The notes under the pieces are model-generated. The model was given only the letters and a program-made list of their open reading frames with translations. It was not told the DNA's origin and ran no database searches. This document shows positions 1 to 64,000 of a stretch of 64,000 bases of DNA, in pieces. This DNA is from Algoriphagus sp. (lineage in GTDB: Bacteria; Bacteroidota; Bacteroidia; Cytophagales; Cyclobacteriaceae): NCBI GenBank assembly GCA_021298245.1, contig JAJTDZ010000001.1, positions 62,001 to 126,000 of the forward strand. Direction: 5' to 3'. Positions within the stretch are counted from its first letter, which is position 1; each line of letters opens with the position of its first letter. Both the position numbers and the translations under genes were made by a program.

Positions 1-155
1 CCTTTATGATACTATCAGCCATCTTTAGTTCGCCGCTCATGTCAGGGGCCCAATTATTTTTACTTATCGTGTGTATTTTGATAGGGTTAGGTGCAGGTCT
101 ATCGCTCATGGACGCCAGAAAAACCTTTGCCAATAAAAAAAGTAATGATCATTAA
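1..155 (+). CDS. C-terminal end of an integral membrane protein (5' end outside the window)
   Basis: An open frame enters from the left edge (first full codon at position 3) and ends at TAA 153-155, giving about 50 residues. It holds a strongly hydrophobic stretch rich in Leu, Ile and Gly, followed by a short basic polar tail (DARKTF...NKKSNDH). This looks like the last transmembrane helix and cytoplasmic tail of a transporter-like protein. Too little is present to name a family. A hairpin terminator follows within 10 bases, so this is probably the last gene of its transcript. Confidence 0.6.
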   Translation, partial: FMILSAIFSSPLMSGAQLFLLIVCILIGLGAGLSLMDARKTFANKKSNDH

Positions 156-163
156 TCAACTAT

Positions 164-189
164 AAAGGAGGTTTTCGCCTCCTTTTTTT
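164..189 (+). terminator. Rho-independent terminator
   Basis: The 8-bp arms AAAGGAGG (164-171) and CCTCCTTT (178-185) enclose a 6-base loop and run into a T tract. It ends the membrane-protein gene. The next start codon (195) lies only a few bases downstream, so the DUF6526 gene must be read either by readthrough or from a promoter upstream of the hairpin. Confidence 0.85.
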
Positions 190-194
190 ATGCC

Positions 195-632
195 ATGAAA
201 GACCAAAATTTTAAAAATCACGCAAGGTATTCGAAGTTTCACCATTTTTTGATTGCTCCCTTGTCCGCTCTTTATTTCGGTTGGACCTTAGCAAAAATGG
301 ATTTTGCCACGAAAGATTCCTCTTTGCAAAGCATCTATCTTTTTTTAGGTGCCTTCCTTATTTTATTGCTCCCCAACTTAGCTCGGGTCTATGCCTTAAA
401 ACTTCAAAACCGCATCATTTTAAATGAAATGAGGAGTCGTTATTTCCACCTGACAGGAAGTACCTTTGAAGAAAAGGAAAAGAATCTCAAATTAGGTCAA
501 ATTATAGCTTTACGATTTGCTTCTGACGAGGAAATTCTTCCTTTGATGGACAAGGCTATTGCGGAAAAATTACCTGCTAAGGAAATAAAAATGCAAATCA
601 AAAATTGGAGGGGAGATTACATCCGCGTTTAA
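195..632 (+). CDS. DUF6526 family small membrane protein
   Basis: This 145-residue protein starts MKDQNFKNHARY. It has two hydrophobic helices (about residues 19-33 and 47-66) followed by a charged cytoplasmic-looking half that contains the motif IALRFASDEE and a Lys/Glu-rich end. That layout (N-terminal QN-KNH-R motif, two helices, soluble C-terminal half of about 75 residues) matches what I remember of the Bacteroidota family DUF6526, whose function is unknown. It sits directly behind a terminator hairpin and converges on the glycerate kinase gene with a 2-base gap, without a terminator between them. Family assignment is from memory of the pattern and is moderately sure. Confidence 0.65.
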   Translation: MKDQNFKNHARYSKFHHFLIAPLSALYFGWTLAKMDFATKDSSLQSIYLFLGAFLILLLPNLARVYALKLQNRIILNEMRSRYFHLTGSTFEEKEKNLKLGQIIALRFASDEEILPLMDKAIAEKLPAKEIKMQIKNWRGDYIRV

Positions 633-634
633 TT

Positions 635-1744
635 CTATTTACCGAAAACTCCAAATTTTATCCCTTGCTCAAGTAGTTTTTTAAGATTCTTTGCGGCTAT
701 TGCTTTCTTTTGGGGATCAGAAAGGCTTATCTCAGGAAGCTGTAAGTAAACATCAAAATCTTCCCTACCCTCTTCACCAGAAGAGATAAGTCCTATTTTT
801 TTTCCCTCCTGTCTGGCAAATTGTAAAAGGATATGAGAAGCTTTTCCTTGCTTACTCTGTCTGTCGTATTTACCTTCACCCGTCAAGATAAAGTCTGCAT
901 TTTTAATTTTTTCCAACATTCCCACCTTTTCAAAAAAATAAGAGGCACCTACTTCTAGTTGGAGGGGAAAAAAATAAGACAATCCATACGCTATACCCCC
1001 TGCGGCCCCAAAACCTGGTCGATCATTTACTTTTTTCTTTGATTTTGAAGAAAGAAGATCAATAAAGGATTGTGCCTCTTGGGTAAATACATCCATTTCT
1101 GAATATTTCAGGCCCTTTTGAGGTCCAAAAACAGGGATTGCTCCATCTTGACCAAAAAAACAAGAAGTAACATCAGCTAAACACAGAAAACGTAGACGAG
1201 GGACCCGTATTGGGCCTTGGATATGTTTGCATCTTTTTAGTATATCTGCGGAAAAACTGGAAAGCTCACGGCCCTGAGCATCTAAAAATTGATAACCCAA
1301 AGCTTGTAGAATACCTACTCCAAGGTCAATACTCGCACTTCCCCCTAAGCCTAGTACTATCTTTTCAGCTCCCTTGGAAATAGCTGCTTGCACCAAGATT
1401 CCTGTACCGTAAGTTGAGGCTATTCTTGGATTTCTCTCTTCAACAGCTAAGGTGGACAATCCAGAACAAGTGGACACATCCAGATAGGCTGTTTTGGTAT
1501 GTTCCTCCCATCCAAAAAATCCTGCTGCAGGTTTGCCTAGGGCATTGAGCGAAAGGCAGGATACTTTTTCAATTCCCAGCGCATCAATCAACAGCGAACA
1601 GGTACCGTCTCCCCCATCGGCAATGTCTTGTGTCTCCACTTGGACAGATGGCAGTTCTTGGGTAAATAGCTCGTGGATAATAGTAGAAGCTTCTGATGCA
1701 GTCAGCGTGCCTTTGAATGCATTGAGAGCTAGCAATAGCTTCAT
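635..1744 (-). CDS. glxK: Glycerate kinase (GlxK/GarK family)
   Basis: This enzyme phosphorylates D-glycerate with ATP, to 2-phosphoglycerate in this family (class II, PF02595), and feeds glycolysis. The 369 residues are close to the usual 375-380. Family marks are the start LLALNAFKGTL, the block IADGGDGT, the glycine-rich GLGGSASIDLGVG, a DVTSCFFG-type segment followed by FGPQKG, and FILTGEGKYDRQS near the C-terminus. Its ATG overlaps the stop of the upstream GH20-AGCS gene by 4 bases (ATGA), which implies translational coupling. The link between hexosaminidase/symporter and glycerate metabolism is not obvious. A GhrA-like hydroxypyruvate reductase at 30826-31746 could supply glycerate, but it is not adjacent. 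Confidence 0.9.
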   Translation of the reverse strand: MKLLLALNAFKGTLTASEASTIIHELFTQELPSVQVETQDIADGGDGTCSLLIDALGIEKVSCLSLNALGKPAAGFFGWEEHTKTAYLDVSTCSGLSTLAVEERNPRIASTYGTGILVQAAISKGAEKIVLGLGGSASIDLGVGILQALGYQFLDAQGRELSSFSADILKRCKHIQGPIRVPRLRFLCLADVTSCFFGQDGAIPVFGPQKGLKYSEMDVFTQEAQSFIDLLSSKSKKKVNDRPGFGAAGGIAYGLSYFFPLQLEVGASYFFEKVGMLEKIKNADFILTGEGKYDRQSKQGKASHILLQFARQEGKKIGLISSGEEGREDFDVYLQLPEISLSDPQKKAIAAKNLKKLLEQGIKFGVFGK

Positions 1745-4704
1745 TTTTGTTTCATTCGTGCAAAATAATCCTTGGAAGCTGCCTTTACCTTAGGTGCTAG
1801 ATATAATGCAGCAATCATATTGGGAAAGGCCATCACGGCATACATGCCATCTACCAAACTTACCACCAAATCCAAGGAAGCAACAGATCCAACTACAATG
1901 GTAACCAAGTAAAAATAGTTGTAGTACCTTGAACTCTTTGCTCCAAAGAGGTAACTGGCACATTTTTGACCGTAATAGGAATAGGTAAACATGGTAGAAA
2001 GTGCAAATACCAAAGCCGAAATCATCAAGATGTATTTACCCACGACTGGTATTCCCAACTCAAAAGCTTCTATGGTAAGTTTGACCCCATCATTTTCAGA
2101 ATTCTGCCAGACTCCAGTGAGCAAAATGGCAAAAGCGGTAAGAGAACAAACCACCACCGTATCAATAAATGGACCCAACATGGCAATTAAGCCTTCTCGA
2201 ATCGGCTCCTTGGTTTTGGATTGACCATGCACCATGGGAGCAGTACCTAGGCCTGCTTCATTAGAAAAGAGGGATCTTCTGGCTCCAGTGATAATCACCA
2301 TCCCCACTGCACCTCCGAGCACCGCATGACCCGTAAAAGCATCTACTACAATGAGTCGAAATACTTCTGGAATATTTCCAAAGTACTGGAGGATTATAAT
2401 CACTACAGCTAAAAAATAGATACCCACCATAAAAGGAACCATTTTGGATGCAGCGGACGCAATACGCTGAATGCCTCCCAAAATTACCACCGCCGTCAAT
2501 ACCATCATGATAATCCCTACGACCCAACTATTTCTGGTAGATTCTGCAGCAGATTCAGGCTCCAACAATACTTCTTGTATCACCGCTGTCAACTGATTGG
2601 AAGTAAATACAGCCAATAGTCCTATGATTCCCGCGATACAAAAGATATAGGCTAGAAATTTCCATTTCTTCCCCATTCCATGCTCGATAATGTACATGGG
2701 TCCTCCTTGGATTACTCCTGCCGTATCCTTGCCCCGGTACATGATGGATAAGCTGCAGGTATAGTACTTGGTAGCCATGCCCACAAAAGCAGCTACCCAC
2801 ATCCAAAAAAGTGCTCCCGGGCCACCCGTATTGATGGCAATTGCTACACCTGAAATATTCCCAAGTCCTACCGTAGCGGCAATGGCCGACATCAAGGCTT
2901 GTTTGGAAGTAATCTCGCCAGGGGCCAATTTATCCTCATATTTCCCCTTTAATAATTCTATGGCGTGCCCCATTTTGGTGAGGGGCACAAAACCGGAATG
3001 AATAAAAAAAAACAGCCCTCCTCCCAGCAAAACGATCAACAAGGGCCAACCCCATATCCAATTGGAAAAGGAAATGATGGCTGCTTCGATTCCAGATTTT
3101 TCACTCTCTTTCCAAGTGACTTTTGGTGATTTGTAGTATCCAATACCTTGGATGTCCCATCGCTGTCCCTGAAAGGGTATTCGAGAAGAAAATCCTTCCC
3201 AAGACCGAGTTGCTTGTTCGGTCCATCCTATTTCAGCTATCGCTGCCAAGCGAGGGAAAGAAAGGTACTCGATATCTTCCTTGGTAACTACAGTCTCTGA
3301 CCATAGTGGTGCTTCTATTCCTAAAATATTCTCCTTGGAGATTCCCGGCACGTATTGAGCAGGATCCCACAAATAAGCAGAATCCAATTCAACATAGGCT
3401 GCCCAATGTAATCCAATCCTAGAGGTACTATCGTACTGCATATCCAAATAGGCCTTTTTAGCAGGAGAAAAAAGGACCTTACTACCTTGGTTTTTAGCCA
3501 AAAGAGCATTTTCCTCTTTTGCCCAAAACTGGGCCACAGTACCTGGAAGTAATTTAGCTGTAGCAATCTCATCCCATCCCATGTTGGTTTTTCCATGGGA
3601 AGCCACGATGTTTTGAACGCGTTCAACAAAATAGATGTAATCGTCTTTTTCTGTTACATGGGATTCATCTCCTCCAATATGGAAATATGGTCCAGGAGTA
3701 ATTGTAGAAATTTCACGCACCACACTATCTACAAAGGCATAGGTAAGATCTAGCTGAGGAGCAAAAGTACTCCATCCTACCTCAATACCCGTGTAAAGCT
3801 GGGAGGCTTCTGGTTTGGTTAAAGGAAGTTGGTAATCAAGAGGAGTTCGATTGACCGAATCTAAGGCTTGGCCTCTTGGGAGATTAACTCCTGGATTTAA
3901 TTCCGGATAGGAAGCCAGAGCAGAATTGGTATGTCCTGGCATATCTACTTCCGGGACGATGGTGATGTAGCGTGCTGCCGCATAAGCTACCAAGTCTTTG
4001 TATTCCTCTTGGGTATAAAAGCCCCCCTTGGCCCCTCCTACTTGAGTGCTTCCACCAATTTCGGTAAGCTTTGGCCAAGATTTGATTTCTATTCTCCAAC
4101 CTTGATCATCAGTGAGGTGAAGGTGAAGGTAATTTAACTTTAAGGTAGCCATTTGGTCGATGTAGGACTTCACGTTGTCGACCGAAATGAAATGTCTCGC
4201 TACATCCAGCATAGATCCTCTGTAGGCATAGCTAGGAGAATCTTCAATGCTCCCTTGAGGAATTACCCAATCTACCGATTGACTTGTTTTATGCTCAATT
4301 TCTACAGGAAAAAGTTGTAGAAGGGTTTGGATGCCATAAAATATCCCTGCAGCTCCAGAAGAACTTATTTTTACTTCTTTTTCTGAAATTTCAAGCCTAT
4401 ACGCCTCCGTATTCTCTTCGCCAGTCAATTCTAGAATAACATCTCCCCTGTCCTTAGAGACTGGAATAGTATATCCTGTGGCAGGTCGAAGTTGCTCAGC
4501 TAAAAAATTACCAAGATGAGGCAAGTCTTCGTTGGTTCCTACCAGTCGAATACCGGAAGTGCTAGATAAAGTAAATGTACCTGACCCATTGGTGATTTTC
4601 TGCGGCAAGGGAAGCAAGCCTGCATCTGTCAAGGTAGTTGACTTTTGGCAGGAACTCAATAGCATGAAAGTTCCTAAAACAAAGATCCAGCATAGATTTT
4701 TCAT
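1741..4704 (-). CDS. GH20 beta-N-acetylhexosaminidase fused to an AGCS sodium:amino-acid symporter
   Basis: One uninterrupted frame encodes about 987 residues. Residues 1-18 are a lipoprotein signal with lipobox LSSC (Cys19). A GH20b-like domain and a GH20 TIM barrel follow, to about residue 535, with HIGGDE (catalytic pair Asp346-Glu347) and the late block EAPLWSE. After a linker of about seven residues, from about 539 to the end, comes an essentially full-length AGCS (Na+:alanine symporter, PF01235) domain. It opens with SNWIWGWPLL, has the unwound-helix motif GLGNISG, then QGGPMYIIE and FSNEAGLGTAP, and about 11 membrane helices. I chose M7 of the longest frame as start because it directly precedes the signal peptide. 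AGCS has one helix ahead of its LeuT-type core, so its N-terminus should face the periplasm, which is where the hexosaminidase must be. A real fusion is therefore topologically sensible. The alternative is loss of a stop and spacer between two neighbouring genes. Confidence 0.88.
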   Translation of the reverse strand: MKNLCWIFVLGTFMLLSSCQKSTTLTDAGLLPLPQKITNGSGTFTLSSTSGIRLVGTNEDLPHLGNFLAEQLRPATGYTIPVSKDRGDVILELTGEENTEAYRLEISEKEVKISSSGAAGIFYGIQTLLQLFPVEIEHKTSQSVDWVIPQGSIEDSPSYAYRGSMLDVARHFISVDNVKSYIDQMATLKLNYLHLHLTDDQGWRIEIKSWPKLTEIGGSTQVGGAKGGFYTQEEYKDLVAYAAARYITIVPEVDMPGHTNSALASYPELNPGVNLPRGQALDSVNRTPLDYQLPLTKPEASQLYTGIEVGWSTFAPQLDLTYAFVDSVVREISTITPGPYFHIGGDESHVTEKDDYIYFVERVQNIVASHGKTNMGWDEIATAKLLPGTVAQFWAKEENALLAKNQGSKVLFSPAKKAYLDMQYDSTSRIGLHWAAYVELDSAYLWDPAQYVPGISKENILGIEAPLWSETVVTKEDIEYLSFPRLAAIAEIGWTEQATRSWEGFSSRIPFQGQRWDIQGIGYYKSPKVTWKESEKSGIEAAIISFSNWIWGWPLLIVLLGGGLFFFIHSGFVPLTKMGHAIELLKGKYEDKLAPGEITSKQALMSAIAATVGLGNISGVAIAINTGGPGALFWMWVAAFVGMATKYYTCSLSIMYRGKDTAGVIQGGPMYIIEHGMGKKWKFLAYIFCIAGIIGLLAVFTSNQLTAVIQEVLLEPESAAESTRNSWVVGIIMMVLTAVVILGGIQRIASAASKMVPFMVGIYFLAVVIIILQYFGNIPEVFRLIVVDAFTGHAVLGGAVGMVIITGARRSLFSNEAGLGTAPMVHGQSKTKEPIREGLIAMLGPFIDTVVVCSLTAFAILLTGVWQNSENDGVKLTIEAFELGIPVVGKYILMISALVFALSTMFTYSYYGQKCASYLFGAKSSRYYNYFYLVTIVVGSVASLDLVVSLVDGMYAVMAFPNMIAALYLAPKVKAASKDYFARMKQK

Positions 4705-4896
4705 AGGGTGGTTTTTATCCAAACTTAGTTTAAAATCTTAAAAAACACGATGTACCCATCAAAATTTTGGAGCAAGAACCATTATTATAAATCGGCTAAA
4801 CGAAAAAAGAAGGAATTTCTTCCAAATCCTTACTTTTTTCCTTAAAATTAAATCAGTTATCACCCTATGTAATTTTATAACCTAATCTAAAGACCT

Positions 4897-6357
4897 ATGG
4901 GCAAGAAGGAGCCTAATTTGAGCAATTCCAGCAGGAGATCATTTATTAAAGGAGCTACCCTTGGTGTGGCTGGATTTTATTTATTTCCAAGACATGTATT
5001 GGGGGGACCAGGTTTTATTGCTCCCAGCGATAGGTTAAGGGTAGCTTCCATTGGTGCTGGAGGAATGGGATATGGAGATTTGACTGGCGTTCACAAAACT
5101 GGAAAAGTGGATCTTATCGCCCTATGTGACGTAGATGATACCCGCGCTGCCAAAGCCAGAAAAGAACATGAGAAAGCAAACTACTACAAGGACTACAGAA
5201 TTTTATTAGAAAAAGAAGAAAAAAACATAGATGCAGTTACGGTGTCTACGCCAGATCACATGCATGCCGTTCAAGCCATGATGGCCATGAAAATGGGTAA
5301 ACATGTCTATGTGCAAAAGCCCCTTTCCCATGATATTTATGAGGCCAGAATGCTCACCCAAGCAGCGGTGCAGTACAAGGTAGTTACCCAAATGGGAAAT
5401 CAAGGATCTTCAGGAGATGGAGTGCGTCAAATGATAGAATGGTATCAGGCAGGATTGATTGGAGAGGCTACTAAAGTCTGGTCTTGGACCAATAGGCCTG
5501 TTTGGCCGCAAGGAATACCCTGGCCAAGTGTAGGAATAACTCCTCCTGCTGATCTGGATTGGAACCTGTGGCTAGGTACTGCACCTTACAAAGATTACGT
5601 AGGAAATTTGGTGCCATTCAACTGGAGGGGCTGGTGGGACTATGGTACCGGGGCTTTGGGAGATATGGCCTGCCATATCATGGAACCTCCCTTTCGCGTG
5701 TTGGATTTGGGATATCCAATTTCAGCAGAATGCTCTGTAGGGTCGGTGTATGTAGGCGAATTTCAACGAGGTTATTTCCCTGAAAGCTGTCCTCCCTCTT
5801 CCCACATTACCTTAAGATTTGATCGACCAGGAATTGGGGAATTGGAATTTCATTGGATGGATGGAGGAATACAACCCACCCGGCCAGAAGAGTTGGGGCC
5901 TAACGAACAAATGGGTGATGGAGGCAATGGGGTAATCATTGAAGGCACCAAAGGAAAAATGATGTGCTCGACCTACGGTGCAAATCCGCAATTACTTCCT
6001 ACCTCAAAGACAAAGGATATTGCTGTAGCTCCTTCCTTGTACAGGGTGCCTGGAGGTGATCGTGGACATTATGCCAACTGGGTAGATGCTTGTATCGCAG
6101 GATATGGTTCAAAAGAATTTTCGCAGTTGAGCTCTCCTTTCTCCATCGCAGGGCCACTAACCGAATCCGTATTGATGGGTAATCTTGCGATTAGAAGTTT
6201 TGACTACCGCGTTCCTAGAACTGGCTCTACGAATCAATTTGATTATCCAGGCCGAGGTATCAAACTTCTTTGGGACGGTCCCAACATGAATATCACCAAT
6301 TTTGAACCTGCCAATCAATTTGTTAAAAGAGTTTATAGAGAAGGTTTTACTCTTTAA
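4897..6357 (+). CDS. Tat-exported Gfo/Idh/MocA family oxidoreductase
   Basis: This 486-residue NAD(P)-dependent sugar dehydrogenase has a twin-arginine signal (SRRSFIK at 12-18, then a hydrophobic stretch), so it should be folded and loaded with cofactor before export to the periplasm. The Rossmann motif GAGGMG is at 53-58. The family EKP motif appears as QKPLSHD, a common variant in exported Bacteroidota members. WDYGTGALGDMACHI fits the substrate-side conserved region, and the C-terminus (RSFDYRVP, FVKREYR-like FVKRVYR) is complete. The gene stands alone, divergent from the GH20-AGCS gene, and ends at a strong terminator. The substrate is not predictable; relatives oxidise sugars or polyols. 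Confidence 0.88.
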   Translation: MGKKEPNLSNSSRRSFIKGATLGVAGFYLFPRHVLGGPGFIAPSDRLRVASIGAGGMGYGDLTGVHKTGKVDLIALCDVDDTRAAKARKEHEKANYYKDYRILLEKEEKNIDAVTVSTPDHMHAVQAMMAMKMGKHVYVQKPLSHDIYEARMLTQAAVQYKVVTQMGNQGSSGDGVRQMIEWYQAGLIGEATKVWSWTNRPVWPQGIPWPSVGITPPADLDWNLWLGTAPYKDYVGNLVPFNWRGWWDYGTGALGDMACHIMEPPFRVLDLGYPISAECSVGSVYVGEFQRGYFPESCPPSSHITLRFDRPGIGELEFHWMDGGIQPTRPEELGPNEQMGDGGNGVIIEGTKGKMMCSTYGANPQLLPTSKTKDIAVAPSLYRVPGGDRGHYANWVDACIAGYGSKEFSQLSSPFSIAGPLTESVLMGNLAIRSFDYRVPRTGSTNQFDYPGRGIKLLWDGPNMNITNFEPANQFVKRVYREGFTL

Positions 6358-6375
6358 TTAACAGATTATCCCATA

Positions 6376-6408
6376 AAAAAAGCAAGTCCGATATGGACTT
6401 GCTTTTTC
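6376..6408. terminator. Bidirectional terminator between convergent genes
   Basis: The near-perfect hairpin AAAAAGCAAGTCC / GGACTTGCTTTTT has a 5-base loop and A/T tracts on both sides. It can end the Gfo/Idh gene on + and the deoxyhypusine-synthase-like gene on -. Confidence 0.9.
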
Positions 6409-6435
6409 ATGTTAATTCTGATTTCGATCGAGTAG

Positions 6436-7407
6436 TTATTGATCTAAAATGATGGCAAATACCAGAGGTGCAACGATAGTAGCATCCGATTCAATGATGT
6501 ATTTCGGGGTTGCTTTACCAAGTTTTCCCCAAGTAATTTTTTCATTAGGCACAGCTCCGGAATAGGATCCGTAGGAAGTAGTGGAATCAGAAATTTGGCA
6601 AAAGTAACCCCACAATGGGACGTTGGTACGCTGCAAATCTTGGTGCAACATGGGTACCACGCAAATAGGGAAATCTCCCGCTATCCCTCCACCAATTTGA
6701 AAGAATCCCACCTTACTTTCCTCAGTGGCATGAGAAGTATACCACTCCGCTAAAAACATCATATACTCGATGCCACTTTTTACTGTATGTACCTTGGCAA
6801 CGTCTCCAGAGATTACGTGTCCCGCGTACATATTTCCTAAAGTAGAATCTTCCCAACCCGGCACGATTATAGGAAGGTTCTTTTTAGCTGCTTCAAGTAA
6901 CCAACTATTCTTTGGATCGATTTGAAAAGAATCATTCAATTTTCCAGAAAGCAAAATTTTGTAAAAAAACTCGTGAGGAAAATAACGCTCACCCGCTTGA
7001 TCTGCTTTTACCCACTCTGCTAGGATTACATCTTCAATTCTCCTCATGGCCTCCATTTCAGGGATACAGGTATCTGTTACCCGGTTCATGTGACGTTCTA
7101 ACAAGGCCTGCTCTTGTTCTGGGCTAAGTTCTCTGTAGTTGGGTACTCGCTCGTAATAGTCATGGGCCACCAGATTAAACACATCTTCTTCAAGATTAGC
7201 GCCCGTACAAGAGATAATTTGAACTTTATCCTGACGAATCATTTCTGCGAGGGAAATTCCTAATTCTGCGGTAGACATGGCACCTGCAAGGGTGACCATC
7301 ATTTTACCTCCCTCATTCAAATGAGTCTTGTAGCCTTCTGCTGCATCTATCAAGGCTGCAGCATTGAAATGCCTATAATTGTGCTTTAAAAATTCGGTGA
7401 TTTTCAT
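6436..7407 (-). CDS. Deoxyhypusine synthase-like protein (possible homospermidine synthase)
   Basis: This 323-residue protein shows the deoxyhypusine synthase fold signatures: an N-terminal FLKHNYRHFNAAAL, the NAD-binding MVTLAGAMSTAE, SCTGAN, then GWEDSTLGN, FQIGGG, and the block ITWGKL with the lysine that forms the enzyme-imine in the eukaryotic enzyme. Bacteria lack the eIF5A substrate, so the known alternatives are a homospermidine/polyamine aminobutyl transferase or an unknown acceptor. An in-frame ATG 16 codons upstream (7455) lies in the T tract of the preceding terminator, so I use the downstream ATG at 7407, which fits family starts. The gene is followed by a shared terminator. Chemistry is family-based; the acceptor is unknown. 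Confidence 0.85.
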   Translation of the reverse strand: MKITEFLKHNYRHFNAAALIDAAEGYKTHLNEGGKMMVTLAGAMSTAELGISLAEMIRQDKVQIISCTGANLEEDVFNLVAHDYYERVPNYRELSPEQEQALLERHMNRVTDTCIPEMEAMRRIEDVILAEWVKADQAGERYFPHEFFYKILLSGKLNDSFQIDPKNSWLLEAAKKNLPIIVPGWEDSTLGNMYAGHVISGDVAKVHTVKSGIEYMMFLAEWYTSHATEESKVGFFQIGGGIAGDFPICVVPMLHQDLQRTNVPLWGYFCQISDSTTSYGSYSGAVPNEKITWGKLGKATPKYIIESDATIVAPLVFAIILDQ

Positions 7408-7453
7408 AGATGTGGAAGTTTCAATGAGCGACAAAATTACCTCTTTTTTACCC

Positions 7454-7484
7454 ATAAAAAAACCCGGGAACTCCGGGCTTTTGC
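7454..7484 (-). terminator. Rho-independent terminator behind ompH
   Basis: On the minus strand, AAAAGCCCGG - AGTTC - CCGGGTTTTTTT forms a GC-rich hairpin with a T tract directly after the OmpH gene. It also shows that the longest reading of the next gene, starting at 7455, is unlikely. Confidence 0.85.
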
Positions 7485-7502
7485 TGCTCTATTTCTAATC
7501 TT

Positions 7503-8135
7503 TTATTTAATACCAGTAGAATCGTTAGCCACAGCTGCAGAGTCCATAGCAGCAGGATTTGCATTGTATTTTTTATTTAGGCCTTCAATTACACTCTTGG
7601 TAACATCTATTGCATCAGTAGCATACCAAACCGCTCCACCTCTAGTGTAATTAAGGATGATATCGATGCCATTTTCTTTGGCATAATCTTTCATAAATCC
7701 TTGTACCTGCTCATAGACATTATTTAAGAGCTTGGATTCATCGGTAGAAAGTTCCTGCATCAAATTATTTCTGTAGCTAATCAAATTTTGCTCTTTCTGC
7801 ATCAATTCATCTTGCTTGGCTCTAATTTGATTTTGGGTCATGTTGCCACCAGTTTGCTGAAACATGGCCACCTCTTGCTCAAAGCCTTTGGCTCTCGCTT
7901 GAAGATCTAAATCAAGTCTTTTACCTTTCTCGGTAATTTCCTCTGATTTCTTTTTGAAATAATCGTACTTATTGATTACAGAGTCGGTGTAGACAAAAGC
8001 AATCTTGATGTCTCCGGCAGCCACTCGTTCTTCCGAAGAAGCATCAGCACCTGTAGAGTCAGTCTTTTTTGCACAAGAATAAGCGAATACCGCAACTATT
8101 GTCAGTATTCCAAGACGAATCAATCCTTTTTTCAC
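7503..8135 (-). CDS. OmpH/Skp family periplasmic chaperone, lipoprotein
   Basis: This 210-residue protein has an N-terminal signal ending in Cys21 (AYSC), which suggests lipid attachment. The core is typical of Skp/OmpH: a short beta strand (IAFVYTDSVI), a long charged helical hairpin about residues 60-140 (KKKSEEITEKGKRL, EVAMFQQTGG, DELMQKEQNL), then GIDIILNYTRG-A-WYATDAIDVT, which closes the trimerisation body. Family members hold unfolded outer-membrane proteins on the way to BAM. Here it is transcribed alone from its own promoter and ends at a hairpin. The low-complexity tail after about residue 190 is Ala/Ser/Asp rich. Confidence 0.88.
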   Translation of the reverse strand: MKKGLIRLGILTIVAVFAYSCAKKTDSTGADASSEERVAAGDIKIAFVYTDSVINKYDYFKKKSEEITEKGKRLDLDLQARAKGFEQEVAMFQQTGGNMTQNQIRAKQDELMQKEQNLISYRNNLMQELSTDESKLLNNVYEQVQGFMKDYAKENGIDIILNYTRGGAVWYATDAIDVTKSVIEGLNKKYNANPAAMDSAAVANDSTGIK

Positions 8136-8162
8136 TTGAGTAGGGTTATGGTTTTATGCTCG

Positions 8163-8191
8163 CAAAGATAGGTAAAGTATTCATTTTTCAA
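8163..8191 (-). promoter_or_regulatory. Bacteroidota-type promoter for the OmpH gene
   Basis: Read on the minus strand, TTG (8191-8189), an 18-nt spacer and TATCTTTG (8170-8163) match the TTTG / TAnnTTTG pattern of the Bacteroidota primary sigma factor. It lies about 28 nt ahead of the OmpH ATG. Confidence 0.65.
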
Positions 8192-8229
8192 GAACTCCAT
8201 TGGAATTGAAGGAATTCTTTACCATTGCC

Positions 8230-9132
8230 TTAAAAATAAAGTTCTTGCGCCAAGCGAAAGACTTGGGCATGAGCTTCAACAATGACTCGAATTTGTTTGG
8301 AGTACCCTCCCCCCATACAGCACATGATAGGAATAGCACTTCCTTTTGCTTTGCTCAACACCATCTTATCCCTAGCCTTGACACCCTCCATGGTAAGCGC
8401 CAGTCTACCCAATTGGTCTGAACTCAACACATCTACACCGCATTGATAGAGTATGAAATCAGGTTCCTTGCTCTCAAAAATAGAATCCAAATGATATTCC
8501 AACAAATAGAGGTATTCTTTGTCTGATGTGCCGTCAGCAAGAGATATGTCCAGGTGGGAATTCTCTTTCCGGTGGGGATAATTTTTTTCGCCATGCATAC
8601 TGAAAGTGAAAACTTGCTCGCTTCCCGAAAAGATAGAAGCCGTTCCATTACCTTGATGAACATCCAAGTCTACAATGAGAATATTTTTTGCTATTCCTTC
8701 ATTCAAGAGATAATTGGCTGTTATGGCAAGATCATTTAGCAGACAAAATCCCTCTCCTCTACCACGAAAAGCATGATGGGTACCACCAGCGATATTCATT
8801 CCTATTCCATTTAAATTGGCCATAAGAGCCGCTTGAATAGATCCTCCCATAATACAAATTTCACGTGCTACAAGCTGGAGACTTAAAGGAAATCCTATAG
8901 CTCGGATTTCTGATTTGGATAATTCTTGTCTTTTCAGCCTTGAAAAATATACTTCATCGTGTGTGCTCAAGATGGGTGCATCCTGTATGGGTGCGGGTTC
9001 GAAAAGATTCTCGCGAGTGATCGTTCCTTCGTAAAGAAGCTGCTCTGGCAACATGCTATACTTCTCCATGGGGAATCGATGGCCTTCTGGTAAAGGATGG
9101 GAGTAAAGGGAAGAAAAGGCTATTTTTAACAT
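8230..9132 (-). CDS. Histone deacetylase-family (AcuC/APAH-like) amidohydrolase
   Basis: This 300-residue zinc hydrolase belongs to the arginase/deacetylase superfamily. Visible active-site parts are GGTHHAF (His119-His120 charge relay), DLDVHQGNG (zinc ligands Asp157 and His159), the third-ligand region GVDVLSSDQLG (Asp239), and GGGY near the end, which carries the transition-state tyrosine. Bacterial members deacetylate acetyl-lysine proteins, acetylpolyamines or related amides. The substrate here is open. The ATG abuts the T tract of the terminator of the upstream gene, so expression probably depends on readthrough or a promoter inside that gene. Confidence 0.88.
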   Translation of the reverse strand: MLKIAFSSLYSHPLPEGHRFPMEKYSMLPEQLLYEGTITRENLFEPAPIQDAPILSTHDEVYFSRLKRQELSKSEIRAIGFPLSLQLVAREICIMGGSIQAALMANLNGIGMNIAGGTHHAFRGRGEGFCLLNDLAITANYLLNEGIAKNILIVDLDVHQGNGTASIFSGSEQVFTFSMHGEKNYPHRKENSHLDISLADGTSDKEYLYLLEYHLDSIFESKEPDFILYQCGVDVLSSDQLGRLALTMEGVKARDKMVLSKAKGSAIPIMCCMGGGYSKQIRVIVEAHAQVFRLAQELYF

Positions 9133-9162
9133 AAAAAAAGGCGCTAGTTTATGCTAACGCCA
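9133..9162 (-). terminator. Rho-independent terminator
   Basis: On the minus strand GGCGTTAG - CATAAA - CTAGCGCC is followed by seven T residues. It ends the acidic hypothetical gene and stops exactly at the start codon of the deacetylase gene. Confidence 0.85.
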
Positions 9163-9185
9163 AAGTTATTTGAAGGAATTGGAAA

Positions 9186-9752
9186 TCATACTCCATCCAA
9201 TTCACTCTCTTCTGTCACGAAAGAATAAAACGTGTCATCCAAAACCAAGGTGTCTTCATTAAAATTTCGAATGAAGGTCCTGATTACTTGATCATCTATC
9301 ACTTCTACATTCAAAGCCGCATCTAAGCCTATTCCAAAATCATGATGGGTATCTAGGTCTATAAACTCTTGAACTTTCACAGTCTCTTCCTCCTCCATTT
9401 CCATGATCAATTCCGTAATAAACCACCCAATCTCCTCCTCTTCAGCAGACAGCGGTTGCATGTTGCCATCTTCATCCTCTTGATAGTTAATTCCTTTAAA
9501 GTTCGGGAATTTTTTTGCTGCCTCATGCTCGGCAAGGTCATATACTTCACTGGCATGATGCAATCTGAGCGTGTAGAGTGCAGCATCATAAATCACATCC
9601 TTCCCTTCGTATTTGCCCAAAAAGTAAAAATTTACAAATTCTTCTGAATTTTCCTCGTCTGGAATAATCTTGAATGATTTTCCAGAAGCAATTAATTCAT
9701 TTTTTAGTTTTTCGATGTTGTTAGGGTCAAACCCAGGGTTTTTAAAGTTCAT
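9186..9752 (-). CDS. Acidic conserved hypothetical protein
   Basis: This is about 188 residues from the chosen Met (MNFKNPGFDPNN, nine codons inside the longest frame). It is soluble and highly acidic, with an EEEE-rich centre (about residues 105-125), no signal peptide and no membrane segment. The N-terminal part (KLKNELIASGKSFKIIPDEE...FYFLGKYEGKDVIYDAALYTLRLHHASEVYDLAEHEA, paraphrased) suggests a small alpha/beta domain. I do not recognise the family. It is monocistronic, with a hairpin behind it. It resembles the second acidic small protein at 13251-13673 only in composition. Confidence 0.7.
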   Translation of the reverse strand: MNFKNPGFDPNNIEKLKNELIASGKSFKIIPDEENSEEFVNFYFLGKYEGKDVIYDAALYTLRLHHASEVYDLAEHEAAKKFPNFKGINYQEDEDGNMQPLSAEEEEIGWFITELIMEMEEEETVKVQEFIDLDTHHDFGIGLDAALNVEVIDDQVIRTFIRNFNEDTLVLDDTFYSFVTEESELDGV

Positions 9753-10077
9753 AGTTTTTAAAAAAGAAAGATGAGGCAATTATTAGGGATGAAGAGTGAT
9801 ATTCTAAGTATATAAAGCATAAAAACCGAAAATTGTTTTAAAAAAAATAAGATAAAAGGTACTTAATCAAGCCATTAGAGAAAAATAGTGCTTAGAATTA
9901 AAAATTTGGCCTTTTTTTTAAAAAAAAACTTCTGCTTTTTATTTCAAAAGAATATCATCACCAATGCTCTTTCTAAAACAAAGTTAAATGTGAAGAATAA
10001 TTAGTTGCCATTGATGTAAATTCATTCAAGATATCGGTATACCTCTTATCTTTGTCATATACATAAATTAATCCTTC
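9753..10077. other. AT-rich intergenic region between divergent genes
   Basis: About 325 bases, very AT rich, with long A and T runs around 9837-9935. No open frame of substance, tRNA or hairpin stands out. The right end holds the desaturase promoter (listed separately); the left end should hold the promoter of the acidic hypothetical gene, which I could not place. Confidence 0.5.
10047..10054 (+). promoter_or_regulatory. Promoter -7 element for the desaturase gene
   Basis: TATCTTTG matches TAnnTTTG exactly and lies 23 bases ahead of the GTG start. A clear TTG at the usual distance upstream is not visible, so only the -7 element is called. Confidence 0.5.
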
Positions 10078-10827
10078 GTGATCTTAATTATCCTATTTCT
10101 CCTGCATTGGTATTTCTCTCTTTTTTGCCAAAGTTTCTTCCTTCATCGGTACGCTGCGCATCAAATGTTTGTGATGAATAAGTATTGGGAGAAGTTCTTC
10201 TACTTTTTTACCTGGCTTTGGCAAGGTAGCTCCTATTTATCTCCAAGGGCTTATGCCATTTTGCATCGGATGCATCATGCCTATTCGGATACCCCTCAAG
10301 ACCCTCATAGTCCGCACCACACGGAAAATCTTTTTTCCATGATGTGGAAGACAAAAAATATTTACAACGATTATTTTGCTTTCAAACTTAATCCAGAGGA
10401 GCGTTTTTCAAAGGACATTCCAGATTGGGGAAAATTCGACCGCTTTGCAGACAATATGACGGTGAGGGTAGCTTGGGGTGCGTTCTATGTTCTCGTGTAC
10501 ATTGCTTGTATTTCTTACTTTGAATTGCCCGGTACACATTGGTGGATGTATTTTCTTCTTCCCATTCACTTTTTGATGGGGCCAGTACACGGAGCTATTG
10601 TTAATTGGAGCGGTCACAAGTATGGTTATGCCAACTTTGATAACAACGACAAATCCAAAAACTCCCTTTTGCTGGATGTTCTGATGCTTGGAGAGTTATT
10701 TCAAAACAATCACCACAAACTTCCAAACCGAGCAAATTTTGCCGTTAGATGGTATGAATTTGATCCTACCTACCCCATTGTCAAACTTTTGCACGCCACA
10801 AAAATTATCAAATTAAGAACAGTGTAG
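10078..10827 (+). CDS. Acyl-CoA / fatty acid desaturase
   Basis: This 249-residue membrane di-iron desaturase introduces a cis double bond in acyl chains and so tunes membrane fluidity. Histidine boxes are H23-RYAA-H28, H63-RM-H66-H67 and N-N-H212-H213. In the third box the usual first His is Gln (QNNHH), a variant I believe occurs in a subgroup. Four hydrophobic helices flank the boxes. The start is GTG at 10078; there is no ATG nearby before the first His box, and length and N-terminus fit short bacterial homologues. It stands alone between its promoter and a strong terminator. Confidence 0.87.
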   Translation: MILIILFLLHWYFSLFCQSFFLHRYAAHQMFVMNKYWEKFFYFFTWLWQGSSYLSPRAYAILHRMHHAYSDTPQDPHSPHHTENLFSMMWKTKNIYNDYFAFKLNPEERFSKDIPDWGKFDRFADNMTVRVAWGAFYVLVYIACISYFELPGTHWWMYFLLPIHFLMGPVHGAIVNWSGHKYGYANFDNNDKSKNSLLLDVLMLGELFQNNHHKLPNRANFAVRWYEFDPTYPIVKLLHATKIIKLRTV

Positions 10828-10857
10828 CTGGATAGCTTTTCAATTTAACTTCTCATG

Positions 10858-10893
10858 CCCTCAAAAATTCACCCTTTTTGAGGGATTTTTTTT
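10858..10893 (+). terminator. Rho-independent terminator behind the desaturase
   Basis: The 10-bp perfect stem CCCTCAAAAA / TTTTTGAGGG (10858-10867 and 10875-10884) has a 7-base loop and is followed by a run of eight T. Confidence 0.9.
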
Positions 10894-10975
10894 GAAGTGT
10901 TGAATTCAATTTAGATCCTTGATTTTGTTTTTGGGCTTTTGATCAGCAAAGACCTGTCAACCAAGAAAGATTCAA

Positions 10976-11006
10976 TTTCCAAACTCTAGCATTACCCCTA
11001 TATTTG
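10976..11006 (+). promoter_or_regulatory. Bacteroidota-type promoter for tyrS
   Basis: TTTC (10976-10979; one mismatch to TTTG), a 19-nt spacer and a perfect TATATTTG (10999-11006) lie 25 bases ahead of the tyrS ATG. Confidence 0.65.
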
Positions 11007-11031
11007 CAGCTCCAATACCAATTGTTTTTCC

Positions 11032-12324
11032 ATGAATTCATTTATTGAAGAATTAAAATGGAGAGGCATGCTTCAAGACATGACTCCCCAACTTGATGAG
11101 CACCTAGCCAAGGGAATGGCTTCGGCCTATTTGGGCTTTGACCCTACGGCAGATTCCTTGCACATTGGACATTTGGTAGGTGTGATGACTCTTCTTCATT
11201 TCCAAAGAGCTGGCCACAAGCCCATAGCTTTAGTGGGAGGAGCAACAGGGATGATTGGGGATCCCTCTTTCAAATCTTCGGAAAGAAATTTATTGGATAA
11301 AGATACCTTAGACCACAACGTGCGCTGCATTCAAGCACAGCTTGCTAAGTTTTTAGATTTTTCAGGTAAAACGTCTACTTCTGCAGAACTGGTAAATAAT
11401 TACGACTGGATGGCCAAGTTCTCCTTTTTAGATTTTATCCGAGAAGTAGGAAAGCACATCACTGTCAATTACATGATGTCAAAAGACAGTGTCAAAAGAA
11501 GATTAGAAGAGGGAAACGGACTTTCATTTACTGAATTTAGTTACCAATTGATTCAAGGATATGATTTTTATCATTTATGGAAATCAAAGAATTGCAGTAT
11601 ACAATTGGGAGGTTCGGACCAATGGGGGAACATAGTGACGGGGACAGAACTTATTCGAAGAATGGGTGGAGGAACGGCCTATGCCCTTACCGTTCCCTTA
11701 ATTACCAAATCGGACGGTTCGAAATTTGGAAAAACAGAAGGAGGATCGGTTTGGCTTGATCCTGAAAGAACAAGCCCCTATGCCTTCTACCAATTCTGGC
11801 TAAACGTATCCGACGAGGATGCTTCCAAATACATTCGAATTTTCACCGTCTTGGATCAAACTTCGGTAATCCAATTGGAAGCAGAGCATTCTCAAGCTCC
11901 TCACTTAAGGATTTTACAAAAAGAGCTTGCCAAGCAGGTGACCTGCATGGTGCATGGAACAGAAGAATTTGAAAAAGCCCTTAAAGCCACGGAAATCCTG
12001 TTTGGCAAATCTTCTACCGAGGAATTAGCTTCCTTAGATGAACGTACTTTTTTAGCCGTATTTGAAGGTGTACCGCAGGTAAAAATTCATAAATCTGTAT
12101 ATCAGGAGATTGAAAATGTAGTCAACCTTTTGAGCGATAAAAGTGAGTTTCTTGTATTTCCATCCAAAGGAGAGGCCAGAAAAATGATTCAAGGAGGTGG
12201 AGTGAGTATCAATAAAATCAAAATCGAAGACCCCAACCGAGAGGCTCGATTTTCTTTGCTTCAAGAAAAATTCCTACTGGTGCAAAAGGGTAAAAAGAAT
12301 TATTTCATTATTGAAATCATCTAA
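11032..12324 (+). CDS. tyrS: Tyrosine--tRNA ligase
   Basis: This is a 430-residue class I aminoacyl-tRNA synthetase that charges tRNA-Tyr in the cytoplasm. The HIGH motif is at 44-47 (LHIGHL) and the KMSKS counterpart is KFGKT at 231-235, the usual TyrRS form. GGSDQWGN is the tyrosine-recognition segment. The C-terminal 80 residues carry the S4-like RNA-binding domain ([18 protein letters not shown]). Full length, with its own promoter and no partner gene. The 3' flank (12325-12537) shows no terminator I can support. Confidence 0.96.
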
Positions 12325-12537
12325 AGCATATCATGTTGACTGTTTGGAACGTTTCGCTGCTCTTTGAATAGCCTAATTGGAAATTTCAGTAAGTTGATTT
12401 AATTCTAGCATTAAATATTTAGTCGACTGATACACCACTTATCTATTTTTTAATTAATTTTTGAATCCCATTCAACATTTTGTTTTTATCGAAAGTTTAT
12501 TGAAGAAAAAAGAAATAACCTTACACCTATATTGATC

Positions 12538-13233
12538 ATGGCAGGAGAAAAAAATAAAGAAAAACTTATTCTAGAAGCAGCTACGGTACTTTTTACTACC
12601 AAAGGGTTTCAAGCAACTCGCATGGAAGACGTAGCGAGGCAAGCTGGCATTAGTAAGGGATTGACTTATTTTTACTTCAAAAACAAAGAAGATTTGTTTA
12701 TGGCCTTGACCAAAAAGGCTTTTGATCTCTTGCGAGAGGAATTTCGAGAGGTGCTCAGGTCCAAAGGAAAAAACGGCCTAGAAATGCTCAGTGACTTGAC
12801 CTTACGTATTTGGGATTTTTCCGTGCAACATCCCGTATATTACCAAGCTATAATACATTTTTTAGACGTATTAAATTCCTATACCACAGCGGAGAAAAAA
12901 GCACAACTAGATCCCTTGATTTTGGAATCTATCCATTTTCACAAACTTCTTGAAATCCACCACGAGCCCATTCGCCTTGGAGTGCAGATGGTATCCCAAG
13001 GGATTAAAGACGGAAGTATTCGGCCCGAACTTCAACCTGAGATTACGTTTTACACCCTATGGAGTATGGCCATTGGCTACCAAAAAACAGGGGGAGCTAT
13101 TGCTTACGAAGGAAAAGAAACAAAAATTAGCCTTGAAGCATGGAAAAATGGTTTCATGAAATTGATGCAGGACATGCTCAAGGGAACCATACAAGCCAGC
13201 AAACCTCAGGTGGTGCAAACCACTTTGTTTTAA
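12538..13233 (+). CDS. TetR/AcrR family transcriptional regulator
   Basis: This 231-residue protein has the standard N-terminal TetR helix-turn-helix: ILEAATVLFTTKGFQATRMEDVARQAG, then ISKGLTYFYFKNKEDLF (split here for length), within the first 60 residues. The C-terminal ligand domain is all-helical. I start at ATG 12538, not the TTG two codons upstream. It is convergent with the acidic hypothetical gene. The nearest likely targets are the MDR reductase and the fatty-acid-type operon at 14826-18717, since TetR proteins of this type often sense acyl-CoAs, but no operator was identified. Target assignment is inference. Confidence 0.87.
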   Translation: MAGEKNKEKLILEAATVLFTTKGFQATRMEDVARQAGISKGLTYFYFKNKEDLFMALTKKAFDLLREEFREVLRSKGKNGLEMLSDLTLRIWDFSVQHPVYYQAIIHFLDVLNSYTTAEKKAQLDPLILESIHFHKLLEIHHEPIRLGVQMVSQGIKDGSIRPELQPEITFYTLWSMAIGYQKTGGAIAYEGKETKISLEAWKNGFMKLMQDMLKGTIQASKPQVVQTTLF

Positions 13234-13250
13234 AAAATTGGGGAGAGATC

Positions 13251-13673
13251 TTACCTACTTCTCCACAAGTCTTTCATTTGTTTGCCATTAACCAGCAGTA
13301 CAAATCGGGCAGGATTGGGAATTAAAACTATTCGTAAGTCGACTTTTCCCAATTGATCGGATTCAATAGGTACGCCTTGCTGTCCTTCCACCTCGTAGCT
13401 TATACTTCCTTTGGCATCTGGCAATAATTCCTTGTATTGATTGGCTAAATAGGCAGTGGGAAGTAAAATATCCGTATCTGACTTTAATTGAGCATATATT
13501 TTTTCAAGATGAGTAGCTAATTCTTCTTCGTAATTTTCATTAAAATCATCTTCTAAATCGTGCAACTCCTCCTCCAAATCATCGTAATTTTCATCACTGT
13601 ACTCCATCTTACTAAGCACAATTCTTTTTCTAACGATTTCAGAAAGCTCCTTATCTAACGATTCCCAATTCAT
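13251..13673 (-). CDS. Acidic conserved hypothetical protein
   Basis: About 140 residues from the preferred start MNWESLDKEL; the longest frame begins 16 codons earlier with a poorly coding N-terminus. The first half is a highly acidic helical segment (DDLEEELHDLEDDFNENYEEEL), the second half an alpha/beta stretch ending KDLWRSR. No signal or membrane segment and no family recognised. The stop lies 17 bases from the stop of the convergent TetR gene. It may share a transcript with the MDR reductase upstream (gap about 77 bases). Confidence 0.65.
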   Translation of the reverse strand: MNWESLDKELSEIVRKRIVLSKMEYSDENYDDLEEELHDLEDDFNENYEEELATHLEKIYAQLKSDTDILLPTAYLANQYKELLPDAKGSISYEVEGQQGVPIESDQLGKVDLRIVLIPNPARFVLLVNGKQMKDLWRSR

Positions 13674-13750
13674 GATCGATGCCAATAGTTTATTTCTGCA
13701 AATATGGAGATATTCCCTCAAATTGAAAGTATGCCTCTAAAGAGCTTTTT

Positions 13751-14719
13751 TCAACTTACCAAAAGGATTTTACCGTTTCTACCAGCTTGGCCATAGGCAT
13801 CCAATGCCTCCTTGTAGGCCTCTAAGCTGTAGGTGCCTGCTACATCCACCTGTACATCTTGCTTGGTTAAAAATCCAAATACTTCTTTAAAAGCCTTTTT
13901 TCGAAGTTCAGGAGTCAATTCCTCCAACCAGCTACTCAACCAAAACCCTTCCAAATGAAGATTTTTAAAAATTAATACTCCACTATTGATGGGCATATTG
14001 TCCAGTGCCAAAGCTCCATAAACCATCATTTTTCCTTTTTGCTTCAAACAGGAAAGAGCTTTTGCTCCCAATACTCCGCCGACCGCATCAAAGACAACAT
14101 CTACTCCTGCTTCGAAGTGTTGAAAAACAGCTTGGTTCATTTTTTCTTTCTCTGTATTGATGACTAGTGCAGCACCCAAAGCTTTCAAACTTTCTTTTTG
14201 TTCCTCATGCCTTACGGTAGCGATTACCTGAATACCTCTCTCCTTGGCCATTTGAATGACAAATTTTCCATAGGCAGAAGCTCCAGCAGTAAGGAGTAAA
14301 CATTGACCTGGCTGCAAATCTGCGGATTCAAGCATACCATAGGCCGTCATGGGATTGACAAAGGCCTGACATGCGACCTCATCCGACATTTGTTTGGGCA
14401 CTGGAATCACCCCAGAGGCTGGTATACAAATGTATTCTCTCCAAGTGCCTATGGCAGTAAACATCACCCGAGTACCCACTGGGATTTTATTTCCTTCGTC
14501 ACTACTTTCTACTACACCACAGGCTTCAAATCCAGCACTACTCGGTAGCTTTGGGGTAATGCCGTACATACCTCGAATAAACATAATATCAGAAGGATTG
14601 ATGTTTCTAGCGGTAACCCTAATCAACACTTCGTGAGGTTTTGGAGTGGGCTTTGGACTTTCCTTTAGAAACAATACTTCTTGGGGTGTTCCAGTGTGTT
14701 CAAATACTAGTTCTTTCAT
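13751..14719 (-). CDS. MDR-superfamily reductase (quinone / 2-enoyl reductase type)
   Basis: This 322-residue NADPH-dependent reductase is of the zinc-free medium-chain dehydrogenase class. It has the N-terminal GroES-like fold (KPHEVLIRVTARNINPSD, GFEACGVVES, GTRVMF) and a Rossmann domain with AGASAYGKFVIQMAKERG and VDVVFDAVGG. No catalytic or structural zinc cysteine cluster is visible. Mitochondrial-type trans-2-enoyl-CoA reductase (MECR) and quinone oxidoreductase are the closest types by pattern. It is divergent from the acyl-CoA operon (gap about 106 bases), which suggests a role in acyl or enoyl metabolism and possibly shared control. Confidence 0.82.
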   Translation of the reverse strand: MKELVFEHTGTPQEVLFLKESPKPTPKPHEVLIRVTARNINPSDIMFIRGMYGITPKLPSSAGFEACGVVESSDEGNKIPVGTRVMFTAIGTWREYICIPASGVIPVPKQMSDEVACQAFVNPMTAYGMLESADLQPGQCLLLTAGASAYGKFVIQMAKERGIQVIATVRHEEQKESLKALGAALVINTEKEKMNQAVFQHFEAGVDVVFDAVGGVLGAKALSCLKQKGKMMVYGALALDNMPINSGVLIFKNLHLEGFWLSSWLEELTPELRKKAFKEVFGFLTKQDVQVDVAGTYSLEAYKEALDAYGQAGRNGKILLVS

Positions 14720-14785
14720 AGGATCAGAGTTCGTGAAGTAAAATCAGAGAAAAATTAAGAAATGATAAGATATCTGCCTTAGGCT

Positions 14786-14793
14786 TATTTTTG
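14786..14793 (+). promoter_or_regulatory. Possible promoter -7 element of the acyl-CoA operon
   Basis: TATTTTTG fits TAnnTTTG and lies 32 bases ahead of the SDR start codon. An overlapping TATCTTTTG a few bases on has one extra base. No good upstream TTTG is seen, so the call is weak. Confidence 0.35.
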
Positions 14794-14825
14794 CTATCTT
14801 TTGCATAAAATATAACCCCAAACGT

Positions 14826-15593
14826 ATGGATTTGTCTTCAGTTTTTTCATTGGATGGAAAAGTAGCCATCATTACCGGTGCAAGTAAAGGAATAGGGTTT
14901 GGAATTGCAGAAATGTTTGCCGCAGCGGGAGCAAAAGTAGTTATAAGTAGTAGAAAACAAGCACAACTAGATGAACTGGCTTTATCCTTGAAATCCAAAG
15001 GTTACGAGGCACAGGGAATTGCTTGTAACGTTGGCAACATGGATGAATTGCCTGTTTTAGTAGCCAAAACGGTAGAGAAGTACGGTACCATAGATATTTT
15101 GGTTAACAATGCAGCCGCTAATCCTGTTTTTGGTCCAGTACACGAAACCAGCCTGGAGGCATTTGATAAAATCATGAATGTCAATGTGAAAGCAGCCTTT
15201 GAACTTAGCAGGCTATGCTATCCTTATCTAAGAAATTCTTCTAATGCCTCGGTCATCAATATCTCTAGCATTGGAGGACTTACCCCTGAACAAGGCCTTG
15301 GGATTTATTCCGTTTCCAAGGCAGCATTGATCTCCTTAACCAAGGTATTTGCCAAAGAATGGGGGGATTCTAAAATTAGGGTAAATGCCATTTGTCCAGG
15401 ATTAATTCAGACGAAATTTTCAGAGGCGCTGTGGTCCAATGAAAAAATCATGTCCATGATTTTAAAACAATTGGCCATAAAGAGAGCCGGAACTTCAGAA
15501 GAGATTGGTGCCATGGCTTTATTTTTAGCCTCCAGCGCGGCATCTTATACTACTGGAGGTATCTTTACCGCGGATGGAGGATATACCATTTGA
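14826..15593 (+). CDS. Short-chain dehydrogenase/reductase of a 4-hydroxy-acid-type operon
   Basis: This 255-residue classical SDR has cofactor motif TGASKGIG (17-24), NNAAA, catalytic Tyr161-X3-Lys165 (YSVSK) and the C-terminal ADGG ending. The family oxidises or reduces secondary alcohols and keto acids. It is the first gene of a tight four-gene operon (gap to the next 7 bases). In the levulinate pathway of Pseudomonas putida the SDR (LvaD) sits with an acyl-CoA dehydrogenase and an APH-type kinase, as here. A role as 4-keto/4-hydroxy- or 3-hydroxyacyl-CoA dehydrogenase is an inference from that context. Confidence 0.85.
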   Translation: MDLSSVFSLDGKVAIITGASKGIGFGIAEMFAAAGAKVVISSRKQAQLDELALSLKSKGYEAQGIACNVGNMDELPVLVAKTVEKYGTIDILVNNAAANPVFGPVHETSLEAFDKIMNVNVKAAFELSRLCYPYLRNSSNASVINISSIGGLTPEQGLGIYSVSKAALISLTKVFAKEWGDSKIRVNAICPGLIQTKFSEALWSNEKIMSMILKQLAIKRAGTSEEIGAMALFLASSAASYTTGGIFTADGGYTI

Positions 15594-15600
15594 AACTACC

Positions 15601-16809
15601 ATGATCGCAGAAAACCAGATTTCAGAGGAAAAATTCCAAGACCTATTACATTCCTACCGAAAGTTTGTAGAAGAACACCTATTTCCTATTGACTTGCAGG
15701 TCGTCACTGGGGCATTCCGATCCTTCCTGCCCATGCTCCATGCCCTTAGAGAAAAAGCAAAATCTCTAGGACTTTTTACCCCTCACCTTTCTCGGGAAGA
15801 AGGGGGACTAGGTCTGTCTTTGGTTCAATTTGCCCAAGTATCAGAAATTCTAGGACAAAGTCCCATGGGTCACTTTGTATGCAACTGTGCAGCGCCTGAT
15901 ATAGGCAACATGGAATTGCTACATCAATTTGGTTCGCAAAGCCAAAAGGCAACATGGCTACTTCCCTTACAAAGGGGGGAGATCAGGTCCTGTTTTGCGA
16001 TGACAGAGCCACAATTTGCAGGGAGTAATCCTATCCATATGGCCACTATAGCCCGAAAAGAGGGAGAAGAATATGTCATCTCTGGACATAAATGGTTTAC
16101 TACGGCAGCAGATGGGGCTACATTCGCCATCGTAATGGCCGTTACCCATCCAGAAGTAGAATCCCCATACCAGAAAGCCAGTATGATTTTGGTACCTACA
16201 GATACTCCAGGCTTTTCTATCGTTCGCAATATTCCAATTATGGGTGAATCTGGGGAAGATTACCTCTCTCATGCTGAAATAAAGCTAGATAATTGCAGGG
16301 TTCCCCTTAGCCATAGAATTGGTCAAGAAGGACAAGGATTTGCTTTGGCTCAAGCGAGATTGGGGCCAGGAAGAATCCACCATTGCATGCGTTGGATTGG
16401 GATTTGCGAGCGAGCTTTCGATCTCATGTGTCGTAGGGCAGTGTCACGGGATCTTGACCCAGGCAAAGCCCTAGCTGAAAAGCAAACCATACAGCATTGG
16501 ATTGCCGAAAGCCGTGCTGAGATTAAAGCCAGCAGATTGATGGTCCTAGACACGGCCAGAAAAATGCAAGAATTGGGAGCCAAAGCCGTAAAAGATGATA
16601 TTTCAACCATCAAATTTTACGTAGCAGAGGTATTGATGAAAGTGATCAATAGAGCCATTCAGGTTCACGGAGCAATGGGAATCACCGACGACACCCTACT
16701 TTCTTTTTGGTACCGACACGAACGGGGAGCGCAAATCTATGATGGCCCGGATGAAGTCCATAAATCCGCCTTAGCGAGAAGTATTTTAGCTAACTACAGC
16801 AAAAAATGA
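15601..16809 (+). CDS. Acyl-CoA dehydrogenase, ACAD10/11-like subgroup
   Basis: 402 residues from ATG 15601; an in-frame ATG at 15574 lies inside the SDR gene and is rejected. FAD-enzyme signatures are CFAMTEPQFAGSNP, ISGHKWFTTAADGA and, near the end, DGPDEVH at 381-387. The DGPDEVH form, in place of the ordinary YEGT-EI, is what I associate with human ACAD10/11 and bacterial LvaC. Those enzymes, paired with a kinase, convert 4-phospho-acyl-CoA to an unsaturated or 3-hydroxy acyl-CoA. The next gene is exactly such a kinase, overlapping by 4 bases. Subgroup placement is by motif and neighbour and would need a tree. Confidence 0.85.
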   Translation: MIAENQISEEKFQDLLHSYRKFVEEHLFPIDLQVVTGAFRSFLPMLHALREKAKSLGLFTPHLSREEGGLGLSLVQFAQVSEILGQSPMGHFVCNCAAPDIGNMELLHQFGSQSQKATWLLPLQRGEIRSCFAMTEPQFAGSNPIHMATIARKEGEEYVISGHKWFTTAADGATFAIVMAVTHPEVESPYQKASMILVPTDTPGFSIVRNIPIMGESGEDYLSHAEIKLDNCRVPLSHRIGQEGQGFALAQARLGPGRIHHCMRWIGICERAFDLMCRRAVSRDLDPGKALAEKQTIQHWIAESRAEIKASRLMVLDTARKMQELGAKAVKDDISTIKFYVAEVLMKVINRAIQVHGAMGITDDTLLSFWYRHERGAQIYDGPDEVHKSALARSILANYSKK

Positions 16810-17834
16810 ATAGGGAATTGGCTTTTGATTCCCTCCTCTCCTATCTCGAGGAAGCTTTTGGCTTTCCATCCGACAAAATAAAGGTGGGCCAACTACCAGG
16901 TGGGTATTCCAATTTAAGCTTTCTGGTAGAAACGCCTGATCAGAAGATGATTCTAAGGCGACCTCCCTTTGGAGAAAAAATCGCCAAAGCACACGACATG
17001 AGTAGGGAATTTCAGGTCTTAACCAGCCTCAAAAAGGCAGGATATACCAAAAGTCCCAGTCCCTTGTTGCTTTGCGAGGAGGAAAATGTTTTTGGTGCTC
17101 CTTTTTTTGTAATGGAATACGTAGAGGGATATATTTTGCGGACACAAATACCAGAAGGCTTACATTTTGGACCCAGCGAATTTTCTCAACTTTCCAAAAA
17201 TGCAGTAGATGGGTTACTAGAACTTCATCATTTGGAGTTACAACATTCTGGGTTGATTGATTTAGGAAAGCCCGAAGGCTATACCCAAAGGCAAGTTTTT
17301 GGCTGGACCGAAAGGTACCAAAGGGCAAAAACCCACGAACTTCCAGAACTTGAAAAAACCGCTTCCTGGTTGCAATCCCATATCCCGAAAGATGAGCCCC
17401 TCGCATTTATTCATAACGATTACAAATACGATAACCTAGTGCTAGCGCACGAGGACCCAACACAGCTGCATTCGGTTTTGGATTGGGAAATGGCTACCGT
17501 GGGGAATCCCTTGATGGATTTAGGAACTACCTTGGCGTATTGGGCTGAAGAGGAGGATCCTACCCTTTTGAAACAATTTAATTTAAGCTTCCTTCCTGGA
17601 AATTTCAGCAGAGCGCAATTGATTGATTATTATTTCTCCAAAAGCAAATTAAAGCAGGAGAACATGATCTTTTACTATGCCTTTGGCTTATTTAAAGTTG
17701 CGGTAATCGCCCAACAAATTTTTAAACGATTTTCTCAAGGATTTGCTTCCGACCATCGCTTTGCCAAGTTGATCTTGGTGGTAGAAGCTGCTGGAAAAAA
17801 AGCTCTTCAAAGTATTCAATCAGAAAAAATTTAA
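16806..17834 (+). CDS. APH-family phosphotransferase (ACAD11 kinase-domain / LvaA-like)
   Basis: This 342-residue aminoglycoside-phosphotransferase-fold kinase has a Gly-rich start GGYSNLSF, ATP-anchoring MILRRPP, catalytic loop His203-Asn-Asp205 ... Asn210 (HNDYKYDN) and metal-binding Asp226 in DWEMATVGNPLMDLG. The DWE...GNPL-DLG arrangement is typical of the kinase that is fused to ACAD in animal ACAD10/11 and separate in bacteria. It overlaps the dehydrogenase stop by ATGA, so the two are probably made in equal amounts. Proposed reaction: phosphorylation of the 4-hydroxyl of a 4-hydroxyacyl-CoA. Antibiotic resistance is unlikely in this context. Confidence 0.85.
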   Translation: MNRELAFDSLLSYLEEAFGFPSDKIKVGQLPGGYSNLSFLVETPDQKMILRRPPFGEKIAKAHDMSREFQVLTSLKKAGYTKSPSPLLLCEEENVFGAPFFVMEYVEGYILRTQIPEGLHFGPSEFSQLSKNAVDGLLELHHLELQHSGLIDLGKPEGYTQRQVFGWTERYQRAKTHELPELEKTASWLQSHIPKDEPLAFIHNDYKYDNLVLAHEDPTQLHSVLDWEMATVGNPLMDLGTTLAYWAEEEDPTLLKQFNLSFLPGNFSRAQLIDYYFSKSKLKQENMIFYYAFGLFKVAVIAQQIFKRFSQGFASDHRFAKLILVVEAAGKKALQSIQSEKI

Positions 17835-17838
17835 TACC

Positions 17839-18717
17839 ATGACACTTCACAAACTTTGTATTCTTGGAGCAGGAACCTTAGGTTCAAGAATAGCACTTCA
17901 ATCTTCCATATCTGGCTATTCTGTAACGGTTTACGACATCCACCAAAAAGCATTGGATCAATCTCTTCATACCATGAAGAAAATTCTTCAGCAATTGGTA
18001 AAGACAGGAATCCTTTCTGAAAATCAACTCCCCTCTATCCTCCAACGAATTTCCTATACCCTTGACCTCAAGGTAGCCCTTGAAGGGGCCGATTTGGTAA
18101 GTGAAAGTGTGACGGAGGAAGTAGAAATAAAAAAACAGGTTTGGGCCCAGGTAGGAAAATTGGCTCCAGCAAGTACCTGGTTTACGACCAATACCTCCTA
18201 CTTACTCTCCTCTCAATTTGCCCAAGAAAGTGGTAGACCCAGGCAGTTCTGCGCATTCCATTTTCATGATGTTTTTTATTCCCGAGTGGTGGATATCATG
18301 CCTCATGCAGAAACAGATCCTGCCATGATTCCCATGCTGGAAGAACTTGGTAGAAAACTTAATCAGGTACCAGTAATCGTTAAAAAGGAACATCCAGGAT
18401 ATATATTTAACACCATGCTCATGGCTCTGATAGGCGCAGCTGGAAAATTACTTACCAAGGAGGTGGCGAGTATAGAAGACATTGACAAATCCTGGATGGT
18501 CAATTTTCATATGCCCATGGGTCCTTTTGGAATCCTTGATTCCATTGGATTGGATACGGCTTGGCACGTAACCCATAGGATGCCCGATGCAGCCTCTCAG
18601 GCCTTTGCCAAGCTATTGAAGACCTACATAGATCAAGGAAAATTAGGAGAAAAGACTGGAGAAGGGTTTTATACCTACCCTCAGCCTAAATACCGAAATC
18701 CAGAATTTATCACCTAA
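17839..18717 (+). CDS. 3-hydroxyacyl-CoA dehydrogenase
   Basis: This 292-residue NAD-dependent dehydrogenase starts with LCILGAGTLGSRIA (Rossmann GxGxxG), then SESVTEEVEIKKQVW, TNTSYLL and the dimer domain with HPGYIFNTMLM and GPFGILDSIGLD. Catalytic His is in CAFHFHD, with the expected Glu/Asn around. It oxidises 3-hydroxyacyl-CoA to 3-ketoacyl-CoA, which gives the operon a route from 4-hydroxy acids to beta-oxidation products. It begins 4 bases after the kinase stop and runs 8 bases into the convergent trmB. No thiolase or CoA ligase is in the operon, so these must come from elsewhere. Confidence 0.88.
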   Translation: MTLHKLCILGAGTLGSRIALQSSISGYSVTVYDIHQKALDQSLHTMKKILQQLVKTGILSENQLPSILQRISYTLDLKVALEGADLVSESVTEEVEIKKQVWAQVGKLAPASTWFTTNTSYLLSSQFAQESGRPRQFCAFHFHDVFYSRVVDIMPHAETDPAMIPMLEELGRKLNQVPVIVKKEHPGYIFNTMLMALIGAAGKLLTKEVASIEDIDKSWMVNFHMPMGPFGILDSIGLDTAWHVTHRMPDAASQAFAKLLKTYIDQGKLGEKTGEGFYTYPQPKYRNPEFIT

Positions 18718-19369
18718 AAGAAAACCTTAGGTACTTTATTTTTTCTCCCTTTTCTGAAAAAATTTTCTCGTAGCGTGTCTGGATTCCAAGATGTTCCTCT
18801 CGGTATTCACTTTGGTAAAAATCAGAGGTACCAGCGTGGATTATAGTATCTTTTCTAGACAGAAGCAATTCCAGAGTAAAGTCAAAAAGCCCTGTATTGT
18901 CTGTTTTAAAATGAATGTTTCCACCTGATTTTAGGAGATTTTTATACATCTCTAAAAATTTAGTAGAGGTCAATCGCCTCTTTTCATCTCCATCCCTTGG
19001 AAAAGGGTCGGGAAAAGTTATCCAAAGCTCAGAGATTTCTCCAAACGCAAAAAAAGAATCCAATTGCTGAATTTGGGTTCTTAAAAAAGCAATATTATGC
19101 AATCCTTCCCTACTCGCGGTAGAACTTCCCTTCCAAATTCTACTCCCTTTGATATCTACTCCAATGAAATTTTTTCCGGGATAGGCCCTACCTAGCCCTA
19201 ATGTAAATTCCCCCCTTCCACATGCCAATTCAACTACTAGAGGCTGGGGATTGCCAAACTGCATTTCATTCCATTTTCCTTTGATCTGTTCAAAAATGGG
19301 CTTACCTGCCTGAATGACATTGGGGTTAGCTTCGTTTTGGGCGAAGCGAACAAGTTTTTTTCTACTCAT
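18710..19369 (-). CDS. trmB: tRNA (guanine-N7-)-methyltransferase
   Basis: This 219-residue SAM-dependent enzyme methylates G46 in the variable loop of tRNAs. SAM-binding VELACGRGEFTLGLG and GVDIKGSRIWKG are followed by the TrmB signature ITFPDPFPRDGDEKRRLTS (where PDPWPK is usual). The C-terminal FKTDNTGLFDF is complete. It is the last gene of the minus-strand run; its ATG shares one base with the folC stop (TAATG). Confidence 0.93.
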   Translation of the reverse strand: MSRKKLVRFAQNEANPNVIQAGKPIFEQIKGKWNEMQFGNPQPLVVELACGRGEFTLGLGRAYPGKNFIGVDIKGSRIWKGSSTASREGLHNIAFLRTQIQQLDSFFAFGEISELWITFPDPFPRDGDEKRRLTSTKFLEMYKNLLKSGGNIHFKTDNTGLFDFTLELLLSRKDTIIHAGTSDFYQSEYREEHLGIQTRYEKIFSEKGEKIKYLRFSFR

Positions 19370-20670
19370 TACAGGTTGTTTATTTCTGCGACCACAAAGG
19401 TACTCCCTCCAATAAAAATCAAGTCATTTGGACCTGCATTTTTCCTTGCAAATGCAATGGCTTCTCCAACATCTGGGATGACAATGCCCCTAAGACTGTG
19501 TGAATTTGCTTTTTCTGCTAATGTGGTGGCCTCCAGCGCACGGGGAATGTTTGCTTGGCAAAATACATAAGATGCATTTTTAGGAAGAAGCTCAAGCATG
19601 GCAGTGATGTCCTTATCTTGAACCATACCGATGACCATCCAAAGCCGAGAATAACTTAGGGAAGAGAGCTGAGCCACTACCTCCCGAATGCCAGCTTCGT
19701 TGTGGGCGGTATCGGCCACCAGTAAAGGTTGATGTTGTAGGACCTGCCACCTTCCCTTTAGGCCCGTTTGTTTTGCCACCTGAAGCAAACCTTCTCTTAC
19801 TGCTTGATCAGGGATTTCCCAACCCAAGCGCCTGAGTTGGGTAACTGCTTCTAAAATTCCAGCTAAATTGTATCGTTGGTAATTACCCCCAAGACCCAAA
19901 GTAAATTCTTCTTGTGTATCGTGGTGACTTACTAGAAATTTCTTCAGGTTAGCCTTGTTGTCAGATGCTTCTACAAAATCAATTTTCCAATGCCGGTCTG
20001 CAAAAATAAGATCAGCATGCATTTGCTTAGCCTTACGTTCAAATACTTCAGCGGTTTCCGCCTGCATTTGAGAGATCACCACAGGCACCCTTTCTTTGAT
20101 AATTCCCGCCTTTTCTCCTGCGATGGCGGGTAGGGTATCTCCCAAAAATTGGGTGTGGTCTAAGCCAATATTTGTAATTACACTGAGCTCAGGAGTAATC
20201 ACATTGGTGCTGTCTAGCCTTCCACCCATTCCCACCTCGATTACGGCTATATCCACTTTTTGCTTGGCAAAATACCAAAAGGCTAAGCCTACAGTCATTT
20301 CAAAAAAACTAGGACTAAGTTCCTCTAAAAATGCTTTGTTGATTTTTACAAAATCTACCACTGCATCTTCAGTTATTTCTTTTCCATTAATTCGAATGCG
20401 CTCGGTAAAAGATTTGAGGTGGGGAGAAGTATAAAGCCCGGTTTTGTATCCTGAGGATTGTAATATGGAAGCCAATGCGTGTGAGGTACTTCCTTTGCCA
20501 TTAGTCCCCCCCACATGAATAGACCTAAATCGTTTTTCCGGATTACCTACATGAGCACAAAGTACCAAGGTATTGCTTAAATCTTTTTTAAATGCAGCTG
20601 CTCCAATCCGCTGAAACATGGGCAGAGACCCATACAAAAAATCCAGTGTCTCCTGGTAAGTCATCCTCAA
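19369..20670 (-). CDS. folC: Bifunctional folylpolyglutamate / dihydrofolate synthase
   Basis: This 433-residue Mur-ligase-type ATPase adds glutamate to (dihydro)pteroate or folate. The P-loop is HVGGTNGKGST, with TSPHLKSFTERIRING following. EVGMGGRLDSTN and TNIGLDHTQFLG supply metal and folate contacts, KGRWQ and ADTAHN lie in the C-terminal domain. Full length. It overlaps the TonB-like gene by 4 bases and trmB by one, so this housekeeping pair is translated from the same message as the envelope cluster upstream. Confidence 0.94.
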   Translation of the reverse strand: MRMTYQETLDFLYGSLPMFQRIGAAAFKKDLSNTLVLCAHVGNPEKRFRSIHVGGTNGKGSTSHALASILQSSGYKTGLYTSPHLKSFTERIRINGKEITEDAVVDFVKINKAFLEELSPSFFEMTVGLAFWYFAKQKVDIAVIEVGMGGRLDSTNVITPELSVITNIGLDHTQFLGDTLPAIAGEKAGIIKERVPVVISQMQAETAEVFERKAKQMHADLIFADRHWKIDFVEASDNKANLKKFLVSHHDTQEEFTLGLGGNYQRYNLAGILEAVTQLRRLGWEIPDQAVREGLLQVAKQTGLKGRWQVLQHQPLLVADTAHNEAGIREVVAQLSSLSYSRLWMVIGMVQDKDITAMLELLPKNASYVFCQANIPRALEATTLAEKANSHSLRGIVIPDVGEAIAFARKNAGPNDLIFIGGSTFVVAEINNL

Positions 20671-21488
20671 TTCACTTGAATAACAAAAGTGATTTTTCCC
20701 GTAGAAAATTCGGCCGACTCGTTTTGTCCAGCTTTCTTAAAGCTTAGTTGATTGACCACTTGGCGGTAATAGTTTAGTACCTCATTGGAAACATTGTATT
20801 CCAAAGGAATAGCTTGACTTACTTTACCTGAATTATCGACCGTAATCTTAAATACAATCCGGCCATTTCGAGTAGAAACGCGGTCTGCTATACTAGGGCG
20901 AGAAGCAAAATCCCAGCCTGCCAAGTCCAAACTATACCCAGCACCCCCCGTACCTTGGCCAGATCCCTGCACTCCTTTCCCATTCCCACCGGAGGAACCA
21001 GTATCTCCGCCAGATGAGGAAGTGTTATTTTTACCCTGATTCCCACCGGAACCAAAAATAGCTCTTTGATCCACTTTGGGTTGTTCTACATTCTTGGGGG
21101 GGCTGGACTCTTGAGGTACAGTATTAGATACAGAAGAAAGGGTATTTACTGTTTCTCCCTTGATTGGAGAAACTTGATTGGTCACCGCCTGTACTTTACT
21201 AGCCTTTGTTTCAGCAGAGGTTTGAGCTACCTCAACTTCTGAAGTCGAGGGAGCAACTTCAGAGGAAATGGGGGTTAAGGCATTGCTCTCTTGATTTCCA
21301 CTGGCACCTAGGTCTGCAAATCCAAGATTTAATTCAATCCCATAGGTAGGTTTAGGAGGAATGGCTTGCTTCCATACGACAATAAAATAAAATCCAATAA
21401 ACAGTAACAAATTGATAAGCAAAGTAATAAGCACTGATTTTTGAGTGCTTTTCCTTTCCTCCTGAGATATCTGAGAAACTAGCATCAA
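20667..21488 (-). CDS. TonB/TolA-like energy-transducer protein
   Basis: This 273-residue protein has a cytoplasmic N-terminus, one membrane helix (about residues 19-38), a long low-complexity Ser/Thr/Gly/Gln-rich periplasmic spacer with glycine-rich stretches (about 150-185), and a small C-terminal alpha/beta domain (RIVFKITVDNSGKVSQAIPLEYNVSNE, abbreviated) of the TonB C-terminal type. It directly follows ExbD (4-base overlap) and so should be powered by that ExbB/ExbD pair. It lacks the Pro/Lys-rich spacer of classical TonB. Whether it contacts TonB boxes or works like TolA in envelope constriction is open. Confidence 0.78.
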   Translation of the reverse strand: MMLVSQISQEERKSTQKSVLITLLINLLLFIGFYFIVVWKQAIPPKPTYGIELNLGFADLGASGNQESNALTPISSEVAPSTSEVEVAQTSAETKASKVQAVTNQVSPIKGETVNTLSSVSNTVPQESSPPKNVEQPKVDQRAIFGSGGNQGKNNTSSSGGDTGSSGGNGKGVQGSGQGTGGAGYSLDLAGWDFASRPSIADRVSTRNGRIVFKITVDNSGKVSQAIPLEYNVSNEVLNYYRQVVNQLSFKKAGQNESAEFSTGKITFVIQVN

Positions 21489-21877
21489 TCGATAGGTTTT
21501 GTGGCAATAGACACATTCGCACCTAAATTGGCGGCAATCCCTCCAATTTCAACTACATATTCTACAGGAACTTCCTTATCTAGATGAAGCACCACCTGAC
21601 CCTTTTTACCTTGTAGCAAAGGGCTGAGTACAGATTTTAATTGTTCCCTACTAACCAATTGATCATTTACTGAGAATTGTAAATCCTTAGTAACCGTCAC
21701 CGTAACCTCCTGCATCACAATGTCGGAGGTCTCACTAGAAGGTAAATTCACAGACAATCCTGAGGGGGTAATAAATGAAGAAGTGAGCATAAAAAATATA
21801 AGAAGTAAAAAAATAATGTCTGTCATAGAAGACATGCTAAAAGAGGCATCAATTTTATTTTTCTGCTGCAAACCCAT
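21485..21877 (-). CDS. ExbD/TolR family biopolymer transporter
   Basis: This 130-residue protein has a short cytoplasmic N-terminus, one helix with the conserved membrane Asp (MTDIIFLLLIFFML), and a periplasmic domain (LHLDKEVPVEYVVEI). It forms the proton-driven stator with the ExbB homologue 2 bases upstream and is coupled to the TonB-like gene by a 4-base overlap. ExbD and TolR cannot be told apart from sequence alone. Confidence 0.9.
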   Translation of the reverse strand: MGLQQKNKIDASFSMSSMTDIIFLLLIFFMLTSSFITPSGLSVNLPSSETSDIVMQEVTVTVTKDLQFSVNDQLVSREQLKSVLSPLLQGKKGQVVLHLDKEVPVEYVVEIGGIAANLGANVSIATKPID

Positions 21878-21879
21878 TT

Positions 21880-22575
21880 TTATTTCTCTTGAAGTAGGTC
21901 AATAAATTCAATGGTGGTATACTCCATGTGGTGAATCAGTTTAGATACCTGACTAACAAGATAATTATAACCTAAATAGGCAATAATACCAACAACCAAA
22001 CCCGCAGCGGTGGTAATCATGGCTTCATAAATACCTGAGGAAAGCAATTTGGGTGACACCATTCCATCTTCCTGGGCAATAGAAATAAACGCCTGAATCA
22101 TACCTGTTACAGTTCCTAAAAATCCAATCATGGGGGCTGCACCAGACACCGTGGCCAATATTCCAAGGTTTTTTTCCAGCTTATAAATTTCCAACTTCCC
22201 TACATTCTCTATGGCTACTTCAATATTTTTTAAAGGAGAACCAATCCGATCAATCCCTTTCTTTATCATATTGCCTACAGGGGTATTCTCACCCGTGCAA
22301 AGCATTTTTGCTTTTTCTACCTGACCTGTTTGTACCAATACCTTCACTTGATCCAAGAGGTGAGCGGGAGTCTTGGAAGCTTTTTTGATCACCAAGAGCT
22401 TTTGAATAAAGATAAAGATTGCTAAAATAAAAAGGAGGTACAGGGGAATCATCATGAAACCTCCTTTGAGTAAAAGATCTAGCAATCCAATGGTAGCTGC
22501 AGGCGCTTCTGCTGCAGGAGGTGATGAAACTGCGACTGAAGATAAGGTGTCCAAATTGGAGGTTTGTAATAGCAT
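21880..22575 (-). CDS. MotA/TolQ/ExbB family proton channel
   Basis: About 231 residues from ATG 22575. A start 8 codons earlier would overlap the SPOR gene by 19 bases; the chosen one follows its stop by 5. Three helices are visible: LYLLFILAIFIFIQKLLVI, then after a cytoplasmic domain GAAPMIGFLGTVTGMIQAF and AAGLVVGIIAYLGYNYLV. The Thr/Gly pore motifs of the family (LGTVTGM; TTAAGLVVGI) are intact. It is the proton channel of the ExbB-ExbD-TonB-like trio. The N-terminus has an Ala/Pro-rich stretch before the first helix. Confidence 0.9.
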   Translation of the reverse strand: MLLQTSNLDTLSSVAVSSPPAAEAPAATIGLLDLLLKGGFMMIPLYLLFILAIFIFIQKLLVIKKASKTPAHLLDQVKVLVQTGQVEKAKMLCTGENTPVGNMIKKGIDRIGSPLKNIEVAIENVGKLEIYKLEKNLGILATVSGAAPMIGFLGTVTGMIQAFISIAQEDGMVSPKLLSSGIYEAMITTAAGLVVGIIAYLGYNYLVSQVSKLIHHMEYTTIEFIDLLQEK

Positions 22576-22580
22576 AAGTA

Positions 22581-23351
22581 TCAGTAATTCAATATCCATA
22601 AATCCTTACCATAAATTTGTTCCAAACGATTTAGCTCATTGGAAGCTTCTTGCCATGTTTCGTATTTCCCAATGGCTAATCTGTAATTCTTACTTATTTG
22701 GTTAGGAGCGATTAGATACATTTCAGCATGATTATTTTGAATTTCTAAAGCCATTTTTCTAAGCTGCATCTCGTCTGGTAAACTTGAATAAATTAGAAAG
22801 TATCTCGGCAATGCTTCTTTTGCGCTAATAAGAGTTAATGTTCCTGCTGTGGTGTTTTCCGAAGGAACCGAATCTATCTTTTTAAGTGAATCATCAGATG
22901 AAACGCGGGTACTATCTTCTGACAAGGGGCTCGGTGTTGGCTTATCTTTTACTTCATTGGTTATTGATCCTTTCTTTTCAACTAAGCCCTCATCTTTAGC
23001 GTTAGAAAAGTACCCTGCAAAATTTCCCCCTGTTAGTTGCCACACAATTACTCCAGAAACCCCAATAAATAAAAGGATAACAAGCAGTATCCAGGCCATG
23101 GAGGAAGGAGCTTCTTTCTTCTTGATACTAGTTGAATCCGAAATATTTTTAGGAATTGATTTTTCACCTAATTCTTCTGAATTTATAGGTGGACTTTTTA
23201 CACTCACTATACCCGCATCCTGAAGTTTACTTTCCATAATTTTCACTTTAGCGGAGGATTTAAGCTCAGAAAGTGTTTTCAATTCAACAAAAGGAAGACC
23301 ATAATCCTTAGGGTCTGGCCATTCTTTGTATACTTTATCTTCTGTTGACAT
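22581..23351 (-). CDS. SPOR-domain single-pass membrane protein
   Basis: 256 residues: a cytoplasmic N-terminal region of about 85 residues with a WPDPKDYGLPFVELK motif, one helix (MAWILLVILLFIGVSGVIVW), a Ser/Pro/Lys-rich periplasmic linker, and a C-terminal SPOR-like domain (RYFLIYSSLPDEMQLRKMA ... YRLAIGKYETWQEASNEL). SPOR domains bind peptidoglycan lacking stem peptides and mark division sites. It lies directly ahead of ExbB in the same operon, which ties the ExbB/ExbD/TonB-like engine to septal cell wall. That functional link is inference. Confidence 0.85.
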   Translation of the reverse strand: MSTEDKVYKEWPDPKDYGLPFVELKTLSELKSSAKVKIMESKLQDAGIVSVKSPPINSEELGEKSIPKNISDSTSIKKKEAPSSMAWILLVILLFIGVSGVIVWQLTGGNFAGYFSNAKDEGLVEKKGSITNEVKDKPTPSPLSEDSTRVSSDDSLKKIDSVPSENTTAGTLTLISAKEALPRYFLIYSSLPDEMQLRKMALEIQNNHAEMYLIAPNQISKNYRLAIGKYETWQEASNELNRLEQIYGKDLWILNY

Positions 23352-23419
23352 AATTGAAAGGAGCGATATACGAAACTAATTTAAAACCATGGAATGCCCA
23401 ATTTAAATAATTGAGAATA

Positions 23420-25126
23420 TCAAAATTTATACCGGATACCACCAATTCCTTGAATCCCTCTTACGGGATAATTCATCCATCTGTTGTTTTTCCTATTAAG
23501 CAAGTTGTTTCCTTCTGCAAAGACCGTTAGACGGGAAGAAACATCATAATCCAGATAGGTATAAAGGTCCAATACTATAGGCAACTTGATAACGTCCAAG
23601 GTATCGGGGATAGTATTTATTGTTTCAAATCCTCGTGCTTGCAAGCCTCCCATCGCTTGAAGGTTTGCTTGTACACTCAATTTTTCAAAAGGAGTAAACC
23701 TTTGATTCATATGAAGAATCCAAGTCGGTCTATGCCAGGCCACCTCTTGAGAAGTTAAATTGTAATGGAAATAATCCACCTTGGCCTGAAGACTATATTT
23801 TTCGCTTAAGGAAATTTCTATGCTTGATTGTAACTGAACTACGGTCACTTTTGGATCGTAAACCAATTCAAATCTAGAAGTGTCTGCATAAGAGTTCACA
23901 AAGAAATGGAGGTTGTTTTGGCGACGCAGGTCAAGCCCCCCCCTATAAATCACTTTATCTGAAATTAATCCTTCAACCCCAGCAGCAAAAGCCAGTGGAG
24001 TAACGGTATTCAACAATTGTTTACTAGGCCCAAGAAAAGGGTTTTCTTGTACAAAACTCCTGTAAGTATTGCGCTGCACATCTCCAAAAATGGATGCGCT
24101 TACCGTAAAATCATTTCCTAACTGATACGAGGATTTGATGACTGGAAACATACGGATACCAGATTTGGGTTTTTCCAGCGAATCATTCTCTGCTACTAGT
24201 ACCAGCCCAGCGGTTAACTTAACATCCCCCAAACTAAAATTCCCTTGAGGACGGATGGAAAGAAAGTTTCGATTTAAGTCGTATTCTTGGTCTTTTGTTT
24301 CCGTGGTGTAATACACTACAGCCAAATTACCTTGTACCTCCTTATTGGGCCTAAAACTTGCGGTACCTTGAAATCCTAGCTCACGTTCTCTTGCAAGAAA
24401 GCTGTCCTTAAATCCATTGAGCACCAAAAATCCTTCATACCCAAAACGGCCAACCTTTTCTACATCCCGAATACCCAATTTAAAGTTTCCTTGAAGCTGT
24501 TGATTTGGATCGAAAAGTGGACCAGCGAAATCCACATTCGGGAGTATTGCAAAGTTCAGATTTTCACCATAATACCTGTACGCATCCCTTCGAATACTCA
24601 AAGAGGAATACAATTCCGCCTTTTCCAGAAAATAACTCCCATCTCCCGAAAGCTCGGTATGAGATTCTTTGCTTTCTTCCTCCATCCAACGGACTGGGCC
24701 TTTACCAAAACTTTGGTGATGAAATTTACCTGCATATTGCCAGGCATCAGAAATCGTACTCATGTACCTAGCATCCAGGAGGGGAGATAAAAAATTGCCA
24801 TAACCCAAAGTCAAAGCTCCAGGATACAAATTGAGTTCAGGAGCTTCCCACGATTTCAATTCAGGATTGGGTTTTATCAAAGAAGCAGGCACAGCAATGA
24901 AAAAAGGCTTTACATCAAAATTCAAGTCCTCCATTCCTTTAGGCTTTGGCAAGACAGGTAATTTTTCAAATGCTCTATTTTGCTTGGGAAGACTCAACAC
25001 TCGGTCCTTATTGATAACAAATTCTTGATCTTTTACATTCCCTTCTTTGCTTGTTTGAGCTACCGCAGATGCTAAGCTCATGCTCCCAAAAACGAGGAAA
25101 AAAATAAAATTTAAGGATCTTCTCAT
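23420..25126 (-). CDS. Outer-membrane beta-barrel protein (TonB-receptor-like, no plug seen)
   Basis: 568 residues with a cleavable signal (ending ASAVAQ, about residue 24) and a C-terminus ending in aromatic residue (GIRYKF), typical of outer-membrane barrels. The body is a succession of amphipathic strands with YGNF, LGIRDVEKVGRFGYEGF, LNRNFLSIRPQGNF and a late NNLLNRKN block like that of TonB-dependent receptors. I see no carboxypeptidase-like or plug domain. It follows the giant TPR gene by 3 bases and precedes the SPOR gene, so it is probably the outer-membrane part of the same system. Confidence 0.8.
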   Translation of the reverse strand: MRRSLNFIFFLVFGSMSLASAVAQTSKEGNVKDQEFVINKDRVLSLPKQNRAFEKLPVLPKPKGMEDLNFDVKPFFIAVPASLIKPNPELKSWEAPELNLYPGALTLGYGNFLSPLLDARYMSTISDAWQYAGKFHHQSFGKGPVRWMEEESKESHTELSGDGSYFLEKAELYSSLSIRRDAYRYYGENLNFAILPNVDFAGPLFDPNQQLQGNFKLGIRDVEKVGRFGYEGFLVLNGFKDSFLARERELGFQGTASFRPNKEVQGNLAVVYYTTETKDQEYDLNRNFLSIRPQGNFSLGDVKLTAGLVLVAENDSLEKPKSGIRMFPVIKSSYQLGNDFTVSASIFGDVQRNTYRSFVQENPFLGPSKQLLNTVTPLAFAAGVEGLISDKVIYRGGLDLRRQNNLHFFVNSYADTSRFELVYDPKVTVVQLQSSIEISLSEKYSLQAKVDYFHYNLTSQEVAWHRPTWILHMNQRFTPFEKLSVQANLQAMGGLQARGFETINTIPDTLDVIKLPIVLDLYTYLDYDVSSRLTVFAEGNNLLNRKNNRWMNYPVRGIQGIGGIRYKF

Positions 25127-25129
25127 GGT

Positions 25130-28111
25130 TTATTGGAGCGTTTCTAATAGAGATGCTGCACGTTGCTTTACCGTTGCATCACTGGCCTGCTCTAGGACAG
25201 ATTGCAAAGTTGCTTTGGCTTGAAATACCTCACCCAGCTGGATATAGTTTTCGGCCAAGAAAATAAACATTCTTCCATACCAAAATTCATAGGAGGAGAA
25301 TGCAGAGTAATAGGTGAATATCAGTTCATTTGCTCCTGTAAAATCTTTTTTATCTCGTTGAATTTCAGCTAGAATCATAAGTCCTTCTGCCCCTTCTTCC
25401 GTTGGATATTCCTGAACCAATTTCAATAAGGTGGAAGAAGCAAGTTCCAGTTGATTCAACTCCCTATGGGATTTTCCCTTAATTAATAAAGCCTTACTTG
25501 TGCTCCCCATCAATACCCCGTCTAGGCTTAACAATTTTTCGGCAGCAAGAATGGCAGGCTCGTAAGCTTTCAATCCAAAATGAGCCAACATAGAGCCCTG
25601 CCTTACTTCTGCTTCTTCTAGCTTGCCGCGAACTTCCGGAAGTACAAGTTCAAAGTAATGCTTGGCTTCTGCATATCTCCCTTTGGATAATTCAATTTTT
25701 CCTAAGTTCTGAAAGGCTCGATTACGCTGAGGCGCAGCGGGATACGTTTCAAATAGTTTGAAAAAGTTGAACGCCTTATCCAATTCACCCGCCTGATAAA
25801 AAGCATCTCCTGCAAAAAAGGTAGCTTCATAGGTTTGGCTAGAGGAAGGATAAGTAGTCAAATACTCTTCCAATGCCTTACCTGCTTGCAGGTATTTTTT
25901 TCCAAAGTAGAGGCTTTTTGCAGTTTCATAAGCCAAAAATTGTACAGATCCTGCATTTGGATTTGCAATTTGGTATGCCTTCAGGTATTCTCCAAACTCC
26001 TCGGATTTATCTTGCAATGCCAGCGTTTCTTGTAATCCTTTCAATGCATTTTCAGCATTATCAGCAGCAGGATAATCATTCAAAATTAATTTATAGTCTT
26101 TTACTGTTTCCTCGTATTTCTTCAACGAAAAATTAGACACTGCTCTCCCTTCCAGAGCAAAGGGTAGTAGGGGTGAGTTAGGTCTTTTTTGAATCAATTC
26201 AGTAAAGGCATTGGCGGCATCTTGGTAGCGAAGTTCCTCTAGAAAAATCTGCCCTCTCTGGTAAAGCCCATCTTCTATATATACACTGCTTGGAAAATCT
26301 CTTTCCAATACGGTTAATTCTTGGAGTGCCTCTAGATTTTTGCCTAAATAATTATTAATGGTAGCCAAACGGTAATGAGCATAATCTTGGGATTTATTTT
26401 TATCCTCTATGGCTTGAAGAAAGGTAATCTTTGCCTCCGCAAACTTCTTTTGTACCAACTGGCAATCTCCTAACCTCAATACGGCGTCATCGTAGTTTGG
26501 AACAGAAGCACCTTTTGATTGATTGACAAAAACTTGAAAACTTTGTTCGGCCTGAGCATAGGCCTGGCTATTGTAATAGGCATATCCCAAACCAAAGTAG
26601 GCTTTGAGGAGATAAAGATGATTAGGGTTTGCTTCTCTTTGAACAGCCATATAGGCGGCAATGGCCTCTTCCCATTTCTCTTCTGTACTGTAAATTTCGC
26701 CTTTCCAAAAATGAGTTTCGGCAAGCAAGTCCGGATCTACTGGAAACCTTTGGGATTTATTCAACATCAATACAGCATCTTCCCATTTATTATCCCTGTA
26801 ATAAATGATTGCTTGGTAATAGGCGACTTTTTGATAGGCTTGCTGGATCCTAGGAGATTTATTTCGAAGCCCATCCATTTGTGCCAAAGCACGTAGGTAA
26901 TCGCTTGAATTGAGAAGTGCATCGGAAAGTAATGATTCCGCTTCCACAACGCGTGCACCCCTAGGATAAGTATCCAAATAGTCATCTAAAGCGGAAATAG
27001 CCAATTGAAAATTGCCTCTATAGAGATTGACTTTTGCCAAATTAAACCTGGCCTCTTCTTGTAGTTTGGGATCTATAGAAAGCGAAGCTGCAGCCTGAAA
27101 ACTTGAAGAGGAAAGGGGAAATCTTTCTAAATTTAAATAAGCATGACCCAGGTAAAAACTGGCCGATTGGGCTATTAGGTCATTACCTAGAGCCACCTCT
27201 TTTAAAAATGTAGTCGCCTGGGGATACTCTCCAATTTCAAATAAGGCTATCCCAGCTTTGTACTGTTCCTCTCTAGTAAGCTCCCTCCCCTTCTCCTGAA
27301 TTACTTTTTTATAATGAAATGCTGCATTTAAAAAATCCTTGCTCGCATAGTACGCCTCCGCTAAAAAAAGATGTATCGTTTCCAATCGATCCAATGCTAC
27401 ATTATTATTAACTAAAGGAAGCGCATACCCTATGGCTTTTTGATAATCCCCTAGTTGATAATACAATGCAGTTATCAGATGAGGAACCTTAGCAGCATAA
27501 TAAGGACTTTTTTCAGCTTGCTGTAAATCACTAATGGCAAGAGCCGTATTCCCTTGTTCCATGGCAATCCAGGCACTGTAATACAGAGCATCCGCCGCAT
27601 TGGGAAAAGAAAGATTTTTTACCTGATCCAAATAGGTAGATGAAGCCGCATATTCCTTTAAAACAAAATAACTGAAGCCTAATTTAAAAAGCAGATCTGC
27701 CCTCTCCTCTCTGCTAAAGGAGGAAGGCTTCGCCAAAGTATAGGCAGATGTAGCCTCCCTGTAATTTTTAGAATAAAAAAAATAATCCCCCAAATAAAAA
27801 GCAGCTTCACTTGCTTTTGGATGATTGGGATAATCACGAAGAAATTGCTTCATGAGCCCCTCTCCATCGGCACGGTCCAACTGAAGCGAGGAAATCGCTC
27901 TTCCAAGAGCAGCCTCTTCTTGCAAAGGACTTGGTAGGGGATTGGTGAGCAATCGCGAATGCTCATAAAAAGAGGTAGAAAATAAATGCTCTTCTAAAAA
28001 ATTCCTTTGCTCATCCAGTACACGCTGAGCACTGTTTTGATAGAGCGAGGATTGAGAAAATGATTGTGCTACATAACTAAGTCCAAATAAAAGGACCAGG
28101 CAATATTTCAT
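25130..28111 (-). CDS. Very large tetratricopeptide-repeat protein, exported
   Basis: 993 residues: signal peptide (residues 1 to about 20, ending QSFSQ) and then TPR-like helical pairs across almost the whole length (for example AAFYLGDYFFYSKNYREATSA; AHFWKGEIYSTEEKWEEAIAAY; YLLKAYFGLGYAYYN). Such periplasmic TPR superhelices are protein-binding scaffolds. The context (barrel, SPOR, ExbB, ExbD, TonB-like) recalls CpoB/YbgF, the TPR partner of the Tol system, though this protein is several times longer. It is downstream of holA (gap 15 bases) and first in the envelope cluster. Confidence 0.88.
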   Translation of the reverse strand: MKYCLVLLFGLSYVAQSFSQSSLYQNSAQRVLDEQRNFLEEHLFSTSFYEHSRLLTNPLPSPLQEEAALGRAISSLQLDRADGEGLMKQFLRDYPNHPKASEAAFYLGDYFFYSKNYREATSAYTLAKPSSFSREERADLLFKLGFSYFVLKEYAASSTYLDQVKNLSFPNAADALYYSAWIAMEQGNTALAISDLQQAEKSPYYAAKVPHLITALYYQLGDYQKAIGYALPLVNNNVALDRLETIHLFLAEAYYASKDFLNAAFHYKKVIQEKGRELTREEQYKAGIALFEIGEYPQATTFLKEVALGNDLIAQSASFYLGHAYLNLERFPLSSSSFQAAASLSIDPKLQEEARFNLAKVNLYRGNFQLAISALDDYLDTYPRGARVVEAESLLSDALLNSSDYLRALAQMDGLRNKSPRIQQAYQKVAYYQAIIYYRDNKWEDAVLMLNKSQRFPVDPDLLAETHFWKGEIYSTEEKWEEAIAAYMAVQREANPNHLYLLKAYFGLGYAYYNSQAYAQAEQSFQVFVNQSKGASVPNYDDAVLRLGDCQLVQKKFAEAKITFLQAIEDKNKSQDYAHYRLATINNYLGKNLEALQELTVLERDFPSSVYIEDGLYQRGQIFLEELRYQDAANAFTELIQKRPNSPLLPFALEGRAVSNFSLKKYEETVKDYKLILNDYPAADNAENALKGLQETLALQDKSEEFGEYLKAYQIANPNAGSVQFLAYETAKSLYFGKKYLQAGKALEEYLTTYPSSSQTYEATFFAGDAFYQAGELDKAFNFFKLFETYPAAPQRNRAFQNLGKIELSKGRYAEAKHYFELVLPEVRGKLEEAEVRQGSMLAHFGLKAYEPAILAAEKLLSLDGVLMGSTSKALLIKGKSHRELNQLELASSTLLKLVQEYPTEEGAEGLMILAEIQRDKKDFTGANELIFTYYSAFSSYEFWYGRMFIFLAENYIQLGEVFQAKATLQSVLEQASDATVKQRAASLLETLQ

Positions 28112-28126
28112 AGTATAGTAGGTAAA

Positions 28127-29149
28127 TCAGTGTACGATTTTGTAGACTAGTTCTCGAAGAATTTCCCCTTCACTCATGCTTCCAGCATCTACTCCCTTAA
28201 AACGAAGATCAGCCTCTTTTAAGTATTTAAACACATCAATTACCTTGCCTAACTTGTAATTTCGAGCCGCCAGGACATATTCTTTTAAAGCGTAGGGATG
28301 GATCCCAAGCATACTCGCCAATTGACTTTCAGGTAGTGGGCCTGCCTTGTGAAGTAAAACTACTTTGCTGAAGTAGGAATACAACAGGGAAAAAATTGGT
28401 ATTACAGGATGGTTTTTTGGATTTTGAATAAAGTAATGAATAATTACATTGGCTTTATGTACGTCTCTGGTCCCGATAGCCTTCGTAAGTTCAAAGTTGT
28501 TGTATTCTTTATGGATACCCACATATTTGGAAATATGATCCACCGAAAATCGGGTAGATTCAGAAAAGTTCAACAGCATTTTACCCACCTCATTGGTCAA
28601 AACTTCTAAATTATTTCCAATGGAATCGGCCAAAAGTTGAGCTGCATGAGTATCTATGTGGTGGCCCAATTCTTTAAAATAGGAATCAATCCAATCGTTT
28701 AGCTTCCAATCTTTGATTTTCTCTGCTTCTACAAAAATAGATTTCTTTTCAAGTTCTTTTTTTAAGCTACTTCTACCGTCTAATTTTTTATGCTTGTGAG
28801 CCAGAACCAAGACCGTACTCGGCAAGGGATTAGACAGGTAAGAAAGTAGTAGCTTTTGTCCCTCTTCTTTACCCAAATCAGGAATGTTTTGAGCTTCCTT
28901 AACCAATACCAACTGCCTATCGGCCATCATAGGAAACTTTCGAGCATGAGATAAAATGGTGCCTAAGGAGGCCTCTTTACCGTACAGCACCACCTGATTG
29001 AAACCTCTTTCCACTTCAGGGACTACATTCTTTTCTATATAATCGCTGATCAAGTCTATGAAATAGGGTTCGTCCCCTTGCAAAAAATAAATTGGGGCAA
29101 ACTTTCTAGCTTTCAATTCTTTAAGTACCTCTTCTGGGGTGTGTGCCAT
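28127..29149 (-). CDS. holA: DNA polymerase III subunit delta
   Basis: About 340 residues from MAHTPEEVLKEL; the longer frame adds 13 hydrophobic residues that look non-coding. Delta opens the sliding clamp in the clamp loader. Signatures: FAPIYFLQGDEPYFIDL, RKFPMMADRQLVLVKEAQ, VLAHKHKKLDGR, and the C-terminal collar domain (HPYALKEYVLAARNYKLGKVIDVF). No Walker motif, as expected for delta. It is first in the long minus-strand run that continues into the TPR/ExbBD cluster. Confidence 0.92.
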   Translation of the reverse strand: MAHTPEEVLKELKARKFAPIYFLQGDEPYFIDLISDYIEKNVVPEVERGFNQVVLYGKEASLGTILSHARKFPMMADRQLVLVKEAQNIPDLGKEEGQKLLLSYLSNPLPSTVLVLAHKHKKLDGRSSLKKELEKKSIFVEAEKIKDWKLNDWIDSYFKELGHHIDTHAAQLLADSIGNNLEVLTNEVGKMLLNFSESTRFSVDHISKYVGIHKEYNNFELTKAIGTRDVHKANVIIHYFIQNPKNHPVIPIFSLLYSYFSKVVLLHKAGPLPESQLASMLGIHPYALKEYVLAARNYKLGKVIDVFKYLKEADLRFKGVDAGSMSEGEILRELVYKIVH

Positions 29150-29264
29150 AAACAAAACTACGCTTAAGCTTAAAGATAATAGATACAAGCATGGAGAAGA
29201 AAAAAGTAGAAAAATAAACTTTGAATACAGATTCTAGGTTTTCTTTACGAAAGATATTATAGCT

Positions 29265-29981
29265 ATGAGTTTTGAAAAAGGGAAGAATTGTTACGAAAAG
29301 GGAGAATTTGAAACCGCATTACATCACTTTGATGTGCTCATTCAAAAAGAGGAGTCCCAATTGTTGTTTCGGCAATATAGAGGGAGAATATTAATGAGAT
29401 TAGGCAGGACCGAAGAGGCACTTCAAGATTTTGAGTACTTGCTCGCCGTGGAGCCTTACAATTCAGAACTCATTAGCGATAGAGCTGTGGTCCTTCATCT
29501 ACTTGGAAAAAATCAAGAAGCCTTAGAAGAATTTGATCGAGCAGCCAACCTAGAACCCAATAACCCGTATCGGTACAGCAGTAGGGCGTATTTTAAAGAT
29601 AGGATAAGGGATTACGAAGGTGCAATAGAAGACTACCAAAAAGCCATTGATTTAGACCCAGAGGATGCTATTTCCTTAAATAACCTGGGTCTAGTAGCTG
29701 AAAAATTAGGTAGAAAAGAACAGGCTCAAAGCAACTTCAAAAAAGCAGACGAGCTCGTAGGATATACTCCAAAAAAAATACCTGCTTCTCCCCTAAAGCA
29801 AGATCAAAATGGTAAAGAAAACGCTTTGGAAAATCCTATTTTTTATCATGCTGACAAAAAAATAAGCTTAGACTTTTATCTCCAGACCCTAAGGTCGATT
29901 TTTTTTGATGCCACATCTAGGAAAGGTTTCTTTACTTTTCTTAGTTCTTTTTTTGGCTTATCTAAGGTTAAAAAGTCTTAA
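29265..29981 (+). CDS. Cytoplasmic tetratricopeptide-repeat protein
   Basis: 238 residues without a signal peptide. About four consecutive TPR units cover residues 3-150, with canonical positions such as GRTEEALQDFEYLLAVEP, GKNQEALEEFDRAANLEPNNP and YEGAIEDYQKAIDLDPEDA. The C-terminal 80 residues are non-repetitive and basic/aromatic. It is divergent from holA and its end overlaps the convergent universal stress protein gene by 14 bases. Probably an adaptor protein; no partner can be named. Confidence 0.85.
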   Translation: MSFEKGKNCYEKGEFETALHHFDVLIQKEESQLLFRQYRGRILMRLGRTEEALQDFEYLLAVEPYNSELISDRAVVLHLLGKNQEALEEFDRAANLEPNNPYRYSSRAYFKDRIRDYEGAIEDYQKAIDLDPEDAISLNNLGLVAEKLGRKEQAQSNFKKADELVGYTPKKIPASPLKQDQNGKENALENPIFYHADKKISLDFYLQTLRSIFFDATSRKGFFTFLSSFFGLSKVKKS

Positions 29982-30810
29982 TCACCCAAAGGGGTTTGGA
30001 GATAAAATAGGACATTTTCCTAGATAGATTATTTGAAAAAAGTTGATCAAAAAAATCTTTTTTCTTTGCCAAAGATACCAAAATATCCCCTTTAGCAAGA
30101 TGCAGGTAATTTTCAAGTCCCAAAGCCAAATCATCTCGGAAGGACTTGAGTACAAATCGCATCATAGGATAATGAATTTGGGGCTTAATTTCAGCGACCA
30201 TACTTGCATGCAAGGCTTTATCTATCACTCGTTGTCTAGAGGAAATATGAACTACATCAACTTCTGAGGAATAGAACTTAGCCATTTCTACGATCTTTTG
30301 AAGAGCCAAAGCATCTTCGGCAATATAATCTGAGGCATAGACCAATTTTCGAGGACGTTTAAAAAATGCCTTCTTGGGAACTACCAATATATCTCGTTCC
30401 GATTTCATTACCATGCTGCTGGCTCTGCTGCCAAATATATGGTCTTTGATTTCGCTAAGTCCTTCTGCGCCTACAACAATCAAGCTGGCTTGAATTTCTC
30501 TGGCAAAAGCCAAAGTTTCTTCCACAATAGGTCCATCTGCCATGGCAATTTCACAACTCACTAGCCCTTGGCCCAAACTTTCTTGCAAGACAGCATCCTG
30601 CAAGCTTTTCATTTTTTTCTCAATAAACTCACGTTGATGCTGCCCATCCGAATCCAATGGTGCAATTTTTTTATACTCCATAGGATTATGTACATGGAAT
30701 ATTACCAAATGGGCCTTGTACTTTTCTCCTAATTTGGATGCATACTCCAGGGCATTGAGGGAGCATTCGGAGAAATCAATGGGGCAGAGAATGGTGAAAT
30801 TAGTACTCAT
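29968..30810 (-). CDS. Universal stress protein, two UspA domains
   Basis: 280 residues. The first UspA domain (FTILCPIDFSECSLNALEYASKLGEKY, shortened) contains the ATP-type loop region GSRASSMVMKSERDILVVPK, seen as VVGAEGLSE...GSRASS. The second half (KLVYASDYIAEDALALQKIVEMA) is a degenerate copy that ends in KPLWVIKTF. Tandem UspA proteins are common in Bacteroidota and respond to stress or energy state. It lies 15 bases behind the GhrA-like gene and is probably co-transcribed. Confidence 0.88.
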   Translation of the reverse strand: MSTNFTILCPIDFSECSLNALEYASKLGEKYKAHLVIFHVHNPMEYKKIAPLDSDGQHQREFIEKKMKSLQDAVLQESLGQGLVSCEIAMADGPIVEETLAFAREIQASLIVVGAEGLSEIKDHIFGSRASSMVMKSERDILVVPKKAFFKRPRKLVYASDYIAEDALALQKIVEMAKFYSSEVDVVHISSRQRVIDKALHASMVAEIKPQIHYPMMRFVLKSFRDDLALGLENYLHLAKGDILVSLAKKKDFFDQLFSNNLSRKMSYFISKPLWVIKTF

Positions 30811-30825
30811 GGGTGTGGGCGATAC

Positions 30826-31746
30826 TTAATATCCTTTTACTCGATTAACTTGATGCTGTAAGGTAAGGCCACTAGTGAGCCTTTTGAAATTTTCTACGAT
30901 TTGGGGAGCTGCTGCCTTTGGATTGGTCACACTAGCAATGTGGGGTGTAAGTTGAATTCTTGGATCTGACCAGAAGGCATGTGTACGGGGCAAGGGCTCT
31001 ATTCGAAATACATCCAACATCGCACCGGCAAGGCATCCTTCCTCAATTGCAGGAATCAAATCTTCTTCAATTAGGTGTTTGCCTCGAGCTACATTGATCA
31101 GGTAGGTGCCCGGATTGCATTTTTGAAATAAGGTTTTATTTAAAATGCCCTCCGTCTCTGAAGTCAAAGGAAGCATGCATACCAACACATTTATATCTGA
31201 AAGAAAGTCGTCCAATCGATGCTTTGCATAATAGGGAAAGGGTAAACCCTTTTTTTCAGAAAGGCCATATCCGCATACCTCAAACCCCAAATACATCAAT
31301 TTATCTACCACATCTCCTCCTAGTGCTCCCACACCCATTATTCCTACTTTAATGGAAATTTCAGGATTAGACATGTCCCAAATTCCATTTTCCTTATCTT
31401 TTTGATAACGATAAAGCTGCCTATGAAAGTTCAAAACGCCCATTAAAACATAATTGGTCATCGACCAGGTCAATTTTTCATCTACTATCCGAACTATAGG
31501 CAGATGATGAGGAATTTCAGGGTCTGTTAAAATATGATCCACACCCGCGCCAAGAGAACTGATAAGCTTTAAATGAGGGAAATTTCTTAAATACCCAGGA
31601 GGATGTTGCCAAACTAAGGCCATTTCTACCTTCTCAGGATGCACTATTTGGGGATATACCTGAATATCCAAGGAGGAGTCCACTTGACTTAAGGCTTCTA
31701 ACCAGGGTTTTGGGTCTTTTCCCGGGCTGACAATAGCTATACTCAT
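30826..31746 (-). CDS. D-2-hydroxyacid dehydrogenase, glyoxylate/hydroxypyruvate reductase A type
   Basis: 306 residues with the GhrA-type layout: SSLGAGVDHIL, Rossmann GIMGVGALGGDV, YLINVARGKHLIEEDL with the substrate Arg, LDVFRIEPLP with the Glu, and LTPHIASVT with the catalytic His. It would reduce glyoxylate to glycolate and hydroxypyruvate to D-glycerate with NAD(P)H. It precedes a universal stress protein in the same operon. The glycerate kinase at 635-1744 could use its product, but the genes are 29 kb apart. Confidence 0.88.
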   Translation of the reverse strand: MSIAIVSPGKDPKPWLEALSQVDSSLDIQVYPQIVHPEKVEMALVWQHPPGYLRNFPHLKLISSLGAGVDHILTDPEIPHHLPIVRIVDEKLTWSMTNYVLMGVLNFHRQLYRYQKDKENGIWDMSNPEISIKVGIMGVGALGGDVVDKLMYLGFEVCGYGLSEKKGLPFPYYAKHRLDDFLSDINVLVCMLPLTSETEGILNKTLFQKCNPGTYLINVARGKHLIEEDLIPAIEEGCLAGAMLDVFRIEPLPRTHAFWSDPRIQLTPHIASVTNPKAAAPQIVENFKRLTSGLTLQHQVNRVKGY

Positions 31747-31928
31747 AGAAATGCTTCCAATTTCTTCTCAAATAGAGATTATAAGAGAAAGTTTATAAAA
31801 AATAAGGAATCAATTTTTTTCGCGTCTGATGAAAAAGCAAAAATATTCTATGAACTTGCTTAAAATTTGAAAACATCAAGCATACCTAATTGAATTACAA
31901 CTTTCTTTCTATTTCAATCACAATATAT

Positions 31929-32777
31929 ATGAAAAAGTTTTTCTTTCTCACGCTCATCGCCAACCTTTTCATTTCACTGTCAGGATTGGCGCAACAATTA
32001 CAAATGCCACAAGCTAGTCCCAGCGCAAGGTTGACACAGAAAGTAGGCCTTACCGATGTGGTGGTAGATTACAGTCGACCCAGTACCAAGGGGAGAAAAA
32101 TATTTGGTGAACTGGTGCCCTTTGGAGAAGTTTGGAGAACAGGGGCTAATGGTGCTACCATCATTTCCTTTTCCACAGAAGTAATTGTTGGTGGAAAAAA
32201 AGTTCCAGCCGGTGCCTATGCCTTGTATTCCATTCCAGGAAAGAGCTCTTGGACTATGATATTAAGTAAAAACACCAAACTTTGGGGAGCCATTGGATAC
32301 AATCCGCAGGAAGATCTAATTCGCTTTGAGGCGACGCCCTCCAAGACAAGTAGAATGTATGATTCCTTTGAAATTTCTTTCAATAATCTTACCGACTCCA
32401 ATGCCGACCTTTCACTGAAATGGGAACAAACCCGAGTGGACTTTTCTATCCAGACAGAGGTAGATCCTATTGTAATGGCGGACATAAAAAAGCAGGTCAT
32501 TGATACCCAAAGCACTAATCCTGCCCTACTCTACCAAGCAGCAAGTTATTATTTCAACTCAAACAAAGACCTAAATCAAGCATATACTTGGATACAGCAA
32601 TCTACCGATAATGATCCTAAGTATTGGACAATGCACCTGAGAGCAAAAATTGAATTGGCTTTGGGTAAGAAAACAGAGGCATTAGCATCAGCCACCAAAT
32701 CTAAAACCATGGCTCAAGAAGCTAAAAACATGGATTATGTGGGTTTGAACGACAGACTCATCAAAACCATCAAGTAG
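31929..32777 (+). CDS. DUF2911 domain exported protein with C-terminal helical repeat
   Basis: 282 residues from MKKFFFLTLIANLF, the signal peptide start (13 codons inside the longest frame), cleaved after GLAQQ. DUF2911 follows: QKVGLTDVVVDYSRPSTKGR, FGEVWRTGANGATI and PAGAYALYSIPG. After about residue 190 comes a TPR-like helical part (SNKDLNQAYTWIQQS). DUF2911 proteins are common and poorly understood in Bacteroidota. The gene is monocistronic and ends at a strong bidirectional terminator. Confidence 0.9.
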   Translation: MKKFFFLTLIANLFISLSGLAQQLQMPQASPSARLTQKVGLTDVVVDYSRPSTKGRKIFGELVPFGEVWRTGANGATIISFSTEVIVGGKKVPAGAYALYSIPGKSSWTMILSKNTKLWGAIGYNPQEDLIRFEATPSKTSRMYDSFEISFNNLTDSNADLSLKWEQTRVDFSIQTEVDPIVMADIKKQVIDTQSTNPALLYQAASYYFNSNKDLNQAYTWIQQSTDNDPKYWTMHLRAKIELALGKKTEALASATKSKTMAQEAKNMDYVGLNDRLIKTIK

Positions 32778-32811
32778 AAAAAAAGGCCTTCGATTTGAAG
32801 GCCTTTTTTTT
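32778..32811. terminator. Bidirectional terminator between convergent genes
   Basis: AAAAAAGGCCTTC - GATTT - GAAGGCCTTTTTTT forms a perfect stem with A and T tracts at both ends. It ends the DUF2911 gene (+) and the SSS symporter gene (-). Confidence 0.92.
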
Positions 32812-32821
32812 GAACGATAAC

Positions 32822-34537
32822 TTAAACCTTGGTGCCTGTTACTTTCAATGCGGTTTGGCAAATGATAGCAAAAGCCATAACAGACAAACAGCCAATGGCA
32901 TTATACCAGAGAAATCCAATGTCCCAAACAAATCCCATAAATCCTTTTCCATTGAAAAAATGGATAAAGAGAATTAAGCCTTGAGACAAGATAGCAGCCA
33001 TAAATACTGCATTTCCTTTTATCCATTTAAGAAAAAAAGCAACACAAAAGATTCCAAGAATAGATCCATAAAATAAGGAACCCAAAAGATTGACGGCCTG
33101 GATAAGGTTTTCAAACAAAGAAGCATATGTCGCAAACAAAATTGCCCCCAATCCCCAAAAGGCAGTAAAAGCCTTGGAGGAGAGAACATAATGGCTATCA
33201 GAAGCTTCTTTTCGAATGGATCTCTTATACAAATCAATGGTAGTGGTACTTCCTAGGGCATTTAATTCGGAAGAAGAAGAGGACATGGCCGCTGTAAAAA
33301 TGACTGCAAATAGTAATCCTATTATTCCTGTAGGGAGGTAATCCATTACAAAGCGCATAAATACATAATCTGTATCTCTTGTTTCTGCGGATGGGTCATG
33401 AGTAATCATAAGGGACTTCACCTCCTCTCTAAGCTCCTGCTGTTGAGACTGTATTTCTTTTAATTGTCTTGTAAGAGGAAGTGCAGCAGCTTCATTCTTC
33501 AGGTTCTCAGCCTGCATCAAGTTGGTGTAGGTAATTCTAGCCTCTTCAAAATTCTCTTGATACCTCTCTTCTAACTTTTCGAGCTCTGGCCCAAACTTGC
33601 TTTGACGTAGAGATTCTGTTTGTACCTGATTGAAGTGAATGGGTGAGGGAATAAACTGGTAAAAAACAAAAACTAAGACTCCTATAAAAAGGATTAAAAA
33701 CTGCATAGGAATTTTAAGAAAGCCATTCATCATCAAGCCCATACGACTTTGAGTCAAGGTTTGGCCAGATAAATAACGCTGGACTTGACTTTGATCGGTG
33801 CCAAAATAACTCAAAAACAAAAACACGGCTGCCGTCATCCCTGACCAAAAAGAATAGCGATCCGCGAGATCAAATTCAAAATTGACCAGATTTAATTTAT
33901 CCATCTTGCCTGCCACATGCAAGGCCTCCTTCATGGAAATGGGGAGCAAATAGATTACAAAAGCGCCTGCTAAAACCATCCCGCCCATCATCACAGCCAT
34001 TTGTTGCTTTTGGGTAATAGAGACCGCATCAGTTCCCCCAGAGACCGTGTAAAGTATGACTAAGATTCCTATAAAAATATTGGTAAAAGTGAGGTTCCAT
34101 CCCAATAGGGTTGATAGAATAATTGCAGGAGCATAGATGGTTATTCCAGCGGCAAGGCCTCTTTGAACAATAAAAAGGATTGCCGTCAAGGTCCTTGTCT
34201 TTAAATCAAATCGTGTTTCCAAATATTCATAGGCCGTATATACCTTCAACTTGTAATAAATCGGAATGAAAAATATGGAAATCAAAATCATGGCAAGAGG
34301 CAGGCCAAAATAAAACTGTATAAAGCGCATGCCGTCTTCGTAGGCTTGTCCAGGAGTGCTTAGAAAAGTAATCGCTGAAGCTTGTGTAGCCATAATCGAT
34401 AAACCAATGGTCCACCAATTTCCAGAATTACCTTTCAAATAGGTGTCCAAACTCTTTTTACCTCGGGTTTTATACATACCATATCCCGTGATAAAAATGA
34501 GGGTTGCCAATAAGACTATCCAATCCAGAATGCTCAT
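32822..34537 (-). CDS. SSS-family sodium:solute symporter with a coiled-coil insertion
   Basis: 571 residues with about 13 helices of the solute:sodium symporter family: GNSGNWWTIGLSIMATQASAITFL (TM2 region), YTVSGGTDAV, and SSSSSELNALGSTTTIDLYKR in the Na+-site helix. Between two helices, about residues 300-388, is a long charged coiled-coil-like insertion (LEKLEERYQENFEEA; LKEIQSQQQELREEV), not part of the core fold. The substrate is unknown. Upstream in the same operon lie a PIG-L deacetylase and a 34-residue membrane protein that overlaps this start (stop and ATG share 2 bases), so an amide- or sugar-derived substrate is plausible. Confidence 0.9.
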   Translation of the reverse strand: MSILDWIVLLATLIFITGYGMYKTRGKKSLDTYLKGNSGNWWTIGLSIMATQASAITFLSTPGQAYEDGMRFIQFYFGLPLAMILISIFFIPIYYKLKVYTAYEYLETRFDLKTRTLTAILFIVQRGLAAGITIYAPAIILSTLLGWNLTFTNIFIGILVILYTVSGGTDAVSITQKQQMAVMMGGMVLAGAFVIYLLPISMKEALHVAGKMDKLNLVNFEFDLADRYSFWSGMTAAVFLFLSYFGTDQSQVQRYLSGQTLTQSRMGLMMNGFLKIPMQFLILFIGVLVFVFYQFIPSPIHFNQVQTESLRQSKFGPELEKLEERYQENFEEARITYTNLMQAENLKNEAAALPLTRQLKEIQSQQQELREEVKSLMITHDPSAETRDTDYVFMRFVMDYLPTGIIGLLFAVIFTAAMSSSSSELNALGSTTTIDLYKRSIRKEASDSHYVLSSKAFTAFWGLGAILFATYASLFENLIQAVNLLGSLFYGSILGIFCVAFFLKWIKGNAVFMAAILSQGLILFIHFFNGKGFMGFVWDIGFLWYNAIGCLSVMAFAIICQTALKVTGTKV

Positions 34538-34638
34538 GAAAAAATCTCTTTTAGGGTGTACATCAATGCGATCATGAAAACCAGGCTACCCATCAAGCCT
34601 AGGTAAATTTTAGTCCAGGAAATTTCTTGCTCTTCCAT
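34534..34638 (-). CDS. Small single-helix membrane protein, likely symporter partner (34 residues)
   Basis: An ATG at 34638 opens a 34-codon frame (MEEQEISWTKIY, then a hydrophobic helix LGLMGSLVFMIALMYTL, then KEIFS). It begins one base after the PIG-L stop and its TGA overlaps the symporter ATG, so all three genes are translationally linked. The N-terminus is acidic with W-T, and the single helix spans about residues 13-29. Small accessory proteins are known next to several sodium symporters, such as YhdT with PanF and MetS with NSS carriers; by position and shape this is an analogue. It is too short for routine gene calling. Confidence 0.75.
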   Translation of the reverse strand: MEEQEISWTKIYLGLMGSLVFMIALMYTLKEIFS

Positions 34639-34639
34639 A

Positions 34640-37093
34640 CTATTGCTCAATCAAGTTGATAAATAATTTGATTGCTCCCGGGACCCCAGCAGGTAATTGC
34701 CTAAAAAAGGAAAGGCCGGTATATACATAGGTACCTTCCCCTACCTTGGCAGTGATTAAGGAGCCTGTATTCGTTGCTTCCCCAGGGTCCTGCAAGGTCA
34801 AGGGACTTTCGTAGTGTTCGTCTACCTTGGAGGCAAAATAGAGTCCTCGTTCTTGTACCCAACCCTCAAAATCCTTCGCATTTATTGGATTCGGAGTGCG
34901 AAGCAAACCATGCTTCCAATCTGCTAAGACAGGAGACCCTTCTACCGTCACCCGATCTCGACCAATGATAAAGGGATAAGGACCTAAATTGGAGGTGACC
35001 AAAGGGCTACTGGTGTTGTATTGCAGGATTAAATTGCCTCCAGCTTTCACATATTCTAGCAAGACCTGCTGTTTGCTTGCTAAGAAATCTTGGGTATTGT
35101 ACGCACGAATCCCCACTACTATCGCTTGAAACTCCTTCAGTTGCTCTATTTCCAAATTTTGCTCTCCTAGGAAACTCACTTGATATCCCAAGGATGTTAA
35201 GACATCAGGAACTTCATCTCCTGCTCCTTCTATGTAACCTATTTTTCCTCCAGAAACATTCCAATCTTCCTGGATTAGTTGGATTTGAGCAGAGGTAAAA
35301 TAAGTCAAATTAGGAATATGAGGATAGGTAATAGGATGAACAACCTGGTCAAAAACTTGATCAGCTGTACTCCTAAAACGAGCGGTTATGTTTTGCTTTC
35401 CATTTTGTCCTCGTAGAAAAGTGATGGTGTACCTACGCTGTTTTTGAGTGGGGAATTCTTCAACCTTTAGTACCTTAAATTGATTGGTATTTAAGCCTTC
35501 AAATTCCAATTTCCCTTCAAGCAATTGATTTCTGAAGTTGACCGTAACGATTAGTGTCGAATCTGCCCCAGGAACAAGGAAAATCAACTCTTTCGAAAGG
35601 GAAAGGTCAACTTCAGGGACTACAGTATAAGGCTGTTTCACTTCCCCATCAATAGGATCATTGGATTTGTACTCCAAAGGAAGGCTGAGATTAAAATTCT
35701 GTCCCCCCAACATAAAATTTAGTTCTCCAGCCAATTTTTCCTTAAAGGGCAGGCCGATGTCACGTTGCTTTGAAATTGAAAATTGCGCTCCATCTATTGG
35801 TTCTTTTAGCCAGTAGGGTTGGGAATATTCTTCTTGAATGGGGAGTTCAAAATCTATAGAAAGCCTAGTATTTTCATTTCCTTTAGTATCCTTTCCTGCA
35901 TATGACCTACCGTAAAGTCCCAAAGAAACCCCCGAGATCAATTCTTCCGAGGGGTTAACCAGCAGAAGTTCAGCATCGATCTTTTCGCCTGGATGACCAT
36001 ACTCTTTAGTTCCTACAAATTCCATCTCCAATCCAAGAGAAGAATAAATGAGTTGATCCAATTGGGATAATTTACTTGCCACCCAGGGGGTGTCTGTCTC
36101 TAGCTCAAGGATAGCTTTGCGGATCCGAAGCAAAGCGGGTAGATTTTTGGAAGGCTCTACGAAGTTAAAGTTTTCCAAGAGTTCATCCATTTTAGCTTTC
36201 ACTTCAGCGCCCCCTTGGAGCGAAGCCCAACGACTTTCCATGCCATCGAAGAGGGAATTTACAAAGGGTTCTCCACCTACTTGTTCCAAATAATCCTTGG
36301 CATTTCCAGCTCCTGCGGTAGCTCCAAAGCCCTGAGACTTGTGCATGGTACGGCTGTTGGCAGCGAGTTGGTGGTAGGTTTTGCCTAACAAAGGATTGTA
36401 GCCACCCACTTCTAGAATTCCGTAGCGTTTTCCCGATTCTGGCTCAAATTCACCACGAAAGTTGTAGGCATTGAAAAACAGGCGCTTTGCTTGCCAAGGT
36501 TTCACAAAGACCAACTGTTCTGGAAAAGCCTTGGGATCTCCAGAAAGTGCAAATGCTTCCTCAGCTAAAATGGCAGAGGTGGTATGCTGTCCATGGGTAA
36601 TTCCAGGAGTGGTATTAAATCGCGTGATGATGATATCCGGTTGGAAACTACGGATTGTCCAGACTACATCGGCCAACACTTTTTCTTTATCCCAATTTTG
36701 TAGGGTTTCGGTTGGGTCTTTGCTGTATCCAAAATCGATGGCTCGAGTAAAGTATTGCTTGCCTCCATCTATTGCTCTTGCCTTGATTAATTCTTGGGTG
36801 CGAATTTGGCCCAATTCAATTCCCAATTCCTTGCCAATTAGGTTTTGTCCTCCATCTCCTCGGGTAAGGCTCAAGTAAGCTACTTCCGCATGTTCTCCAT
36901 TGGCCAAGTAGGCGATGAGTCGTGTATTCTCATCGTCTGGATGTGCTGCTACATAGAGCACCCGCTTCGTCTCTCGAAGTTGAAGGAGCTGCTGGTACTG
37001 CTCAGAAGAAGTTATGGATTGGCCGAAGCTTAAGGTGGTAAAAAAGAAAAGAAGGGCTGAGCAATTAAAAAACCTGGAAATAATTGGAATCAT
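34640..37093 (-). CDS. Exported PIG-L (LmbE-like) family deacetylase
   Basis: 817 residues: signal peptide to about residue 24, then a PIG-L zinc deacetylase domain (about 40-300) with the metal motif AHPDDE (50-55), TRGDGGQNLIG, GQIRTQELIKA and HGQHTTSAILA. A middle beta-sandwich-like part follows, and a C-terminal GATase-like stretch (ADVLTSLGYQVSFL-type, AIVVGIRAYNT, YVKAGGNLILQYN). Family members remove acetyl groups from amino sugars such as GlcNAc conjugates. It is followed immediately by the small membrane protein and the SSS symporter, a pairing I recall as frequent in Bacteroidota. It probably works in the periplasm to free a product for uptake. Confidence 0.88.
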   Translation of the reverse strand: MIPIISRFFNCSALLFFFTTLSFGQSITSSEQYQQLLQLRETKRVLYVAAHPDDENTRLIAYLANGEHAEVAYLSLTRGDGGQNLIGKELGIELGQIRTQELIKARAIDGGKQYFTRAIDFGYSKDPTETLQNWDKEKVLADVVWTIRSFQPDIIITRFNTTPGITHGQHTTSAILAEEAFALSGDPKAFPEQLVFVKPWQAKRLFFNAYNFRGEFEPESGKRYGILEVGGYNPLLGKTYHQLAANSRTMHKSQGFGATAGAGNAKDYLEQVGGEPFVNSLFDGMESRWASLQGGAEVKAKMDELLENFNFVEPSKNLPALLRIRKAILELETDTPWVASKLSQLDQLIYSSLGLEMEFVGTKEYGHPGEKIDAELLLVNPSEELISGVSLGLYGRSYAGKDTKGNENTRLSIDFELPIQEEYSQPYWLKEPIDGAQFSISKQRDIGLPFKEKLAGELNFMLGGQNFNLSLPLEYKSNDPIDGEVKQPYTVVPEVDLSLSKELIFLVPGADSTLIVTVNFRNQLLEGKLEFEGLNTNQFKVLKVEEFPTQKQRRYTITFLRGQNGKQNITARFRSTADQVFDQVVHPITYPHIPNLTYFTSAQIQLIQEDWNVSGGKIGYIEGAGDEVPDVLTSLGYQVSFLGEQNLEIEQLKEFQAIVVGIRAYNTQDFLASKQQVLLEYVKAGGNLILQYNTSSPLVTSNLGPYPFIIGRDRVTVEGSPVLADWKHGLLRTPNPINAKDFEGWVQERGLYFASKVDEHYESPLTLQDPGEATNTGSLITAKVGEGTYVYTGLSFFRQLPAGVPGAIKLFINLIEQ

Positions 37094-37222
37094 GGGTTTA
37101 TGGTTCTACTCGATGCAAACTAGTTCAATTCCCTGCAAAATAAAATTGATTTTTGATGAATGTAGAAATAATTGAGCCTGACTTTCAAAACGCTTTCTAT
37201 TTAAATAAAAAGGAGGTAAAAC

Positions 37223-37249
37223 AAAAAAGGCCGGAAAAATCCGGCCTCT
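37223..37249 (-). terminator. Rho-independent terminator behind the TPR gene
   Basis: On the minus strand GAGGCCGG - ATTTTT - CCGGCC followed by six T forms a GC-rich hairpin 19 bases past the TPR stop. Confidence 0.88.
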
Positions 37250-37267
37250 CATGAATAAAATTATTTA

Positions 37268-38476
37268 TTAGTTCTCCTGCCAATTGGGGCCAAGAATTGC
37301 AGATAATTTCTTGTTCATATTTTCTGCTTCAGCAGCATTCTTAAGACGGGTGTAAACCTGAAACAATCTAATTAAGGTATTTACGTCATCAGGTTTAATT
37401 TCAAGTGCTTTACTGAAGTAAGGAATTGTTTGTCTAAACAAATCGTCTATTTGTTTTCCCATTTCTTGTGACTTCTTTTCCCATTCATCATCTGGGAGTG
37501 AATTTAATTCAGTCATTATCTTTTGGGTTTGCTCTAAAATCAAATCTCCCGTGTAGTAGTTTCCTTCAAAGAACATGGGATCAACTTCAACAGATTTTTT
37601 ATAATCCGCCATCGCACCTGCAATATCTCCACCTTTTTCTTTCAAGTACCCAGAACGCAGTAATAATCTAGTATTATTTGGATCTTTTGCTAAGGCATCC
37701 TTGATTTGAGACATGGCTTCATCCATTCTATCTAATTGAAGAAGCAACTGAATTTCGTATTCTGCCAGAATTCTATCTTCAGGATACTCCACTCTTGCTT
37801 TGGTTACCATAGCATATGCAGCTTCAGGATTTTTTTCCTCTGTACTTAAAATTGGAATTAGGGTATAATATGCATTGGTTTTGTTGTAGGTAGGAAGATC
37901 CAATAGGTAACCAAAATGTCTTTTGGCATCTTCAAATCTACCTAAATTATTGGCTAAAAAACCAGCATTGTAATGAGTAGAAGAGTCTGTCTTGTCAATT
38001 TCACCTGCAAGATTGAAAAACTCATAGGACATTTCCAAATCATCCACATTGTATCGCTCAATTGCTTTATCCAAAGAAACATTCTTAAGCGTATTTATTC
38101 CATATGGTCGTAAATTATCTGGCATTCCGTTAACCTCTTCCCCAAAGAGTACTTTTCCTAATGGGCTAGTTTTACTATCACCTGCCATTTCTATGGTTTT
38201 GTTGAAGGTAGCTAAAGCTTGGTTTCCTATTTCCAAGGTTTCTTTGGTATTTGAGGAATCACTACCAAACATTTTGGTTTGAATCTGTGCTTTCAACAAA
38301 AAGGTGGCAGGATCCCCACTAGTCTCAGGATTGGTTATAGCCCCTTCTATTGCGGTCAAGGCGGTTTGCAAATTTCCAGTTTTAAATCCCTTCTCTGCTT
38401 CTTTTACTACTTTCTTTTGTCCAAAAGCAAAAGTAGCTGCTGCCATCAATGCGAGGGATAAAATGAGCTTTTTCAT
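37268..38476 (-). CDS. Exported tetratricopeptide-repeat protein downstream of gyrA
   Basis: 402 residues with a clear signal peptide (ALMAAATFAFGQ, cleavage about residue 19). TPR units are spread over residues 20-390 (for example THYNAGFLANNLGRFEDAKRH; GDIAGAMADYKKSVEVDPMFF; IPYFSKALEIKPDDVNTL). It starts 21 bases behind gyrA and ends at a hairpin, so it is probably co-transcribed with gyrA. Function unknown; likely a periplasmic scaffold. Confidence 0.88.
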   Translation of the reverse strand: MKKLILSLALMAAATFAFGQKKVVKEAEKGFKTGNLQTALTAIEGAITNPETSGDPATFLLKAQIQTKMFGSDSSNTKETLEIGNQALATFNKTIEMAGDSKTSPLGKVLFGEEVNGMPDNLRPYGINTLKNVSLDKAIERYNVDDLEMSYEFFNLAGEIDKTDSSTHYNAGFLANNLGRFEDAKRHFGYLLDLPTYNKTNAYYTLIPILSTEEKNPEAAYAMVTKARVEYPEDRILAEYEIQLLLQLDRMDEAMSQIKDALAKDPNNTRLLLRSGYLKEKGGDIAGAMADYKKSVEVDPMFFEGNYYTGDLILEQTQKIMTELNSLPDDEWEKKSQEMGKQIDDLFRQTIPYFSKALEIKPDDVNTLIRLFQVYTRLKNAAEAENMNKKLSAILGPNWQEN

Positions 38477-38497
38477 TCGTCTTTTAGTTTGTGTAAA

Positions 38498-41026
38498 TTA
38501 TTCGGTTGATTCTACTGATGATTCGGGTAATTCAGGAGATTCAGGCGAAATATCGGAAGAATCTGAAAGTTCTTCCTCATCTATTGAAATTTTTTCGACA
38601 GAGGATATCTCATCTCCTTCTCCTACTTTAATCAAACGCACCCCTTGTGTAGCTCTTCCCATTACGCGAAGCTCATCCATGGAAATGCGGATGGTAATTC
38701 CAGATTTATTGATAATCATCAAATCATCTGTATCTACTACTTCTTTTATAGCCACCAATGAACCGGTTTTATCCGTGACATTCATGGCTTTTACTCCTTT
38801 TCCACCTCGATTGGTGATTCTGTATTCGTCAAGGTCGGAACGTTTTCCATAACCCTTCTCTGATACTACCAATAGAGTAGCATTTTCTTCAGACGCACAA
38901 ACCATGCCAATCACAAAATCTGATTTATCGGTAAGCGTTATCGCCTTCACACCTGTAGCAGTTCTTCCCATAGGACGGACTGCAGACTCATGGAAGTGGA
39001 TGGCTCTACCCGATTTAGCTGCAATCACAATGTGCTGATCCCCATTGGTTTTGGCCACATAAACCAACTGATCATCTTCTCTAAAATTAAGTGCTATGAT
39101 GCCATTGGTTCGGGGCCTAGAATATTGCTCCAAGGTAGTCTTCTTAATCACACCTTGCTTAGTCACCATGACCAAATAGTGATTGTTGATGTAATCCTGA
39201 TCCTCAAGATTTTCTACTTGAATGATGGACCTGATCTTATCATCTTGTGTGATATTGATCAAATTTTGTATTGGACGACCCTTGGACGTCTTGGATCCCT
39301 CTGGAATAGCATAGGTTTTCAGCCAAAACAACTTGCCCTTGTCGGTAAATATCAATAAGTAGTTGTGTGTAGAAGCGGTAAACAGGTACTCTGTCCAATC
39401 GTCTTCCTTGGTAGCTACTCCCCTAGATCCTACTCCTCCTCTACCTTGGGTACGGTATTCTGTCAAAGCAGTACGCTTGACATATCCTTGATGAGATACA
39501 GTGATGACCACTTCCTCATTAGGAATCATATCTTCGTAACTAAAATCCTCTGCATTGTGCTCAATTTCCGTGCGTCGATCATCCGCATAGCGATCTTTCA
39601 TTTCCTGAAGCTCTGATTTGATGATCTCCATACGCTTCGCTTCGTCACCAAGAATAGCTTTCAATTCCTCAATCAAGGCCATGATTTGCTTGTATTCCTC
39701 GATGATTTTTTCTCTCTCCATGCCTGTAAGGCGCTGAAGTCGCATATCCAAGATAGCTTTGGCTTGTATTTCACTTAATTCAAAGCGCTCCATCAAGGAA
39801 TTACGTGCAGTTTCGGGATCTGCAGAATTTCGAATCAACGCAATTACCTCGTCCAAGTGATCTAAAGCAATTAGATAGCCCTGTAAAATATGGGCTCTTT
39901 TTTCTGCTTCTTGAAGTTCAAACTCTGTCCTTCTGACAACCACTTCGTGGCGATGGGCCACGTAGTGAACGATCAAATCCTTAAGATTCAAGGTTTGTGG
40001 CCTTCCCTTGACGAGAGCCACATTATTTACTGAGAAAGAAGTCTGTAAAGGGGTTTGCTTGTACAGATTGTTTAATACCACACTCGCTACTGCATCCCTT
40101 TTCAATTCGTAAACGATGCGCATTCCAGAACGATCCGATTCGTCTCGGATCGCAGAAATTCCTTCGATTTTCTTTTCATTAATCAATTGCGCTGTCTTCT
40201 CCACCATGCTGGCCTTATTTACCATGTAGGGGATTTCGGTAATGACGATCATTTCTTTTGCGCCATTTTCCTTGATCTCTACGTTGGCTTTACCTCTCAG
40301 TACGATCCTTCCTCTTCCCGTTTCGAAAGCAGCTTTTACTCCATTGTATCCGTAAATAATCCCTCCTGTAGGGAAATCTGGCGCAGTGATATAATTCATC
40401 AACTCTGCCACTGTAATTTCTTTGTTATCGATGTAGGCTACGATACCATCAATAACTTCTCCCAAATTGTGCGGTGCCATGTTGGTGGCCATACCTACCG
40501 CAATACCGGATGCTCCATTTAACAAGAGTGCAGGCACCTTAGCAGGGAGCACGGTAGGCTCCTTCAAGGAGTCATCAAAATTAAATTGAAAGTCAACGGT
40601 TTCTTTGTTGATATCTACCAAAAGTTCCTCGGCGATTCGCTTTAGTCTCGCTTCGGTATAACGCATGGCCGCAGCATTGTCTCCATCTACAGATCCAAAG
40701 TTACCTTGCCCGTCTACAAGGGTATAGCGCAAAGACCAATCTTGAGCCATGCGAACCATAGTTTCATAGACGGCTGAGTCTCCATGAGGATGGTATTTTC
40801 CTAATACCTCTCCAACAATTCTGGCTGATTTTTTATGGGGTTTGTTGTGTAAAACACCCAATTCCTGCATTCCAAAAAGAATACGTCGGTGAACGGGTTT
40901 GAGTCCATCTCGGACATCTGGAAGTGCTCTGGAAACAATCACTGACATCGAATAATCGATGTAGGCGCCTCGCATTTCCTCTTCAATATTAATAGGGATA
41001 ATATGCTCGTTTTCTCCTTGGGCCAT
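38498..41026 (-). CDS. gyrA: DNA gyrase subunit A
   Basis: 842 residues. The winged-helix/tower breakage-reunion domain has the active tyrosine Tyr123 ([10 protein letters not shown]). The quinolone region [13 protein letters not shown] carries Ser84 and Glu88 (E. coli 83/87), so the main resistance position is the susceptible Ser. The C-terminal beta-pinwheel contains the GyrA box ([11 protein letters not shown], with a QGRGG core) and repeated blades ([24 protein letters not shown]). The last 25 residues are a Ser/Glu/Asp-rich acidic tail, known in gyrase to tune supercoiling. The 5' leader contains an inverted repeat. Confidence 0.96.
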
Positions 41027-41032
41027 AACTTG

Positions 41033-41096
41033 CTAACTAGGGGGTAATTTTAGTCTGCAAGATAGTAAAAAGCACTCGGGAATAAAACCTAGTTAG
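41033..41096. repeat. Inverted repeat in the gyrA leader
   Basis: CTAACTAGG (41033-41041) and CCTAGTTAG (41088-41096) are a perfect 9-bp inverted repeat with a 46-base loop. On the minus strand a promoter-like TATCTTGC (41064-41057; one or two mismatches to TAnnTTTG) lies between the arms. It may be an operator or supercoiling-sensitive structure, or chance. Confidence 0.4.
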
Positions 41097-41123
41097 TCTT
41101 CCATTTCCTCATAATTTTTATCA

Positions 41124-42143
41124 TTACCACTGACCAACCTTTCGGTTTTGAAGATTAAAAATAGAACTACCTCTGTATTCTACATTATTGTGCATATGCT
41201 TCATCACGACTCCACAACCTTGAATCTTACACATTTTTGTTCCTGGCATGCGCATAGAAATACCAGCTTTTATTCCCACTTGTCGCTGATCTAAAGGAAA
41301 TGGGTAAAGAGCTTTGTTTCCATTGACTAGGGACCTGAGTTCCACCTCTCCTTTCAAAAATATAGAGGCATATTCTGATAGGTCGTATTCTAACCTGATA
41401 GCTGCACCATATGTAAACTGCCCAGATGCCAATTGTAACGTGGGTAAGTAAGCTTTAGGAACCAGTATTTCTTGAGATTTTATGCTTGCTTGGCCTACTT
41501 TCCCCTCTATAGCGATGCGCCAAGGATAATTTTGATCAAGGCGCTGGTTCAACTCACGCTCCATCCTCAAAGAAAGATCTTGGTTGACTCCTCCAATATA
41601 TTTATTGTATTTTCTCTTTAAAAAAAAACTCCTACGATTTGCATCAAAAAGGATCAATCCAGCTGAGGCATAATAAGAATTCAATCGGTAGGAAGATCCA
41701 TTAAAGGCTACCTCATAGCCAGCCCCTTGAAGTGGAGCTAATACTCCTCGCTCCATGCCATATCCCCCTCCCAAGGTGATTATATTGAAGAGATTAAGAC
41801 GGACACCTGCTTCTAAACTAGGTGCCACCCAACCCATACTCCTCAAAGAAAGAGTATCTGGAAGTGGAAATAGACCGTATTCCACATTTTGGTATTGGGT
41901 AATAGGATAGCGCTGACCATTCTCTTTATAAAATTCAGTAGTAGCCTCGTACAGGCCTACACCAGAGGATATTTCAAAGGAAAACATTTCCTGAATGCTT
42001 CTAAATGCATTCCCCAAACTAGATTCACTTTTGCGGTTTTTTGCTTTTTTACTAATTCCAAAAATATCTTCGTCTTGCGCCAATCCCGGTAAAGAAATTA
42101 TACACAAAACACAGGTAGTCAGAAGGGATCCTAGTTTATTCAT
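41124..42143 (-). CDS. Outer-membrane beta-barrel-like protein with a C-terminal Cys/His motif
   Basis: 339 residues with signal peptide (cleaved after LPGLAQ). Alternating amphipathic strands and aromatic girdle residues follow through about residue 300 (VGLYEATTEFY; APSLEAGVRLNLFNIITLGGGYG; FTYGAAIRLEYDLSEYASIFL). Unusually for a barrel, it then continues with CKIQGCGVVMKHMH: Cys305-X4-Cys310-X5-His316-X-His318, and a polar tail. That tail could bind metal or heme or anchor a partner. I think similar tails occur in other Cytophagales proteins but cannot name the family. Single gene upstream of gyrA in the same direction. Confidence 0.75.
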   Translation of the reverse strand: MNKLGSLLTTCVLCIISLPGLAQDEDIFGISKKAKNRKSESSLGNAFRSIQEMFSFEISSGVGLYEATTEFYKENGQRYPITQYQNVEYGLFPLPDTLSLRSMGWVAPSLEAGVRLNLFNIITLGGGYGMERGVLAPLQGAGYEVAFNGSSYRLNSYYASAGLILFDANRRSFFLKRKYNKYIGGVNQDLSLRMERELNQRLDQNYPWRIAIEGKVGQASIKSQEILVPKAYLPTLQLASGQFTYGAAIRLEYDLSEYASIFLKGEVELRSLVNGNKALYPFPLDQRQVGIKAGISMRMPGTKMCKIQGCGVVMKHMHNNVEYRGSSIFNLQNRKVGQW

Positions 42144-42239
42144 ACATCACTAACGCTGCCTTAGTAGTTTTGGTGTAAAAAAATTCTATTCCCCAAGCTC
42201 TCTTTCCTTAGATGAGATCATTTAATTATTTTTTTCCAA

Positions 42240-42779
42240 TCAGGGTTTCTTTTTTTTCAACTTTTCCACTTCCTGATCCAATTTTATTCTCATGGCAGGG
42301 TTATTTTTCAATTCCTCGGAAATTTGCTGGTAAAGGTCAATGCCTAAAAATTTTTCATCTTGAATTAGCCCTGCCTGATAGGTAATAACCATCTGCTGCA
42401 AACTGTCCTGCGCCTCCATTACTTTAGCAAATGCAGCTCTTTCTTCTTCGGTCAATTTTATACCAGCTTCTTTACTTGCATTTCCCCAAGCCGCCTTGAT
42501 GGTATTGTAACGGGCCCCAGTCCCAAAAGCAGCGTTTCCTTTAATAAGTGTCTTCAGCTCTTCTGATTTCTTAGCTAAAAATTCAGCGGTCATTATTTCC
42601 ACTTTAGCGTACTTGGACCAATCCAAGTCAGTGAGCTCAACTACTTTTTCTTCTACCTGGGCACACACTTTTGTCGCACTTGCCAAAGAAATTAAAGCAA
42701 AAATGAAAATGGATTTTTTAATAAGGTTCCCCAGGTTAAGAAACTGAGTAGTGATGGCACAAATGATTAGGTGTTTCAT
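42240..42779 (-). CDS. Exported hypothetical protein coupled to rpe
   Basis: 179 residues. The N-terminus is odd: about 19 residues precede an ordinary signal peptide (LIKKSIFIFALISLASATKVCAQ, shown in part), so the true start may be near residue 18-20, but no ATG lies there. Its ATG shares one base with the rpe stop (TAATG), which argues for coupled initiation at the given start. The mature part is helical and charged (SKYAKVEIMTAEFLAKKSEEL; EEERAAFAKVMEAQ) and ends in a Lys-rich tail. Family not recognised. Confidence 0.65.
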   Translation of the reverse strand: MKHLIICAITTQFLNLGNLIKKSIFIFALISLASATKVCAQVEEKVVELTDLDWSKYAKVEIMTAEFLAKKSEELKTLIKGNAAFGTGARYNTIKAAWGNASKEAGIKLTEEERAAFAKVMEAQDSLQQMVITYQAGLIQDEKFLGIDLYQQISEELKNNPAMRIKLDQEVEKLKKKKP

Positions 42780-43366
42780 TACTTTATTCGCTTCAAGTCA
42801 GCTATACAAGCAAGTGGGTCGTTCGCCTTAAAAATGTAGCTTCCTGCAACCAAAATATCCGCACCAGCCTGGATCAAACGACTGGCCTGTTGGTCACCGA
42901 TTCCCCCATCTACTTCTATCTTAGCTTTACTGCCTTTTCTAAGAAGTAGTTCTTTTAATTCACTCACCTTTGCGTAGCTAGTTTCCATAAACTTTTGCCC
43001 TCCAAAACCTGGATTTACGGACATCACACAAATCAAGTCTACTTCTAAAACAACTTCCTTCAATAACGAAATGGGGCTCTCTGGATTTATGGCTACACCC
43101 GCCTTGGCTCCTAGGCTTCGAATTTCATTAAGTGTCTCAGAAAGACGATCAGTAGCCTCTACATGCACCGTAAGGCTATCTGCACCTGCTTTTCTAAAGG
43201 CCGCTAAGTAAGTGACCGGAATACCAAAAGAAATGTTGGGGACAAAAACACCATCCATGACATCCACGTGAATGTAATCTGCCTCCGAGACATTAAGCAT
43301 TTCAACGTCCCTTTGAAGATTCGCAAAATCGGCTGCTAAAATGGATGGGGCAACAAGTGGATACAT
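42779..43366 (-). CDS. rpe: Ribulose-phosphate 3-epimerase with an internal in-frame deletion
   Basis: This pentose-phosphate TIM-barrel enzyme has only 195 residues (usual about 217). It begins with the family start (APSILAADFANLQRD) and has the metal ligands His33 and Asp35 in HVDVMDG, then FVPNISFG, SVNPGFGGQ and EVDGG with the second catalytic Asp. Between GIPVT (residues 48-52) and YLAAFRKAGAD the segment that should hold strand 3 with the VHLM motif, which carries the third metal ligand, is missing: about 22 residues, in frame. The product is therefore probably inactive, unless the gap is a sequence error. The gene overlaps the next hypothetical gene by one base. Confidence 0.88.
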   Translation of the reverse strand: MYPLVAPSILAADFANLQRDVEMLNVSEADYIHVDVMDGVFVPNISFGIPVTYLAAFRKAGADSLTVHVEATDRLSETLNEIRSLGAKAGVAINPESPISLLKEVVLEVDLICVMSVNPGFGGQKFMETSYAKVSELKELLLRKGSKAKIEVDGGIGDQQASRLIQAGADILVAGSYIFKANDPLACIADLKRIK

Positions 43367-43418
43367 AGGTTAAAATAGGAATACAAATCAAGGGAAAAAG
43401 GAGCGTTTGACCAAAAAA

Positions 43419-44981
43419 CTAGGGTTTTATAAGTTTTAATGTTCCCACCTGTTTTTTGTCAAAAAGTTGAATAATAAATATCCCCGAAGGTAAGCCCGGA
43501 AGGGTTATTTCAAAGGGTATTGACGAAGAAATCCTATTGACTTTTTGATCGTAAAACACTCTTCCAGCAGGGTCAATTAGTCTAACCACAAGCTCAAGTT
43601 CTTTTCCAAACAGGATAGAAACTTGCTCAGAAGTCATGGGATTGGGGAAAATGCTCCAAGAGTAAGGCTCAGTTGCAGAAATTCCCAAGAGTTCTCCATA
43701 ATAGGCCAGTCTAAAATTAGGAATTCCATATCCCAATGCATTGTCAGGCTGAGCATATTGGCTTCCACTTTTAACCAAGCTTTTCCATAGGTCGTCCTTT
43801 GTCCAAGAAGGTTTGGCTTCCCACAGTCCTGCAGCTAGTGCGGCAAGCTGTGGTGCTGAGAAAGAAGTTCCCGCAGCAGCCCCCACTGCACCATTCGAAC
43901 GGATCAAGGAAGGCCCCTGTCCAAAAGCTACCAATTCAGGCTTAATTCTTCCGTCAGCTGTTGGGCTTTGGAGCTAAAAGGGGGAAGGGTCGACGATGAG
44001 GTTACGGGACCCACTATTCACCACTAGAATTCCTTTTTTACCAGCAATGGCGGCTCCTTGGGTGACATAGGTACTTTTACCATCCAATTGGCTTGTAGTA
44101 TAATTCATGCCAGGGTCATCAAAATCCACGTATCCCAAAGAGCTATTGATGATATCTACACCCATACTATCAGCAAATTCTGCCGCTCGAATCCAATTGA
44201 ATTCCTCGATTTTATACTCTGTGGCTTCGTCTTCGGTTAGGGCTAAGATGACCTGGGCATTGTAAGCGCCAGAAACCAAGACACCAGGCTGATTGGCCAA
44301 AATGAGAGAAGCCACATTGGTTCCGTGTTGATTTTTTGAGTAGACATCCTTATTCCATGGCCTCACTACATCTAATTCTCCTTGAATTTGTTTGTTGGCA
44401 AAGAGGTGAGCAAAGGCGGGCGATTCTTTCATCCCTGGAAATCCAGCATCAAAAATGGCTACAAGAACCCCTTTACCGGTAAATCCTGCCTTGTGCATGT
44501 CGGGAATACCAATCAATTGATTTTGAAAATCATAGGTATTGCTTTGATTTTCCATAACCCTATTCGCCCACTTGGAGGAAGGGGGAAGACTATCCAAGCG
44601 ATTTCCAGTTCTTGAATAAAATCCCTTTGCTACCAATTCTACTTTTTTGACATAAGGTAAGGCTTGCAGGACCTTACTCTTTTCAGAATCTGTCACCACT
44701 ACTGCTGCATTCATCCATTTGCTGGTATACAGGACCTCTTGAATGTGTGGAAGTATACCCAAAATGTATTTTGAGGCTACTGGAAAATCCAAACTATCGA
44801 AGGGGATTTTATCCCTATTTCTTCTCAAAATTGATTTTTGGGCAAGAAATTTTTCTGGATTAGAAAGCGAAAAGTTTGTCTGTGGTTTGTAAGTAAAAAA
44901 TACAGCATACCTATCCTGAGCATTTCCATGAAGAATACCAAGAGTTAGAAATAAGAAAAAAAGTCCTAATCTAGCAAGCAT
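43419..44981 (-). pseudogene. S8 (subtilisin) peptidase with type IX sorting domain, disrupted
   Basis: One reading frame is split by an in-frame TAG at 43974-43976. The N-terminal part (signal peptide ending GNAQ; propeptide; FDAGFPG with catalytic Asp; QHGTNVAS with catalytic His) stops soon after ILVVNS. The remainder holds GTSFSAPQ with catalytic Ser and a C-terminal type IX secretion sorting domain (WSIFPNPM ... GTLKLIKP). Just upstream of the break the +1 frame reads VGPVTSSSTLPPFSSK, the expected next strand. So the native frame is lost after ILVVNS, where a block including the oxyanion Asn (NSAGN in relatives) is absent, and is regained after SSK by loss of about one base. Two lesions lie within 60 bases. 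Confidence 0.85.
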
Positions 44982-45175
44982 GTGAATAGGGAATAATCTC
45001 GGATGAAGCAAGTTACCTACTTTTTCCTAATGATTAAGAGAATAATAGGAATTGCTAATCTTTAGTTCTAGGTTATTTAGGAATTCACCCAAGCAGGAAA
45101 AGGAAAAACTCAACTTTCAATTTTTCTTTTCTCAAGTCCTCCTCTTGCTTACCTTCGTGGTATCAAATCAGAAAA

Positions 45176-45790
45176 ATGGCTTTAGCTACAGCAATAAAAA
45201 TCAATGGAGTGAATCATCTCACGGATGCCAGGTATTGTGCAGGAATGCATGTGGATATGTTGGGATTTTGCTTGGAAGAAACCTCACCAAGATTCCTTTC
45301 TCCTGACCTTTACAGAGATATCACCGGATGGATATCGGGAGTTGATTTGGTGGCTGAATTTTCAACTAGCAAGGCTTCAACAATACAAGAAGCGCTTAAA
45401 CTGTATCCGGGAATAAGCCACGTTGAATGCGAGGAGTTGGAGAGCCTGCTACTTTTGAGAGGTAAGAATCTAGGCTTGATCTACAAGACTTCCATAGAGC
45501 AATGGATGCAGCAACAAGAGCTTTCTGAAAAGCTAAAAGATCAGAAAATCACATTACACTTCACTTCACAATATCCTTTTTTAAATTCTGATTATCAGAA
45601 ATTTATAATCAACTCATCATCGTTTGCTAGCATTTACCTAGGATTTGGTATCAACGCTGAAAACGCCAAAGAGCTAAGCCAGATGCCTGGAGTTTCGGGA
45701 CTAGCACTAGATGCTGGTGATGAAATAAAGCCTGGGTTAAGGGACTTTGAACAATTAGCAGATATTTTAGAAAGACTAGAAGAGGAATAA
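45176..45790 (+). CDS. TrpF-like (phosphoribosylanthranilate isomerase-family) protein lacking the catalytic Cys
   Basis: 204 residues of TIM-barrel type. The start IKINGVNHLTDARYCAGMHVDMLGF (split: KINGVNHLTDARYC, then MHVDMLGF) aligns with the TrpF start KICG-T---DA---...D-LGF, but the catalytic Cys position is Asn10. The C-terminal GFGINAENAKELSQMPGVSGLALDAG keeps the phosphate-loop arrangement in part (GI-A-N). The catalytic Asp is not obvious. No other trp gene is near. Either a degenerate paralogue with a new role or a divergent isomerase. Single gene divergent from the S8 peptidase. Confidence 0.75.
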   Translation: MALATAIKINGVNHLTDARYCAGMHVDMLGFCLEETSPRFLSPDLYRDITGWISGVDLVAEFSTSKASTIQEALKLYPGISHVECEELESLLLLRGKNLGLIYKTSIEQWMQQQELSEKLKDQKITLHFTSQYPFLNSDYQKFIINSSSFASIYLGFGINAENAKELSQMPGVSGLALDAGDEIKPGLRDFEQLADILERLEEE

Positions 45791-45823
45791 TTTTTTTTGT
45801 ATCTCCACTATCCAATTTCAATT

Positions 45824-46777
45824 CTACACCATATCCCAAAGATCAGACTGAGTATAGGGACTGTTAGAACCTGTGAAAAAGGTGCCATCCACAAACCTAT
45901 GTGAAACTCCTATGTGGTTTAATTTCTCTAGGTCTTCCGTGGATAAAGTAAGGTTTGCAGCCTCAAAATTTTCTTGAATTCTCTGGGGATTTACTGATTT
46001 TGGAATGACGGCTATTCCTCTTTGCATGGACCAAGTTAAAAGGATTTGACCACAAGTCACTTGATGCTTTTGGGCAATCTCCCCTACAATTGCATTGGTC
46101 AAAAGCTTTGGATCGTTTTGGTGACGCTCTGCCCTTGAATCTGGAGAACCTAAAGGAGAGTATGCGGTCAACAAGATCTGGTGTTGCCTACAGAAAGAAA
46201 CCAAGTTTTCTTGAGGCAAAAAGGGATGCATTTCAATTTGATTCATTTCGGGATGTTCCCCATTCATAGCCAACAATTCCTTCAATTTGGCTTGATTAAA
46301 GTTAGAAACCCCTATATGCTTTGCTAAGCCGCTTTGCTTTTGAACTTGCATCGCTTCCCAGGTTTGACTCAAGGGTACATCCTGATAGGTATAATATTCC
46401 TCTCTTTGAGTGGCAAACACCACTCCAGGCTTGTAGGAAATGGGCCAATGTACCAAATACAGGTCCAAGTAATCCAATCGTAGATCCGTCAAGGATTTTT
46501 CTAAAGCAGGATGTACGTCCTCGTAGCGATGGGAACTGTTCCAAAGTTTGGAAGTGACAAAAAGTTCATTTCGTTTGACCAAACCTTCCGCCAAGGCATC
46601 GGCTATCCCCTGACCCACCTCTTTCTCATTTTGATAAATCGAGGCACAATCCAAATGCCTATATCCAGATTTAATTGCCCAAAAAACTGCTTTTCTAACT
46701 TCACCCGGCTGACTTTTCCAAGTACCAAGTCCTAAAATTGGCAAAGCATCGCCATTGGTAAAAAAGAGATTTTTCAT
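45824..46777 (-). CDS. Aldo/keto reductase
   Basis: 317-residue NADPH-dependent carbonyl reductase of the AKR family. Catalytic tetrad pieces: GYRHLDCASIYQNE (Asp, Tyr), VTSKLWNS (Lys) and YLVHWPI (His). Also HIGVSNFN, NQIEMHPFLPQ and the cofactor motif AVIPKSVNPQRIQEN. It resembles the AKR1/aldehyde-reductase type that acts on aldoses and aldehydes. Convergent with the TrpF-like gene. No operon partner is certain. Confidence 0.92.
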   Translation of the reverse strand: MKNLFFTNGDALPILGLGTWKSQPGEVRKAVFWAIKSGYRHLDCASIYQNEKEVGQGIADALAEGLVKRNELFVTSKLWNSSHRYEDVHPALEKSLTDLRLDYLDLYLVHWPISYKPGVVFATQREEYYTYQDVPLSQTWEAMQVQKQSGLAKHIGVSNFNQAKLKELLAMNGEHPEMNQIEMHPFLPQENLVSFCRQHQILLTAYSPLGSPDSRAERHQNDPKLLTNAIVGEIAQKHQVTCGQILLTWSMQRGIAVIPKSVNPQRIQENFEAANLTLSTEDLEKLNHIGVSHRFVDGTFFTGSNSPYTQSDLWDMV

Positions 46778-46840
46778 ATCAGATAATCGTAATTAAGGGT
46801 CTATTTATTTATCACTAATTGTTTACAACGAATTGGACAG

Positions 46841-48244
46841 CTATTCGTCTATTTTTGTCTCCAAATACTTTTTAAATCTATTCATCACCCAAAGATGCAA
46901 TCGAGCTTGCGTAGTAATGTACAAGAACCAGGGTAACCTAGGCACAAACTCGTGGATTGCAGAGAGAATATACCTACTATCTAATACTTCTCTAAACTCC
47001 AACCATCCGTAATCAAAGCGCTTGACCAACCAGCCCCCAGTAATGTAAAAAAGTTGCCGTTGACTATCGCTCCTATCTGGAATGTGAGTCAATTCGAGCA
47101 TGGGGTTTTTTCCCCACATCAAATAAAAGCCGAGGGCTCCTTGCTCACTTACCTTTCCTTTGATAACAAACCGGAAGAAAGAAGGCAACCAAATGGCATA
47201 GCGATCGGCTACCCAAAGGGCGGAGTTTCTTCCCATATTGCTCATGCGCTGTATGGACCTTACGGTATTTTTCTGCTCTTTTTGGTAGGTAAATTTTGGT
47301 AATTGGGGATTTTCGATTGGATTTAGGGCCAAAGAAACTGCCTCTTCGTAAGATAAATATTCTATAGGTTTTAAATCAAAAGCACGATTAGAATCTACTA
47401 CCAAGGTATGTTTTAAACTCTCTACCAAAGGGGAAACCAATTGCGGAGGTGATTTACCAAAAAAACCCACCCAAAACTTGGAGAAACCTAAAGAAAACAC
47501 AGGGACAGAAAAAATTAATCTCCTTTTTCCCATTACCTGAGCAGTCCTGGCCAGCATATTTTTGTAACTTAATACCTCAGGACTTCCAATTTCATAGGTT
47601 TTGTCGTAGGCGTTCGGGTTTCCAATACATGCATCCATGATAGAAAGCGTATCTTCTAATGAAATCGGCTGAGTCAAAGATTCTGTCCATTTGGGACACA
47701 TCAGGACAGGTAATTTCTGAACCAAGTTTTTAATCATATCAAAACTTGAACCCCCAGGTCCTACAATAATCGAGGCCCGAATGGCGGTGAGTTTTGCTGT
47801 CCTCGAACCTAAGGTTTGCTCTACCTCTAACCTACTCTTCAGGTGCCTAGAAAGAAATTCTTCCGGTTCCTTAGGAATCAGTCCACCTAAATAAATGAGT
47901 TGCTTTATCCCATTGATTTCTGCAGCACGACTAAAATTATCTGCTAAAATCAAATCGGTATCCTCAAAACTTACTTGATTCAGGCGTGCCGAAGCACTCA
48001 TGGAGTGCACCAGGTAAATGGCCACATCAACTCCCCGGAGGGCTTCAACCGTGGAAGATATGGAATAAAGCTCTACTTGTCTCCATTCAACCTCCGGGTA
48101 GGGATTAGAAGCTACTTTGCCTCTACTCAAACCAATGAGATGGTATTTTTCTTTGAATCGGGAAATAAACCACCTTCCAATGTACCCCCCAGCTCCTGCT
48201 AGAGCAACTTTAATTTTTCTTGAATCTGGAGAAGCTGCTGACAT
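46841..48244 (-). CDS. NAD(P)-binding SDR-like protein with C-terminal DUF2867
   Basis: 467 residues. The N-terminal half is an atypical extended SDR/NmrA-like Rossmann domain (VALAGAGGYIGRWFISRF; IYLVHSMSAS; LIYLGGLIP; RASIIVGPGGSSF). The C-terminal half, from about residue 310, is of the DUF2867 type (LWVADRYAIWLPSFFRF; QRQLFYITGGWLVKRFDYGWLEFREVLD; PWFLYITTQARLHLWVMNRF). This two-part architecture is known in Bacteroidota and actinobacteria but its reaction is unclear. The gene is monocistronic between the aldo/keto reductase and the sugar-oxidation cluster. Confidence 0.82.
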   Translation of the reverse strand: MSAASPDSRKIKVALAGAGGYIGRWFISRFKEKYHLIGLSRGKVASNPYPEVEWRQVELYSISSTVEALRGVDVAIYLVHSMSASARLNQVSFEDTDLILADNFSRAAEINGIKQLIYLGGLIPKEPEEFLSRHLKSRLEVEQTLGSRTAKLTAIRASIIVGPGGSSFDMIKNLVQKLPVLMCPKWTESLTQPISLEDTLSIMDACIGNPNAYDKTYEIGSPEVLSYKNMLARTAQVMGKRRLIFSVPVFSLGFSKFWVGFFGKSPPQLVSPLVESLKHTLVVDSNRAFDLKPIEYLSYEEAVSLALNPIENPQLPKFTYQKEQKNTVRSIQRMSNMGRNSALWVADRYAIWLPSFFRFVIKGKVSEQGALGFYLMWGKNPMLELTHIPDRSDSQRQLFYITGGWLVKRFDYGWLEFREVLDSRYILSAIHEFVPRLPWFLYITTQARLHLWVMNRFKKYLETKIDE

Positions 48245-48301
48245 AAGAAAGGCTTAAACAAGAAAGTAACCCCCATCACCTAAGTAAAGTTTAGTTGCCC
48301 C

Positions 48302-49669
48302 TTATTTCAAAGCCAGTTCCAAAGCCTTGGTTGTGGTGTAATATTTTGTGATGGTATTGGGTACCTCCCATTCAGGAACTTGACCTTGACGAAGAAAATC
48401 TACATATCGATCCGTCACTTGTGCAAAGTGTGCCTCGTGCCCATTATAGTAGGAATTTGGAATTACTATCTTGAATTCCCCGGAAGGAAGTTTTTGGAGG
48501 TCTATTCCAGGATAACGGTTTTGAAGGGTTATTTTTACTGCGTTTACAAGTTCCTGAGCATGGCTTTCCTGAAGTTTCACGTACAATACCGGTTTATATC
48601 CTTCTTCTTTTCCTTGTCGAATGATTAAAGAAGCTTTGGTACCCCGCATCAGGCTATAATGAGTATCTCCGGCCCCCTCAGGAGCTTGAAAATTCCAAAT
48701 CACACTGACTTTTGCATGCTTCCCTCTCAAGGTATACTGAAACTCTCCATTGCTCATCACCTGTAACATGTCGTCTTGAACATACTTTTCCATATCCGCT
48801 GGAATAACTTCCCGCCGAGTGACTTGCTGAAATTGCTTTTGCGTAAGTGCTGTAGGCCAAATTTTAGAAGCATAGACCTGCACTTCGGTAGTATCCAAAA
48901 TCTGGTTGGGATAGGCTTCCCATTGGATCAAATCTACCAAATGGGTAGTCACGTCTACGATGCCGGTACCCTCTTTTTCCACATCAAAAAACCAAGTGGG
49001 TCGGACCAAGGGAACTCCTGATACTTGTTTGTAAAAATGATGCACTGACTCTTTGGTAATGGAGGGGTTAGTAGGAGAACCTGTTTCCAATTCCCCAAAT
49101 ACCTGAGGCATCATGGAAAGCTCACGTTGCAGGATAGTTGCTATCTCAAACCTTTCTGTCATTATATCAAGCATCAGCAGCTTATTTTCCGAGGCCAGTT
49201 GGTATGCTCTTTTTAATTTTTCAAATCCAATGGCATCGATTACCAAAGGCTTATCGGCATACACATGGATACCTTGCTTCAAAGAAGACAGGATATAGTC
49301 TATTTTTTGATTGTTTTTTCCCGCAAGTACCGCTATGTTACCTGGCTTTTTTTCTAGCATTTGATCTAGAAAATCATCCCCAGTGTACACTTGTAGTTTC
49401 CATGAGGTGGGCGATATTTCCCTAGAATTGTACCCCTCTATACGAGCAAGATGGTCTTGAAGCTCTTGGCCTTTGGGAGCAAAAATATGGGCTACTGAAT
49501 CCACTCCAGCATACATGGTTTTGTGTACCAAACCCGCATGAAAATGACCAGGATCTAAGGTCATGAAGGTAAATGCAGAAGAGGGAGAGGCAGGAGCCAT
49601 TATTTTTTTGGGTAAACAAGAACAAAGAACAGAAAGAAGCAAAACAGGTATACAGCCAGAAAAACGCAT
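48302..49669 (-). CDS. Lipoprotein Gfo/Idh/MocA-type oxidoreductase
   Basis: 455 residues with a lipoprotein-like signal (LLSVLCSC, lipid Cys about 16-18). The Rossmann region is weakly canonical (FTFMTLDPGHFHAGLVHKTM in place of GxGxxG), then VLAGKNNQKIDYI, HVYADKPLVID (DKP form of the EKP motif) and a C-terminal dehydrogenase domain with GTGIVDVTTHLVDL and a distinctive ending (PNSYYNGHEAHFAQVT). Relatives sit in clusters with ThuA and PmoA-like proteins for sugar or glycoside oxidation. It follows the Tat-exported oxidoreductase with a 20-base gap. Confidence 0.82.
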   Translation of the reverse strand: MRFSGCIPVLLLSVLCSCLPKKIMAPASPSSAFTFMTLDPGHFHAGLVHKTMYAGVDSVAHIFAPKGQELQDHLARIEGYNSREISPTSWKLQVYTGDDFLDQMLEKKPGNIAVLAGKNNQKIDYILSSLKQGIHVYADKPLVIDAIGFEKLKRAYQLASENKLLMLDIMTERFEIATILQRELSMMPQVFGELETGSPTNPSITKESVHHFYKQVSGVPLVRPTWFFDVEKEGTGIVDVTTHLVDLIQWEAYPNQILDTTEVQVYASKIWPTALTQKQFQQVTRREVIPADMEKYVQDDMLQVMSNGEFQYTLRGKHAKVSVIWNFQAPEGAGDTHYSLMRGTKASLIIRQGKEEGYKPVLYVKLQESHAQELVNAVKITLQNRYPGIDLQKLPSGEFKIVIPNSYYNGHEAHFAQVTDRYVDFLRQGQVPEWEVPNTITKYYTTTKALELALK

Positions 49670-49689
49670 ATAGAGGTGTGATATTTATC

Positions 49690-51069
49690 CTATCGATTTG
49701 CTTGATAAACCTTGTCTGTTCCCCAAGGCGTACGCTGAGTCCTACTTAAATAACTATTTGCTTCCGCATCGTTGACAAATTCTTCTTTTGAAGAATTCCA
49801 TTCCAGCTTTCTTCCCAATTTCATGGCAATATGACTGATCAAACATACAGAGCAGGATCGGTGACCAATTTCTACAGGAGAAAGCAATTCTGCTTTTTCT
49901 TGAATAGCATCTAGCCAATTGCCGTGATGAGAGGAACTTTGAGTGAACTTAACTTCATTTTCTGTCAAGACCGAGTTCAAGATTTTTGGATCTGAAGCAT
50001 CTAGTGCTTTGGCATTGTTGCCTTGGGTAACCGGGTCGGAAGACGAAGCCACATAATTTCCTCTTGACACCCAGATCCATCCTTCTGAGCCCTCGTACCT
50101 GATTCCATTGGGATAATTTCCCGAACAAAGCATCACCAATCCGCTGTCGTAGGTAGCTTTCACCATAAAGTCACCGTGTACATTCCAAAATCCACTTCTA
50201 GGAAAATCTGCCACCGCTTCGATGTACTGGGGTCCATAAAATTCTGTATTCATCCCCCAAGCAGCAGAATCAAAATGATGCTGCCCCCATCCCGTAATCA
50301 TTCCTGCTCCATAATTTTCATGTCGCAACCAGCCTGGACGACTGTAATCGTGCTGGGGGTGTACTCCAATCTCAGCATAAGGAATTTCAGGCGTTGATCC
50401 CAACCACATCTCGTAATTCAAGTTGGATGGAATAGGCATAGGAGTGGCGGCAGGACCCGAGGGATCTCCAGGAAGGCCAATTTTTACGGTATGCAGCGCT
50501 CCTATCCTACCGTTTCGAACCAGTTCTGCAGCACGCCTAAACTGTTCGCTTGATCGTTGCTGCGTACCTAATTGCAACTTTATGCCAGTTTTTTGCACTA
50601 CTTCGACCAACTGACGACCTTCCTTGATGGTAAGGGAGGTTGGTTTTTGAAGGTAAACGTGCTTTCCTGCCAAAGCTGCTTCCATGGCGGGTTGCGCATG
50701 CCAATGATCTGGAGTGGAAATGATCACAGCATCTATATCCTTGGAAAGCAAGAGTTCTCTATAATCTCCAAAGGTCTTTACCTCCAAGTAAGGTTTTCCC
50801 ATTTTTTCAGCATAAGCTGCTTCTATGTATTGCTTCCCTTCTAGCATCCGTTTGCTATCCAGGTCTGATACCGCGACTATCCTAGCTACCTCATGTTTCC
50901 ATGTACTGGGTAGATCATGCTCTCTGGCAATACGTCCTGCACCTATCTGCCCTATTTGAATGGTATTGCTTGGTGCATTTTTTCCAAATACAGAAGCAGG
51001 AACCAAGGTGGGAATCCCAAAGGCTGCTGTAGCGAGGGCGGTTTTTTTTATAAAATTTCTTCTTTTCAT
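49690..51069 (-). CDS. Tat-exported Gfo/Idh/MocA family oxidoreductase
   Basis: 459 residues. Twin-arginine start KRRNFIKKTALATAAFG (RR at 3-4), Rossmann GQIGAGRIAREHD, DWHAQPAM-type STPDHWHAQPAM and QKPTSLTIKEG in place of EKP. The substrate-domain blocks GAGMITGWGQHHFDSAAWG and the terminal RTPWGTDKVYQ look complete. As with the paralogue at 4897-6357, the enzyme should be exported with its NAD(P) bound. It lies 29 bases after the PmoA-like gene and ahead of the lipoprotein paralogue, in one likely operon. Confidence 0.88.
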   Translation of the reverse strand: MKRRNFIKKTALATAAFGIPTLVPASVFGKNAPSNTIQIGQIGAGRIAREHDLPSTWKHEVARIVAVSDLDSKRMLEGKQYIEAAYAEKMGKPYLEVKTFGDYRELLLSKDIDAVIISTPDHWHAQPAMEAALAGKHVYLQKPTSLTIKEGRQLVEVVQKTGIKLQLGTQQRSSEQFRRAAELVRNGRIGALHTVKIGLPGDPSGPAATPMPIPSNLNYEMWLGSTPEIPYAEIGVHPQHDYSRPGWLRHENYGAGMITGWGQHHFDSAAWGMNTEFYGPQYIEAVADFPRSGFWNVHGDFMVKATYDSGLVMLCSGNYPNGIRYEGSEGWIWVSRGNYVASSSDPVTQGNNAKALDASDPKILNSVLTENEVKFTQSSSHHGNWLDAIQEKAELLSPVEIGHRSCSVCLISHIAMKLGRKLEWNSSKEEFVNDAEANSYLSRTQRTPWGTDKVYQANR

Positions 51070-51098
51070 AGGCTGAAAATGAATTCACTTAGTTCAAT

Positions 51099-52067
51099 TT
51101 ATTTTACAAAGGCCTTCCAATACTCTTCCGCTTCTTGAACCGAAAGCTCTCCATCAAAAACAATCAAGCGGTAAGACAAGCGATAGGTTTTATTGGCTTG
51201 GATTTCCCAAGAGTTGTATCGTATAGGACAAAATTCAATGAAGACATTTCCTTTTCCATCGTATTGTCCTAAAGGCCACACCCGTAAAGGTTCTGGGTGG
51301 GCGGGGTTACCTGTATGGCTTAAAAATAAGATTCCGCTCATTCCTGCAGCAGATGGAGTTTGACCTTTGACCATAATCCATTTGGCTAAGGAACCATCGG
51401 CAGTGGCTCTATCCTTTCCCTCTGAAGTTAGGATGCTGCTGTTGTCATCTCCCCAAAGTTCGGTCGCCCGAAATCCTATTCCTCCTCCGTAACGGTAATC
51501 GTCCAATAAAATTCCTCCTGGCAATGGGGTACTAAAGCTAGAAGTATATTCTAGCATATACCTTCCCTTGTCGGCAGGCTTGACTTTAATTCTCAATTCT
51601 TCCACCAAAGCTATTTGTTCCTTTTCGGGAGCAAGGAGGTCCAGGTGATGTTGGACCACTGTCAATTCTGCAGCTCCCCCGGCAACTTTTTTGGAAAGTA
51701 CTTTTGCAAATTCTACCCGGCCCTTTTTGTCTCCCAAGTTCCAAAAATCCACTTCTTTTCCCCCTACTGTGGCTCTTGCCCAGGGACCCCAAATGCCGTA
51801 ATGATGGTAATGATCCTGTGGTTGAATTCTTGTTAAAATCTGTCCTGAAGGGGATGCTAGGGGATGAATAAATCCTGATTTACTAAACACAGGATTAACC
51901 CCATCAGGTACAGGCTCTTGGCTGCTTTGGTAACTGACTACACGCTGCCCATTTATGAGAAAATCAAAACCTTTGGAAGTTTCCTGCAGGGTAACCCCTT
52001 GACCACAGGCAAAGTCAAAAAATAAAACTTGACATAAGATTAGAAGCAAATTTCTTTTGAAAGGCAT
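51099..52067 (-). CDS. DUF6807 (PmoA-like) exported protein
   Basis: 322 residues with signal peptide (cleavage about residue 22, after FACG). The beta-sandwich family is annotated as PmoA or DUF6807 because of faint similarity to a methane monooxygenase subunit. Key stretch: SGFIHPLASPSGQILTRIQP then DHYHHYGIWGPW, with a His cluster likely to bind metal or sugar; later YGGGIGFRATELWGD and PLRVWPLGQYDG. It is found in sugar-degradation clusters with Gfo/Idh and ThuA proteins, as here. It has nothing to do with methane in this setting. Confidence 0.85.
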   Translation of the reverse strand: MPFKRNLLLILCQVLFFDFACGQGVTLQETSKGFDFLINGQRVVSYQSSQEPVPDGVNPVFSKSGFIHPLASPSGQILTRIQPQDHYHHYGIWGPWARATVGGKEVDFWNLGDKKGRVEFAKVLSKKVAGGAAELTVVQHHLDLLAPEKEQIALVEELRIKVKPADKGRYMLEYTSSFSTPLPGGILLDDYRYGGGIGFRATELWGDDNSSILTSEGKDRATADGSLAKWIMVKGQTPSAAGMSGILFLSHTGNPAHPEPLRVWPLGQYDGKGNVFIEFCPIRYNSWEIQANKTYRLSYRLIVFDGELSVQEAEEYWKAFVK

Positions 52068-52142
52068 AAGAAATTCAGGTTATTGGGGTTTTGATTCCAA
52101 TTTATTAAAAACTTTGATAAACCAACCTAGCCTTTTCTTCCA

Positions 52143-53078
52143 ATGATACGATTGACTTATTTCAAGGGACTTATTCTTTTCTTGCTTGCTTTACCTTCCT
52201 GGGCTCAAGATTTGTCTCCGCTACGATTCAATGAAGCTTGGAAACAAAAGATTTTTACCCTGGCCCCCGAAAAACCTAGATTTCCAAGTCCCGAAAAACA
52301 TAGGCTGCTTATTTTTTCTCTTCATACCGGTTTTGAGCATTGGGTAATTCCCCATACGGAAGAAATGATCTCCTTGCTGGCAGAGAAAAGTGGTGTCTTT
52401 GAAGTAGTTAGAAGTAAAGACATCCTTGTGTTTGAACCCGACTCCTTGGCCCAATTTGATGCACTCATTCTCAACAATACCTGTTCAAAACCAGATCATC
52501 GCCATCTATTTTGGGATCAACTTAAAGCCCAATTTCCCTTGGAAGATTCTATCCAATTGATGCAACAAGCTCTGCGCTACGAAGAGCACCTTCTAAATTA
52601 TGTGAAAGATGGTGGGGGACTGTTGCTTATCCATGGGGCAGTGACCACGCTGAATAATTCCTCTCGCTTCAGCACTTTGGTAGGAGCAAGTTTCGATTAT
52701 CACCCGCCCCAGCAATTGGTACATGTCCAACTTGAAGATCCCAATCATCCTTTAGTTGCTGCATTTCCAAAAGAAGGATGGTCACACATCGATGAGCCAT
52801 ATTTCTACAAAAATGCATACCAAAACCTTGATTTTAAGCCCTTGATGTACTTTGAAAATAGCCAGATCAGGGACCAGCGAAAGGGTCAAGAACTCAAGGA
52901 AGGCAAGACTTATGTTTCTTGGATCAGGGCTGAAGAAAAAGGCAAGGTGATGTACATTTCCCCATCGCACAATGCTCATAGTTTTGAGAACCCTGCCCTA
53001 CTTCAATTCTTTTTAGATGGTATGCAATACGTGGTAGGGGACGTATCTTGTGATGAAACACCCTTAGGTAAGCAATGA
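52143..53078 (+). CDS. ThuA-like domain protein, exported
   Basis: 311 residues with signal peptide (ending LPSWAQ). A ThuA/GATase1-like fold: RLLIFSLHTGFEHWVIPHTEEM, SLAQFDALILNNTC, VKDGGGLLLIHGAVTT, GWSHIDEPYFY (DEPY/Y motif) and VSWIRAEEKGKVMYISPSHNAHSF near the end. ThuA takes part in trehalose or 3-keto-sugar metabolism, and Bacteroidota carry many ThuA proteins beside Gfo/Idh oxidoreductases. It is divergent from the PmoA-like gene (75 bases), so both arms may share control. Confidence 0.87.
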   Translation: MIRLTYFKGLILFLLALPSWAQDLSPLRFNEAWKQKIFTLAPEKPRFPSPEKHRLLIFSLHTGFEHWVIPHTEEMISLLAEKSGVFEVVRSKDILVFEPDSLAQFDALILNNTCSKPDHRHLFWDQLKAQFPLEDSIQLMQQALRYEEHLLNYVKDGGGLLLIHGAVTTLNNSSRFSTLVGASFDYHPPQQLVHVQLEDPNHPLVAAFPKEGWSHIDEPYFYKNAYQNLDFKPLMYFENSQIRDQRKGQELKEGKTYVSWIRAEEKGKVMYISPSHNAHSFENPALLQFFLDGMQYVVGDVSCDETPLGKQ

Positions 53079-53158
53079 AACCTCAGCTCATTTCGAGTTA
53101 AGGCTGTCCTATCTATTTCATAATTTGCGACAAGCCTATTTTTTTCACAACTTTAGCC

Positions 53159-53782
53159 ATGCAACAAGTGAAGATCCAGGATATTTCCTTTTTGGAAGAA
53201 GATGAGATTTTTTTACTGCCCGAGGACGCCCATCAAATCAGGTCTCAATTTGCATCCTCCAACGAAGAGAATTCTCTTATCTCCTCAGAAAGAGAGGAGC
53301 AGAAGGAGGCAATTGTAGATTACAAGAATCCTAAACCAGAACGTGAACTCCAGAATGAGGCAGAAGATGTGATCCTAGAGGCTGTGCGAGAGCCCATTCC
53401 CCTGCAGGGAAATTTTACCAAAGGCATCTTAATCGTACACGAGGAGGAAAAATTAAACGCCGAAATCATGGACATGTTGGTAAAAATGATCACCGCTTGC
53501 GGTCATTCCATGAATGAAGTTGGGTTAGTTTCTTCCTTGACCTTAGAAAACCGAAGTATGGAAGAGTTTCAGGCCTTGAATGCCCATGTGGTGATTAAAT
53601 TTGGCAGAATCAAGCATCCTATCAATCAATTTTCTTTTGGTGCTTACGAAATTCAATCGGAAGGAGAGACGGAATACCTTTTTGCAGATGCTCTTACAAG
53701 TATAGCTGAGGATAAGTCTTTGAAACGAAAATTATGGTCGGCCTTACAGCTGTTGTTCAACCTCTCCACTAGCAATTCATGA
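53159..53782 (+). CDS. Hypothetical protein, possibly HolD (psi)-like
   Basis: 207 residues, soluble. The N-terminal 85 residues are acidic and low complexity (SSEREEQKEA). From about residue 88 a compact alpha/beta domain appears (GILIVHEEEKLNAEIMDML; MNEVGLVSSLTLE; AHVVIKFGRIKHPI), ending with a helix (LKRKLWSALQLLF). The order strand / helix / EVGLV-type segment / hydrophobic strand / terminal helix resembles DNA polymerase III psi, but identity is too low for certainty. It is first in an operon with DUF3817 and a kinase-like gene (4-base overlap to the next). Confidence 0.7.
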   Translation: MQQVKIQDISFLEEDEIFLLPEDAHQIRSQFASSNEENSLISSEREEQKEAIVDYKNPKPERELQNEAEDVILEAVREPIPLQGNFTKGILIVHEEEKLNAEIMDMLVKMITACGHSMNEVGLVSSLTLENRSMEEFQALNAHVVIKFGRIKHPINQFSFGAYEIQSEGETEYLFADALTSIAEDKSLKRKLWSALQLLFNLSTSNS

Positions 53783-54090
53783 ACACAGAACAACTTCGCT
53801 GGGCCAAAAGATTTAAATGGATAAGTCTATTAGAAGGACTTTCCTTTTTGATCCTTCTTGGCATTGCTATGCCCTTAAAATATGTTTTTGACATGCCATT
53901 GGCCGTCACGTATGTGGGTTGGGTGCATGGCCTTCTGTTTATAATTTACATCTATGCTGTTTTTCCCACAGCTAGAAGCCTGAAATGGGAGTTTGGTCGG
54001 ACATTCTTTGCCTTATTTGCATCCATTTTACCCTTTGGGCCATTTATTTTTGATAGAAATCTGAGGAAGAATCAACAAACTCATTTTTAG
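53779..54090 (+). CDS. DUF3817 family membrane protein
   Basis: 103 residues with three hydrophobic helices. Typical DUF3817 marks: a start with FKWISLLEGLSFLILLGIAMPLKY, the middle GWVHGLLFIIYIYA, and the end FFALFASILPFGPFIFDR. Members are small integral membrane proteins of unknown role. Its ATG overlaps the upstream stop (ATGA) and the next gene starts 2 bases after its stop, so it is translated together with both neighbours. Confidence 0.88.
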   Translation: MNTEQLRWAKRFKWISLLEGLSFLILLGIAMPLKYVFDMPLAVTYVGWVHGLLFIIYIYAVFPTARSLKWEFGRTFFALFASILPFGPFIFDRNLRKNQQTHF

Positions 54091-54092
54091 CA

Positions 54093-55109
54093 ATGGCCTT
54101 GATCAGTAAAAAAAAGGCCGTCTATTCCATTGGAAAAGGTTTACGTAAGTACTTGATCACCTATGGAAGGGAGGTTGATATACCCATTCACTACCATGAA
54201 TTGCTAAGGTATTCTAATTCCATCGCACTTTACGATTCCAAAGAACAAGATACCTATTGGGAAACGGTCTTTTACGAGCAAAGCGATAGGGATGAAATCC
54301 ATCAGAACGTAAAGAAAATTTATGCTCAGCTCAAAGCCGGAGGAGACATGAGTGTGATCGAGCACTTGTATATCGACCGCATCGATTTGTGTGTCTATGG
54401 CAATACCCAACCCTTTCGGGTAAGAATAGTCAATCGAATCAACGATAATTTTGATTATTTCTACATTAAAAATGCTGACGCCTCTAGAGTGTATGGATTG
54501 GAGTTGGAAGATTTATTGTCTCCAAATCGCATACGTTACCTGGTACACCAAAATACTTTGATTGAAGAACACGTAGCTGGAATCCCAGGAGAGCGATTTA
54601 TGCGATTGCATATGAAAGATCCCAACTTGAATCCCATCCGCTTGGCAAAAGAATTTGTAAAGTTTAATGAACGCTGCTTCGTTAGGCTTTTAGGAGACAT
54701 GCATTCTTCCAATTTTGTAGTGGACATCACTCCTGATTTCGAAGAAACGCATTACCGTATTCGGGCCATAGACTTTGACCAACAAACCTACGAGGGCAAA
54801 AAATCCATTTATCTGCCCCAATATTTCAAAGAAAATAATGCCCTGATCAAGTTAGGAATGGACTACATTACTCCTGAATCGATGCGCCAATACCAAAGGG
54901 AGGAGCGAGCATTGATTGCTACCCGAGTAAAATCGTCCCGCAGTGAATTGGAAGACATTCTCTCTACCATGGAAAAAGATAACATTGCCCCTCTTTCCCA
55001 TGTAGAATCATTAAAAAAAGATCTTGCCAAACATTACCAAAACATAGGATTTCTTTCCTGTACCTCCATGGGCGAAATCCTAAGAAAAAGCCTTTCGCTA
55101 GTGTTGTAA
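54093..55109 (+). CDS. Kinase-fold-like hypothetical protein
   Basis: 338 residues, soluble. Central motif LLGDMHSSNFVV (Asp202, His204, Asn207) followed by IRAIDFDQQ (Asp227, Asp229) copies the catalytic-loop / metal-loop order of APH- or HipA-like kinases (HGDxxxxN ... I-D-D). No clear Gly-rich loop is seen, but RVRIVNRINDNFDYFYIKNAD and LIEEHVAGIPG may form the N-lobe. The conserved pieces suggest phosphotransfer, though it may be a pseudokinase. It is third in the 53159-55109 operon. I cannot name the family. Confidence 0.7.
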   Translation: MALISKKKAVYSIGKGLRKYLITYGREVDIPIHYHELLRYSNSIALYDSKEQDTYWETVFYEQSDRDEIHQNVKKIYAQLKAGGDMSVIEHLYIDRIDLCVYGNTQPFRVRIVNRINDNFDYFYIKNADASRVYGLELEDLLSPNRIRYLVHQNTLIEEHVAGIPGERFMRLHMKDPNLNPIRLAKEFVKFNERCFVRLLGDMHSSNFVVDITPDFEETHYRIRAIDFDQQTYEGKKSIYLPQYFKENNALIKLGMDYITPESMRQYQREERALIATRVKSSRSELEDILSTMEKDNIAPLSHVESLKKDLAKHYQNIGFLSCTSMGEILRKSLSLVL

Positions 55110-55149
55110 CCAAAAAAAAATTACCTTCAATAAACTACTAGGCTATATC

Positions 55150-56028
55150 ATGGTAGAGAAAAGAACCTCTTTCGCCAACTTTGAGTGGATTAATTTAGAA
55201 AATCCAAAGCTCAATGAATTGTCTGATCTAATAAAACCCTATGGATTAAATATTCATTTGGTAAAGGACTTATTGCAAGTAGGCCATTTACCTAAATTGG
55301 AAAAGGTAGATGAATTTAATTTTTTGATTTTGAGAGCCTTTTCAGCAAATCAACACGCAAAACTCACCACCATTCCTGAATTAACGAACAAAATTGGCTT
55401 CTTCTTTACCAACGAAATCCTTTTTACCGTTCACCAAAAACCGTTTCCTTTCTTGCCCGAGATTTCAGGCCATTTTGAAAATCCAGAAGGATTAATTCTA
55501 AAAATAACCGAGAAAATGATCGCAAGCTACCAAGCTCCAGCTGATTGGCTTTCAGAAGAAATGGACAAGTTTGAAGGAAATATCTTTCTTAATCATGGAA
55601 AACGATTTTCTGTAGAAAGTCTCTACTTTGCGAAAGCCAAAGCAAGAGCATGCAAAAAAATAATGATGTTAACGCAGACCGTGCTCAATCACCTGTCGGT
55701 ACACAATATCAATCAAACTCACCTTCAAGATTTAAAAGAGAGTGTTTCTAGCTTGATCCTTCAATTTGAAGATTTTTTGGACGAAGCCAATTCCCTATTG
55801 AGTATCTATATCTCAAGTAACTCCCAGAAGACAAATGAAGTAATGAAGTTGCTGACTATTTTTTCAGCCTTCTTTCTTCCCCTTACATTTTTGGTAGGAG
55901 TCTATGGAATGAATTTTAAGTTTATGCCAGAGCTGAATTGGGAATATGGATATTACTTAACCTGGGGAGCTATGTTTGGGATTTCTTTAGCAATTTTTAT
56001 TTGGTTCAAGCGAAGGAAAATCATTTGA
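55150..56028 (+). CDS. corA: CorA-family magnesium/divalent cation transporter
   Basis: 292 residues: a cytoplasmic alpha/beta domain and long stalk helices (about 1-225), then two C-terminal helices joined by the selectivity loop. The signature YGMNF lies right after helix 1 (FFLPLTFLVGVYGMNF), and the E-W-YGYY loop and basic C-terminal KRRK follow. CorA pentamers admit Mg2+ (also Co2+, Ni2+) and are gated by cytoplasmic Mg2+. The gene has about 40 bases upstream without a clear promoter and ends at a bidirectional terminator. ZntB-like efflux is a less likely alternative. Confidence 0.9.
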   Translation: MVEKRTSFANFEWINLENPKLNELSDLIKPYGLNIHLVKDLLQVGHLPKLEKVDEFNFLILRAFSANQHAKLTTIPELTNKIGFFFTNEILFTVHQKPFPFLPEISGHFENPEGLILKITEKMIASYQAPADWLSEEMDKFEGNIFLNHGKRFSVESLYFAKAKARACKKIMMLTQTVLNHLSVHNINQTHLQDLKESVSSLILQFEDFLDEANSLLSIYISSNSQKTNEVMKLLTIFSAFFLPLTFLVGVYGMNFKFMPELNWEYGYYLTWGAMFGISLAIFIWFKRRKII

Positions 56029-56032
56029 TGTC

Positions 56033-56067
56033 CAAAAAAAACCTCCAAAGGAGGTTTTCTTTTTTTA
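56033..56067. terminator. Bidirectional terminator between corA and rfbA
   Basis: AAAAAACCTCC - AAA - GGAGGTTTTCTTTTTTT forms a tight hairpin with A/T tracts on both sides between convergent genes. Confidence 0.88.
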
Positions 56068-56078
56068 CATGGGAAAAT

Positions 56079-56831
56079 TTAATTGACTAAGCGTCTTAGG
56101 TAAGCCCCATAACCACTTTTGCCAAGTTTGGTAGCTGCTTCCAATAATTTTTCCTTACCAATAAATCCATTGCGATAGGCTATCTCTTCTATGCAGCCGA
56201 TTTTTAATCCCTGACGTTCCTCAATTACTTCTACAAACTGCGCTGCCTGAAGTAAAGATTGGTGAGTGCCCGTATCCAACCAAGCCGTACCTCTATTAAG
56301 AATGGCTACTTGAAGTTGTCCCTTCTTGAGGTATTCGTTGTTGACGTCGGTGATTTCCAATTCCCCGCGAACGCTAGGTTTTATGTTTTTTGCTATTTCT
56401 ACTACCTGATTGTCGTAGAAATACAAGCCAGGAACAGCATAATTTGATTTGGGATGGGAAGGTTTTTCTTCAATAGAAATGGCTTTTTGATTGGCATCAA
56501 ACTCCACATCCCCAAGCACTAATGCTACTTTATCCTTTCCTATAAACTCTTCTCCAATGATAAAAGCCTGAGCCAATCCATCGGGACTGGGTTGTACAGC
56601 ATATTGAAAAGAACAACCCACTTGGGAGCCATCTCCTAGCAAACGTTGAAAAGCGGAAGAATCTTCGGGAGTAGTGATGATTAAAATTTCTTTAATTCCT
56701 GCCATCATCAACACCGATAAGGGGTAATAAATCATGGGTTTGTCGTAGACTGGCATAAGTTGCTTGCTCACTGCAATGGTGAGGGGATACAATCGTGTAC
56801 CGGAGCCCCCAGCTAAAATGATTCCTTTCAT
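56079..56831 (-). CDS. rfbA: Glucose-1-phosphate thymidylyltransferase with an internal in-frame deletion
   Basis: The first enzyme of dTDP-rhamnose synthesis: 250 residues from [14 protein letters not shown] (usual about 287-290). The nucleotide-binding G-x-G-T-R-L-Y-P-L-T, KPMIYYPLS and PDGLAQAF are intact, as are [20 protein letters not shown] (RmlA substrate region) and [11 protein letters not shown]. But VLGD (residues 105-108) runs straight into VEFDANQK. In relatives about 37 residues, from the N of GDN to RYGVV, stand here, including the thymidine/sugar contact GDN-YYG. The deletion keeps the frame. The enzyme is probably dead unless this is a sequence error. No other dTDP-rhamnose gene is adjacent. 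Confidence 0.88.
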
Positions 56832-56964
56832 AGAAAAATGATAAGTCAAAGATCAAAGGTAATACCCCATACAGATTAAAAAAAGATTATTTTGAGAGGC
56901 AAGAAATTGGAAGCATACAAAAAAATGAAACCGTAAAAAAAGCAGGAGAATATTAGATAAAGAA

Positions 56965-56972
56965 TATTTTTG
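56965..56972 (+). promoter_or_regulatory. Possible promoter -7 element of the GH32 gene
   Basis: TATTTTTG fits TAnnTTTG and lies 19 bases ahead of the ATG. No TTTG at the proper distance upstream was seen, so this is tentative. Confidence 0.4.
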
Positions 56973-56991
56973 ACTTCTTATCCTGCATCTC

Positions 56992-58503
56992 ATGAAAATC
57001 AAGAACTATTATCTTCTTCTTTCTACAAGTCTTTTAGCTTTCGGCTGCAGCCAGCAGGAAGTAAAATTTACGCCTAGCCACTTAGAACAATACCGACCTG
57101 CCTATCATTTCTCTCCTGCCAAAGGATGGATGAATGACCCCAATGGGTTGGTATATGTAGATGGAGAATACCATTTATTTTTTCAACATTATCCAGATAG
57201 CACCGTTTGGGGCCCTATGCATTGGGGACATGCGGTATCCAAGGACTTGGTTCACTGGGAGGAATTACCAATTGCCTTATTTCCCGATAGTTTGGGCTAT
57301 ATTTTTTCTGGCAGCGCAGTATATGATGCCGAGAATACCTCGGGGTTGGGCAGTACAGAAACACCCCCCTTGGTCGCACTTTTTACCTATCACGACCCTA
57401 AAGGAGAAAAAGGGGGTGCATTAGATTTTCAAACACAAGGTCTTGCCTACTCCTTGGATAAAGGCCAGACTTGGCAAAAGTATGCGGGGAATCCTGTGCT
57501 TAAAAATCCAGGAATTCGGGACTTCCGTGATCCAAAAATCTCTCAAGTAAGCCAAGCAGATGGAAAATCGACTTGGGTGATGACCTTGGCTGCTCGTGAC
57601 CGCGTACACTTTTATGAATCCGCTAATCTAAAAGAATGGACTTTTTTGGGTGAATTTGGCCAGGGAATAGGAGCACACGGAGGCGTTTGGGAATGTCCAG
57701 ACTTACTTTCCATGAAGGCCCCAGATGGAAGTCAAAAATGGGTTTTATTAGTCAGTATGAATCCTGGAGGCCCTCAAAAAGGGTCCGCCACCCAATACTT
57801 CATCGGAGACTTCAAGCAAGGAGTATTTATCCCAGACGATACCATGATCCGATGGTTAGACTATGGACCAGATAATTATGCAGGAGTGACCTGGGCCGAC
57901 CTCCCCAAGGAGCAAAACCGAATCCTCTGGATAGGCTGGATGAGCAACTGGGACTATGCCCAAGTAGTTCCCACGACGACTTGGCGATCGGCACTGACCT
58001 TGCCACGTGAAATCAGTTTATTTGATGTAGATGGAACACTTTTGCTGAAGTCTACTCCCGCAAAAGAACTCGAAAAAGCTAGAAAAGAAGCCTATGAACT
58101 TTCTGGAGAAGAATCGCTATTGCCCTCTCCTTTTGTAGAAATTTCTGCAGAAATCACCCAAGAAGATTTCTCCATGACCTTGAATAATGAGTTGGGCGAA
58201 GAGCTGGTGATCAACAAAGAAATGGGCTTGGTAACCGTAGATCGCAGAAAAGCAGGCAAGGCCAACTTCAATCGAGATTTTGCGGCGGCACATTCCGCAC
58301 CCATGTCCTGGAAGGCAGAATCGGTACGCATTTTCTTGGATGCTTCTTCAATAGAGGTATTTGTAAATGATGGGGAACTTGTCTTGACCTCCCTCCTTTT
58401 CCCTACTTCCCCTTGGAAAAAAGTAACGTTCATCCAAGGGCTTGATGAGGTGGAAATTTTGGATTTACAGGAATCGTCGAACCCATCCCTGGAAAAAAAC
58501 TAA
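56992..58503 (+). CDS. Glycoside hydrolase family 32 lipoprotein (levanase/inulinase/invertase type)
   Basis: 503 residues with a lipoprotein signal (AFGC, Cys19). The five-bladed propeller has the three acidic GH32 motifs: WMNDPNG at 46-52 (nucleophile Asp49), FRDP with transition-state Asp180, and ECPD with acid/base Glu234. The C-terminal beta-sandwich ends with the usual SSIEVFVNDGE. It hydrolyses fructofuranosyl links in sucrose, levan or inulin, probably at the cell surface or in the periplasm. No SusC/D pair or fructokinase is adjacent, so the substrate is open. The gene is monocistronic. Confidence 0.92.
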   Translation: MKIKNYYLLLSTSLLAFGCSQQEVKFTPSHLEQYRPAYHFSPAKGWMNDPNGLVYVDGEYHLFFQHYPDSTVWGPMHWGHAVSKDLVHWEELPIALFPDSLGYIFSGSAVYDAENTSGLGSTETPPLVALFTYHDPKGEKGGALDFQTQGLAYSLDKGQTWQKYAGNPVLKNPGIRDFRDPKISQVSQADGKSTWVMTLAARDRVHFYESANLKEWTFLGEFGQGIGAHGGVWECPDLLSMKAPDGSQKWVLLVSMNPGGPQKGSATQYFIGDFKQGVFIPDDTMIRWLDYGPDNYAGVTWADLPKEQNRILWIGWMSNWDYAQVVPTTTWRSALTLPREISLFDVDGTLLLKSTPAKELEKARKEAYELSGEESLLPSPFVEISAEITQEDFSMTLNNELGEELVINKEMGLVTVDRRKAGKANFNRDFAAAHSAPMSWKAESVRIFLDASSIEVFVNDGELVLTSLLFPTSPWKKVTFIQGLDEVEILDLQESSNPSLEKN

Positions 58504-58840
58504 AGAACAGAGGAAATTCTTGTCCAAGAATTGAGGGCAACCAAATTGAAAAAAGCAATCCAACCATTGCCAACTAATTTCAACTAGGTCAGTAGGTTAC
58601 AAAAAGGCATTTAAGCGATTATTCCAAAAAACAAGCTTCAGACCATTCGCTTTTTTACGGGTGCAACTGGAATTTTAGTTGTTTGTTCTGAAAAAAAAGT
58701 AGTATCCTTGGAATAGAAACAGGGCGCCTCAAGTGAGCATTCCATTTGGCAAGGGTTTATAGAATCACCTGTTTTTTAAGTCAGAATTAAACTTTGTAAA
58801 TCTAAATATTTAGATTTTTGCTATTAAACGTACATTATTT
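58504..58840. other. Intergenic region upstream of the NSS transporter
   Basis: About 337 bases with no supportable gene in either strand. It contains a perfect 18-bp palindrome near its right end (listed separately). No terminator for the GH32 gene could be identified with confidence. Confidence 0.5.
58799..58816. promoter_or_regulatory. Perfect 18-bp palindrome ahead of the NSS transporter gene
   Basis: AATCTAAATATTTAGATT reads the same on both strands. A TTTG lies just before it (58794-58797) and TTTTTG just after (58815-58820), the places of the -33 and -7 parts of a Bacteroidota promoter, so a dimeric regulator bound here could control the gene. The spacing is not a perfect match, so the promoter itself is uncertain. 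Confidence 0.5.
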
Positions 58841-60451
58841 ATGAAAAAAGAGGCTTGGGGCTCGCGTGTTGGGCTTATTTTGGCCATGGCAGGAAATGCT
58901 GTTGGTCTTGGAAACTTCCTCAGGTTTCCAGTTCAAGCAGTCTGCTTCCTATTGATGGGTATTCCGTTGCTATTTACGGAATGGAGCATGGGGAGATTTG
59001 GCGGTAAATTGGGCAACCACAGTACCCCTTACATCCTGGATTCCATGAGTAAGAAATGGTACTGGAAGTACATTGGGGTCTTCGGTATTTTCACCAACAT
59101 CGCCGTAGTCGCCTATTACACCTACATTGAATCCTGGACCTTTGTGTACGTGGTGCACAGTGTCATCGGAACCTTTACTGGAATGAGTAAAGAGGCAGTG
59201 AGTTTGTTTTTTGATCAGTACGTTCAGCTTTCAGGTTCTGATTTCGGAATCCCTCTATTTCCCGTAATTGCCTACGTTTTGGTCTTAGGGGTCAATGTGT
59301 ACATCCTTTCCACTGGCCTTGGAGGTATCGAAAAGGTAGCAAAGGTCGGCATGCCTTTATTGATCCTGTTTGGTATTATTCTGGCTATTCGAGGTTGGAC
59401 CATGGGTAGCGACTTCGCCTCAGCAGAATTCCCCGATGCCAATGCATGGGATGGAATCAACTTCTTGTGGACTCCTCAATACAGTTCGCTTGCAGATCCT
59501 AAAGTTTGGTTGGCTGCAGCAGGCCAAATCTTCTTCACCTTGTCCGTAGGTATGGGCTCGATTCAGTGTTATGCCTCTTACCTCAAAGAAAATGAGGACA
59601 TCGCGCTTAACTCGGTGACTGCTGGTTTCACCAACGAATTTGTAGAAGTAATACTAGGAAGTGCCATTGTCATCCCAATCGCTGCTGGATTTTTGGGTTT
59701 GGATTGGGTATTGGAAAATGCAGGATTTGGCATGGCCTTTCAGACCATGCCCTACTTGTTCCAACAGTGGGGACCATTGATTAGTGCTTTTGCTGGCGTC
59801 TGCTGGTTTGGGCTATTGTTCTTTGCAGGTATTACTTCTTCCCTAGCCATGGGTACGCCCTGGATGGGATTCATGAAAGATGAATTTGGATGGGATAAGG
59901 TAAAAGGAGCTGTCTCTTTTGGACTAGTAGCCTTAGCCATGGGTTTACCCACCGTTCTTTTTTACCAGTATGGATACTTTGACGAGTACGATTACTGGGG
60001 AGGTACGGTCAGCTTGGTGATTTTTGCTTTGCTGGAGACCATCCTATTCACCTACATTTTCGGCATGAAAAAAGGATGGGAAGAGATCACCCGAGGCGCT
60101 GATATTCGGATTCCATCCTTCTACAAATATATCATGACCTACATCACACCAGTATTACTAAGCATTGTTTTCTTAGGTGCTTTGATTACTCCTGCAGGTA
60201 ACGATTGGGTAGCGGCCTTCAACAACCTGTTTTCAGGTGAAGGATGGGCACTAGATCCAAGTTCATTGATTGCAAAAATCACTTTTGCTGACTTGGAAGC
60301 GCAAATTCTTGCCAACCCTGAGAATTCTGCTGCTTTGGAAGAAAAAATGATGTATTCAGGCTGGGCTAGGCTTCAGTTGCTCCTCTTATTCTTTGGTATT
60401 TGTGCCATCGTATGGTATTCCACTGTTAAACGCAAAAAAGCAATCCAATGA
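58841..60451 (+). CDS. NSS-family sodium-dependent transporter with an internal in-frame deletion
   Basis: 536 residues with the LeuT-type SNF start WGSRVGLILAMAGNAVGLGNFLRFPVQ (shown in two parts here: residues 6-20 and 21-32), which includes the sodium/substrate helix 1. After FPVQAV (residue 34) the protein jumps to CFLLMGIPLLFTEWSMGRFGG. In LeuT and relatives about 13 residues, (E/Q)NGGGAF-IPY--, join helix 1 to helix 2. The gap of 39 bases keeps the frame. The rest (about 11 helices) appears whole, with VGMGSIQCYASYL and FAGITSSLAMGTP as substrate-site helices. Substrate probably an amino acid. A MetS-like small gene overlaps its stop. Confidence 0.88.
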   Translation: MKKEAWGSRVGLILAMAGNAVGLGNFLRFPVQAVCFLLMGIPLLFTEWSMGRFGGKLGNHSTPYILDSMSKKWYWKYIGVFGIFTNIAVVAYYTYIESWTFVYVVHSVIGTFTGMSKEAVSLFFDQYVQLSGSDFGIPLFPVIAYVLVLGVNVYILSTGLGGIEKVAKVGMPLLILFGIILAIRGWTMGSDFASAEFPDANAWDGINFLWTPQYSSLADPKVWLAAAGQIFFTLSVGMGSIQCYASYLKENEDIALNSVTAGFTNEFVEVILGSAIVIPIAAGFLGLDWVLENAGFGMAFQTMPYLFQQWGPLISAFAGVCWFGLLFFAGITSSLAMGTPWMGFMKDEFGWDKVKGAVSFGLVALAMGLPTVLFYQYGYFDEYDYWGGTVSLVIFALLETILFTYIFGMKKGWEEITRGADIRIPSFYKYIMTYITPVLLSIVFLGALITPAGNDWVAAFNNLFSGEGWALDPSSLIAKITFADLEAQILANPENSAALEEKMMYSGWARLQLLLLFFGICAIVWYSTVKRKKAIQ

Positions 60452-60558
60452 ACACTTCCGCACTAATTCTATCGCTTGTAGCGCAAGGACTTATCACAAG
60501 CGTTACGCTGTATTGCTTCTATTTGGTATTGAAAAAACCGAATACAGAAGAAAAATAA
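60448..60558 (+). CDS. MetS-like NSS transporter small subunit (36 residues)
   Basis: An ATG at 60448 overlaps the transporter stop (ATGA) and opens a 36-codon frame: MNTSALILSLVAQGLITSV, then TLYCFYLVLKKP and an acidic end (NTEEK). It consists of one membrane helix with a short lysine-flanked tail. MetS proteins are required partners of some NSS amino-acid carriers (MetP of Corynebacterium), and the position and size here fit. Translational coupling implies equal amounts. Short and easily missed by gene callers. Confidence 0.78.
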   Translation: MNTSALILSLVAQGLITSVTLYCFYLVLKKPNTEEK

Positions 60559-60594
60559 TTCAGGTTCCTGCATTAAAGGAATCCTTCTAATTAC

Positions 60595-60626
60595 TAAAAA
60601 GCTCGATTAATTCGAGCTTTTTTTTG
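60595..60626 (+). terminator. Rho-independent terminator behind the NSS operon
   Basis: AAAAAGCTCGA - TTAAT - TCGAGCTTTTTTTT forms a perfect stem followed by a T tract. Confidence 0.9.
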
Positions 60627-60668
60627 TTTTCCTAATAAGCCCTCTTTCAAAAAAAATTAAAATATTTT

Positions 60669-60699
60669 TTTGTTTTTGAACAGTGTTCATTTATTTTTG
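60669..60699 (+). promoter_or_regulatory. Efflux-operon promoter with a TetR-type operator inside the spacer
   Basis: TTTG (60669-60672), a 19-nt spacer and TATTTTTG (60692-60699) match the Bacteroidota consensus fully. Inside the spacer lies the perfect inverted repeat TGAAC-AGT-GTTCA (60677-60689). A dimer bound there would block the polymerase. The regulator gene begins 17 bases after the -7 element, so autoregulation of the whole tetR-tolC-adaptor-pump unit is the simplest reading. Confidence 0.8.
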
Positions 60700-60715
60700 G
60701 GTATTCAATACTAAT

Positions 60716-61333
60716 ATGGGAATACCTGAAAGAAAAGAAAGAGAAAAGGAAGAACTCAGGGAGCGCATCCTTACCGCAGCCAAAACGCTTTTTTTGGAAA
60801 AGGGGGTAGAAAAAACATCGATAAGGAATATAGCGGATCTAATTGAATATAGCCCTGGAATTATCTACCACTATTTCCAAGACAAAAACGAGATTTTTCA
60901 TGCCCTACACCAGGGAGGTTTTCATCAATTGATGAGCCGCATGGGAGTACTTACTTCTGTATCTCATCCCATGGAACGATTAAAAGCCATGGGGACGATC
61001 TATGTGCAATTTGCCATGGAAAATCCAGACATGTATGACTTGATGTTTATCAAGGAGGCCCCCATAGATCATGTTTCTAATTCAAACGAGGAACAATGGA
61101 AAGAAGGCTTTGGAACCTTTAATTTCCTACGAGACACCATCAAGGAATGTATAGATAAAGGTCATTTTCAAGGACATGAAATAGAGGCCCTCTCCTATCT
61201 CATTTGGTCTACGGTGCACGGGCTAGTTTCCTTACACATTCGTAGACGCTGTGAAGTAGTGTTGGCTCACAAGCAGCATACCATTGTGAAGGAAGGCTTG
61301 GAAGAATTTTTCAACATACTGGACAAACTTTAA
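60716..61333 (+). CDS. TetR/AcrR family repressor of the RND efflux operon
   Basis: 205 residues from ATG 60716. An upstream in-frame start at 60683 lies within the promoter and is rejected. The N-terminal helix-turn-helix is REERIL-type: RILTAAKTLFLEKGVEKTSIRNIADL, then YSPGIIYHYFQDKNEIFHAL (given in parts). The C-terminal domain is of the WHG type, seen in WSTVHGLVSLHI. It leads an operon with an outer-membrane factor, membrane-fusion protein and RND pump, and a matching palindrome overlaps its own promoter. The inducer is unknown. Confidence 0.9.
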   Translation: MGIPERKEREKEELRERILTAAKTLFLEKGVEKTSIRNIADLIEYSPGIIYHYFQDKNEIFHALHQGGFHQLMSRMGVLTSVSHPMERLKAMGTIYVQFAMENPDMYDLMFIKEAPIDHVSNSNEEQWKEGFGTFNFLRDTIKECIDKGHFQGHEIEALSYLIWSTVHGLVSLHIRRRCEVVLAHKQHTIVKEGLEEFFNILDKL

Positions 61334-61335
61334 AA

Positions 61336-62581
61336 ATGAAAAGTAATCAACATTCAAGTATATGGTCTTCTCTCAAAAGCAGGGTGTTTCAAGGAGGTAT
61401 TTTGTGCCTTACCCTACTAAGTAGTCATTTAGAGGCCCAGCAAATCTTGGACACTTATATCCAGGAAGGAATAAGTAATAATCTGGTATTGCAGGAGAAA
61501 AATGCAAGTTTGGAACAAAGTCTATTGGCCCTAAAAGATGCAAAAAGTTTCTTTTTACCTTCTATGGAATTTGGAGCCAATTATACCGTGGCAGAAGGGG
61601 GACGAACCATTTCCTTTCCTGTCGGGGACTTGCTTAACCCAGTTTATTCCACATTAAATAAGCTTACCGCTTCGAATAGTTTTCCTCAAATACCGAACGT
61701 TTCAGAGCAATTCCTACCTGATAATTTTTACGACACCAGATTTCGGACTTCCATGCCCATTTTTAATTCGGACTTGATCTATCAGCAGCAAATCAGGAAA
61801 GAACAGGTTCATTGGAACAGCTACCAGGTTGAAATCTACAAGGCTACACTTATTCAAGACATCCAAGTAGCCTATTACAGTTTTTGTACAGCGCACCGTT
61901 CTATAGAAATTGAAAACAAAAAATGCCGCACACTACCTCAATTTCTTGGTCAATAGACCACTTCAGCAAGCCGTACCCTTTGAGGAAGTCCTCTTGGATT
62001 TGACTCGATTGGATCAACTCCTTCTCGAGGAAATAAATCCACTTAATCCAGAACTCAGAGCCATGCAAAGCCTGGAAAGTATCCAAGAAAAGGTCCTTAA
62101 GTCAGGAAAAAACTATTGGATCCCCAAACTTTCTACCTATGCAGACCTGGGGTCTCAGGGATTTGATTGGAATTTTGATTCCCAATCCAGGTACTTGTTA
62201 TGGGGATTAAATTTCAGTATGCCAGTGTTTCAAGGAGGGAGAAATCAAAACCAAATGCAGAGAAATTTCCTTGGACTACAATCTATTCAAAGACAAAAAG
62301 AATTGGTAAACCAAAAATTAAACCTTAGCCTACAAATGCAACGCAATGAAGTAAAAACTCTACTTGCTGCACTCCACTCCTCAGAAAAGAAACTTACCGC
62401 GACAAACGCCTACTTTAAGCTGGTAGACAAGGGCTTTAAAGAAGGCAGTCAGTCCCTGCTCGAGTTTATAGATGCAAGAAATCAATTTACCCAAGCTGCG
62501 CTTCAAAAAAACATCAGTACTTACAAATTACAGATGGCCTTGGCCCAGCTCGAACGTCAACTAACTACTGAAACCAACTAA
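61336..62581 (+). pseudogene. TolC-family outer-membrane efflux protein, disrupted by deletion and frameshift
   Basis: Two overlapping frames together make one TolC. The first (61336-61956) has a signal peptide (LEAQ end), the N-terminal half with MEFGANYTVAEGGRTI and FRTSMPIFNSDLIYQQQI, to about YYSFCTAHRSIEIEN. It then shifts frame at the A-rich stretch 61914-61925 and ends at TAG. The second, +1 frame picks up at AAHYLNFLVNRPLQ and runs to the stop at 62581 with the C-terminal half (FQGGRN; GSQSLLEFIDARNQF). Family proteins have roughly 30-50 more residues between these points (the periplasmic tunnel helices). So both a block and the frame are lost at one place. Not translatable as one protein. 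Confidence 0.85.
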
Positions 62582-62584
62582 GCC

Positions 62585-63631
62585 ATGAAAAAGCGCTATC
62601 CCTTACTCTTAGTATTGTTCCTTTTTATCCTTGTAGGTTGCAGCAGCAGTACACCTACCGAAACGAGTACTCCTACTGCGGACCAGGCCATTCCTGTTAG
62701 CCTTTTTTCGCTACAGCCTTCCGATATGGCTACCACAGTAACTGCAAGTGGAACATTTAGTACCAAAGATGAAACCCTCCTTTCGTTTAAATTGGGGGGA
62801 ATTGTATCTAAGATCCTTGTGGACGAGGGCGATGCTGTAAAATCTGGGCAAGTAGTCGCTACCTTGGATTTGACTGAAATTCAAGCTGGTGTTAGCCAAT
62901 CCAAACTTGCCTATGAGAAAGCTTTACGAGATCATCAGCGTGCAACACGTCTCTATGCGGACTCTGTGGCCACACTTGAGCAGTTTGAAAATTCAAAAAC
63001 TGCACTTGAACTAGCAGAACAACAATTGAATGTGGCAAACTTCAACTTGGCTCAATCCCAAATCCGGGCCACCAAAAATGGATTTGTGTTAAAGAAATTT
63101 GTGAACTCTGGTCAGTTGGTAGCTTCAGGAACTCCCATCTTGCAGATCAATGGCGCAGCATCTGGAATTTGGATGCTAAGGGCGACAGTAAGCGATCAGC
63201 AGTGGAATTCCATTCGTATCGGAGATCAAGCCGAAATCAATTTAGCCTCCTCCTCCAACTGGATACCAGCCAAAGTAACGCTGAAAAGTCAGGCAGCCGA
63301 CCCCATTACAGGTACTTTTTGGGTAGAAATTAGCCCTGAATCCGTCAATGAATTATCCTTGGCTTCAGGCATGTTTGGAAAAGCACGCATTCAACCTAGC
63401 GAGTCAGTACAAGGATGGGAAATTCCTTTTGGCTCTTTATTGGATGCCAATGGAGACAGCGGCTATGTGTTTGTAGCGGAGGGGCAAAAAGCAAAAAAAG
63501 TAAAAGTCCAACTAGGAAAGATTACCCCTACGGTTGTTCAAGTAACCTCAGGTTTGGAAAATTACAAGAGCCTCATAGTGGCTGGTAGCGCCTATTTGTC
63601 CGATGGTTCCATAATTCAAGTGAATAACTGA
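62585..63631 (+). CDS. RND efflux periplasmic adaptor (membrane-fusion lipoprotein)
   Basis: 348 residues with lipobox LVGC (Cys19). HlyD/AcrA layout: lipoyl half (GGIVSKILVDEGDAVKSGQVVATLD), a short helical hairpin (KALRDHQRATRLYADSVATLEQ), second lipoyl half (IRATKNGFVLKKFVNSGQLVASGTPI), then beta-barrel and membrane-proximal parts. It bridges the inner-membrane pump and the outer-membrane channel. It starts 3 bases after the broken tolC, and its stop overlaps the pump's ATG by one base. Confidence 0.92.
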   Translation: MKKRYPLLLVLFLFILVGCSSSTPTETSTPTADQAIPVSLFSLQPSDMATTVTASGTFSTKDETLLSFKLGGIVSKILVDEGDAVKSGQVVATLDLTEIQAGVSQSKLAYEKALRDHQRATRLYADSVATLEQFENSKTALELAEQQLNVANFNLAQSQIRATKNGFVLKKFVNSGQLVASGTPILQINGAASGIWMLRATVSDQQWNSIRIGDQAEINLASSSNWIPAKVTLKSQAADPITGTFWVEISPESVNELSLASGMFGKARIQPSESVQGWEIPFGSLLDANGDSGYVFVAEGQKAKKVKVQLGKITPTVVQVTSGLENYKSLIVAGSAYLSDGSIIQVNN

Positions 63632-64000
63632 TGAAAATCTCTGATTTTGCGGTAAAGAATTACCAGTTTACACTTGTCATTTTTCTTATGACAGTGGTGT
63701 TGGGTCTGACAACTTTTTTAAGTATGCCCCGCAGCGAGGATCCCGTGATCGATTCACCAAGCTTCCCTATTGTAGTCATTTATCCAGGGGCTAGTCCGGA
63801 AGATTTGGAAGAACTGGTGGTGGATCCCTTAGAAAAAACCATCTACGCCCTGGAAAATATTAAGCGCATTGAAACAGAAATAAAAGATGGCGCAGCTATC
63901 CTTTTTGTAGAGTATAATTACAGCGAAGATGTAGAAGAAAAGTACCAGGAATTGATCCGGGAAGTCAATACGCTTCGACCCGAATTGCCCGAAGAAATTT
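63631..64000 (+). CDS. RND-family multidrug efflux pump, N-terminal part (runs off the window)
   Basis: The first 123 codons of an inner-membrane RND permease. MKISDFAVKNYQFTLVIFLMT gives helix 1 (quoted in part), then the porter domain starts with the family sequence MPRSEDPVIDSPSFPIVVIYPGASPEDLEELV (quoted in part) and LEKTIYALENIKRIET. The N-terminus fits the AcrB/MexB/CzcA superfamily, more exactly the efflux branch with SMPRSEDP. It overlaps the adaptor stop (TGATG). The 3' end is outside the window. Confidence 0.92.
   Translation, partial: MKISDFAVKNYQFTLVIFLMTVVLGLTTFLSMPRSEDPVIDSPSFPIVVIYPGASPEDLEELVVDPLEKTIYALENIKRIETEIKDGAAILFVEYNYSEDVEEKYQELIREVNTLRPELPEEI

Follow-up and report, generated by a model that had tools for sequence, protein, structure and literature searches.

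The GH20 hexosaminidases of Streptomyces plicatus (1HP4) and S. coelicolor (4C7D) are two-domain proteins that were solved as stand-alone enzymes. The sodium/alanine symporter AgcS (6CSE/6CSF, TC 2.A.25) is built as a LeuT-type core preceded by one helix. In the window, which is the whole stretch of 64,000 nucleotides of Algoriphagus sp. DNA that was analysed, relatives of both are encoded in one reading frame. No description of a GH20-AGCS fusion or of its clade was found in the literature, judged by titles and with most subscription journals out of reach, which agrees with the first-pass annotation, where no such protein was known.

Composition of the fused gene

The fused gene is on the minus strand at 1741..4704 (open frame 1741..4722), with an ATG at 4704 and the stop codon TGA at 1743..1741. 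Its 987 codons, read from 4704 to 1741, contain no internal stop, and the predicted full-length protein of 987 amino acids is approximately 108 kDa. The first-pass annotation had described, giving no strand, a single frame with a lipoprotein signal, a full GH20 enzyme, a linker of about seven residues and a full AGCS carrier lacking its start Met, and this composition was confirmed. Pfam matches on the fused protein were GH20b (residues 29-155), GH20 catalytic (159-496) and Na_Ala_symp (594-987).

The GH20 part (residues 1-531, 3112..4704, minus strand) matched PF00728 with 299.1 bits against a cut-off of 22.3, covering positions 1-347 of 348 in the model. Its catalytic pair is in the motif HIGGDES, kept in 15/15 fused copies examined (of 18 loci). 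By structural alignment it is 42-43% identical to 1HP4 and 4C7D, with the catalytic Asp-Glu aligned and the C-terminal end alike; the aligned Trp and Tyr residues presumably line the pocket. As the alignment with 1HP4 reaches its C-terminal motif ('SPQVPW', corresponding to 'SPKVTW' at residues 526-531), the GH20 enzyme can be regarded as complete. Based on domain and catalytic pair, this part is a member of the hexosaminidase family with predicted enzyme activity, but, unlike the Streptomyces enzymes, it is predicted to be lipid-anchored and runs on into a membrane carrier.

The GH20 part is followed by the linker KESEKSG (residues 532-538, 3091..3111, minus strand), the first codon of which is at the position of the GH20 stop in relatives, and by an ATC codon (Ile539, 3088..3090, minus strand) at the position of the AGCS start ATG in unfused relatives. 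The AGCS part (residues 539-987, 1744..3090, minus strand) has 11 membrane helices, counting 679-714 as one. TIGR00835 (agcS) matched residues 551-980 over the whole model (1-424/424) with 414.5 bits against a cut-off of 272.65, and PF01235 scored 407.6 bits against a cut-off of 24. The alignment with 6CSE spans residues 545-979, a near full-length match at 37% identity. By the full-length family model this part is a member of TC 2.A.25, and Na+-coupled amino-acid transport is predicted; it was the only AGCS match in the source genome, which is 83% complete. It differs from AgcS in having no start Met of its own and in being preceded by 538 residues, and the broken first core helix reads VG-L-GN here and in all 72 genus loci, in contrast to IG-T-GN in 6CSE.

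The AlphaFold model of the fused protein (mean pLDDT 81.7, pTM 0.57) had two well-formed domains. Residues 533-538 at the joint were below pLDDT 50, and the model fixes each domain but not their arrangement, so the position of GH20 relative to the carrier cannot be read from it. A Foldseek search with the model ranked GH20 hexosaminidases first (1M04/1HP4, TMt 0.93) and matched AgcS 6CSE at TMt 0.92, and a search of a viral fold library gave likeness for single halves only.

Distribution of the fusion and changes at the junction

Homologues spanning both domains, a search for which had been proposed in the first-pass annotation, were found within the genus. Among 72 genus genomes searched, 71 had a match, the other being G080 (2.9 Mb, 74% complete), with no match at 1e-100. 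The fusion was present in 17 of the 72 (18 loci, all in frame, two of them in G026), and GH20 and AGCS were adjacent as two genes in 54. The first-pass annotation had raised the case that close relatives might all have two separate genes; 16 genomes other than the source carry the fusion, although 54 have two genes.

Three of the 18 fused loci (G002, G019 and G026b) are cut by contig ends. The fused genomes are all incomplete drafts (67-91% complete), which could suggest an assembly or sequencing artefact. However, the chance of this being the explanation is negligible: the same junction is shared by 17 genomes at 74-97% identity and is also found in nine named records (L022-L029, L034) from several projects. 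An artefact is ruled out for practical purposes by the junction common to the 17 genomes, and because 17/72 genus genomes carry the fusion, chance and assembly error are likewise excluded for practical purposes. Some of the named records with the same genes are, we assume, of freshwater origin.

Outside the genus, no single match carried both domains among the matches listed from 390 family genomes (cut-off 1e-120), or among those listed from 390 order and 395 phylum genomes (cut-off 1e-220). These sets overlap, only two candidates were scored per genome, and a fusion broken up over two matches might have escaped. The odd 'open frames' of AGCS in other genera (G206, G146 and G218) were considered as fusions and rejected, as AGCS there is a separate frame of 449-456 amino acids.

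The unfused genus loci, which have the same gene order and neighbours and best-segment identities of 58-79%, differ from the fused gene in the stretch between the two coding sequences. A GH20 stop and an own AGCS ATG were present in 54/54, at a spacing of 89-202 nt (median 150). One example of the order is KSPKVTW-stop, a hairpin with a T run, a TATTATCG-like element, the ATG and then ..FSNWIWG. The terminator-like hairpin with its T run was detected in 51/54 unfused gaps, compared with 2/54 after one shuffle each, and the scan also scored 3/18 fused junction regions. The TATTATCG-like, promoter-like element, a pattern picked after inspecting the sequences, was located 44-59 nt before the ATG in 17/54 unfused loci, including every one of the 14 unfused rows that lie on the same side of the tree as the fused clade.

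In the fused copies, the junction reads KSPKVTW-[EKA]......-[IFL]E...FSNWIWG, with an amino-acid codon at the old stop position and a GH20-AGCS gap approximately 70-185 nt shorter. The ATG was replaced at the old AGCS start in 18/18 fused loci, by TTC (7), TTT (3), CTT (3), ATC (2), TTG (2) and TTA (1); the two with TTG, a possible start codon, are in G010 and G026. The sole change in linker length among 15 fused loci was one whole codon.

In a tree of the AGCS part (64/72 loci, midpoint root), all 17 fused rows formed one clade with support of 98/93, requiring one change. Assembly sizes were 2.2-2.8 Mb for fused and 3.3-6.4 Mb for unfused genomes. Median dN/dS in 15/18 fused loci was 0.059 for GH20, 0.128 for the linker region (19 codons) and 0.037 for AGCS, by simple counting with synonymous sites near saturation, omitting pairs that gave no finite value. 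The reading frame has been maintained although median dS is approximately 1. At the level of codons, the fused gene is under purifying selection and neither half is decaying. Compared with unfused copies, the fused ones had a slightly elevated dN/dS in both domains (0.063 vs 0.048 for GH20, 0.039 vs 0.020 for AGCS), therefore constraint may be slightly relaxed in the small-genome clade.

Topology, neighbouring genes and substrates

The protein begins with a lipoprotein signal peptide (residues 1-19, 4648..4704, minus strand) followed by Cys20-Gln-Lys, and a signal peptide with the lipobox Cys was present in 16/18 fused loci, the remaining two having no 5' end. Surface-exposed lipoproteins of Bacteroidetes carry an acidic motif after the Cys, for which K-(D/E)2, Q-A-(D/E)2 and SDDDD/SDDFE-type forms are given (PMC5080379). 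None of these export motifs was present after the Cys here (CQKSTTLTD) or in the other fused copies (CQKPAPISE and similar), therefore the enzyme should face the periplasm; being joined to the carrier, it should also remain at the inner membrane.

In the model, a LeuT-type core is preceded by one helix, and with the N-terminus outside 18 Lys and Arg residues are in inside loops and 4 in outside loops. The 11 helices together with this distribution therefore point to an AGCS N-terminus outside and a C-terminus inside. The topology fits a fusion, with AGCS predicted to begin outside and GH20 to carry a periplasm-facing lipoprotein signal; the first-pass annotation had placed both the AGCS N-terminus and the hexosaminidase outside, and both placements are supported, that of the enzyme being specified as the periplasmic side.

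Downstream, the start of a glycerate kinase gene (635..1744, minus strand) overlaps the stop of the fused gene (ATGA), and upstream a divergent Gfo/Idh/MocA oxidoreductase (4897..6357, plus strand) is a conserved neighbour. The oxidoreductase was next to the locus in 53/54 unfused and 15/18 fused loci, the four others being without that flank, and glycerate kinase followed AGCS in 54/54 unfused and 16/18 fused loci, the other two stopping at a contig edge. We also compared 20 AGCS loci from other genera (17 among the best family matches and 3 chosen for odd open frames), in which glycerate kinase was downstream of AGCS in 20/20. GH20 was upstream within the flank in only 6/20 (3 of them the odd-frame picks) and absent beside AGCS in 14/20, therefore the wider partnership is that of carrier and kinase.

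Alanine or glycine are given as substrates of AGCS members in a table (PMC10862720), and glutamine is named in another report, with few family members characterised (PMC12795558). On family grounds, GlcNAc is an unlikely AGCS substrate. The first-pass annotation had proposed that a product such as GlcNAc is handed from the enzyme to the carrier, and this proposal is not supported by the substrates named for the family, by the glycerate kinase as conserved neighbour or by the hairpin in 51/54 relatives. A route from serine or glycine to glycerate would fit the adjoining glycerate kinase. For GlcNAc catabolism, models for nagB (3 matches) and nagA (10 matches) gave none above curated cut-offs in the 83%-complete source genome.

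Origin of the fusion and alternative readings

The fused copies form one clade, occur only in small genomes and are under purifying selection, therefore a single origin is indicated. The explanation that we favour, and consider rather probable, is that the two genes merged a single time while the genome was shrinking, in a way that the membrane topology allowed, and that both jobs are kept on one predicted chain. Comparison with unfused relatives shows that the GH20-AGCS intergenic stretch was lost in the ancestor of a small-genome Algoriphagus-type clade, and with it the GH20 stop codon, the terminator-like hairpin, the promoter-like element and the AGCS start codon. From sequence, model and charges, a single polypeptide would be exported by Sec and lipidated at Cys20, with GH20 folded in the periplasm and followed by a short flexible linker; the first AGCS helix would act as a stop-transfer, so that the 10-helix LeuT-type core stays embedded in the inner membrane. 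The merger would be permitted because the joined ends share one membrane side and, as the carrier's own start and promoter are gone, difficult to undo. The separate jobs were most likely retained, namely exo-removal of beta-linked GlcNAc or GalNAc and Na+-coupled import of a small amino acid, which may supply the adjoining glycerate kinase. As a consequence, the enzyme would be located at the inner membrane, and enzyme, carrier and kinase probably share one promoter. Points on the other side are the higher dN/dS of both halves in fused copies, the TTG codons in two loci, the incomplete assemblies of all 17 fused genomes and the hairpin scores at 3/18 fused junctions. A present benefit of the fusion would be compatible with a neutral origin.

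Two alternatives concern whether the halves stay together as one protein. One chain could be made and then cleaved in the linker in the periplasm, so that the enzyme, as a lipoprotein, and the carrier become separate again. The products would look like the ancestral proteins, the lipobox is retained and the linker is charged, with residues 533-538 at low model confidence, but no cleavage motif was seen on inspection by eye and purifying selection on the linker codons is neither required nor ruled out by cleavage; we consider this unlikely, if reasonable. It is very improbable that an internal translation start yields free AGCS from the same mRNA. The TTG at the old start in two loci could serve for this, as could an in-frame ATG located 30 codons beyond the N of NWIWG, present in 12/16 loci compared; however, no locus keeps the start ATG, 16 of the 18 have codons other than ATG, GTG or TTG there, and starting at the later ATG, missing in 4/16, would lose the first helix.

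Another alternative is a functional coupling of the two halves. GH20 could trim GlcNAc or GalNAc off a glycosylated amino acid or short glycopeptide, AGCS could import the freed small amino acid (e.g. serine or alanine), and glycerate kinase could act at a later step. This reading is improbable. It draws on a suitable topology, a fusion retained under selection over 19-26% amino-acid divergence, the GH20-AGCS order in every unfused genus genome and in six of the other-genus loci, and the overlap of the AGCS and kinase genes. Against it, a terminator-like hairpin separates the genes in most relatives, 14 of the 20 other-genus loci have no GH20 beside AGCS, and the low-confidence joint leaves the placement of GH20 relative to the carrier out of the model. 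We know of no substrate shared by GH20 and AGCS, which was also counted against coupling. It is quite improbable that the fusion forms a covalent unit in which the lipid-anchored hexosaminidase sits in the periplasm right at the entrance of the sodium symporter, small amino acids freed from glycosylated amino acids or peptides being imported at once towards the glycerate-kinase pathway.

The locus is a clear, tree-placed example of a secreted lipoprotein enzyme merged with a many-helix membrane carrier. As the unmerged arrangement persists in 54 relatives, it can be tested directly whether membrane topology controls which genes may fuse, and so can the effect of the fusion on enzyme location and regulation. 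For annotation, the fused gene may be given the name of one half only.

Conserved pairing of the carrier with glycerate kinase

The glycerate kinase gene (window 635-1744) follows the fused gene, with its start overlapping the fused gene's stop in an ATGA. In the neighbour comparison, the AGCS gene was followed by glycerate kinase in all 54 unfused genomes of the genus, and the same order was found in the 20 AGCS loci fetched from other genera (20/20). The AGCS carrier and glycerate kinase are therefore a conserved pair.

Spacing to the deoxyhypusine-synthase gene

Across window 4897-7455, where the deoxyhypusine-synthase gene was located (12 fused and 50 unfused loci), its gap to the fused gene was approximately 1.7-1.8 kb in 9 of the 12 fused loci and 2.9-3.1 kb in the other 3, while the corresponding gap in the unfused loci was 3.3-3.6 kb (n = 50). 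This smaller gap in fused loci is a second sign of shrinkage at the locus. The neighbour itself (window 6436-7455) encodes a deoxyhypusine-synthase-like protein (PF01916), here in a bacterium, and its gene, adjoining the fused locus, is conserved.

Carrier motif and a genome with two fused copies

The AGCS part carries TVGLGN near residues 611-616 of the fused protein, as in 72/72 genus loci, whereas AgcS (6CSE) has TIGTGN at the same place, in the broken first core helix. This difference could have a bearing on the AGCS substrate.

One draft genome of the genus, G026, contained two differing fused copies (loci L120 and L128) on separate contigs, which possibly reflects a mixed bin.
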